A stretch of DNA of 37,316 nucleotides from Candidatus Methylomirabilis tolerans (GTDB lineage Bacteria; Methylomirabilota; Methylomirabilia; Methylomirabilales; Methylomirabilaceae). The translations under genes were made by a program, and so were the position numbers. The notes under the pieces are model-generated. The model did not search any database, was not told the DNA's origin, and saw only the letters and a program-made list of their open reading frames with translations. The DNA is taken from contig JAIOIU010000042.1 in the NCBI GenBank assembly GCA_019912425.1, forward strand, positions 1 through 37,316. Reading direction: 5' to 3'. Shown piece after piece: positions 1 through 37,316 of this stretch. The number at the start of each line of letters is the position of its first letter. Positions within the stretch are counted from its first letter, which is position 1.

Positions 1-954
1 CTTGGCCTCTATCCCTGGACCCGGCCGCTGGCGAAGCGACTGTTCGCGATGGTTCTGGATCCCCTCCGCACCATGGGGACGGCGTTTCTACATACCCTGC
101 CGAACCTGGTCTTCCTCGCCCTCCTGATGATCGTGATCCGCTATGTCCTGAAACTCATCCGGCTGTTCTTTGCGGGTATCGATCAAGCCACGATCACGGT
201 GTCCGGTTTTGACCGTGAGTGGGCCTGGCCGACCTATAAGATCGTCCGTATGCTCGTCGTCGCCTTTGCGATCATAGTGGCCTATCCCTATATCCCCGGT
301 TCCGAGTCCGAGGCGTTCAAAGGGGTCTCCCTCTTCCTCGGCGTAATCTTTTCGCTGGGCTCGTCGTCGTTCATTGCCAATATGATCGCCGGCTATAGCA
401 TGACCTACCGGCGCGCGTACAAGGTCGGCGACCGTATCCAGGTCAACGACATCTTCGGAGATGTGGTCGAGATGCGGCTGATGGTGACGCACCTGCGCAC
501 GGTGAAGAATGAGGAGATCGTCGTGCCGAATTCGCTGATCTTGAACAGCCATGTCATCAACTACAGTACGCTCGCCCAGTCCCGCGGACTGATTCTCCAT
601 ACCACCGTCGGCATCGGCTACGAGACATCCTGGCGGCAGGTTGACGCGATGCTGCGGCTGGCCGCCGAACGTACGCCAGGACTGCTTACGGAGCCGCCGC
701 CCTTTGTGCTGCAGAAGTCCCTGGGCGACTTCGCCGTGACCTACGAGCTCAACGTCTACTGCAACAACCCGCAAGGCATGGCGCAGTTCTACACGGCGCT
801 GCACCAGAACATCCTCGATGCGTTCAACGAGTACGGTGTGCAGATCATGACGCCGGCCTACGAGGGCGACCCGGACGCGCCCAAGGTGGTGCCACGGGAG
901 CAGTGGTTCACAGCACCGGCAGCAGATTCTCCACCCCTGAGCGATAAGAGATGA
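1..954 (+). CDS. MscS-family mechanosensitive ion channel, 5'-truncated by window edge
   Basis: Small-conductance mechanosensitive channel of the inner membrane; the family opens under membrane tension to release solutes during hypo-osmotic shock. The reading frame is open from base 1 (an internal ATG lies at 49), so the true start is probably outside the window. Three hydrophobic segments are visible (about codons 25-48, 85-100 and 110-135). The last matches the pore helix TM3 with GSSSFIANMIAG, followed by the beta domain with YKVGDRIQV and IVVPNSLILNSHVINYS, which are MscS hallmarks. The C-terminal alpha/beta domain is present and ends in an acidic/proline-rich tail. No coupled neighbour follows. 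The family call is sure; the full length is unknown. Confidence 0.9.
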   Translation, partial: LGLYPWTRPLAKRLFAMVLDPLRTMGTAFLHTLPNLVFLALLMIVIRYVLKLIRLFFAGIDQATITVSGFDREWAWPTYKIVRMLVVAFAIIVAYPYIPGSESEAFKGVSLFLGVIFSLGSSSFIANMIAGYSMTYRRAYKVGDRIQVNDIFGDVVEMRLMVTHLRTVKNEEIVVPNSLILNSHVINYSTLAQSRGLILHTTVGIGYETSWRQVDAMLRLAAERTPGLLTEPPPFVLQKSLGDFAVTYELNVYCNNPQGMAQFYTALHQNILDAFNEYGVQIMTPAYEGDPDAPKVVPREQWFTAPAADSPPLSDKR

Positions 955-980
955 GAGCCGAAGACAGACTACAGGGGTCA

Positions 981-996
981 GGCTTCAGGCGAAGCC
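981..996 (+). terminator. Short hairpin downstream of mscS
   Basis: GGCTTC and GAAGCC form a perfect 6-bp stem with a 4-base loop, 26 bases after the channel stop codon. There is no T-run after it, so intrinsic termination is doubtful. Confidence 0.25.
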
Positions 997-1048
997 GAGA
1001 TTCCGCTGGTGAAGTGACCGCCGCCAGGTAGTCATCCGGCCAGGGGTC

Positions 1049-1088
1049 TTGCATGACCGGTGGAGCGGTTCTATAATGGCACCATAAT
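1049..1088 (+). promoter_or_regulatory. Toxin-antitoxin promoter with overlapping palindromic operator
   Basis: A perfect TATAAT at 1072-1077 lies 17 bases after a weak -35 (TTGCAT, 1049-1054). The -10 is embedded in an imperfect 16-bp palindrome at 1073-1088 (ATAATGG-CA-CCATAAT), which also reads as a direct repeat of ATAATG. Ribbon-helix-helix antitoxins of the FitA/VapB class bind such inverted repeats and repress their own operon, so this is the likely operator. The operator role is inference; the sequence symmetry is seen directly. Confidence 0.55.
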
Positions 1089-1115
1089 GAATCTCATCGG
1101 AAGGGAGGGATAGAC

Positions 1116-1361
1116 ATGCCGGTCACTCTTTCTATCAAGGATGTGCCTGATCAGATCGCGGATCAGCTTCGTGCGCGTGCGGCACGTCATCACCGTTCGC
1201 TGCAAGGGGAACTTATGGTTATCCTGGAACACAGTCTCGGACAACCGCCACAACTAACCCCCGCCGAATTGCTTGCTCGTGTGCGGGCATCCGGGTTGCG
1301 GACACCTGCCGAATCATCAAAGGTGATACGGCGGGATAGAGATGAACGTTCGCGTCGTTGA
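1116..1361 (+). CDS. FitA/VapB-type ribbon-helix-helix antitoxin
   Basis: 81-residue antitoxin. The N-terminus VTLSIKDVPDQIADQLRARA followed by HHRSLQGEL is the classic FitA-like Arc/MetJ ribbon-helix-helix signature: a beta strand, then two helices rich in Arg/Ala with an RSLQGE turn. The C-terminal 35 residues are basic and probably disordered, the part that wraps and inhibits the toxin in this family. The start ATG has a strong Shine-Dalgarno sequence (GGAAGGGAGG) at 1099-1108. It overlaps the downstream PIN toxin by 20 bases, implying translational coupling. Expected role: neutralise the toxin and repress the operon through the palindrome over the -10 box. Confidence 0.85.
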   Translation: MPVTLSIKDVPDQIADQLRARAARHHRSLQGELMVILEHSLGQPPQLTPAELLARVRASGLRTPAESSKVIRRDRDERSRR

Positions 1362-1740
1362 TGCCTCGGCATTGGGGGCCCTGGTCTTTGGAGAGCCTGA
1401 GGCAACAAAGATCGCCGCTCAGCTCTCGGATGGGCTGCTGACTGCTCCCGCGCTGCTGCCTTTCGAGTTGGCAAGCATATGCCTGAAGAAAATCAGGGCC
1501 CATCCAACGCAGGGGACCTTGATTCAGGAGGCCTTTGAGTTGGCGGGGCAGATGGCCATTAAGACCGTCGAAGTAGATCATTCGCGCGTTGTCGCATTGG
1601 CGAACGACTACGATCTTACCACGTACGATGCAAGTTACCTCTGGTTGGCTCGGGAGTTGCGCGCCGAGTTGGTCAGTTTGGACACTAGACTGCTCAAGGC
1701 GATGAAGAGGGGCGTGTGGCGGAAGACGAGGGGCAAGTAG
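1342..1740 (+). CDS. PIN-domain ribonuclease toxin (VapC/FitB-like)
   Basis: 132-residue PIN-domain toxin, an Mg-dependent endoribonuclease that in this family cuts tRNA or rRNA when the antitoxin is lost. The four acidic active-site residues are all present: D7 in VVDASAL, E42 in PFELAS, D96 in TTYDASYLWLA and D114 in VSLDTRL. Length and spacing are normal, so it looks functional. It starts inside the antitoxin gene and ends in a basic tail. The exact subfamily (VapC versus FitB) cannot be decided by eye; the FitA-like partner favours FitB-like. Confidence 0.9.
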   Translation: MNVRVVDASALGALVFGEPEATKIAAQLSDGLLTAPALLPFELASICLKKIRAHPTQGTLIQEAFELAGQMAIKTVEVDHSRVVALANDYDLTTYDASYLWLARELRAELVSLDTRLLKAMKRGVWRKTRGK

Positions 1741-1762
1741 CGTGTGGATGTAAGCCACACGC
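1740..1762 (+). terminator. Hairpin at the end of the toxin gene
   Basis: GCGTGTGG (1740-1747) and CCACACGC (1755-1762) form a perfect 8-bp stem with a 7-base loop that starts at the last base of the toxin stop codon. No U-tract follows, so it may act as an mRNA end-stabiliser or a weak terminator. Confidence 0.35.
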
Positions 1763-1869
1763 AGCCACAATTTCATGGCCGCCGCGCTCGCCGCTTGTTG
1801 CATCGGCTGCCTATGCAACATACGCCCGGACTTGGCGAAAGGTAAGGAGCGGTTCCTCGCGATGGCGCC

Positions 1870-2121
1870 CTACCTGAGCGGCTGGATCTCATCGATGACG
1901 ACCAGTCCCCTCAATGGCTTGAGGGCCAGTGTCGGCTCGGCGAGGCGAGCCAGGTCCTCGGGGCTCTCCAGATCAAAGAGGTGTATTGGTTGGGATTCGC
2001 CCCGCATCAGTATGCGTGCAAGGGTTGTCTTGCCAACCTGCCCTGCGCCAATGATGCCCACCGCCGGGTGACGCCGAAGCATTCCGCGCAGCGTCGCCAG
2101 TTCCCGATCACGTTGAATCAT
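1870..2121 (-). pseudogene. Truncated AAA ATPase (DUF4143-type ATP-binding protein), N-terminus only
   Basis: The minus strand reads 83 codons starting MIQRDRELATLRGML. It has a Walker A (GAGQVGKTTLA) and a Walker B (GLVVIDEIQ) typical of the ATPases that carry a C-terminal DUF4143 domain, which are normally about 370-400 residues. Here a TAG stops the frame five codons after Walker B, and neither other frame downstream (1741-1869) shows the rest of the domain. Only the nucleotide-binding N-terminus is left, so this is most likely a decayed gene. It lies divergent to the arylsulfatase, about 200 bases away. Confidence 0.7.
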
Positions 2122-2325
2122 GCACGACATATATATGGAAATCTCGGTACATCCAACAGCATATTCAAGGAGTGCGCGTATGGGGAGTATTCGCTTGAGA
2201 GGCGTACCGAGTCGGAGTAGGCTTCGATATGCCGGCACTGATTCGTAGCGGAGTTCTCCACCCCGACGTAGCGCGCTGACAGACGTGAATAACGATAGCT
2301 TGCAGGCAACGACAGGAGGATCGTG

Positions 2326-4737
2326 ATGAAACACATTGCGCGATATGCAGCAATTGTTGGGCTGGCGGTCGGCGCCGTATTCGTCGGAACCGCCTGGGCG
2401 CAAATCACTCTTCCGCCTCCGGAGCCTCCGTTCAAGGGGAAGATCGGGCGTACGTACAAGGAATCGCAGCCCGATAAGATTCTGATCACCAAGTCGCCCG
2501 ACGGGGCTCCCAACATCCTGGTCGTGCTCATTGATGATGCCGGCTTCGGTTCGTGGAGCACCTTCGGCGGCCAGATTCCCACACCCAACCTGGACCGCCT
2601 GGCACAAGGGGGGCTGAGTTATACGCGCTTCCACACGACGGCTCTTTGCTCGCCTACTCGCGCGGCGTTGCTGACCGGACGCAACCATCACTCGGTCGGC
2701 ACCGGCGTGATCACGGAGATGGGGACAGCCTATCCGGGCTATAGCGGCCTCACCCCAAAGAGCGCGGCGATGGTCTCGGAAATCCTGCGCCAGAACGGCT
2801 ACAGCACCGCGTTCATCGGCAAGAACCACAACGTACCCGACTGGGAAACGAGCGTATCGGGACCATTCGACCGCTGGCCTGGGCTGCAAGGGTTCGATCA
2901 TTTCTACGGCTTCATCGGCGGGGAAGCGAACCAGTGGGCGCCGGGCGTTTATCGCGACCACCAGCGGGTGGAGATGGAAATCCCGAAAGGACGGGAAGGG
3001 CGTTACACGCTCAACGATTCACTAGCGGACGAGACCATCAACTACATCTACCAGCAGAAGTCGGTTACTCCGGACCGGCCGTTCTTCGTCTATTACGCGC
3101 CCGGCGCCACGCATGCCCCGCATCATGTGCCCAAAGAGTGGCTGAGCAAGTTCAAAGGGCAATTCGACCAGGGCTGGGACCAATACCGGGAGGAGACCTG
3201 GCAGCGACAGCTCAAGCTGGGCGTCATCCCGTCCGACACGAAGCTAACGCCGCGGCCCAAGGAGATCCCGGCCTACGATTCGCTGACGCCCGACCAAAAG
3301 CGGGTCGCCGCGCGGCTGATGGAGGCGTTCGCGGCGTACACCGCGCAGACCGATTACGAGGTGGGCCGCGTCTTCGAAGCCATCGAGCAGATCGGCCAAA
3401 TGAACAACACGCTCATCTTCTGGATCATTGGCGACAACGGTGCGTCCATGGAAGGCACGCCCTTCGGCGCGTTCAACGAGCTGGCGGCCTTGGGCGGCAT
3501 CCCTGAGGATCCGGCTTACGTGCTGCAGCACCTGGACGAGATCGGCGGGCCGAAGGCTTATAACCACTTCCCTGTGGGCTGGGCCTGGGCCATGAATACA
3601 CCCTTCCAGTGGGGCAAGCAGGTCGCCTCGCATTTCGGCGGCACGCGCAATCCGATGGTGATCGCCTGGCCCGATCGCATCAAGCAGCGCGGCATCCGTA
3701 CCCAGTTCCATCATGTGATCGACATCGTGCCCACCATCCTCGAGGCGGCGAAGATTCCGGCACCAACCGAAGTCGGCGGCGTGAAGCAGAAGCCTATCGA
3801 GGGCGTGAGCATGATGTATAGTTTCGACCAGGCGAACGCCGAAGGCACGCGTACGGTGCAGTACTTCGAGTTGCTCGGTAACCGCGGAATCTATAAGGGC
3901 GGCTGGTTCGCCGCCGTGCGGCATGGCCGCCTTCCCTGGGTCACCGGGATCGGCTCCTCCGTGAGCTTCGATCAGGACAAGTGGGAGCTTTACGACCTCA
4001 CGCGCGACTTCAGCCAATCCGACGACCTGGCCGCGAAGCATCCGAGAAAACTCGAGGAGCTTCAGCAGGCGTTCTGGGTCGAGGCGGAGAAATACCAGGT
4101 GCTTCCCTTGGACGATCGGTTGGCTGAACGCTTCAATCCTGTGCTGCGCCCCAGCGTGATCGAGGGCCGAACCGTCTTCACCTACTATTCCGGCGCGCGC
4201 ATCGCGGACAGTTCCGCCGCGCCGACCCAGAACCGGTCGCACACTATCACCGCCTACTTGAACATTCCCAAGGGCGGGGCGGACGGCGTGCTGGTGGCCG
4301 CCGGGGGAGTCGTGGGCGGCTTTTCTATTTATGTCAAGGACGGACGCCCCATCTACGAATACCGGATGACGCCGGTTCCCACGAAGGTGACCAGCGCCGA
4401 GCCGCTGGCGCCGGGGCCGAATGTGGTGCGCATGGAATTCCGCTATGACGGAGGCGGTCTGGGCAAGGGCGGCACGGTGTCGCTGTTCGTCAACGACAGG
4501 AAGGTTGCCGCCGGACGCCTCGACGCGACCATCTGGGTGGGGAAGTACTCGGCGGACGAGACCTTCGATATCGGCGAAGACTCAGGCTCGCCCGTCAGCG
4601 GCGACTACGCGTCGCCCAACCGCTTCACCGGCACGATCAAGAAAGTGGTGATTGACTCCGCGCCGGCCACACTCACTGCTACTGACCGGCAAAATATCCA
4701 AGACATGCAGCGGGCCGCCAATCTCGCGAGGGAGTAG
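2326..4737 (+). CDS. Secreted arylsulfatase (formylglycine-dependent sulfatase)
   Basis: 803-residue sulfatase, hydrolysing sulfate esters outside the cytoplasm. A signal peptide is clear (KHIARYAAIVGLAVGAV, cut near AWAQ). The alkaline-phosphatase-fold domain starts with NILVVLIDDAGFG (metal-binding Asp pair). The catalytic cysteine is C108 in LCSPTRAALLTGR, the CxPxR motif that FGE converts to formylglycine. IIGDNGASMEG supplies further metal ligands. The last ~200 residues form a beta-rich tail common in the long (about 780-800 aa) arylsulfatases. ATG at 2326 is preferred to GTG at 2323 because AGGAGG (2314-2319) is then 6 bases away. No formylglycine-generating enzyme is in the window. 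Flanking DNA on both sides is decayed, which may mean the gene arrived by transfer or survived in an eroding region. Confidence 0.93.
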   Translation: MKHIARYAAIVGLAVGAVFVGTAWAQITLPPPEPPFKGKIGRTYKESQPDKILITKSPDGAPNILVVLIDDAGFGSWSTFGGQIPTPNLDRLAQGGLSYTRFHTTALCSPTRAALLTGRNHHSVGTGVITEMGTAYPGYSGLTPKSAAMVSEILRQNGYSTAFIGKNHNVPDWETSVSGPFDRWPGLQGFDHFYGFIGGEANQWAPGVYRDHQRVEMEIPKGREGRYTLNDSLADETINYIYQQKSVTPDRPFFVYYAPGATHAPHHVPKEWLSKFKGQFDQGWDQYREETWQRQLKLGVIPSDTKLTPRPKEIPAYDSLTPDQKRVAARLMEAFAAYTAQTDYEVGRVFEAIEQIGQMNNTLIFWIIGDNGASMEGTPFGAFNELAALGGIPEDPAYVLQHLDEIGGPKAYNHFPVGWAWAMNTPFQWGKQVASHFGGTRNPMVIAWPDRIKQRGIRTQFHHVIDIVPTILEAAKIPAPTEVGGVKQKPIEGVSMMYSFDQANAEGTRTVQYFELLGNRGIYKGGWFAAVRHGRLPWVTGIGSSVSFDQDKWELYDLTRDFSQSDDLAAKHPRKLEELQQAFWVEAEKYQVLPLDDRLAERFNPVLRPSVIEGRTVFTYYSGARIADSSAAPTQNRSHTITAYLNIPKGGADGVLVAAGGVVGGFSIYVKDGRPIYEYRMTPVPTKVTSAEPLAPGPNVVRMEFRYDGGGLGKGGTVSLFVNDRKVAAGRLDATIWVGKYSADETFDIGEDSGSPVSGDYASPNRFTGTIKKVVIDSAPATLTATDRQNIQDMQRAANLARE

Positions 4738-4738
4738 G

Positions 4739-4885
4739 ATGAAACTACTTCAAAGGAGGAGCAAGGTCATAAAACCACAAACGGCGAGACTCTATCGCGG
4801 TGGCGCCTGCCACGGACTCCGATCCGGGGTCCGCCGGTATGACGAACTCGCGGCAAGCCGCGGGATTCAACCCGTTCGAGATTGA
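4739..4885 (+). CDS. Small ORF coupled to arylsulfatase, unrecognised
   Basis: 48-codon frame whose ATG lies one base after the sulfatase stop, with GAGGGAG just upstream as a ribosome-binding site. The protein is short, basic and unrecognised, and the sequence after about codon 18 does not look protein-like. It could be the start of a former downstream gene that has been destroyed, in line with the remnants that follow. Confidence 0.2.
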   Translation: MKLLQRRSKVIKPQTARLYRGGACHGLRSGVRRYDELAASRGIQPVRD

Positions 4886-4959
4886 AGAACAGTACTGTCT
4901 GTCGTATCATGGGCCTCATCGTTCTGCGTGTTCAGAGAGGCCCTCTTTAATGTGATACG

Positions 4960-5190
4960 ATGGGCGCTGGAATGGTGCGAGCAGCTTGCACAATTGGCGG
5001 GTTGGTTACCGTCCTTCTGACGATCACGAATGTTGCCACGTACACGGAGCAGCCCCGGCGCGTGCTCATCCTGCACTCATTTGGCCGCGACTTTGTGCCG
5101 TTCATTATCGTGGCATCCGCCTTCAAAACGGAACTGGCCGTGCAGTCGCAAGACTATACGGCTGCCTTCAAGGTCGTCCGCAAGGCGCCC
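4960..5190 (+). pseudogene. Remnant of sensor histidine kinase, N-terminal periplasmic segment
   Basis: The frame begins with a hydrophobic leader (GGLVTVLLTITNVAT) followed by PRRVLILHSFGRDFVPF and ASAFKTELA. This string is characteristic of the start of large hybrid sensor kinases with an ABC-substrate-binding-like periplasmic sensor (usual form RVLLLHSFGR-F-PF---ASAFRTEL). After about 70 codons similarity ends and the DNA continues as the 3' end of a vapC remnant on the other strand. No kinase domain follows, so the gene is truncated. Family assignment is from recognition of the motif only. Confidence 0.6.
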
Positions 5191-5198
5191 TGCATCGA

Positions 5199-5542
5199 TC
5201 ATGCAAATGGGTTGCGAACGGTGAGGGAGGGGAACGGCGTGAAATCGCGGTCACCGCTGATGAGTTCGCTGGTTCCGTGCTCCAGGCAGAGCGCGGCGAT
5301 ATGGGCATCGTGAATAAGGTTGCCAGAGACGCCGGATTCTTCCAGTACCCGCATCATCACGTCGGGATGATTGGTGGTCTCGGAAAGCAGAACCAGCGTG
5401 GGCGACTCCAGAATATGGTGTAAATCATTGAGCGCAGAAGAGCACCTTCCACAAGCTCTCTTAAGAGCTTGTGGGCCTTTTCATGCCATGGGCCGGAACG
5501 GATTTCCGCGTAGATGAGGACGTTCGTGTCGATCGCCCGCAC
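5199..5542 (-). pseudogene. Decayed VapC PIN-domain toxin
   Basis: From a GTG at 5542 the minus strand reads RAIDTNVLIYAEIRSGPWH, the start of a PIN toxin with its first catalytic Asp. The frame then changes near 5430. The second half, in another frame, reads SPTLVLLSE and then NLIHDAHIAALCLEHG, ISGDRDFTPFP, VRNPFA and a stop at 5199-5201. These are the classic VapC C-terminal motifs with the later active-site Asp residues. Total length is about 114 codons against about 140 normally, so there is an internal deletion plus a frameshift. It lies directly after a vapB remnant in the usual antitoxin-toxin order. Confidence 0.8.
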
Positions 5543-5545
5543 TGT

Positions 5546-5805
5546 TCATCGGCCATTCATGAGGTCGAACAGCTTGTCGCGATCCGGGAGGTCAACGCCG
5601 GGTTGGAGTCGAGCATCCCAATCCTCCAGCTTCAATGTGTACCCACGACGCCGAGCCCTGGTCGTCAGCGCCTGCCGAAGCACCTCGTTCACGAGTCCGG
5701 CAAGAGTCTTCCCCTGTCGGGCAGCGCTGCCTTTGAGCGTCTTCAGGAGATCCGTCGAGTGCGAGGGTCGTTCTTTTTATGCATAAACGTGTAATCTATT
5801 CGCAT
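5546..5805 (-). pseudogene. Decayed VapB-type antitoxin
   Basis: Read on the minus strand, RTTLALD occurs in one frame. It continues after a shift as DLLKTLKGSAARQGKTLAGL, then NEVLRQAL, then LKLEDWDARLQPGVDLPDRD and KLFDLMNGR with a stop at 5546-5548. This is the standard ribbon-helix-helix VapB layout ending in LPDRDKLFDLM-GR. The likely start (ATG at 5784 or 5805) lies in a third frame, so at least two frameshifts separate the start from the body. It lies just upstream of the vapC remnant (toxin start 3 bases after the stop), as in an intact operon. Confidence 0.75.
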
Positions 5806-5826
5806 CAAGATGTCAAGAGCAAGCGC

Positions 5827-6057
5827 AATCCCGCGATGAAGTTGTCGGGTATCGGGCTCGGGGGTGCGGCGATGGATGCGGAGGTGGTGGATTCAGCCTC
5901 GGGGGAACGGCTTGCAGCGGTGGTGGACTCGCAATCGGGCGGGCGACTCGGGATCGTCGCCGGTCTGCAAACCTACGGTCATGCCAGGCAGGTCATGGAC
6001 GGATGGGCCGAGCGATTCGTGAAGCGCCTGGATACCATCCACGGCTCTGCGAAGTGA
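5827..6057 (+). pseudogene. C-terminal remnant of a DUF3313 lipoprotein
   Basis: The frame reads MKLSGIGLGGAAMDAEVVDS followed by ASGERLAAVVDSQSGGRLGI and a closing YGHARQVMDGWAERFVKRLD. This matches the C-terminal half of DUF3313 outer-membrane lipoproteins (small-molecule-like repeat DSASGE-LAA-VD followed by a W-hydrophobic helix). The N-terminal lipobox and first half are absent; upstream is the vapB remnant. Therefore a fragment, not a working gene. The family is recognised by eye, and its biochemical role is unknown. Confidence 0.55.
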
Positions 6058-6101
6058 GATCATATCGCGTGTCGGTCCGGCGATATTGCCTGATCCCTGT
6101 T

Positions 6102-6224
6102 ATGACTCCGTATCACTGGGGGACTATCCCCGATGCGAAGGTTGCGCGCTACATCCAGGTCGAGAACAGGATTCGCGCCCTGGTCCGGTTCGAGCTTGCC
6201 GACAAGATTCCCATGGCGAAGTGA
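6102..6224 (+). pseudogene. Short unrecognised ORF, probable fragment
   Basis: 40-codon frame starting at an ATG with no Shine-Dalgarno sequence. It contains a plausible amphipathic helix (AKVARYIQVENRIRALVRFE) and ends in KIPMAK. The composition is protein-like, but no family is recognised. It lies between two clear gene fragments, so it is probably also a leftover. Confidence 0.25.
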
Positions 6225-6281
6225 TCACAGGCTATTTTTCGCCTCGGCTGCCGTATCATTGTGGGCCTTGGAGCTTCCCGT

Positions 6282-6440
6282 GTGCGGTCCGAGGCTGTGG
6301 TGTTCTTCGGCGCGACAGGCGACCTCGTCCTCGAAAAGATCCTTTCGGCCGTGCGATCGCCAATCTATCGTGGGAGGCTGTTGCAAAATGACATCACAAT
6401 AACTCGAACTGGCTGGAGGCGACCTCTGTCCGCGGGATGA
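6282..6440 (+). pseudogene. N-terminal remnant of glucose-6-phosphate dehydrogenase
   Basis: A 52-codon frame beginning RSEAVVFFGATGDLVLEKIL and continuing to TRTGW. It carries the G6PDH nucleotide-binding signature FFGATGDL near the N-terminus, the place where zwf products have it, and a GW at the expected distance. A stop follows 7 codons after the GW, and none of the ~480-residue body is present. Truncated leftover of zwf, the first enzyme of the oxidative pentose phosphate pathway. Confidence 0.65.
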
Positions 6441-6494
6441 TCTCGATGCCGGCAGCCGGCACCATTCGCGCTACTGCCGCTAAGGAGGATTTCT

Positions 6495-7037
6495 ATGCGA
6501 ACTCTTACCAAAGCTCTCGTACTCGGTTTGATAGTTTTCGCGACGGGCTGCGCTCCGTCCGTTACGGTGAAACTTGATTACGACAAAGAAGCCGACTTCG
6601 CGGCGCTGAAGACCTTTTCCTGGTTGCCAATGCCGGTCAATCCGGCGGCCAGCGTCAAAGAGGCCTTGGAGCGCAACAGTCTGATGGACAAACGCATTCG
6701 GCGTGCGGTGGAGGCACAGTTGACCGCCAAGGGCTATCAAGTGAACGTCACCCATTCGGACTTTATGGTTACCTATCACATCGGCGTAGAGGATAAAATC
6801 GCCGTAACCGATTGGGGCTATGGCTATGGCTGGAGAGGGCCCTCAAGGGTTGACGTGTATCAATACCAGCAGGGTACGTTGATCCTGGACGTTATTGACT
6901 CGAAAAGCAAGCAGCTCATCTGGCGCAGTGTCGCGCAAGGCGTTATCGATCCCTCCGCCCCCATCGAGAAGCGCGAACAACGGCTTAACGACGTCGTAAC
7001 AAAAATGTTGGCGGATTTTCCCCTTGCGGGAAAATGA
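6495..7037 (+). CDS. DUF4136 lipoprotein
   Basis: 180-residue predicted lipoprotein with a signal peptide ending in a lipobox (VFATGC, Cys19), so it is anchored in the periplasm or outer membrane. The body matches DUF4136: DYDKEADFAALKTFSWLP near the N-terminus, a middle segment with SDFMVTYHIGVEDK, a Gly/Tyr-rich stretch (WGYGYGWRGP) and a C-terminal strand GTLILDVIDSKSKQLIWRSV. AAGGAGGA sits 5 bases before the ATG. The function of the family is unknown. It is the first intact gene after the remnant zone and lies about 100 bases upstream of the octaheme cytochrome. Confidence 0.85.
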   Translation: MRTLTKALVLGLIVFATGCAPSVTVKLDYDKEADFAALKTFSWLPMPVNPAASVKEALERNSLMDKRIRRAVEAQLTAKGYQVNVTHSDFMVTYHIGVEDKIAVTDWGYGYGWRGPSRVDVYQYQQGTLILDVIDSKSKQLIWRSVAQGVIDPSAPIEKREQRLNDVVTKMLADFPLAGK

Positions 7038-7135
7038 CGATCGGGGCGAATCGTGTCAGTGGCTGCCAAGGCAGAAGAAAAAGGGCCAAAGGGATGTTTT
7101 GGCCGAGATAGAGAGGGGGATTGAGGGGAACGCAT

Positions 7136-9496
7136 GTGGGCAACTTCCAAGGTGTGAATCGGAGGTGGATCCGAATAACGCTCGGAGGGGCGGTATGCCC
7201 TGTGCTGGCAGTCCTCGCTACGGTAGTCGGCTACCAGCGGGGTGAGGCGCTCCCGCCGAGCGGGGCGCCGACATTCGTTGGTCTCGCAAAGTGCGCAGGT
7301 TGCCACCAGAAGGAGGCGAATGCCTACCGAGGGTCGGACCATGCTCGGGCCATGCAGCCTGCGAACGAACAGACGGTGCTCGGCGACTTCGCCAACGCGC
7401 GATTCACGCATCGCGGGGTGACGTCTACCTTCTTCCGCCGGGACGGCAAGTTCTTCGTCCATACGGATGGCCCCAAAGGAAAGTTGCGCGACTTCGAGGT
7501 CACCCATACCTTTGGAATAACGCCGCTCCAGCAGTACCTCGTGCCGTTCCCGGACGGGCGGCTTCAGGCGCTCGGCATGGCCTGGGACACACGGCCGAAG
7601 GCCCAGGGCGGCCAGCGCTGGTTCCACCTCTATCCCAAAGAGACGCTCAGGCCATCGGACCCGCTGCACTGGACGGGGCGGGAGCAGACCTGGAACTACC
7701 AGTGCGCGGAGTGTCACTCGACCGACCTGCGGAAGAACTTCGATGCGGCGCAGAATCGGTATGCCACAACCTGGGCCGAGCTGACCGTGTCGTGCGAGGC
7801 CTGCCACGGGCCGGGCTCGGCGCACGTGGCGTGGGCCGAGAAGCGCCCGTCAGGCGCGCCCAAGGCCCCGTCCGGCACTACAGGCTTTGTGGTGCGGCTT
7901 GGCCGCGACGAGGGAAGTTGGGTGATGAAGGATAGGCAGCACGGTATCGCAGAATGGAGTGGGGCGCCACGCTCGACGGCCGAGGTAGATGCATGCGCCC
8001 GGTGCCACGCTCGACGCCGTCCCATCACGGACCCGTATCCGTATGGCCGCCCTTTCCTTGATACCCACGTACCGGCGCTCCTCGATACTGTGCTCTATCA
8101 CGCTGATGGCCAGATTCTGGAAGAGGTCTTTGAGTACGGATCGTTCGTTCAGAGCCGAATGTTCCGGCGCGGCGTGACCTGTTCGGACTGTCATGAGCCG
8201 CATGGCCTCGGTCTCCGCGCGGCAGGTAACGGCGTGTGCGCGCAGTGCCACCTGACCGCCAAGTTCGACACCCCGGACCACCACCGCCACAAGCCGGGTT
8301 CGGACGCCGCCCGCTGCGTGACATGCCACATGCCGGAGCGTACGTACATGGTGGTGGACCCGCGCCGGGACCATAGCTTTCAAGTCCCGCGGCCGGACCT
8401 CTCGGCTGCGGTCGGCACGCCCAATGTGTGCTCGAGGTGCCACCGGGACCGGCCCCCCAAATGGGCAGCGAAGCAGATTGTGAGATGGTACGGCCCGGCG
8501 AGCCATGCACGGCGGCCGCACTTCGCGCCTGCGCTCGACGCCGGACGCCGCGGCCTCGTGACCGCCGGGAAGGCGCTTGCCGTGGTCGCCACCGACCAGG
8601 ACCAGCCCGGCATCGCGCGCGCGACGGCGCTCGCGCTGCTCCCTGAGTACCGGAGCCCAGCATCGCTCCCCGCGGTCGAGACGGCGATAAATGATGTTGA
8701 TCCTCTGGTGCGATCCACGGCGCTGGCTGCGATCGAGACGCTCCCGCCGACGGAGCAAGTGCGGCTTGCCGCCCCAGGGCTCCGTGATCCCGTACGAGCG
8801 GTGCGCCTGGCGGCGGCCCATGCGCTGGCCGGAGTCCCGCGGCAGACGCTCTCTGCCGAGCAGCAGGCCAACTTCGATTCGACCCTCGCAGAGCTCATCG
8901 CCTCGGAGACGGTCAACGCCGACCGTCCGGAGGCGCACCTGAATCTGGCCAATCTCTATATGCGACTCGGCCGGGCGGCCGATGCCGAGGCCGAACTCCG
9001 CACCGCGCTCGCGCTCGACCCACGCTTTGTCCCGGCCCTCGTCAACCTGGCTGATCTCCTCCGGGCACTGGGGCGCGATGCCGACGGCGAGCGCGCCCTG
9101 GAACGAGCGCTCCGGGTCGCCCCCGACAGCGCCGAAACGCTCCATGCGCTTGGTCTGCTTCGGGTGCGACAAGGCCGCCGCGCGGAGGCGGTGGCTCTCC
9201 TGCGCCGGGCGGCACAGCGTCAGCCGGACTCCACGCGGTTCGCGTACGTCTATGCGGTTGCCCTCTATGGGACGGGTGATCCCGCCGGGGCTATTGCGGT
9301 ACTTGAGGAGACTCATAAGCGGCGACCGGCCGACCGGGACGTCCTGACCGCGCTGGTGAGCTACCTCCGGGAACGCGGGGATAGCAGAGGCGCACTTCGC
9401 TACGCCGAACGGCTCGCCACATTGACGCCCGGTGACCGCGAGGTACGGAGTCTGGTAGAGTCGCTACGTCGCCAAGCCGGCGGCACTTCCCCTTGA
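7136..9496 (+). CDS. Octaheme c-type cytochrome with C-terminal HEAT/TPR domain
   Basis: 786-residue multihaem cytochrome. An N-terminal signal/anchor (RRWIRITLGGAVCPVLAVLA) sends it to the periplasm. Eight CxxCH haem sites occur in order: CAGCH (C53), CAECH, CEACH, CARCH, CSDCH, CAQCH, CVTCH and CSRCH (C432). The haem part resembles cytochrome c554/DmsE-like multihaem proteins. Residues ~455-570 are Ala/Leu-rich HEAT-like repeats, and ~600-780 hold TPR units (PEAHLNLANLYMRLGRAADA and two to three more). The start is uncertain: GTG 7136 has GAGGGGAA six bases upstream; TTG 7121 is the alternative. Haem maturation genes are not in the window. Likely an electron carrier or reductase docked to partners by the TPR tail; no substrate can be inferred. 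Confidence 0.88.
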   Translation: MGNFQGVNRRWIRITLGGAVCPVLAVLATVVGYQRGEALPPSGAPTFVGLAKCAGCHQKEANAYRGSDHARAMQPANEQTVLGDFANARFTHRGVTSTFFRRDGKFFVHTDGPKGKLRDFEVTHTFGITPLQQYLVPFPDGRLQALGMAWDTRPKAQGGQRWFHLYPKETLRPSDPLHWTGREQTWNYQCAECHSTDLRKNFDAAQNRYATTWAELTVSCEACHGPGSAHVAWAEKRPSGAPKAPSGTTGFVVRLGRDEGSWVMKDRQHGIAEWSGAPRSTAEVDACARCHARRRPITDPYPYGRPFLDTHVPALLDTVLYHADGQILEEVFEYGSFVQSRMFRRGVTCSDCHEPHGLGLRAAGNGVCAQCHLTAKFDTPDHHRHKPGSDAARCVTCHMPERTYMVVDPRRDHSFQVPRPDLSAAVGTPNVCSRCHRDRPPKWAAKQIVRWYGPASHARRPHFAPALDAGRRGLVTAGKALAVVATDQDQPGIARATALALLPEYRSPASLPAVETAINDVDPLVRSTALAAIETLPPTEQVRLAAPGLRDPVRAVRLAAAHALAGVPRQTLSAEQQANFDSTLAELIASETVNADRPEAHLNLANLYMRLGRAADAEAELRTALALDPRFVPALVNLADLLRALGRDADGERALERALRVAPDSAETLHALGLLRVRQGRRAEAVALLRRAAQRQPDSTRFAYVYAVALYGTGDPAGAIAVLEETHKRRPADRDVLTALVSYLRERGDSRGALRYAERLATLTPGDREVRSLVESLRRQAGGTSP

Positions 9497-10243
9497 CCTA
9501 CTGACGGGCACCATCCTTATTTTTCCGCCCTTAGGAATCGTCAAAGAATAACATCTACATATTCAGGATCCGAAAAATGCACAAACCCCCTTCATCCCCC
9601 TTTCGAAAGGGGGATGAAGGGGGTTTGTTGCTTTAGTAGATGTAAATGTTCATTGTTGACGCCTCCTTAGCAGGAACGTGTAGGGAGATCCGTCCCCCCC
9701 CTTATCAATTCCGCCATTGCCTTACCGTTGCCGGCATTCGACACCTTAGCTCAGTTGCGGAGTTTATCTCACAAGCTTCTCAAGTATTTCAAAATCCATG
9801 AATATTCGGAATGTCAGTCCGAATGTACACGGAGTAATATTACTCATGTTTCATGATCGGCACGCGGAGTAAGGGGACGAGACCTCGCTGAAGAGGACAA
9901 TGAGTCGAGCCAAGGTGATCGCGGTGCTTGAGAAGTCTCACTGCCGGCGTCGCCAATCGGCTCGACTGTCGCACCGCTCGCAACCGCCGAATTGAGAAGG
10001 CTGTGGAATCACCTCAGAACAGATCGAGTTGGCCGGAGGCAACCTTGGCCTACGAGGAGCACGGTCGGGAACGACCGGAGGAGGAACCGAAGACGATCGG
10101 CCTGTCGCGGGGTTAGCTATATTTCATACCATGCAGTTTTGCACCTTAGGTTCAGAAATACAAGATCTACAAATCGAGTAGCGGTCGGATACAATAAGCC
10201 TGCAGGATGCGAGGAGGGTTTAGAACGGGTACGGACTGCAGGG
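9497..10243. other. Intergenic region without recognisable gene
   Basis: Apart from the 48-bp palindrome listed separately, I see no gene. Small symmetric sites occur: a perfect 14-bp palindrome GAGTAATATTACTC at 9832-9845, and an inverted repeat ATTCGGA/TCCGAAT at 9804-9810 and 9818-9824. Short open frames between 9900 and 10115 have no recognisable family. Confidence 0.5.
9581..9628. repeat. Perfect 48-bp palindrome (hairpin repeat element)
   Basis: The two 24-base arms are perfect reverse complements centred on TTTCGAAA. The inner arms are CCCCC/GGGGG, then TTCAT/ATGAA, then a second CCCCC/GGGGG, with ACAAA/TTTGT at the outside. Weaker flanking symmetry continues (ACATCTAC at 9551-9558 and GTAGATGT at 9636-9643). 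It lies 85 bases after the octaheme gene stop and may act as a strong terminator or mRNA 3' protector; it also looks like a dispersed palindromic repeat. Confidence 0.85.
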
Positions 10244-10570
10244 TCAGGGATGGACAGGTTGGTGGCGCGGTCCGATCCTGGTCTTGCGGTGCTTGAGAGT
10301 CGGAAGCGCCTTGATCTGTTTTCCGGCCTTCTGCTCGGCGAGACGCAACTCGTAGAGGCCCTGAAGGTTCAGCCAAAACTGTGCGCTGGTTCCGAAGAAA
10401 TGTGCGAGACGCAGGGCGGTGTCCCCCGTGATAGCGCGCCGGCTGTTGAGTATTTCGGTGATGCGGTTAGTCGGGACGCTGAGGTGGCGCGCAAGCTCGA
10501 CGGCGCTCATGTTGAGCGCTGTCAGTTCTTCGGCGAGACGCTCACTGGGATGGATGGGGATGCCTGGCAT
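10244..10570 (-). CDS. higA: HigA-type antitoxin (XRE family), orphan
   Basis: 108-residue HigA protein. IPIHPSERLAEELTALNMSA opens the helix-turn-helix domain, followed by VPTNRITEILNSRRAITGDT and ALRLAHFFGTSAQFWLNLQ, which are near-diagnostic for HigA. The C-terminus YELRLAEQKAGKQIKALPTL is also typical. ATG at 10570 is preceded by GGGAGG. The gene looks intact, but no HigB toxin gene accompanies it; only a short vestige lies upstream. It is divergent from the Crp/Fnr gene, so it could act as a stand-alone DNA-binding regulator or a neutraliser of toxins encoded elsewhere. Confidence 0.88.
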   Translation of the reverse strand: MPGIPIHPSERLAEELTALNMSAVELARHLSVPTNRITEILNSRRAITGDTALRLAHFFGTSAQFWLNLQGLYELRLAEQKAGKQIKALPTLKHRKTRIGPRHQPVHP

Positions 10571-10585
10571 GTTCAAAGCCTCCCA

Positions 10586-10642
10586 GTGGTAGTCTACCAT
10601 TATGGTTCTGTTGGCATCGAAACTACCGGAAAACCCCCTCCA
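10586..10642 (-). pseudogene. Vestige of HigB toxin C-terminus
   Basis: Directly upstream of higA, in frame with it and without an intervening stop, the minus strand reads WRGFSGSFDANRTIMVDYH. Intact HigB toxins end in WR--FRF-----VDYH followed at once by HigA, so this resembles the last ~19 residues of a lost HigB. The stop codon expected after DYH is TGG here. Short match, so moderate confidence. Confidence 0.45.
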
Positions 10643-10661
10643 GATCAAATCGGGAGAACGA

Positions 10662-10690
10662 TTGACCTGCGTGGGTCGTCCTTCTACAAT
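10662..10690 (+). promoter_or_regulatory. Sigma70-type promoter for the Crp/Fnr gene
   Basis: TTGACC at 10662-10667 and TACAAT at 10685-10690, each 5/6 to consensus, are separated by exactly 17 bases. The start codon of the regulator follows about 49 bases after the -10 box. Confidence 0.6.
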
Positions 10691-10738
10691 GATACGGGCT
10701 GTTTGGGGTATCCCTCGTTGTGTCATCCAGGGGTGGCC

Positions 10739-11404
10739 ATGTTGTCGGAGCAGTTGAAGGCGATTCCGTATTTTCAGGACCTCGATGCGCGGGCGCTGGA
10801 GGGTATTCGGGCCAACGTCTTTGAGGTACAGTTACAGAAGGGAGAACTCCTGTTTACAGAAGGGGAGCCGGCCGAGGCGATGTACGTGGTTCGATCCGGC
10901 AAGGTCAAGATCTTTAAGCTGTCCCCGGACGGGCGTGAGCAGGTCCTTCGGATTGCAGAGGCCGGCGATTGCTTCAATGAGGTCCCGATCTTCGACGGCG
11001 GGCCGAACCCCGCCAACGCTCAGGCGGCGGAGCCGGCGGCGCTGTGGGGTATCCGGCGGGAAGCGATGCGGCGTCTGGTCGAGAAGTACCCGGCGATTGC
11101 GATCGGTTTTCTTAAGGCGTTTGCGGGAAAGCTCCGCTACTTTACCCGCAAGGTGGAGGACCTGTCGTTTCGCAGCGTGACCAGCCGTGTGGCGAAGTAC
11201 CTCCTGGAGATGGCCGAAGATGACGGGAGCGGCGGGCTGCGCCTGAAGCAACAGTCCACGCAACAGGAGATGGCGTCCGTTGTAGGAACGGCCCGCGAGA
11301 TGATCGGCCGGGCCTTCAAGGCCCTGGAAAAGGAGGGCGCCATCACGTTTGATCGCCACGGGGTTGTGATTGTGAGCCGGGCCGCCCTGATCCGCCTGCT
11401 CTGA
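10739..11404 (+). CDS. Crp/Fnr-family transcription regulator
   Basis: 221-residue regulator: cyclic-nucleotide-binding fold (residues 1-120; VQLQKGELLFTEGEPAEAMY, VVRSGKVKIFKLSPDGREQV), a long dimerisation helix, and a C-terminal winged HTH with recognition helix TAREMIGRAFKALEKEG. It has only one Cys (in GDCFNE), so it lacks the N-terminal cysteine cluster of true FNR; the DNR/NNR-type (haem, NO-sensing) or CRP-like class is more likely. ATG at 10739 is chosen since AGGGG lies just upstream and homologues begin near LKAIPYFQDL; the frame is open far upstream but that part is not protein-like. It precedes the DUF2249/hemerythrin cluster on the same strand and is its probable regulator. Confidence 0.9.
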   Translation: MLSEQLKAIPYFQDLDARALEGIRANVFEVQLQKGELLFTEGEPAEAMYVVRSGKVKIFKLSPDGREQVLRIAEAGDCFNEVPIFDGGPNPANAQAAEPAALWGIRREAMRRLVEKYPAIAIGFLKAFAGKLRYFTRKVEDLSFRSVTSRVAKYLLEMAEDDGSGGLRLKQQSTQQEMASVVGTAREMIGRAFKALEKEGAITFDRHGVVIVSRAALIRLL

Positions 11405-11491
11405 TCGTGCTTTTGCCTTTCTTGTCATCCGTGAGACTAAAGTCACAGACGTCCGGCAAATGTCCGCCTTATACTACGATCGAGTTGATGA

Positions 11492-11596
11492 GTTCAACGT
11501 TCAAGGTTCAACGTTCAAGGTTCAACGTTCAACGTGCAACGTTCAAGGTTGACCGTTCAACGTTCAACGTTCAACGTGCAAGGTTCAAGGCTCAAG
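11492..11596. repeat. Tandem array of 15 heptamers, GTTCAAC/GTTCAAG
   Basis: Fifteen consecutive 7-base units with consensus GTTCAAS, ten or more of them exact; variants are GTGCAAC, GTTGACC, GTGCAAG and GCTCAAG. It occupies the intergenic space between the Crp/Fnr gene and the DUF2249 gene and runs nearly into the nonamer leader. A 7-base unit rules out CRISPR. It could be a slippage-prone array or a regulator-binding array. Confidence 0.95.
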
Positions 11597-11609
11597 GAAA
11601 CGGACCAGA

Positions 11610-11654
11610 TGACTCGATCTACGCGATAGACGAGATGGACGCAACAGACTTTTT
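11610..11654. repeat. Nonamer AGAC leader repeat, copy A (before DUF2249 gene)
   Basis: Five 9-base units: TGACTCGAT, CTACGCGAT, AGACGAGAT, GGACGCAAC and AGACTTTTT, then CTGAGGAAGGAGA, which supplies the ribosome-binding site of the next gene. It resembles copies at 13556 and 35265, sharing GACGCAACAGAC, the T-run and the TGA-(n)-AGGAGA tail. This is the most diverged of the three copies. Confidence 0.75.
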
Positions 11655-11675
11655 CTGAGGAAGGAGATAATCCCC

Positions 11676-12242
11676 ATGATGAACGAGAGCAGTTGTCACG
11701 GTGAGGGCGCGTCGATCCCTGAGGCGCTTCGGAATGTACCCGATGATCGTCGGGTGGTCCTGGATGTTCGCGACCAGGTACGGGCGGGACAGGAGCCGTT
11801 TCAGCGGATCATGCAGTCCGTTATGTCGCTCAAGGACGATCAGGTGTTTGTCCTCTACAATATCTTTGAGCCGATCCCGCTGTATGGCGTGATGGCGCAG
11901 CGCGGCTTTACGCACTGGACACAGAAGCGCGGTCCCGAAGACTGGTGTATCACCTTCTATCGGGCCGACGCACAGGCCGCGGCCGCTCCGGCGCCTGCCG
12001 CCGCATCGAGGCCGACGGAGCCCGTCGGGGATGCCATTGTCGTGGATGCGCGCGGACTGGAGCCGCCGCAGCCGATGGCGAAGATCCTGGAGAATCTTCC
12101 CCGGATCGCGGCAGGCGGACATATCCTGGCCATGACCGATCGGCGGCCGATGCTGCTCTATCCGAAACTTGAGGAGCGGGGCTTCAGCTTTTCCACCGAA
12201 GAGACGACGCATGGTTGGTTCGAAACCCGCATCTGGAAGTAG
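11676..12242 (+). CDS. Tandem DUF2249 protein
   Basis: 188-residue cytosolic protein with two DUF2249 domains. Domain 1 (26-96) reads VVLDVRDQVRAGQEPFQRIM and ends in GPEDWCITFYR; domain 2 (120-187) reads IVVDARGLEPPQPMAKILEN and ends in THGWFETRIWK. An Ala/Pro-rich linker (100-117) joins them. DUF2249 has a TusA-like fold and is usually found with denitrification, NO-detoxification and hemerythrin genes; its biochemical role is unknown. Start ATG 11676 with AAGGAG nine bases upstream. It is the first gene of the cluster, and its 3' end overlaps the start of the membrane protein gene. Confidence 0.88.
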   Translation: MMNESSCHGEGASIPEALRNVPDDRRVVLDVRDQVRAGQEPFQRIMQSVMSLKDDQVFVLYNIFEPIPLYGVMAQRGFTHWTQKRGPEDWCITFYRADAQAAAAPAPAAASRPTEPVGDAIVVDARGLEPPQPMAKILENLPRIAAGGHILAMTDRRPMLLYPKLEERGFSFSTEETTHGWFETRIWK

Positions 12243-13539
12243 CGCCGCCCCGGCCAGACAGCCATCCCTCTGGGTGCCGTTGCGCTATTTTGTCACGGCG
12301 CAGGCCGCGTTTGTCGCCGCCCTGCTGTGGGCGCCGTGGCAGGTCGACAATTTGCTGGACTTCTACTATCAGGGAAACGGCCTCGCTCTCACCCACCTGC
12401 TGACGCTTGGGTGGATCACGATGACGGTCATGGGGGCGTCATTCCAATTGGTGCCGGTTGCCCTGGAGACCACGCTGTGGAGTGAGCGTCTGGCCGGCTG
12501 GCAGTACTGGATCATGGTGCTCGGCGTCACGCTGATGGTGAGCCATTTCTGGATCGGGCATCACCATGGCGTTGCGATCGGCGCAGGTCTGGTGCTGATT
12601 GCCATCACACTCTTCCTGATTAATATGGGGCGCACGCTGTGGCAGCTCCCCCGCTGGGACATTATCGGGCAACACGTGGCGGCGGCGCTGGTCTACCTGG
12701 CCTCCACGGTAGTCATGGGGAATCTCATGGCGCTCGACAAGATGTTCGACTTTCTGGGAGGTCAAATCCTGCGCACGATCCACGCGCACGCCCACCTGGC
12801 CGGTATCGGCTGGGTCACCATGATGATCTTCGGGGCGAGCTACAAGCTGATCCCCATGTTCAGCCTGAGTGAGCTTCGCAATGAGCGGCCGGCCTACTGG
12901 GAGTTCTGGCTGCTCCAGGCCGGTCTTGCCGGTCTGTACGTGACGCTGCTGCTGCACAGTTCGTGGGCTGCGCTGTTTGCCCTCCTGATCGCCGCAGCGG
13001 TGGGCCTGTTTCTCCGGACGATGCGTGATGTCCTGCGGACGCGCCGACGCCCGCGACTGGACTGGGGGCTGCAGCATTCCGTCAGCGCCATGATCATGCT
13101 GATATTGCTGACGATCCTGGGGCTGTGGCTGAGCACCGGTTGGGTCTCGAGCGATGAGTTTGCCGCCCGGCTGGCCTTCGGCTATGGGGTGCTCGCGCTT
13201 CTGGGCTGGATTTCCGTCACGATTATCGGTATGATGTACAAGATTATCCCATTCCTGGTCTGGCACCACCGTTACAGCGACCTCGTAGGGCTTCGGCCGG
13301 TTCCGGCCGCCACCCAGCTCCTTGGCGAGTCAATGCCTCGAATAGAGTACTGGCTGCTTCATGCGGGCATCGCGATGACCGTGGCCGGAGTGATCTTTGC
13401 GTCCGGGCTGCTCCTCCAGGTGGGGACCCTCGTGTTGGCCCTGGCGGGTCTTACGTTCGCCGTCGCCGTCTGCCGGATCTACCGTCACCTGGTTCCCAGG
13501 CTGACGCCTCTTCCCGAGGCGCAAACCGCGGGAGCCTAA
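12211..13539 (+). CDS. 12-TM haem-copper-oxidase-like / NnrS-like membrane protein
   Basis: 442-residue polytopic protein with about 12 hydrophobic helices. The segment THLLTLGWITMTVMGASFQL (61-80) recurs as HAHLAGIGWVTMMIFGASYK (193-212) and in weaker form as LLGWISVTIIGMMYKIIPF (330-348). Many His residues lie in or near helices (H62, H112, H117-119, H155, H191, H193, H195, H289, H352-353), so haem binding is plausible. It resembles subunit I of cbb3/NOR-type haem-copper oxidases and NnrS, but I cannot identify the full copper-site ligand set. ATG 12211 lies inside the DUF2249 gene (32-base overlap), implying coupling. Its place with DUF2249, hemerythrin and Crp/Fnr suggests a role in NO or O2 handling; the reaction is unknown. 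Confidence 0.7.
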   Translation: MVGSKPASGSSAAPARQPSLWVPLRYFVTAQAAFVAALLWAPWQVDNLLDFYYQGNGLALTHLLTLGWITMTVMGASFQLVPVALETTLWSERLAGWQYWIMVLGVTLMVSHFWIGHHHGVAIGAGLVLIAITLFLINMGRTLWQLPRWDIIGQHVAAALVYLASTVVMGNLMALDKMFDFLGGQILRTIHAHAHLAGIGWVTMMIFGASYKLIPMFSLSELRNERPAYWEFWLLQAGLAGLYVTLLLHSSWAALFALLIAAAVGLFLRTMRDVLRTRRRPRLDWGLQHSVSAMIMLILLTILGLWLSTGWVSSDEFAARLAFGYGVLALLGWISVTIIGMMYKIIPFLVWHHRYSDLVGLRPVPAATQLLGESMPRIEYWLLHAGIAMTVAGVIFASGLLLQVGTLVLALAGLTFAVAVCRIYRHLVPRLTPLPEAQTAGA

Positions 13540-13555
13540 GGCCCGCGGGGGTTCC

Positions 13556-13591
13556 AGACGCAATAGACGCAACAGACTCGATAGACATTTT
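13556..13591. repeat. Nonamer AGAC leader repeat, copy B (before DUF59 gene)
   Basis: Four units in exact 9-base phase: AGACGCAAT, AGACGCAAC, AGACTCGAT and AGACATTTT, then TTGAATTAGGAGA with the ribosome-binding site of the next gene. Bases 13555-13591 are identical to 35264-35300 (37 of 37). Confidence 0.95.
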
Positions 13592-13607
13592 TGAATTAGG
13601 AGATATG

Positions 13608-13949
13608 ATGACGCAACCGGAAACATCATCAATAACTGAAGAGCAGATCTACAACACGCTCCGGAAGCTGATCGACCCGGAGCTGGGGGTGAATATCGTC
13701 GATCTGGGCCTCGTCTACGATGTGCAGATCGATGGCGGGCAGATCGGCATCCGCATGACCCTCACCACGCGCGGCTGCCCTATGCACGCCAGCTTCGTCC
13801 AGGCGGTTGATCGCGCCGTTCGAGAGATACACGGCGTCACCGGCGTCACCGTCGAGATCGTATGGGAACCTGCGTGGAATCCGGACATGATCTCGCCTGA
13901 GGGCAAGCAAGCCCTGTCCGGCATGGGACGGGGGGGACCAGCATGGTAA
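13608..13949 (+). CDS. DUF59/MIP18-family protein (SufT/PaaD-like Fe-S assembly factor)
   Basis: 113-residue DUF59 protein: EEQIYNTLRKLIDPELGVNI and VDLGLVYDVQID are the family signature, followed by MTLTTRGCPMHASF with the conserved Cys. Members (SufT, PaaD, MIP18) help mature Fe-S proteins. ATG 13608 is five bases from AGGAG; ATG 13605 directly before it is the alternative. Its stop codon overlaps the Mrp start, and the Mrp protein itself carries a DUF59-like N-terminus, so the two likely work together in Fe-S cluster delivery. It is preceded by the nonamer leader. Confidence 0.9.
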   Translation: MTQPETSSITEEQIYNTLRKLIDPELGVNIVDLGLVYDVQIDGGQIGIRMTLTTRGCPMHASFVQAVDRAVREIHGVTGVTVEIVWEPAWNPDMISPEGKQALSGMGRGGPAW

Positions 13950-15019
13950 CGCCACAGTTAACGGAAGATATGGTGATCTCGGCGCTTCGCCAGGTCAAGT
14001 ACCCTGGGATGAGCCGCGATCTCGTTTCTTTTGGCATGATAAAGAATGCGCGGGTAGAGGGCGCCACCGTCCACCTTGATCTCCAGGTCCCGACGGAGGA
14101 CGCGGAGGTGGTCGCCAAGGTAGAGGCGTCGGTCCGTGAGGCGCTGAGCCGCGTACCGGGGATCGGTGAGATTCGGATTCAGAACGCCCCGCGCCCCGCG
14201 CCTCAGGAGTCCGCTCCCGGACCGGCTCCGCTTCCAGGGGTGCGGCGCATCGTCGCCGTTGCGTCCGGTAAAGGCGGTGTGGGCAAGACGACGGTATCCG
14301 TCAATCTGGCCCTGGCCCTGGCGCAGTCCGGGGCTGCGGTCGGTCTTCTGGACGCCGACATTTACGGGCCGAATGTGCCCCGGATGCTGGGCGAGCTTGG
14401 CCGGCCCACGGCGCATGAAGGCAAGATTGTCCCGCTGGTGCGCCACGGCCTGAGGGTGATATCGGTGGGATATCTGCTGGGTGAGCAGTCGCCGATTATC
14501 TGGCGGGGTCCGCTGGTCGCCCAGGCCCTGAAGCAACTCCTGCATGAGGTGCACTGGGGCGAACTGGACTACCTGATCGTCGATCTTCCACCGGGGACGG
14601 GGGATACGCAGTTGACCCTCGTTCAGGCGGTGCCGTTGACCGGCGGGGTGATCGTGACGACCCCTTCCGCTGTAGCTTTGATGGACGCAGAGCGAGGCCT
14701 GCGGATGTTTCGTGAGGCGCGCGTCCCGATCCTGGGGATCGTGGAAAACATGAGCTATTTTATCTGTCCCCACTGCCAGGGAGAAACCGACATCTTCAGC
14801 CGGGGCGGTGGACGACAGGTGAGTGACTCGCTTGGAGTTCCTTTCCTGGGGGAGATCCCCCTGAACCCGACTATCCGCGAGGGTGGGGATACCGGCGCTC
14901 CTGTTGTCGTGGCGATGCCGGAATCCGCTGAGGCGCAGATCTTCCGTAACGTCGCGGACAAGGTACGCCTGGCGACCGAGGCTGCCGCCGAGGCGATGCC
15001 TCAGATGATCATCCGCTAA
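13943..15019 (+). CDS. mrp: Mrp/ApbC-family Fe-S carrier ATPase
   Basis: 358-residue P-loop ATPase that carries and transfers [4Fe-4S] clusters in the cytoplasm. Residues 1-85 form a DUF59-like domain, joined by a Pro/Ala linker to the ATPase. The deviant Walker A GKGGVGKTT is at 109-117; DADIYGPNVPRMLG and DYLIVDLPPGTGDTQLTL are Mrp signatures. The cluster-binding CxxC is C275-P-H-C278 in ENMSYFICPHCQG. It overlaps the upstream DUF59 gene by 7 bases (ATGGTAA), so coupled translation is likely. Full length, no defects seen. Confidence 0.95.
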   Translation: MVTPQLTEDMVISALRQVKYPGMSRDLVSFGMIKNARVEGATVHLDLQVPTEDAEVVAKVEASVREALSRVPGIGEIRIQNAPRPAPQESAPGPAPLPGVRRIVAVASGKGGVGKTTVSVNLALALAQSGAAVGLLDADIYGPNVPRMLGELGRPTAHEGKIVPLVRHGLRVISVGYLLGEQSPIIWRGPLVAQALKQLLHEVHWGELDYLIVDLPPGTGDTQLTLVQAVPLTGGVIVTTPSAVALMDAERGLRMFREARVPILGIVENMSYFICPHCQGETDIFSRGGGRQVSDSLGVPFLGEIPLNPTIREGGDTGAPVVVAMPESAEAQIFRNVADKVRLATEAAAEAMPQMIIR

Positions 15020-15058
15020 CAACCAACAACCCTGTATCTCTCTAAGGAGGAAGTCAGC

Positions 15059-15949
15059 ATGTCAGAGAACTATGCAGCAACCGTAGATGCCCGTGTCCTG
15101 CCGGTTCCGCAGAAGCACCCGACCATCTTCCGCGCCTTCGACGGGCTTTCGGTTGGGGAGACCATGCTCCTGGTCAACGACCATGACCCCAAGCCGCTCT
15201 ATTACACCTTTGCCGCGGAGCGGACCGGGGAGTTTGAGTGGCGCTATCTGGAGGCCGGTCCCGAAGTATGGCAGGTATCGATCCGTCGGATTGCGGCCTC
15301 CACAGGTCAGCAGGCGCCTAGCGAAGGACATAGCTGTGGTGGTGGACACCACGCGCATCATGAACATCATGAACACCACGGGCATCAGCATGCTGCGCAT
15401 GCCGGTTCCCCGACCCAGATCCTCAAGGACGAGCATACCCTGATCCTTCAGGCGTTGGACGGGCTGGAGCGAAAGCTTATCGCGCTTGAGGCGGGCGCCG
15501 CTCCGGATCGGACCTATTTCGAGAAGGCGGTCAAATTTATTCGGACCTTTGCCGACGATTGTCATCACGGTAAGGAGGAAGATCTGCTGTTCAAGACTAT
15601 GGTAGACCGGGGCTTCCCGCTACAAGGGGGACCTATCGCGGTCATGTTGTCTGAACACGAAACCGGCCGCGCCTACGTCCATCAGATGGCTGAAGCTGCG
15701 GCAGGCATCGGACAGGATCCGGCCGCAGCGGGGAAGATCGTCCGGAACGGGCGTGCCTACATCCAGCTTCTGCGGCCCCATATCGATAAGGAGAACATGA
15801 TCCTGTATCCGATGGCGGACAATATGTTGAGTTCGGAGGATCAGGCCTACCTGGGAGAGGCGTTTGAGCACTTTGAGACTGAGAAGATCGGCGCGGACGT
15901 TCATGAGGCGATGATGACACTGCAGGAGGAGTTGAAGGCAGGTGCCTAA
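15059..15949 (+). CDS. DUF2249-hemerythrin fusion with His-rich linker
   Basis: 296 residues: an N-terminal DUF2249 domain (10-78; DGLSVGETMLLVNDHDPKPL), a linker at 91-114 with 12 His in 24 residues plus a CGGG, and a C-terminal hemerythrin HHE domain (118-290). Candidate di-iron ligands are H126, H169/H170 with E173/E174, H200, H241 and E245 (RPHIDKENMILYP). Such domains bind O2 or NO, or repair nitrosylated or oxidised Fe-S centres (YtfE/RIC group). The His linker could bind metal. A strong AAGGAGGA lies 8 bases before the ATG. It is the last gene of the Crp/Fnr-associated cluster, after Mrp. Confidence 0.9.
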   Translation: MSENYAATVDARVLPVPQKHPTIFRAFDGLSVGETMLLVNDHDPKPLYYTFAAERTGEFEWRYLEAGPEVWQVSIRRIAASTGQQAPSEGHSCGGGHHAHHEHHEHHGHQHAAHAGSPTQILKDEHTLILQALDGLERKLIALEAGAAPDRTYFEKAVKFIRTFADDCHHGKEEDLLFKTMVDRGFPLQGGPIAVMLSEHETGRAYVHQMAEAAAGIGQDPAAAGKIVRNGRAYIQLLRPHIDKENMILYPMADNMLSSEDQAYLGEAFEHFETEKIGADVHEAMMTLQEELKAGA

Positions 15950-15966
15950 TCATACCCATTTTTTTC

Positions 15967-15994
15967 TTGACACGCCGCCGAACGTCATTATAGT
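15967..15994 (+). promoter_or_regulatory. Strong sigma70-type promoter in intergenic space
   Basis: Consensus TTGACA (15967-15972), 16-base spacer, TATAGT (15989-15994), preceded by an AT-rich T-run. The next annotated gene starts 300 bases on, but a hairpin terminator lies about 110-140 bases downstream. The promoter therefore appears to drive a short transcript. Confidence 0.65.
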
Positions 15995-16000
15995 AACTGC

Positions 16001-16140
16001 GTGTCATTGCTCTTGTGCTATGGCGTAGGAGGGTGGGGTATGGCGGCTCGCGGGAATCCGCAACCGAAGCAACCGACTGTTCGATTGAAAACGTGAGCAC
16101 CAACGGCCCTTTGGGACAAAAGCCCTAAGGGCCGTGTTAT
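16001..16140 (+). ncRNA. Candidate ~135-nt independent transcript (sRNA or micro-ORF mRNA)
   Basis: The stretch is bounded by a near-consensus promoter and by a hairpin (16103-16135). It contains one possible tiny frame, 16040-16096: ATG preceded by GGAGGGTGGGG, 18 codons reading AARGNPQPKQPTVRLKT, stop just before the hairpin. No known RNA family is recognised. The evidence is positional only; transcription is inferred. Confidence 0.4.
16103..16135 (+). terminator. Rho-independent-like terminator
   Basis: ACGGCCCTT (16103-16111) pairs with AAGGGCCGT (16127-16135), and an inner GGG/CCC pair continues the stem after one mismatch; the loop is 7 bases. The tail GTTATTT is moderately T-rich. It can end both the short transcript and read-through from the hemerythrin gene. 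Confidence 0.6.
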
Positions 16141-16291
16141 TTCGTGATGACCTTTATCCTGGTGATTACGAAGTGCGCCAGGCGAGATCGGCAACTAAAA
16201 AGTTCGTCGTGCGGGTCGAATTGGGAAACGGTTGAGAATTTCAGGAAAGGTCCCTGAAGTCTCAGGAGAGCAGCGAGAAAAGAAGGCCATT

Positions 16292-16720
16292 ATGAGAATT
16301 GTTTCTTGGTATAATAGTGATAAAATTGTTTACGAATCAGGGAAAACGACAGTTCGTGATGCCGTAATGGAAGCAATCAGAAAAGAATCTCCGCTCATGA
16401 ACGCCGACCTCAAGAACGCCGACCTCAGGGATGCCGATCTCCAGGATGCCATCCTCGGTGGCGCCGATCTGAGGGATGCCGACCTGAGGGGCGTGAATCT
16501 CCGTGGCGCCAATCTCCGGGACGCCAATCTCGCGGGCGCCAATCTCGCGGGCGCCAATCTCCGGGACGCGAATCTCGCGGGCACCAATCTCGCGGGCGCT
16601 AACCTGGGGGATGCCGACCTTTTTCACGTAAAGTTTTGGGGTCGTGGCGGGTCAACAAAAATTAAGAAAGTACAAATCGAATCGTTCTTGACAGCACTAG
16701 GAATCACTGTCGAAGAATAA
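16292..16720 (+). CDS. Pentapeptide-repeat protein
   Basis: 142 residues. A short N-terminal cap (residues 1-34; WYNSDKIVYESGKTTVRDAV) is followed by about 15-16 consecutive A(D/N)LxX pentapeptides at 36-115, which form a right-handed quadrilateral beta-helix, and a C-terminal cap. The repeat units are almost identical at DNA level (such as AATCTCGCGGGCGCC), pointing to recent tandem duplication. Family roles vary (DNA-gyrase mimicry, scaffolding) and cannot be deduced here. ATG 16292 is chosen since AAAGAAGG precedes it; a TTG at 16232 is the longer option. It is convergent with thyX, 43 bases apart. Confidence 0.85.
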   Translation: MRIVSWYNSDKIVYESGKTTVRDAVMEAIRKESPLMNADLKNADLRDADLQDAILGGADLRDADLRGVNLRGANLRDANLAGANLAGANLRDANLAGTNLAGANLGDADLFHVKFWGRGGSTKIKKVQIESFLTALGITVEE

Positions 16721-16763
16721 TAGCGTTTAGCCGTCAGCATTCAGCCATCAGTTGAGCTGCTGC

Positions 16764-17546
16764 TTACACCTTGCTCTGTTCAGGTTGCCACTGGCTGGTG
16801 CCGTCCGGTAAGGAGATCGGCGTAAAATCCCCGAAGAGGTTGGGGGCCTCCCTGGCCATGATCTCGGCCACCTTCCCGAAGACGCTTCGGATCTCTACTT
16901 CGGCCCCTGGCGCGGTTCTGGACTCGATCACCCATCGAATAGTTCGGGCATTCGCCGTCCAGATGAGGGTGGTAGCGACCCCATCGGGGGCGATCCGCCG
17001 GAGCGCAGAGGTAAGGACCTTCTTCTCGTGAAATGGTCTCCCATCGATCTGCAAGACCTCCGCTAATCGTCGTTGTGCCTCTTCACCCTTGATTACCGCC
17101 TCCTCGAAGAGCGCGCGCGCCTCCGGATTATCACGGATCTCGGGCGGCATCCAGATTGGAATCTCGGTCAACCGCACGAAGCGTAGGCTTTCCTGGCTGA
17201 TGGCGGTCCCGGCCCGATGCCTGACTAACTCATGGGTTAAGACACGACTGACATTGAAGAATGCGAAAGTCCAGTTGGCGTGCTCCAGGACGCTGCCATG
17301 TTTTATGCTCAGGATATTCTGCAGGTAGGCACGGCTTCCCTCCCGAACCTTGGTGACATTGGGATTGAGACCGGGTTCAAAGGAACGATAGCAGGCGCGC
17401 CCCGCCACCTCGATCAGTTGCTCGGCTGCTGAGGGCGCATCGGTCGTCCACCCGGAGGCGCCCACAGCCTGTAGATAAGCGGCGAGTCCATCGGCATCAA
17501 TTGCCGGTCTAGCCAGGAGAAAAACCTGCGGTTCTACCTGCTTCAC
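16764..17546 (-). CDS. thyX: FAD-dependent thymidylate synthase ThyX
   Basis: 260-residue ThyX, which makes dTMP from dUMP using methylene-tetrahydrofolate, NADPH and FAD. Seen: HGSVLEHANWTFAFFNVSRV, LTHELVRHRAGTAISQESLR and a C-terminal IRWVIESRTAPGAEVEIR. The ThyX motif is present but has eight residues between RHR (109-111) and the Ser (S120), where the canonical motif RHRx7S has seven. GTG at 17546 is preferred because GAGGAGG lies five bases upstream; the frame is also open from 17594. It is the last gene of the minus-strand series after korB, 105 bases away. Confidence 0.92.
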   Translation of the reverse strand: MKQVEPQVFLLARPAIDADGLAAYLQAVGASGWTTDAPSAAEQLIEVAGRACYRSFEPGLNPNVTKVREGSRAYLQNILSIKHGSVLEHANWTFAFFNVSRVLTHELVRHRAGTAISQESLRFVRLTEIPIWMPPEIRDNPEARALFEEAVIKGEEAQRRLAEVLQIDGRPFHEKKVLTSALRRIAPDGVATTLIWTANARTIRWVIESRTAPGAEVEIRSVFGKVAEIMAREAPNLFGDFTPISLPDGTSQWQPEQSKV

Positions 17547-17651
17547 GTTGTCCTCCTCGTATGTGAAAAAGCCGGCTGTATCCGCCGTCTCCAAGGTATG
17601 ATCGTGCAGCGCACAGCTTTTGACTTCCGTCTGATAGCTGTCGCCGAATGC

Positions 17652-18677
<1,026 letters not shown>

Positions 18678-18679
18678 CG

Positions 18680-20590
18680 TTACACCATTTCCGCGTGCGT
18701 ACAGAGCGCAGCCTGTTCACGCGCGCCTAAAAGTTCTTCCGCCTTCACCACGATTTCTGAGACCTTGAATGGCCTGCCCTGGACCTTATGGAACCCCACC
18801 GCGTCAACCAGAAACTGCGCCCGCAGCATCGTGAGCAACTGTCCAAGGTTCATTTCTGCGACCAGCACGCGTTCAAAGTTCGCCAGCACCTGGCCAACGT
18901 TGGCCGGCATCGGGTTCAGGTAACGCAGGTGGAGCGCCGACACACGGTGGCCGCGCCCGCGGAGGCTCTTGACTGCCTGCGTGGTCGCTCCGTAGGTTGA
19001 GCCCCATCCTACGATGAGCAGATCGCCGGAGGGATCGCCATAGACCGTTGCTTCCGGGATCTCGTGGACGATGCGTGCGATCTTCTCGGCCCGTATTCGG
19101 ACCATATGTTCGTGGTTCTTTGCTTCGTACGAGACATTCCCGATCACATCCTCCTTCTCAAGACCGCCGATCCGGTGTTCCATGCCCGGTGTTCCGGGGA
19201 CGACCCACGGACGCGCCAGCGTCTCGGGATTGCGCAGATAGGGGAAGAACCCTTCAGGATCGGTTCGGAACGTCACCGGGATTTTCTGCAGCGATGCGAC
19301 CTCCGGGAGCTTCCAGGGTTCGGCGCCGTTGGCCAGGTAGCCGTCCGACAGGTAGATCACCGTACACATATGACGTAACGCGATCCGTGCGGCCTCGATG
19401 GCCATCCAGAAGCAGTCGCCAGGTGTTGCCGGGGCGATGACGACTGCCGGGCATTCGCCGTTCCGCCCGAAGACTGCCTGGAAGAGGTCGGCCTGCTCGG
19501 TTTTCGTGGGAAGACCGGTGGACGGTCCGCCGCGCTGGACGTTGACGATGACCAACGGCAGCTCGGCCATTACCGCCAAGCCGATCGCTTCGCTCTTGAG
19601 CGCCATACCCGGACCGGAGGTCGTGGTCACCCCGAGTGCGCCCGCGTACGAGGCCCCAATTGATGCGGTAATCGCGGCGATCTCATCCTCGGCCTGAAAT
19701 GTCATCACATCGTAGTGCGGATACATCGCCAGGGTGTGCAGAATATCGGAGGCCGGCGTGATCGGGTAGGTTCCACAAAAGAGCGGCAACGACGCAAGTT
19801 GCGCCGCCGTGATGAGACCGATTGCCGTGGCTTCGTTGCCGGTGATGTGGCGATAGGTGCCGGGCGCGATGACAGCAGGGGGCACGACGTAGCGGGACGG
19901 AAACAGTTCGGCGGTCTCGCCGTAATAGTAACCGGCCCGAAATGCCGTAATGTTGGCTTCCGCAATCTTCGGGTTCTTCTGGAACTTGGCCCGGATGCTC
20001 TTTTCCTCGCGCTCCATCGGGTGGTTGTACAGCCAGAACATGAGACCGAGAGCGTAAAAGTTCTTGCAGCGTCCGATCTCTTTGACGGTCAGCCCCATCC
20101 CGTCCAGAGCAAGTGCGACCTGCCTGGAGATATCGATCGCAAATACCTGGTAGCCGGAAAGGCTGCCATCTTCAAGCGGGTTAGCTTTATACCCCGCCTT
20201 CTCAAGGTTGGATTGAGTAAACGAACCGACATTCGCGATAATGATCCCGCCGCGCGGTAGGTCCGGCAGGTTAATCCGCAGCGCGGCCGGATTCATGACC
20301 ACCAGGACGTCGGGCTGATCGCCAGGGGTAAATACCTCCTGGCTTGAGAAGTGAACCTGGTAGGCCGATACGCCCGCCAGCGTTCCTGCCGGAGCCCGAA
20401 TCTCAGCCGGGTAATCCGGGAATGTCGACAGGTTACTCCCTTCCAGCGCAACGCTCTTGGTAAATTCCGTGCCGGTCAGCTGCATCCCGTCGCCTGAATC
20501 GCCGGCAAATCGGATAACGACCGTTTCCAGCTCGCTCATCGGTTGGGGCCGGACTACGGGTGTAGACTGCGTGCTCTCAATGTCGCTCAT
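18680..20590 (-). CDS. korA: 2-oxoacid:ferredoxin oxidoreductase, fused gamma-alpha subunit
   Basis: 636 residues. The N-terminal third is a gamma domain (VIRFAGDSGDGMQLTGTEF; PDYPAEIRAPAGTLAGVS) and the rest is the alpha subunit (PLFCGTYPITPASDILH; TTSGPGMALKSEAIGLAVM; PSTGLPTKTEQADLFQAVFG), which binds the 2-oxoacid. Such fusions are typical of KorA of the 2-oxoglutarate type. The start ATG has AAAGGG upstream. It lies between the CBS gene (37 bases) and korB (2 bases), suggesting one operon. The reverse, carboxylating direction would need a full reductive TCA cycle, which this window cannot show. Confidence 0.93.
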   Translation of the reverse strand: MSDIESTQSTPVVRPQPMSELETVVIRFAGDSGDGMQLTGTEFTKSVALEGSNLSTFPDYPAEIRAPAGTLAGVSAYQVHFSSQEVFTPGDQPDVLVVMNPAALRINLPDLPRGGIIIANVGSFTQSNLEKAGYKANPLEDGSLSGYQVFAIDISRQVALALDGMGLTVKEIGRCKNFYALGLMFWLYNHPMEREEKSIRAKFQKNPKIAEANITAFRAGYYYGETAELFPSRYVVPPAVIAPGTYRHITGNEATAIGLITAAQLASLPLFCGTYPITPASDILHTLAMYPHYDVMTFQAEDEIAAITASIGASYAGALGVTTTSGPGMALKSEAIGLAVMAELPLVIVNVQRGGPSTGLPTKTEQADLFQAVFGRNGECPAVVIAPATPGDCFWMAIEAARIALRHMCTVIYLSDGYLANGAEPWKLPEVASLQKIPVTFRTDPEGFFPYLRNPETLARPWVVPGTPGMEHRIGGLEKEDVIGNVSYEAKNHEHMVRIRAEKIARIVHEIPEATVYGDPSGDLLIVGWGSTYGATTQAVKSLRGRGHRVSALHLRYLNPMPANVGQVLANFERVLVAEMNLGQLLTMLRAQFLVDAVGFHKVQGRPFKVSEIVVKAEELLGAREQAALCTHAEMV

Positions 20591-20627
20591 CTAAACCCTT
20601 TCATGTTGGATGGGGTTCAATCGTTGA

Positions 20628-21155
20628 CTAACCGCCGTGGAGCCCTCGTGCCGCGAGACCGGGCTCGGGCGGTACATTGAGTACTGCGGCGGGGAACAGC
20701 GAGACGATGAATCTGACGACGTCGCGCATCGATACGACGCCTACCGGTCGGCCCTGTCGGTCGAGCACCGGGATATGACGGTAGCCGCCGATATGCATCT
20801 TGTTGAGGGCGTAGGCGATGCCGTCATCTATCCCCATGGTCTCAGGATTCGGCGTCATAATCTCTCCGATGGGGCTGTCCAGGTCGAGCTGGCCGACTAC
20901 CTTCTTCAGGAGGTCGCGCTCCGTGAAGATTCCGATAAGCCGGTCGCCTTCCATCACCAGCACACAGCCGACGTGAGCGTCGTTCATTGCCGTCGTCGCA
21001 TCCCGCACAGTGGTAGCAGACTGAATACAAATCGGCTCCCGAAATCCCAATCCTCGGATCGGTTCCGTCAAGATGGCGCAACAAAGCTTCTCAGCGTCTT
21101 CGTCTGCCTCAACATCGTCGTATGCGTCCTCAAATTCGCTTGCTGCGATACCCAT
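20628..21155 (-). CDS. Tandem CBS-domain protein
   Basis: 175 residues with an acidic N-terminal extension (ASEFEDAYDDVEADEDAEKL) and two CBS motifs, about 42-88 (HVGCVLVMEGDRLIGIFTER) and 98-150 (GGYRHIPVLDRQGRPVGVVS). CBS pairs (Bateman modules) bind adenine nucleotides and act as energy sensors. ATG 21155 is chosen for the GGAGG nine bases upstream; the frame is open from 21218. It is first in the CBS-korA-korB series, so it may sense AMP/ATP and tune the oxidoreductase; that link is inference. Confidence 0.88.
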   Translation of the reverse strand: MGIAASEFEDAYDDVEADEDAEKLCCAILTEPIRGLGFREPICIQSATTVRDATTAMNDAHVGCVLVMEGDRLIGIFTERDLLKKVVGQLDLDSPIGEIMTPNPETMGIDDGIAYALNKMHIGGYRHIPVLDRQGRPVGVVSMRDVVRFIVSLFPAAVLNVPPEPGLAARGLHGG

Positions 21156-21251
21156 AATGCTCAGCCTCCAGATCTTGGCATCAGAGTACTCCAAGACGCT
21201 AGACCTTCTCCCCTTCACCTCACCCTTTCAGCGTATCTTATTGTTATCTTA

Positions 21252-21280
21252 ACGATAGTATCGCTTTACCCCTAAGTCAA
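21252..21280 (-). promoter_or_regulatory. Promoter of the CBS-korAB operon
   Basis: On the minus strand TTGACT (21275-21280) is followed after 17 bases by TATCGT (21252-21257), 5/6 and 4/6 to consensus. It lies about 100 bases upstream of the CBS start codon. Confidence 0.5.
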
Positions 21281-22008
21281 GCAAAAGCCGGGGATGGGTA
21301 AGGAGGCTAACTCCCAACCTCGCACCGTGTAACTCTTACGAGTTGCTGCTTCGATCTTGCGTGCATATCCGTGAAGAGTAGATCGAGTTGTCGTAAAACG
21401 CGCTCCAGAATATTACTACAACAGGTTCTTAAGAATCAGTAAGTTGATCACGATGAACGGTGAGCCTCCCAGGTTTGGTATGGTGTTTGCGGATTGATTA
21501 GTTTTGACGAGGAATTTGATGAAAAATGGTATTGACTCCTGGGGATGGTGGCATATGTCTAAATATATGAATAGTTACTACCGTCCCAACGTTGTTGAAA
21601 ACGCCTAATTCGCGATCGTCGATAGTTGATCCTTTTAGGTACCGATTCGTGCATGTGTTTGAAATCGGTAACACCTTGACGTGGCCTCAATGCCGCGCCA
21701 AACAAGAGTTAGTACTCAGAGCATAAAATAGCTTGCCTCCCCCTTTAGCGAAGGGAGAAGTTGCTGGAGATGTTGTGCAAGAGTGCAATCTAGTTAATGC
21801 TCCCCGTAATATGGACGATTTATGTATAACAACGTTGGGATACTGCTGACAAAAAGTATGTAATTCATGCCGACTGTCGTGTCGGCAGACGCAGGGTAAG
21901 AGCTGAACAATCGAGAGTTCGGTGACGAGGGCGGTGTGTTCGGGCTTGGCATGGGTGTTGCTCTAGTATTTTCCGAAACTACAAGTTGGGCGACGAGGAG
22001 GGAATGAG
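21281..22008. other. AT-richer intergenic region without recognisable gene
   Basis: No plausible coding frame or known RNA was found. It is visibly poorer in GC than its surroundings. It contains a widely spaced 13-bp inverted repeat (listed separately) and an imperfect hairpin near 21737-21757 (CTCCCCCTTT / GAAGGGAG). A strong ribosome-binding site (GAGGAGGG) closes the region before the gene at 22009. Confidence 0.5.
21584..21840. repeat. 13-bp inverted repeat bounding a 257-bp segment
   Basis: TCCCAACGTTGTT (21584-21596) and its exact reverse complement AACAACGTTGGGA (21828-21840) bound a non-coding stretch. They could be ends of a small non-autonomous element, but no flanking target duplication is visible. 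Confidence 0.4.
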
Positions 22009-22413
22009 ATGAGACGGCCTAGGGTGATCTGGATATCTGTCGTGGGACTACTTCTGATCGCATTCGCAGGCTCGCGCATCCTCGAATCAGCCGAACCGGC
22101 ACACCAACTCCTGACTGGTCAATTGTGGCAAACCATGTCACCGGATGCCAAGGTGGCTTTTGTGTGGGGAATCGGGAGCCTCGTGGAGTATGAGCGTGCG
22201 CAGGTCGGTGCCTCATCGATGGGCACAAAGAGTTTTATTCCGTTTCTTGTCAAAGGACTGAAAGGAAAATCGATTGATGAGGTCGTCCGTCTGATCGATA
22301 CGTACTACCAGGCTCACCCGGACCAGATTCAGCGGCCGGTGTTGGACGTCATCTTTCAGGCAGTCGTGCTGCCAACATTGACGGTGGAAACTGAAGGAGG
22401 GATGGCAAAGTGA
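22009..22413 (+). CDS. Small exported protein, Rap1a/Tai-like
   Basis: 134 residues with an N-terminal signal or anchor (IWISVVGLLLIAFAGSRI). The mature part LLTGQLWQTMSPDAKVAFVW leads into GIGSLVEYERA, then KGKSIDEVVRLIDTYYQAHP and RPVLDVI. This pattern resembles small periplasmic proteins of the Rap1a/Tai type that often sit next to glycine-zipper proteins; similarity is weak by eye. GAGGAGGG precedes the ATG. Its stop overlaps the start of the next gene (GTGA), so the two are co-translated and probably act together in the envelope. Confidence 0.65.
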   Translation: MRRPRVIWISVVGLLLIAFAGSRILESAEPAHQLLTGQLWQTMSPDAKVAFVWGIGSLVEYERAQVGASSMGTKSFIPFLVKGLKGKSIDEVVRLIDTYYQAHPDQIQRPVLDVIFQAVVLPTLTVETEGGMAK

Positions 22414-22667
22414 GACGAATCTTAGCATTCACCCTCGGCTTGATCCTAGTGGTCACCGTTGGGTGCGCAAACATGACATCGAAGGAGCAGCGAGCGTTGA
22501 GCGGCGGCGCGATAGGAGCCGCAGGCGGAGCATTGCTGGGCGCGATCGTTGGTGGGAGTCCAGCCATCGGCGCGGGCGTCGGTGGTGCAGTTGGTGCAGC
22601 AGCCGGAGCCCTCTGGGAAGACATCACCAGGACTACGAGCGGTGGCCAGAAATCGAAGTCTAGGTAG
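22410..22667 (+). CDS. Glycine-zipper lipoprotein
   Basis: 85 residues starting with GTG at 22410. A signal peptide ends in a lipobox (VTVGC, Cys19). The body is a Gly/Ala zipper (GGAIGAAGGALLGAIVGGSP and GVGGAVGAAAGALWEDI), as in OmpA-like/YMGG glycine-zipper proteins that insert into membranes. GAAGGAGGG lies about 10 bases upstream. It overlaps the previous gene by four bases. Likely an outer-membrane-associated partner of that protein. Confidence 0.85.
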   Translation: MRRILAFTLGLILVVTVGCANMTSKEQRALSGGAIGAAGGALLGAIVGGSPAIGAGVGGAVGAAAGALWEDITRTTSGGQKSKSR

Positions 22668-22812
22668 GGACGGTACTGATTAAGAAAACTCCTGGGCTGT
22701 GGGGAATAAAACCTTTCTTAACGCCCAAATGCGGTTTCTCGCTTCACATCCGCGCAGTAGAGTGAAGTAGCTCCCTTCTTAGGCGTAACGGAGCGGAGGT
22801 TAAAGGCTGTAG

Positions 22813-22887
22813 GGGCACGGCCGGCTCGGCCTGCTTCGGGAGAGCCTACGCTAAGCCAGGTCGATCCACTGTGGAGAGGCCGTGCCC
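22813..22887. repeat. Stem-loop with 10-bp GC-rich arms upstream of the nucleotidyltransferase
   Basis: GGGCACGGCC (22813-22822) pairs with GGCCGTGCCC (22878-22887). A second small hairpin (GGCCG/CGGCC) overlaps the 5' arm at 22819-22831 and could compete with it. It lies 50 bases before the start codon of the next gene, so it may be a leader RNA structure or a dispersed hairpin repeat. No known riboswitch is recognised. Confidence 0.5.
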
Positions 22888-22937
22888 TTCCGCGGACCGC
22901 TGATTGCTATTTACGAAGGAAAGTGGGAGGAGTGGAT

Positions 22938-23903
22938 ATGCATACAACAACCGATCGTCTCTGGGGCATTATCCTTGCCGGCGGTGAGGGGCGCCGGCTT
23001 CAGCGCTTCATCCGACTGCACTGGGGCTCAAAGCGCCCGAAACAGTACTGCACCCTCATCGGCGGCCAGTCGATGCTCCGTCACACGCTCGCCCGGGCCG
23101 AGCGAATCATCCCGCCCGAACGCCTTCTCACCATCGTGACCCGACGCCATCTGGGCTACGCCCGTGAGGAGCTGTATGATCGCCCGCCGGCCACCGTCAT
23201 CATCCAGCCCTGCAACCGGGAGACAGGCCCTGGCATCCTGCTGCCGCTACTCCACATCCACCAGCGCGATCCGGATGCGATTGTCGCCCTCTTGCCTTCG
23301 GACCACTTCATTGTCGAGGAGGAGCGGTTCATGGCGGCTGTGGAGGGGGCTGCTTCCTTCGTCACGTCGTCCTCCAGGTATCTCGTCCTGCTAGGGGTCG
23401 AACCCGATCGGCCAGAAACCGAGTACGGTTGGATCGAGGCTGGGGACGGGCTGGAGCACCACTGGGGAGGAGATCTCTACCGCGTAAAGTCGTTTTGGGA
23501 GAAGCCACACGTCAAAACAGCCAAGGCACTCTACCGCAACGGGTGTCTGTGGAATACGCTGGTCCTTGTCGGCCGAGCCTGGATGCTTATGATGCTGTTT
23601 CAAACACTGACGCCGGAGCTTTATGTCCGCTTACAACGGATCCGGCCCGTGCTTGGTGGGCGCGGAGAGGCCGAGGCTCTCAAGGACATCTACAGATGGC
23701 TTCCCTCGGTGAACTTCTCGCGGGCGATTCTGGCGCGGAGCGCCCACTGCCTCGGAGTTCTCAGGGTGAAGGGGGTGTATTGGAGCGATTGGGGAAATCC
23801 GGAGCAGGTCCGAATGGACGTCGCCCGCTTTGCTCCTGGAAGCGATCATGAAACCAGTCTGAGCGGGAATGGCCTCTCACTCAGCGCTGGGCGAAGACCC
23901 TGA
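22938..23903 (+). CDS. Mannose-1-phosphate guanylyltransferase-like nucleotidyltransferase
   Basis: 321-residue sugar-phosphate nucleotidyltransferase. The nucleotide-binding motif LAGGEGRRL is at 13-21, followed by SKRPKQYCTLIGGQSMLRHT (ManC-type). Later come QPCNRETGPGILLPLLHI, ALLPSDHFI, YGWIEAG and FWEKPH, all in ManC/GMP order. The C-terminal phosphomannose-isomerase domain of bifunctional ManC is absent. The usual product is GDP-mannose. ATG 22938 is preferred to GTG 22923 because GGGAGGAG lies five bases before it. It is followed by the trehalose genes; a link could be activated-sugar supply, but the substrate is unproven. Confidence 0.82.
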   Translation: MHTTTDRLWGIILAGGEGRRLQRFIRLHWGSKRPKQYCTLIGGQSMLRHTLARAERIIPPERLLTIVTRRHLGYAREELYDRPPATVIIQPCNRETGPGILLPLLHIHQRDPDAIVALLPSDHFIVEEERFMAAVEGAASFVTSSSRYLVLLGVEPDRPETEYGWIEAGDGLEHHWGGDLYRVKSFWEKPHVKTAKALYRNGCLWNTLVLVGRAWMLMMLFQTLTPELYVRLQRIRPVLGGRGEAEALKDIYRWLPSVNFSRAILARSAHCLGVLRVKGVYWSDWGNPEQVRMDVARFAPGSDHETSLSGNGLSLSAGRRP

Positions 23904-23979
23904 GCACTTTCCTGCCGGGGTCATGCAGCGCTATGCTGTTCCTGGGTATCTCCGCGGCAAGTAGATTGGTTTGAAGCTA

Positions 23980-23988
23980 TGGTATAAT
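23980..23988 (+). promoter_or_regulatory. Extended -10 promoter of the trehalose operon
   Basis: TGG followed by a perfect TATAAT (23983-23988), the extended -10 arrangement (TGnTATAAT), with no good -35 at the usual distance. The treY start codon is about 24 bases downstream, so the leader would be short. Confidence 0.5.
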
Positions 23989-24011
23989 GACACCAAAAGA
24001 ACATTCGGGTG

Positions 24012-27000
24012 ATGCGCATGGCTGATGCCTGTTTCGCCGATGAGATCTTTGACGGCATCCCGCGAGTCCTTCCTGTCAATAAAAGGGTGCCGGTAGCTAC
24101 CTACCGCCTTCAATTTCAACCGGTCTTCACCTTCGATGATGCCAAGCAGTTGGTGCCCTATCTCCATGAATTAGGGATCAGTGACTGCTACGTCTCACCC
24201 ATCCTTCAGGCAGCTTCCAGTAACTTGCACGGATATGACATTTCTCACCACAATCTCTTGAACCCGGAACTTGGCGCAGAGAGAGGGTTCAATGAGTTTG
24301 TGCGGGAGCTGAAGAGGTATGGGATGGGCCTGATCCTCGATTGGGTGCCCAATCACATGGGGATTTCGGGCAATACCAATGCCTGGTGGCTGGATGTTCT
24401 GGAAAATGGTCCCAGCTCTCCGCACGCGCGGCTTTTTGACATCGACTGGACCCCGGTGAAGGCCGAGCTGACGAACAGGGTGTTGCTTCCCATCCTTGGC
24501 GATCAATACGGCAAGGTCCTGGAGAATCAGGAACTCCTCTTAGCCTTTCAGGAGGGGGCGTTCTCTGTGTGGTATCAACATCGAAGATTGCCGATAGATC
24601 CCGGCCAGTACATCCAGATCCTCCAACATCGCTTCGATCCGCTCGCCAATCTTCTTGATGGAGAAAACGTCTACTTCCTGGAACTCCAAAGCATCATCAC
24701 GGCGCTAGGCCATTTGCCTTCCACAACGGACACCGATCCCGAGAAGGTCATCGAGAGGCAGCGCGAAAAAGAAATCATCAAAAAACGACTCGCCAAGCTT
24801 TCCAATGAATGTGAAGATGTGAGGCGATTCATTGAGGAGAATGTCAGAATCTTCAATGGAAAAAAGGAGGATCCCCGAAGCTTTGATCTGTTAGACACCC
24901 TTCTGGCTGCTCAGGTCTACCGTGTGGCCTTCTGGCGTGTCGCCGGCGAGGAGATCAACTATCGCCGATTCTTCGACATCAATGAGCTTGCCGCTATCAG
25001 AATGGAAAACCCCGATGTGTTTCACGCGACCCATACCCTGATCTTTCGGCTGATTGGTGAAGGGAAGGTCACTGGTCTCAGAATCGACCACCCCGATGGT
25101 CTGTACGAACCTACTGAGTATTTCCGTCGATTGCAGCGCGGCGTGTTTCTAGCGGCATGTCGATATCTTTTTGAGTCCAGCCTGCAATCCAAGGGGAGCG
25201 ACTGGAAGACGGCAGAAGAACAACTGCTGAAGCGGTATGATGAGGAGTTCGCGAAAGATCCTCAGTCGCCCCTCAGGCGCGCTTTCTACATCATCGCCGA
25301 GAAGATCCTGACGAGGGGAGAAAGGCTCCCGGACAGTTGGGCCGTTGATGGGACTACCGGTTACGACTTTCTGAACCAACTGAACGGTATCTTCGTGGAC
25401 GGCTCTAATGGAAAGAGCCTCGAAGATGTCTATAGCAGGTTTACAAATCTGAAAATAAATGTTCAGCATCTCGCCTACGAAAAAAAGAAGCTTATCATGC
25501 AGGCCTCTATGTCGAGCGAGATCAACGTGCTCGGGCATCAACTGAACCGGATTTCCGAAAAGAACCGGTTGTCCAGAGACTTCACGCTGTACAGCCTCAC
25601 CGATGCGCTGCGAGAGATTATTGCCTGCTTCCCCGTCTACAGAACCTATGTCTGCCCAGGTGACGTGAGTATCTCCGATGGAGATCGTATCTCGATCTAT
25701 CGCGCTGTGGCGAAGGCTAAAAGGCGTAATCCCACAACTAATGTCTCTATATTCGACTTCATTCGCGATATCCTCTGCTTGAGGTTCCCCGAGTACCTGG
25801 GACCGCAAGATCAGCTTGAGGCGAGGGACTTCGTCATGAAATTTCAACAATGCACGGGCCCGGTCATGGCGAAGGGAGTAGAAGACACAGCGTTCTATAT
25901 CTACAATCGCCTGTTGTCCATCAACGAAGTAGGGGGGGATCCCGAGGAATTCGGGGTGTCGCTCACAGCCTTCCACAAGGGGAATTCGCAGCGGCGCGAG
26001 GCGTGGCCCTACTCACTGCTCACGACATCCACTCACGATACCAAGCGCAGCGAAGATGTTCGGGCCAGGATCAATGTCCTTTCCGAGATCCCGAGTGAGT
26101 GGAAGGCCTGTCTTAGCCGGTGGCGCAAGCTCAACAAGAAGAAGAAACTCCTTGTCGATGATCAACTGGTGCCGGATCGTAACGACGAGTATCTGCTGTA
26201 CCAGAGCCTCCTCGGCGCATGGCCCCTCGAGCCGATGGACCAGATGGCCTACAGAGCGTTTAAGGAGCGGATCCATGGTTACATGGAGAAAGCCACCAAA
26301 GAGGCAAAGGTCAATACAAGCTGGGTCAATCCCAGCAAGGCGTATGATGATGCGGTTCGGACCTTTGCCGACTCGATCCTGGACGACTCTCAACCCAATC
26401 CGTTCCTTGACGATTTTACGTTGTTTCAGCGGCGGGTTGCGACCTACGGGATCTATAACTCCATCAGCCAGCTTTTCCTCAAGTTGACATCCCCAGGGAT
26501 TGCAGACATCTATCAGGGAAACGAGATCTGGGATTTTAGCCTCGTCGATCCCGATAACCGCAGGCTGGTTGATTACGAGGTTCGGCGACTGATGCTGAAG
26601 ACCCTGAAAGACCGAATTTCAAGGCCGGATAGGGATCTTGTCGGACTGGCCCGAGAGTTCCTCAAGAATAAGGAGGATGGCAGGATCAAGCTCTTTGTCA
26701 CGTACCTGACGCTACACTACCGCAGAGATCATCCAGCATTGTTTCTCGAAGGGGCCTATCTGCCCTGTGAAGGCCGCGGAAGCAAGAAGGACCATATCTG
26801 TGCTTTTGCACGGAAGAGCGGCGAGCAGTTTGTTCTCATCGTTGTGCCCAGGCTCTTTATAAGGCTCCTTCAACCTACAACAGCGGAGATCATAAGCCGG
26901 GTGCCTCGGATGATCGCCACGACGTTCTTTTCAGGATTCTCTCAGACCCCGGAAGAATTGCCGATCGGCGACGGGGTATGGGGTGATTCTACGGTAGTGC

Positions 27001-27146
27001 TTCCAGATGGGAGGGCCGATCAGCGCTATTGCAATGTCCTGACCGGAGAAGCTGTAGCAGCCCTTAAACACGACGGAGAGGTCGTGCTGCCGCTGAGTCG
27101 GGTATTCGCGAGCTTTCCAGTAGCTCTCTTGGAGCGTTCTATGTGA
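24012..27146 (+). CDS. treY: Maltooligosyltrehalose synthase TreY
   Basis: 1044-residue GH13 enzyme that turns the reducing-end alpha-1,4 bond of maltodextrin into a trehalose alpha-1,1 bond. Motifs: [20 protein letters not shown] at the N-terminus, [45 protein letters not shown] with nucleophile D359, [12 protein letters not shown] with acid E430, and [16 protein letters not shown] with D676. It is longer than the usual 720-950 residues, with extra sequence between the first two catalytic residues. Start uncertain among GTG 24009, ATG 24012 and ATG 24018. First gene of a same-strand run with GlgX, TreZ, DUF5752 and TreT. Confidence 0.95.
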
Positions 27147-27171
27147 GCGGCCCGTCAGCAAGTCTGGCGAG

Positions 27172-29334
27172 GTGAACACTGGCGGAACGGACGCAAGCAG
27201 CATGAAGATCATGCCGGGCAGGCCATACCCCCTGGGCGCGACCTGGGATGGCGCGGGGGTGAATTTCTCTCTCTTTTCGGAGCATGCCACCAAGGTGGAA
27301 CTGTGTCTCTTTGACGGACCTGAAGGCAAGATCGAGCGTGAGCGGATCCCTTTGCCGGAGCAAACCCACCAGGTCTGGCATCTCTATCTTCCGGAGATCC
27401 GGCCGGGACAGCTTTACGGCTACCGCGTTCATGGAGCCTATGAGCCTCGGGCCGGCCATCGATTCAACCCAGCCAAGCTTCTCATCGATCCCTACGCCAA
27501 AGCGATTTCCGGCACCGCGACCGTGAGCGATGAGATGTTCGGCTACACGGTCGGCGATCCTGCAGAAGATTTATCACGGGACGATCAAGACAGCGCCGAG
27601 TGCATGCCAAAATGTGTGGTGATCGATCCCGCCTTTACCTGGGGAGATGACCGGCCCCCTCGGACTCCCTGGCACCGGACGATCATCTATGAGGTTCACG
27701 TAAAAGGATTTACGGTACACCACCCTCAGGTTCCAAAGGTGCAGCGTGGCACCTACGCGGGACTCGCTTCCCCTGCTGCCATTGACTACCTGCGTAAACT
27801 CGGGATCACCGCCGTGGAATTGATGCCTGTCCATCATTGTGTGACGGATAAGCCTCTTGTCGATCGGGGACTCACCAATTATTGGGGGTATAACTCAATC
27901 GGCTACTTCGCTCCGGATGTACGGTATTCGAGTTCCGGACGGCTTGGTGGACAAGCGGCTGAGTTCAAAACGATGGTGAAGACGCTGCACGATGCCGGGA
28001 TCGAGGTGATCCTGGACGTGGTCTACAACCATACCGCCGAGGGCAATCATTTGGGCCCCTCCCTTTCCCTGAGGGGGATCGATAATGCAGCCTATTACCG
28101 GCTTGTACCGGATGAGCCTCGCTATTACATCGATGTGACCGGCTGTGGCAACACGTTGAACATGACTCACCCCTCTACCCTCCGGCTCATCATGGACAGC
28201 CTTCGGTACTGGGTCCTCGATATGCACGTGGACGGATTCCGCTTCGACTTGGCATCAGCTCTCGCCAGGGAGCTGTATGCGGTGGATCGACTCAGCGCCT
28301 TCTTCGACATCATCCACCAGGATCCGGTTCTTTCCCAGATCAAGCTGATCGCTGAGCCATGGGACCTGGGGGAGGGCGGCTACCAGGTGGGCAACTTTCC
28401 GGTTCTGTGGGCCGAGTGGAACGTCAGGTACCGCGACACCGTCCGACGCTATTGGCGGGGCGACGAGGGGCAGGTGGGCGATCTGGCCTACCGGTTGACG
28501 GGCAGCAGCGATCTCTACGAACCGAGCGGTCGCAGCCCGAGTGCGAGCATCAACTTTGTCACCTGTCACGACGGCTTCGCGCTTCATGATCTCGTGAGTT
28601 ATGACGACAAGCACAACGAGGCGAATGGTGAAGAGAACCGGGATGGTCAGAACGAGAACCTGAGCTGGAACTACGGAGTCGAGGGGCCTTCCGACGATCC
28701 GGAGATCATGCACCTTCGGGAGCAACAGAAGCGCAACTTCCTGGCTACCCTGTTGCTCTCCCAGGGCGTGCCGATGATCTGTGGAGGCGACGAGATCGGT
28801 CGCACGCAGCACGGCAACAACAACGCTTATTGTCAGGACAATGAGTTGAGCTGGTTCGACTGGACGCTCGACCAGCGAGCCCGGGATCTCTTGAGCTTCA
28901 GTCGCTACACCATCGAGTTGTTGCAGAATCACCCGGTGCTTCGCAGGCGCCGATTCTTTCTGGGACGCCGCATCCGAGGCTCCGAGGTTAAAGATCTCTC
29001 CTGGTTTCGATCCGATGGTAAGGAGATGAGCGATGAAGACTGGAAGGACAGCCCCCTCAAGCCATTCGGTCTCCGGCTGGCAGGCGACGCCATCGATGAG
29101 GTGGATTCACAAGGAGAACGAATCGTTGATGACACACTGCTCATCCTCCTGAATGCGCATAAGGACGTCATCCCGTTCATCCTGCCGGCCCACCGGACCG
29201 GGGTTCGGTGGGAATTAATCCTGGATACGCAACAACCGAACGGTTGCCGGAAGCACCGGTTGCTCAAAGGGGGGGAGGCGTTTGATCTGGAGGGACGCTC
29301 GCTCGCGCTGCTGCGACTCAAGCGGAAACAGTAA
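27172..29334 (+). CDS. treX: Glycogen/maltodextrin debranching enzyme (GlgX/TreX)
   Basis: 720-residue GH13 isoamylase-type enzyme that cleaves alpha-1,6 branches and gives linear maltodextrins to TreY. An N-terminal CBM48 domain ([20 protein letters not shown]) is followed by the barrel: [28 protein letters not shown] with D359, [13 protein letters not shown] with E395, and FVTCHDGF with D467. [11 protein letters not shown] and [20 protein letters not shown] are GlgX/TreX hallmarks. GTG 27172 gives a normal N-terminus; ATG 27202 is possible. It lies 25 bases after treY and precedes treZ, the usual TreX-TreY-TreZ team. Confidence 0.95.
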
Positions 29335-29376
29335 GTCTGCCAAGGGCGGGAAGTTGGCTGCGGAAGGATATTGGCC

Positions 29377-31317
29377 ATGATTGGTGCTGATCGATCAATC
29401 TGGAGTCTCTCCATGGGCGCAACGCGGCTGGCCGACGGTGCAGCGTCATTTCAGGTCTGGGCGCCTCGGTGTGAGCGGATCGACCTGCTCCTTGAGTCGT
29501 GCGCGAATCCTCGGCGAGTCGAGATGGACCGCGGCGAAGACAGGGTCTTCAAGGTGACACTGGAGGACGCACCTGTAGGGTGCCGGTACATGTACCTGCT
29601 GCATGGGGCGATAAAGCGACCGGACCCGGTCTCGCGGTACCAGCCTGAAGGCGTCCACGGTCCATCGGAACTCGTCGATCCCCGGGGGTATCCCTGGGGG
29701 GATCAGGCCTGGCGCGGTCTGACTATGAAGGAACTGATCATGTATGAGCTTCATGTGGGGACGTTCACGACGGAGGGGACCTTTGCCGCAGTGATCTCTT
29801 ACTTGCCTTACCTGTGTGAAGAGCTCGGGATCACGGCCGTGGAACTGATGCCGGTGGTGGAGTTCCCGGGACGACGCGGTTGGGGCTATGACGGCGTCCA
29901 TTTGTACGCCCCGCACTCCGGATATGGTGGCCCCGATAGCCTGAAAACACTTGTTGACGCCTGTCACCGGACTGGGTTGGCGGTTGTGCTCGACGTGGTC
30001 TACAACCATCTTGGACCCGAAGGCAACTATCTTCGCGAGTTCGGCCCGTACTTCACCAACCGACACAGGACCCCGTGGGGGGACGCCGTCAACTTTGATG
30101 GCGAAGATGCGGCAATGGTCCGCCGGTATATCATTGAGAACGCGTTATACTGGATCACCGAATACCACGTCGATGCGCTTCGTCTCGATGCGATCCATGG
30201 GATCGTCGATGAGAGTCCCGTCCATATTCTCAAAGAGCTGAATGACGCGGTCCAGGCACAAGCCAACTTGCTTGGCCGCACCGTCCCGGTCATCGCAGAG
30301 AGTAATCTCAACGATGCGAAAGTCATTACGGCGGTCGATGAAGGGGGGTACGGGCTGGCCGGACAGTGGAACGAGGATTTCCACCATTCCGTCCATGCCT
30401 ACCTCACGGGTGAACGTGACGGCTACTACGTTGACTTTGGGCGACTCGAGGATATCTCCAAGGCGCTCTCTCACGGCTTTGTGTACGAGGGTCAGTATTC
30501 GGCGTTCCGCAGACGACCCCATGGCACACGCGCTCGCCATGTGCCGGGGGATCGCTTCGTTGCCTTCGTACAAAATCACGATCAGGTTGGTAATCGAGCG
30601 ATGGGTGAGCGGCTGGTCGCCCTGACGTCGCTCGAGGCGCTGAAGCTGGCCGCGGCGTTCGTCCTCTGGTCTCCGTATGTGCCTCTGCTGTTTATGGGGG
30701 AGGAGTACGGCGAGCCCGCCCCATTTTTCTACTTCACGAGCTTTTCTGATGGCGCGCTGGCGGAGGCCGTGCGGAAGGGACGCAGGGAAGAATTCGCGAC
30801 ATTTACGTGGAAGGCCGACGTGCCTGATCCTCAAGACCCCGGGACATTCCAGGCGTCCACGCTGCATCTGCGACTCAAGAGCGAGCCAAAGCACCGCGAG
30901 CTGCTTGCCTTCTATAGAGCGTTGATCCATCTAAGGAAGACCCACCCTTCCCTGGGCTCCGTCGAGCGGAAGTATCAGATCGTTCGCACCTTGAGCGGCG
31001 ATGAAGTGCTTTTCATCTATCGCGCGATACCGCAGGGAGAAGAGAGCGTTGCCGTTTTTCATTTTGGTGCTGAGCCGAGAAAGGCAACAATTCCCATTCC
31101 TCGGGGACGGTGGCTCACCTTACTGGATAGCGCAGCCAAGGAGTGGGGCGGACCGGAGGGATGCATGAGCCCACGGGAAGCAATCGAGTCAAGCGGAGTG
31201 CTGGAGGTTGGTGTTCGCCCATATCACGTCCTTGGTTTCCTTCGCGATCTTGCGGTGTGCAGCGACCCACCGGAGAAAAGAACAGAAAAGGATAGCGTGA
31301 ATGCGGGAGCGTGCTGA
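29377..31317 (+). CDS. treZ: Maltooligosyltrehalose trehalohydrolase TreZ
   Basis: 646-residue GH13 enzyme that releases trehalose from maltooligosyltrehalose made by TreY. Features: N-terminal CBM48-like domain (FQVWAPRCERIDLLLE), YELHVGTFTTEGTF, ELMPVVEFPGRRGWGYDGVH (TreZ signature), LDVVYNHLGPEGNYL, VDALRLDAIHGI with D271, VIAESNLND with E308 and VQNHDQVGNRAMGERL with D402. ATG 29377 follows GGAAGGA; a TTG at 29371 is the longer option. The 3' end extends into the DUF5752 gene (17-base overlap). Confidence 0.96.
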   Translation: MIGADRSIWSLSMGATRLADGAASFQVWAPRCERIDLLLESCANPRRVEMDRGEDRVFKVTLEDAPVGCRYMYLLHGAIKRPDPVSRYQPEGVHGPSELVDPRGYPWGDQAWRGLTMKELIMYELHVGTFTTEGTFAAVISYLPYLCEELGITAVELMPVVEFPGRRGWGYDGVHLYAPHSGYGGPDSLKTLVDACHRTGLAVVLDVVYNHLGPEGNYLREFGPYFTNRHRTPWGDAVNFDGEDAAMVRRYIIENALYWITEYHVDALRLDAIHGIVDESPVHILKELNDAVQAQANLLGRTVPVIAESNLNDAKVITAVDEGGYGLAGQWNEDFHHSVHAYLTGERDGYYVDFGRLEDISKALSHGFVYEGQYSAFRRRPHGTRARHVPGDRFVAFVQNHDQVGNRAMGERLVALTSLEALKLAAAFVLWSPYVPLLFMGEEYGEPAPFFYFTSFSDGALAEAVRKGRREEFATFTWKADVPDPQDPGTFQASTLHLRLKSEPKHRELLAFYRALIHLRKTHPSLGSVERKYQIVRTLSGDEVLFIYRAIPQGEESVAVFHFGAEPRKATIPIPRGRWLTLLDSAAKEWGGPEGCMSPREAIESSGVLEVGVRPYHVLGFLRDLAVCSDPPEKRTEKDSVNAGAC

Positions 31318-31972
31318 GGTACCGTTTGCGTTTTGCGGCTGCGTCGAACTGCGGCGGATGCTGGGACTGAAGGCAAAGACCGAACAGGAGCTGGCGGATC
31401 TCCTGAGGCAGGTTCCCCTTGATTCGGTCTACTACCATACGCACAGTCCCTTGCTGCGGCACCGATATAGGGCCGGGGTGTACTCTAACGACTTCGCCAC
31501 CTGGGCGGCTGTCGAGGTCCGCGATCTGGTTCTGGGCGAGCGCCTTGCAGTCGTAGATCCCCTTAGTTTCGACTCGCTGTCCAGTTTGAGGGAAGAGATC
31601 GTCTCCGTGATCGACAATCACCTGGCGAGCATAACGGTCGTTCCTCGTGTTGTCTATGGCGAGCCATTCGAATTTATTGAGTCCACAATTATAGGGGTGC
31701 CGACGGGACTCGAGACGTACACCCTTGAGGAATTTGTACAGGCCCTGAACGAAATAGACGACACGACTATTTACTATCATGCCATTGAGACCAGGGTGCG
31801 TCTGAAGCCTGCCCGAACGCATTTCTCCGCCTGGCTAAGGGATCGCCTCAACTTACCGTTATTGGCCGCTAGAGTACAGGCCCTGGACCCGTACGCCGTG
31901 GGCCTGGAACGGATACGGACCCAGATGCTAGCTTACTGTGGGCAGGTGTTGAGTCTAGGACGAGACTTATGA
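31301..31972 (+). CDS. DUF5752 family protein
   Basis: 223 residues, cytosolic, no signal or membrane segment. The N-terminus PFAFCGCVELRRMLGLKA, the later DSVYYHTHSPLLRHRY and NDFATWAAVEV, and the C-terminal repeat-like TTIYYHAIETRVRL match DUF5752, a family seen next to trehalose and glycogen genes. The two YYH segments (codons ~44 and ~157) suggest an internal duplication. Function unknown. It overlaps treZ at its start and TreT by four bases (ATGA) at its end, so it is locked into the operon and may modulate these enzymes. Confidence 0.8.
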   Translation: MRERAEVPFAFCGCVELRRMLGLKAKTEQELADLLRQVPLDSVYYHTHSPLLRHRYRAGVYSNDFATWAAVEVRDLVLGERLAVVDPLSFDSLSSLREEIVSVIDNHLASITVVPRVVYGEPFEFIESTIIGVPTGLETYTLEEFVQALNEIDDTTIYYHAIETRVRLKPARTHFSAWLRDRLNLPLLAARVQALDPYAVGLERIRTQMLAYCGQVLSLGRDL

Positions 31973-33171
31973 ATACCGTAAGCCTTGACGACTATCGAGG
32001 AGTCACCCCTAAAGGGACTCTGCAGTTCCTGCGATGTCTCGCAGAGCGCGTGCGAGGTAGACGGTTCCTCCACGTCAACTCCACCCGATACGGCGGCGGG
32101 GTGGCCGAGATCCTTCATCGGCTGGTGCCGATCATGACCGACGTTGGGGTGGATGCCCACTGGGAAGTGATCAAAGGGGACCCTGCTTTCTTCTCTGTCA
32201 CTAAGGCTCTTCACAACGCTCTCCAGGGGCGGGAAGAATTGATCACAAAAGCGATGCTCAGCCACTACGTGGACACCAATCGAGAAAACGCACGAAACCT
32301 GTCGCTTGAAGGGGACCTAGTGCTGATACACGATCCTCAACCTGCGCCGCTTATCAACCACCGCCCTGCAGAAGGGAAGTGGGTGTGGCGTTGTCATATC
32401 GATCTATCGCATCCCCAGCGACAGACCTGGCGTCACCTCAGGAAGTACGTGGCCAAATACGATGGAGCTATCTTCTCGTTACCAAAATTCTCGCAACAGA
32501 TTCCGATCCCGCAGTTCCTCGTGTACCCGTCTATTGACCCGCTCAGCGACAAAAATCGGGAACTAAGCCAGGAAGAGATGGACGGGATTCTGATGCGATT
32601 GGACATCTCGAGGGACAAGCCGATCCTTCTGCAGGTATCCCGGTTCGACCGGTTCAAGGACCCCATCGGAGTGATCAAGGCCTACCGCTTGGTTAAAAAA
32701 CACTATGACTGTCGCCTGATACTGGCAGGCGGAAAAGCCCAGGATGATCCAGAGGGAGAAGAGGTGCTGGCGGACGTTCGCGAGGAGGCAGGCCATGATC
32801 CGGATATTCATGTTCTGGAGCTATCACCAGACTCTCACGTGGAGATTAATGCGCTCCAACGGGCAGCCACCATCGTCCTGCAAAAATCTCTTCGGGAAGG
32901 GTTCGGCCTCACAGTGGCTGAGGCCATGTGGAAAGGGAAGCCGGTCATTGGTGGGGCAGCCGGCGGGATCACTGTCCAGGTGATCCATGACGTGACCGGG
33001 TACACGGTGAACTCGGTGGAAGGGGCGGCGTTTCGTATTCGGTACTTGCTGGAGAATCCGGACCTGATCGCCAAGATGGGCGAGGCCGGGCGGGAGTATG
33101 TGCGTCGGGAATTTCTGATCACACGGCACTTGACTGACTACCTGACCCTGCTAACCCGCCTCGCCGAATAA
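31969..33171 (+). CDS. treT: Trehalose synthase TreT (GT4 glycosyltransferase)
   Basis: 400-residue retaining GT-B enzyme of family GT4. TreT makes trehalose from NDP-glucose and glucose, and can run in reverse. HVNSTRYGGGVAEILHRLVP and GVDAHWEVIKGDPAFFSVTK are TreT signatures, as are WVWRCHIDLSHPQ and FVLIHDPQP-type segments (LVLIHDPQPAPLI). The C-terminal nucleotide-sugar domain has LQVSRFDRFKDPIGVIKAY and REGFGLTVAEAMWKGKPVIG with the conserved Glu. ATGA overlap with DUF5752. Last gene of the run, giving a second route to trehalose besides TreY-TreZ. Confidence 0.92.
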   Translation: MNTVSLDDYRGVTPKGTLQFLRCLAERVRGRRFLHVNSTRYGGGVAEILHRLVPIMTDVGVDAHWEVIKGDPAFFSVTKALHNALQGREELITKAMLSHYVDTNRENARNLSLEGDLVLIHDPQPAPLINHRPAEGKWVWRCHIDLSHPQRQTWRHLRKYVAKYDGAIFSLPKFSQQIPIPQFLVYPSIDPLSDKNRELSQEEMDGILMRLDISRDKPILLQVSRFDRFKDPIGVIKAYRLVKKHYDCRLILAGGKAQDDPEGEEVLADVREEAGHDPDIHVLELSPDSHVEINALQRAATIVLQKSLREGFGLTVAEAMWKGKPVIGGAAGGITVQVIHDVTGYTVNSVEGAAFRIRYLLENPDLIAKMGEAGREYVRREFLITRHLTDYLTLLTRLAE

Positions 33172-33571
33172 GCAGGGTAGAGGCGTTCAGGGCTCCCGCA
33201 TTCGAAGGGCATCCGCTCCGTCATCCTGTCAGATCTGATGATACTTCCGACACGCTTGGCAAGGTCGCGTCTGGGAAATCCGTCGAATCCTCCAATAGTG
33301 TACAATTGTTGGAATGACGAAATAGACGTCGGATCAAGCCGTAGGCCAACAAGGGATGGGGATGGGCTTTTAGGCTGAACGACGTCTTGAGGTTGTGAAC
33401 ACCTCTGGGTGGCGTACTTGCTGGAAGTAGTGGTAGGTAGTAGATTCGAACCCTAGACCTGGTTTGCTGTTGACAGTCCGCAGAGGTCTACTATAGTCTA
33501 TTTAATAGAGGGCAGATTGCATAGGTGAGGGAGGAGCGTGGTTCGCCGTATGTTAAGCGGGTCAGAGTGAG
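33172..33571. other. Intergenic region before the nuo genes
   Basis: 400 bases with no recognisable gene. The only clear signal is the promoter at 33470-33497. A TTCGAA-containing stretch near 33444 resembles a tRNA T-loop on the minus strand but has no matching stem. Confidence 0.5.
33470..33497 (+). promoter_or_regulatory. Promoter of nuoG
   Basis: Consensus TTGACA (33470-33475), 16-base spacer, TATAGT (33492-33497). Hexamers and spacing are identical to those of the promoter at 15967. The start codon of nuoG is about 75 bases downstream. Confidence 0.65.
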
Positions 33572-35221
33572 GTGGAGAGCAAACAGGTCGTTGAGCTGAT
33601 CGTTGATGGTACGCCGGCGCAGGTTCCCGCGGGGACGTCGATTCTCGAGGCGGTGTTGCGGGCGGGCGGCGAGATTCCGCATTTTTGCTATCACCCAAAG
33701 CTTTGCGTGGTAGGCAGTTGCCGAATGTGTCAGGTGGAGGTGCAGGGAGTTCCAAAACTGGTGATCTCGTGCGCGACTCCCGTTGCGGATGGGATGGAGG
33801 TGTTCACGGCCTCCGAGCGCGTGAAGAAGGCCAGAAATGCGGTGCTCGAGTTTCTATTGTTGAACCACCCACTGGACTGCCCCGTGTGCGATAAGGGTGG
33901 AGAATGTCCGCTTCAGGACTACACGCTCAGATTCGGCCCAGGCGAAAGCCGCTTCGTCGAACCGAAGATCCATCGGATCAAACACCAGCCGATCGGCCCA
34001 TTTGTCATCTTTGACGCGGAGCGGTGCATTTTGTGTACGCGCTGTGTCCGATTTTGCCGGGACGTGACGGGCACCTCAGAGCTGGGCGTGTTCGGCCGTG
34101 GCGATCGATCCGAGATCGGCCTCTTTCCCGGTCAGAGCTTGGAGAACGGCTACTCGGGAAATGTGATCGATCTTTGCCCGGTAGGGGCGCTGACAAGCCG
34201 GGACTATCGTTTTCAGGCAAGGCCGTGGGACCTGATCACGCGAGTTCCGTCAATATGTGGGCTATGCAGCGCCGGCTGCAACATCACGGTTGATGTTCGA
34301 CATAAAGGGCAGGGTCCACAGATCCTTCGCATCCGCCCCAGAGTAAACAACGAGGTCAACGGGCACTGGATCTGCGACGAAGGCCGCTTTGGGTTTCATT
34401 TTGCTCAGGACCCGGGGCGGATTGGTACGCCATTGATCCGGCGAGATGGCGAGTTGCTGCCGGTAAGTTGGGACGAGACGATTGACCGTATCGCCGACGA
34501 CCTCGCTCGGATCCTCCGAGAGAAGGGGGCCGAAGCCATTGGCGTCATCGCATCGGCACGGTTGACCAATGAGGAGGCATTCCTGATTCGGCAACTGTTT
34601 GGAGATCGACTCGGCATTTCACATATCGATTACCGAGTGAAGCGGTCTCAGGAGCCCGGTGGCGATACGCCGGAAGATCACCTGCTTCGGCGAACCGATA
34701 AGTATCCCAACTCGGTCGGGATGCGCGCCCTGGGACTTCTGCCAGGGGTCCACGGGATGGGGACCAGAGAGATGCTCCATGCCGCAACCGAAGGTCGGTT
34801 GGCTGCCTTGCTCGTCTTTGAGGAGGACCTGGTGGCTGCCCTATCGGGAGAGTTTGCTGCTGCAGAGTCGCTCAAGAAGCTGGAACTGTTGGTCGTTCAC
34901 GATTTGTTCTTGACAGCGACGGCAAAACTGGCGCATGTTGTTCTCCCAGGATTGAGCAGTTACGAAAAGGAAGGGACATTCACAAATTGTGCGGGACGGG
35001 TTCAGCGCCTCCACCCGGCGTTGGAGCCGTTCGGTCGCACGATTCCGCTCGTTGAGTTCCTTCAGCGTCTCGCATACCGAATGGAACTTCCCCTGATGGA
35101 AGGGAATACAGAAGCGGTGTGGAATGAACTCGCCCGCTCGGTTCCGGCATATTCAAACGTGACGTACGAGAGTATCGGTGAGTCAGGAACGCCGTTGACG
35201 GATACGCCGCCGGCCAGTTAG
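33572..35221 (+). CDS. nuoG: NADH-quinone oxidoreductase subunit G (NuoG)
   Basis: 549-residue Fe-S subunit of the peripheral arm of complex I, passing electrons from NADH side clusters inward. Ligands seen: [2Fe-2S] C39, C50, C53, C67; His/Cys 4Fe-4S H99, C103, C106, C112 (NHPLDCPVCDKGGECPLQ); 4Fe-4S C152, C155, C158 with C202 (DLCPVGALTSRDYRF); and a fourth site C229, C232, C236 plus the Cys of HWICDEGR, the N7-type cluster. The molybdopterin-like domain is short, so it is one of the compact NuoG forms (E. coli is about 900). Start GTG 33572 is weakly supported. NuoE and NuoF are not adjacent. Confidence 0.94.
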   Translation: MESKQVVELIVDGTPAQVPAGTSILEAVLRAGGEIPHFCYHPKLCVVGSCRMCQVEVQGVPKLVISCATPVADGMEVFTASERVKKARNAVLEFLLLNHPLDCPVCDKGGECPLQDYTLRFGPGESRFVEPKIHRIKHQPIGPFVIFDAERCILCTRCVRFCRDVTGTSELGVFGRGDRSEIGLFPGQSLENGYSGNVIDLCPVGALTSRDYRFQARPWDLITRVPSICGLCSAGCNITVDVRHKGQGPQILRIRPRVNNEVNGHWICDEGRFGFHFAQDPGRIGTPLIRRDGELLPVSWDETIDRIADDLARILREKGAEAIGVIASARLTNEEAFLIRQLFGDRLGISHIDYRVKRSQEPGGDTPEDHLLRRTDKYPNSVGMRALGLLPGVHGMGTREMLHAATEGRLAALLVFEEDLVAALSGEFAAAESLKKLELLVVHDLFLTATAKLAHVVLPGLSSYEKEGTFTNCAGRVQRLHPALEPFGRTIPLVEFLQRLAYRMELPLMEGNTEAVWNELARSVPAYSNVTYESIGESGTPLTDTPPAS

Positions 35222-35264
35222 CGGCTATCTGGTCCGTCTGGTTTATTTTGTTGAAGAACCAAAC

Positions 35265-35300
35265 AGACGCAATAGACGCAACAGACTCGATAGACATTTT
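35265..35300. repeat. Nonamer AGAC leader repeat, copy C (before nuoB)
   Basis: AGACGCAAT, AGACGCAAC, AGACTCGAT and AGACATTTT in exact 9-base phase, followed by CTGAGCAAGGAGA with the nuoB ribosome-binding site. Identical over 37 bases to copy B although 21.7 kb apart. Confidence 0.95.
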
Positions 35301-35319
35301 CTGAGCAAGGAGACTACTG

Positions 35320-35847
35320 ATGGGATTGTTTGATAACAGACAAGCCGACCCGAACGTCGTCACAACGACGGTCGAGTGGCTCTTTAACTGGGCACGCAAG
35401 TCCTCCCCCTGGCCCATGACCTTCGGTCTGGCCTGCTGCGCAATAGAGATGATGGCTGCCGGCGCCTCCCGCTTCGATCTTGACCGTCTAGGGGCCGGCG
35501 TCTTCCGCCCGTCGCCGCGCCAGTCCGACGTCATGATCGTGGCCGGGACCGTCACCGAGAAGATGGCACCCCGCATCAAGACCCTCTACGAGCAGATGCC
35601 CGATCCCAAGTGGGTGATTGCCATGGGCGCATGCGCCATCTCCGGCGGCCCCTTCTACTATGATGCCTACCACGTCGTGAAGGGAGTGGATCTGCTGGTT
35701 CCGGTCGATGTTTATGTGCCGGGCTGTCCACCTACGCCTGAGGCGCTCATCTTCGGCATTCTGACCCTGCAGGACCAGATTATGCGCGGCGAGCGCGCGA
35801 AACCAGGCGGCCGACCTACACTGCCCGAGCCCCTGGCGGCGGCCTGA
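35320..35847 (+). CDS. nuoB: NADH-quinone oxidoreductase subunit B (NuoB)
   Basis: 175-residue subunit carrying cluster N2, the last Fe-S centre before quinone in complex I. The four ligands are C39 and C40 ([12 protein letters not shown]), C105 ([10 protein letters not shown]) and C136 ([11 protein letters not shown]). [18 protein letters not shown] is the usual NuoB stretch. AAGGAG lies upstream of the ATG, directly after the nonamer leader. Length is normal. NuoA, NuoC and NuoD, its usual neighbours, are not next to it. Confidence 0.96.
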
Positions 35848-35858
35848 GGGAGGATACT

Positions 35859-36389
35859 ATGGGAAGCTACTTTTCAGATCTGTTCGGCGGCAGCGTAAGC
35901 ATCCTTCGTTCTATGAAGGTGACGCTTCGCTACCTCTTTACCCGTGCCATCACTGTTCAGTATCCCGATGAGCAGAGGCCGCAACCGTTGCGCGCGTTGA
36001 ACCGCCACGTGCTTAGAATCGACGAGACGACCGGACAGCTCAAGTGCACCGCCTGCGAGGCGTGCGCCAGGATCTGTCCCACTCGCTGCATCGAGCTTAC
36101 CGGGACCGGTAAAGGCAAGAACCGCCGCCCGTCGGCCTTTACCATCGACCACAACCTTTGCATGTACTGCAACCTCTGCGTCGAGGTGTGCCCCTTCGAC
36201 GCGATCACGATGTGGACGAGGATCGGCGAGCTCAGCTCCGACGTACGCAGCGGCCTGGTCTACGATCTAAAGGCCTTGACGGCGGAGCGCTTCTACCCCT
36301 CTCCGATGACCCCTGAAAGACCGCCCGCGCCGGCTCCCGAGCCGGAGCCCGAGAAGGTGGAGGCAGGGGCTGCGGCGCCCCCTTCTTAA
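35859..36389 (+). CDS. nuoI: NADH-quinone oxidoreductase subunit I (NuoI)
   Basis: 176-residue 8Fe ferredoxin-like subunit holding clusters N6a and N6b in complex I. First motif C63, C66, C69, C73 (CTACEACARICPTRCIEL), second C101, C104, C107, C111 (CMYCNLCVEVCPFDAI). The N-terminal amphipathic part LRSMKVTLRYLFTRAITVQY contacts the membrane arm in homologues. The C-terminus is a Pro/Glu/Ala-rich tail. It is 11 bases after nuoB with GGGAGG upstream, and one base before trxB. Confidence 0.95.
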   Translation: MGSYFSDLFGGSVSILRSMKVTLRYLFTRAITVQYPDEQRPQPLRALNRHVLRIDETTGQLKCTACEACARICPTRCIELTGTGKGKNRRPSAFTIDHNLCMYCNLCVEVCPFDAITMWTRIGELSSDVRSGLVYDLKALTAERFYPSPMTPERPPAPAPEPEPEKVEAGAAAPPS

Positions 36390-36390
36390 C

Positions 36391-37316
36391 ATGAGCAGCT
36401 CAGCGGAAGACGTCATCATTCTTGGGTCAGGCCCGGCGGGCCTGACCGCGGCTTTGTATACCGCCCGAGCCAATCTGCGTCCCCTTGTCATCGAAGGGAA
36501 CGAGACTGGCGGGCAGTTGGTTTTGACGACGCTGGTGGAGAACTATCCGGGATACCCGGATGGACTCATGGGGCCGGAGCTGATCTCACGGATGCGACAG
36601 CAGGCGGAACGGTTTGGCGCGAGGTTTTTGAAGGGAGATGCGACAGCCGCAGATCTGAGCGGGAGCCCGTTCACCATGATGGTGGACAATGAAGTGCGTC
36701 AGACCAGGGCACTGATCGTCGCGACCGGTGCGTCGGCGAATCTGCTGGGGCTTGAATCTGAACGGAAGCTGCTGGGGCATGGCGTCTCGACCTGCGCCAC
36801 GTGCGACGGGTTCTTTTTCAGAGATCAGCAGGTGGCTGTCGTGGGCGGAGGCGACTCGGCTGTTGAGGAGGCGCTCTTCCTGACGAAGTTCGCGACGAAG
36901 GTGACACTGATTCATCGGCGGGACAAGCTCCGGGCGTCGAAGATTATGCAAGAACGAACCTTTGCGAATTCGAAGATCGAGGTCTTGTGGAACCGAAGGG
37001 TTGTTGAAATTCTTGACCCGTCGCAAGGGAAGGTGACCGGCGTCACAACCCGGAGTGATGGTTCGTCCTCACTGGAGACACTCGCCTGCGATGGGGTATT
37101 CGTTGCGATCGGGCATTCCCCCAATACGAAGCTGTTCTCGGGACAGTTGGAGATGGACGAGCGAGGCTATATTGTCACGAATCACGGGACGATGACCAGC
37201 GTTCCCGGTGTCTTTGCTGCCGGCGATGTGCAGGACCATGTCTATAAGCAGGCCGTCACGGCAGCCGGATCGGGGTGTATGGCCGCCCTTGACGCCGAGC
37301 GCTACCTGGAGAACCT
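36391..37316 (+). CDS. trxB: Thioredoxin reductase (TrxB), 3'-truncated by window edge
   Basis: 308 codons visible, open to the window end. FAD/NADPH-dependent enzyme that reduces thioredoxin. Motifs: FAD-binding VIILGSGPAGLTAALYTARA at the N-terminus, GGQLVLTTLVENYPGYP, redox-active C135-A-T-C138 (STCATCDGFFFRDQQ), NADPH-binding VAVVGGGDSAVEEALFL with HRRDKLRASK, and the second FAD motif VFAAGDVQDHVYKQAVTAAG. Nearly complete, since family length is about 310-320. The ATG lies one base after the nuoI stop, so it is probably co-transcribed with the nuo genes, an unusual partner. Confidence 0.95.
   Translation, partial: MSSSAEDVIILGSGPAGLTAALYTARANLRPLVIEGNETGGQLVLTTLVENYPGYPDGLMGPELISRMRQQAERFGARFLKGDATAADLSGSPFTMMVDNEVRQTRALIVATGASANLLGLESERKLLGHGVSTCATCDGFFFRDQQVAVVGGGDSAVEEALFLTKFATKVTLIHRRDKLRASKIMQERTFANSKIEVLWNRRVVEILDPSQGKVTGVTTRSDGSSSLETLACDGVFVAIGHSPNTKLFSGQLEMDERGYIVTNHGTMTSVPGVFAAGDVQDHVYKQAVTAAGSGCMAALDAERYLEN

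What the first reader, a model, noticed from the sequence alone, without database searches (positions are those of the whole stretch)
4738..6480. Gene graveyard: at least five broken genes in 1.7 kb
In order there are the N-terminus of a sensor histidine kinase, frameshifted vapC and vapB (-), the C-terminus of a DUF3313 protein, an unknown fragment and the N-terminus of G6PDH. None is intact, while genes on both sides are. The abrupt joins, such as kinase to vapC 3' end near 5190, suggest repeated insertion and deletion at one spot, possibly a former integration hotspot.
Basis: partly seen in the sequence, partly recalled or inferred. Interest (0 to 1): 0.5.

Follow-up and report, generated by a model that had tools for sequence, protein, structure and literature searches.

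The report
Remnants of several decayed genes
Between two working genes of a Methylomirabilis-like bacterium lie leftover pieces of about five old genes; comparison with a sister species shows ordinary gene decay by deletion plus one likely insertion, and one of the reported pieces (a sugar-metabolism enzyme) is probably not there.

Summary
Confirmed: a kinase-like N-terminus (weak evidence), a broken vapB/vapC pair on the minus strand (vapC lost about 88 nt inside; vapB is frameshifted near its start), and the C-terminus of a DUF3313 gene. The 'unknown fragment' is the last ~30 codons of a 157-residue exported protein, intact at the same place in a sister species (G013) and as a paralogue elsewhere in the same genome. 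Not supported: the G6PDH N-terminus (E=0.026; most of its DNA aligns with the non-coding trailer behind the intact paralogue). Missed: a truncated, genus-wide palindromic repeat (REP-like) at 4802-4886. The sister species carries the same interval without kinase or vapBC, with an intact 157-residue gene and a DUF3313 remnant cut differently. So DUF3313 and the 157-residue gene are old residents, DUF3313 decaying separately in two lineages; only kinase/vapBC look like arrivals. No tRNA, no phage or plasmid DNA match, and no integrase-type family among the window proteins scanned: 'integration hotspot' is not supported. Ordinary bacterial gene decay; low interest.

The parts
2323..4737 (+). intact sulfatase (left flank)
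   Evidence: PF00884 E=4.2e-64; 85% identical protein in G013 at the same place
4802..4886 (+). truncated copy of a genus-wide palindromic (REP-like) dispersed repeat
   Evidence: matches many places in own and related genomes; core found 9 times in own genome, 0 for the reversed control; far arm of the long stem missing
4960..5172 (+). N-terminus resembling that of sensor histidine kinases; rest of gene absent
   Evidence: tblastn to Bradyrhizobium and Microvirga; Microvirga gene has HATPase_c, HisKA, ABC_sub_bind; no Pfam match itself
5199..5423 (-). vapC C-terminal part (residues 70-142 of 144) with stop codon
   Evidence: TIGR00028 E=8.8e-11; 62% identity to the VapC on L164
5441..5545 (-). 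vapC N-terminal part (residues 2-34 of 144), other frame; about 88 nt lost between the two parts
   Evidence: TIGR00028 E=2.4e-5; 58% identity
5448..5475 (.). 12-pair inverted repeat with 4-base loop, beside the vapC deletion point
5546..5795 (-). vapB, frameshifted near its N-terminus
   Evidence: 56% identity over residues 11-77 of a 77-aa VapB; start-like residues lie in another frame, 5721-5795
5823..6057 (+). C-terminal part of a DUF3313 gene; N-terminus missing
   Evidence: PF11769 E=7.5e-11, positions 132-187 of 187; 82% DNA identity to intact DUF3313 gene in G013
6058..6128 (+). downstream flank of the DUF3313 gene, collinear with G013, ending at a deletion join
   Evidence: window 5976-6129 = L137 6509-6661
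6129..6224 (+). last ~30 codons of a 157-aa exported protein gene
   Evidence: intact in G013 L137:6705-7178 and as paralogue C103:922-1395
6225..6357 (+). decayed 3' trailer with former hairpin, not a G6PDH start
   Evidence: 74% DNA match to the C103 paralogue running past the stop codon; fold; PF00479 E=0.026 only
6495..7037 (+). intact DUF4136 gene (right flank)
   Evidence: PF13590 E=4.6e-40; 78% in G013, 99% in G060

Best explanation
The interval is an intergenic zone of pseudogene remnants. An old pair of genes, DUF3313 and a 157-residue exported protein, stood between the sulfatase and DUF4136 genes before the two sister species split (shown by synteny). A kinase fragment and a vapBC pair lie there in this lineage only; they were most likely gained by horizontal transfer (inferred). 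All these genes then lost function and are being removed by unselected small and mid-sized deletions (joins seen in the sequence; mechanism inferred). A genus-wide palindromic repeat also landed beside the sulfatase and is itself truncated. The zone has no function as a unit.
For: Same interval in G013: DUF3313 remnant, intact 157-aa gene, no kinase or vapBC, flanked by the same sulfatase, DUF4136 and cytochrome genes. The G013 DUF3313 remnant keeps a part the window lost and lost a middle part the window kept, so the two decayed at least partly separately. Sequence breaks: vapC deletion and frame change, vapB frameshift, DUF3313 without N-terminus, 157-aa gene without its first ~3/4. Dicodon scores of three pieces are still coding-like (kinase frame 24.9, vapB piece 16.1, DUF3313 34.5), fitting decayed genes rather than random DNA. 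G060 confirms the right part.
Against: The left part (4738-6184) exists in one assembly only: G060 has no match to query positions 156-1391 of the interval and its contigs end at window ~2946 and 6185. The kinase fragment has no relative among the class genomes searched (1 of 95, the own one) and no Pfam match, so its ancestry is weak. The gain of vapBC was not seen directly; loss in G013 fits as well.
Confidence: 0.87

Rival explanations
1. Former integration hotspot: one attachment site received several elements in turn, and each decayed.
For: The kinase/vapBC block is absent from G013's interval; a second, intact toxin-antitoxin pair (FitA-like RHH + PIN) lies nearby at 1116-1740.
Against: Two of the broken genes are shared residents with G013; no tRNA, no phage or plasmid DNA match, no integrase-type family among the window proteins scanned.
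Confidence: 0.07
2. Assembly or binning error: unrelated short pieces wrongly joined, or false frameshifts.
For: The same-species assembly G060 breaks on both sides of this interval, as happens at strain-variable or hard-to-assemble places; no reads were available.
Against: 6185-6500 is identical in 315 of 316 bases in G060; the DUF3313 tail, its flank and the 157-aa tail are in the same order as in G013; vapB and vapC are in their normal order and strand.
Confidence: 0.05
3. Some of the short frames are live genes, for example a short VapB without its toxin.
For: Some pieces still score as coding; vapB keeps residues 11-77.
Against: vapB's beginning is out of frame, vapC lacks about 35 residues, and G013 has neither in this interval.
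Confidence: 0.02

Closest known systems
Bacterial pseudogenes / failed horizontal transfers (Liu et al. 2004, PMC522871; abstract and section list seen)
   Same: truncated and frameshifted remnants between intact genes; part of them probably from transferred genes
   Different: nothing in kind; several remnants lie close together
Type II toxin-antitoxin system VapBC (TIGR00028-type VapC)
   Same: antitoxin before toxin, same strand, adjacent; both VapC parts match the family
   Different: both genes are broken; not a working system
CGTC-tagged REP repeats (PMC3733652; passages seen)
   Same: full copies such as the one on L013 read CGTC, an 8-bp stem beginning AT, a 4-base loop and a CCA tail; dispersed, up to tens of copies
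   Different: the copy in the window lacks the far arm; the passages seen name five phyla with CGTC repeats, this one not among them

Membership tests
Pseudogene remnant | homology to a longer intact gene, with truncation, frameshift or stop | tested here: met
   met for vapC, vapB, DUF3313 and the 157-aa gene; weak for the kinase
Pseudogene remnant | intact relative at the orthologous place | tested here: met
   met for the 157-aa gene only; DUF3313 is broken there in both species, intact at another place in G013
VapBC | complete PIN domain in VapC | tested here: not met
   residues ~35-69 of 144 deleted with change of frame
VapBC | intact antitoxin frame before the toxin | tested here: not met
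   N-terminus of vapB in another frame
G6PDH (Zwf) | significant match to the NAD-binding domain | tested here: not met
   PF00479 15.6 bits against cut-off 22.1, E=0.026; TIGR00871 E=0.077; no PDB G6PDH at E<=10
Sensor histidine kinase | HisKA/HATPase_c domains | tested here: not met
   only ~70 residues of the N-terminus remain; no Pfam match
Integration hotspot | tRNA or other attachment site, integrase, different inserts in relatives | tested here: not met
   no tRNA, no integrase-type family in the proteins scanned; only one comparable relative (G013) for inserts
CGTC REP repeat | CGTC tag, 8-9 bp stem starting AT, 4-5 base loop, CCA tail | tested here: inconclusive
   seen by eye in full copies (L013) against features in PMC3733652; window copy lacks the far arm
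CGTC REP repeat | dispersed in many copies | tested here: met
   10 of 15 genus genomes, 1 to 63 copies, reversed control 0 in all

The most novel reading that the evidence does not exclude
The spot between the sulfatase and DUF4136 genes is unusually prone to rearrangement: two sister species separately carved different deletions out of the same DUF3313 gene while one also took up a kinase/vapBC piece, possibly helped by palindromic sequence (the REP-like repeat and the 12-pair inverted repeat beside the vapC deletion).
Probability: 0.08. Interest if true: 0.3.

Novelty: new member of a known kind. Interest (0 to 1): 0.13.

Why it matters
It corrects an annotation (no G6PDH start; the 'unknown' piece belongs to a gene that is still intact in this genus) and gives a small example of gene decay compared between two sister species. 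It does not change any view of how such genomes work.

Tried and rejected
G6PDH remnant: rejected. The reading of 6225-6357 as a trailer rests on a 74% DNA match that runs past the stop codon of the C103 paralogue; the C103 trailer folds into a strong hairpin (-41.3 kcal/mol, z -4.41, 0 of 200 shuffles as good), the window's copy only weakly (z -1.25, 21 of 200), and the 82 nt behind the gene in G013 not at all (z 0.86, 166 of 200). An old zwf remnant in both paralogous loci is not strictly excluded.

Length of the gene-poor stretch as a sign of something special: with a simple dicodon gene finder, 364 gaps in 400 kb sampled from the single-contig genome G006 had a maximum of 1272 bp and a median of 58. 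The 1757 bp without an intact gene here is longer, but by the same mechanical rule this interval is not one gap, since its pieces (4960-5313, 5546-5692, 5779-6057) are called as coding; the largest gap then left in it is 437 bp. The two numbers are not comparable and I draw no significance from them.

Kinase ancestor in relatives: 1 of 95 class genomes, the own one. Plasmid tblastn gave only weak matches, 6 records, best E=1e-3. Phage and plasmid DNA: no match. Rfam: no match in the window. Literature: of 6 papers that hold both 'Methylomirabilis' and 'pseudogene' (listing only) none by its title concerns this; the REP search (listing only) listed 12 of 191 papers, none of the 12 holding 'Methylomirabilis'. 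(listing only) was a general search on pseudogenes.

Full report
Setting. The window is contig C42 of a 2.65 Mb genome in 167 contigs, 99.96% complete. A genus member, G006, is one contig of 2,752,854 bases; from recall this is the length of the 'Candidatus Methylomirabilis oxyfera' chromosome, so the genus is probably Methylomirabilis (recalled, no call confirms it). The finding lies between an intact sulfatase (2323-4737) and an intact DUF4136 gene (6495-7037), followed by a cytochrome/TPR gene (7121-9496).

What is in the interval. Left to right: a truncated dispersed repeat at 4802-4886; a frame from 4960 whose residues ~14-71 resemble the N-terminus of histidine kinases; vapC and vapB on the minus strand, 5199-5795; the C-terminus of a DUF3313 gene, 5823-6057; its downstream flank to about 6128; the last ~30 codons of a 157-residue exported protein to 6224; a decayed trailer to about 6357; and unmatched DNA to the DUF4136 leader at about 6483.

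vapBC. Against the nearest relative found (G090, L164), VapC residues 2-34 lie at 5441-5545 and residues 70-142 at 5202-5423; 17 nt lie between them where 105 are expected, so about 88 nt are gone and the frame changes. VapB residues 11-77 are in frame and the first ones are in another frame. This kind of vapC is common in the class: the C-terminal piece matched 27 of 95 genomes. A 12-pair inverted repeat with a 4-base loop (5448-5475) sits beside the deletion point; such repeats are a known aid to deletion (recalled), but one case proves nothing.

The unknown fragment. Window 6127-6222 matches G013 C15:39080-39175 at 80%, the end of an intact 157-codon gene with a signal-peptide-like start (L137:6705-7178); 6129-6357 matches C103 of the own genome at 74%, in the end of and behind an intact paralogue of the same length (C103:922-1395). 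Relative to G013 about 420 bp are missing between the DUF3313 flank and this tail.

The G6PDH claim. The frame at 6228-6431 gives PF00479 at E=0.026 and TIGR00871 at E=0.077, both under cut-off, and no G6PDH in the PDB search. Most of this DNA (to 6357) aligns with the trailer of the C103 paralogue, where the frame is closed by stops. The C103 trailer has a strong hairpin. I read it as a former terminator region.

The sister species. In G013 the same flanking genes enclose about 38300-39350 of contig C15. DNA comparison shows no kinase or vapBC there. The DUF3313 remnant of G013 keeps a stretch that the window lost, plus the very end, and lost the ~180 bp in between, which the window kept. The two remnants were therefore cut at least partly separately, although a first damage in the common ancestor is possible. 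An intact DUF3313 gene stands at another place in G013, next to a mechanosensitive channel gene; a relative of that channel gene is at 49-951 of the window, so part of the neighbourhood has been rearranged.

The same-species genome G060. It matches 6185-6500 in 315 of 316 bases and then its contig ends; its sulfatase contig ends after residue 208. Of the interval only its right end, the C103-like paralogue and repeat copies were found in it. This neither supports nor refutes the left part.

The repeat. The core occurs, with up to 3 mismatches, 9 times in the own genome, 14 in G060, 8 in G013, 63 in G009, 20 in G006, 11 in G005, 4 in G010, 3 in G004, 1 each in G012 and G001, and in none of the other 5 of 15; the reversed control gave 0 throughout. 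Y1-type transposases (PF01797) were found in 10 of 15 genomes: in 9 of the 10 with the repeat (not G001) and in 1 of the 5 without it (G003). Relatedness of the genomes was not corrected for. Of 6 transposase loci scanned, one (L184, G060) had a copy of the repeat about 1 kb from the transposase. Full copies fit the CGTC class of REP repeats.

Verdict. A real but ordinary remnant zone; several deletions shown, one insertion likely, no hotspot shown, one item struck.

Noticed in passing
window 4802-4886; L003-L016, L144-L161: Genus-wide palindromic dispersed repeat, 1-63 core copies in 10 of 15 genomes, of the CGTC REP type by eye; presence goes along with Y1 transposases (9 of 10 against 1 of 5 genomes), not corrected for relatedness.
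   Followed up: partly
window 1116-1740: An intact toxin-antitoxin pair: FitA-like RHH antitoxin and PIN-domain protein, 3.5 kb from the broken vapBC.
   Followed up: partly
window 5448-5475: 12-pair inverted repeat with a 4-base loop inside the broken vapC, next to its deletion point.
   Followed up: no
L140 1396-1480 (G000 C103): Strong hairpin just behind the 157-aa paralogue, no shuffle of 200 as stable: a likely terminator.
   Followed up: partly
window 49-951 and L136: The mechanosensitive channel gene lies 1.4 kb before the sulfatase here but its relative about 16 kb before it in G013: a rearrangement or large indel between the species.
   Followed up: no
window 21219-22008: 790 bp without a coding-like frame, the largest gap of the window by the simple gene finder.
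   Followed up: no
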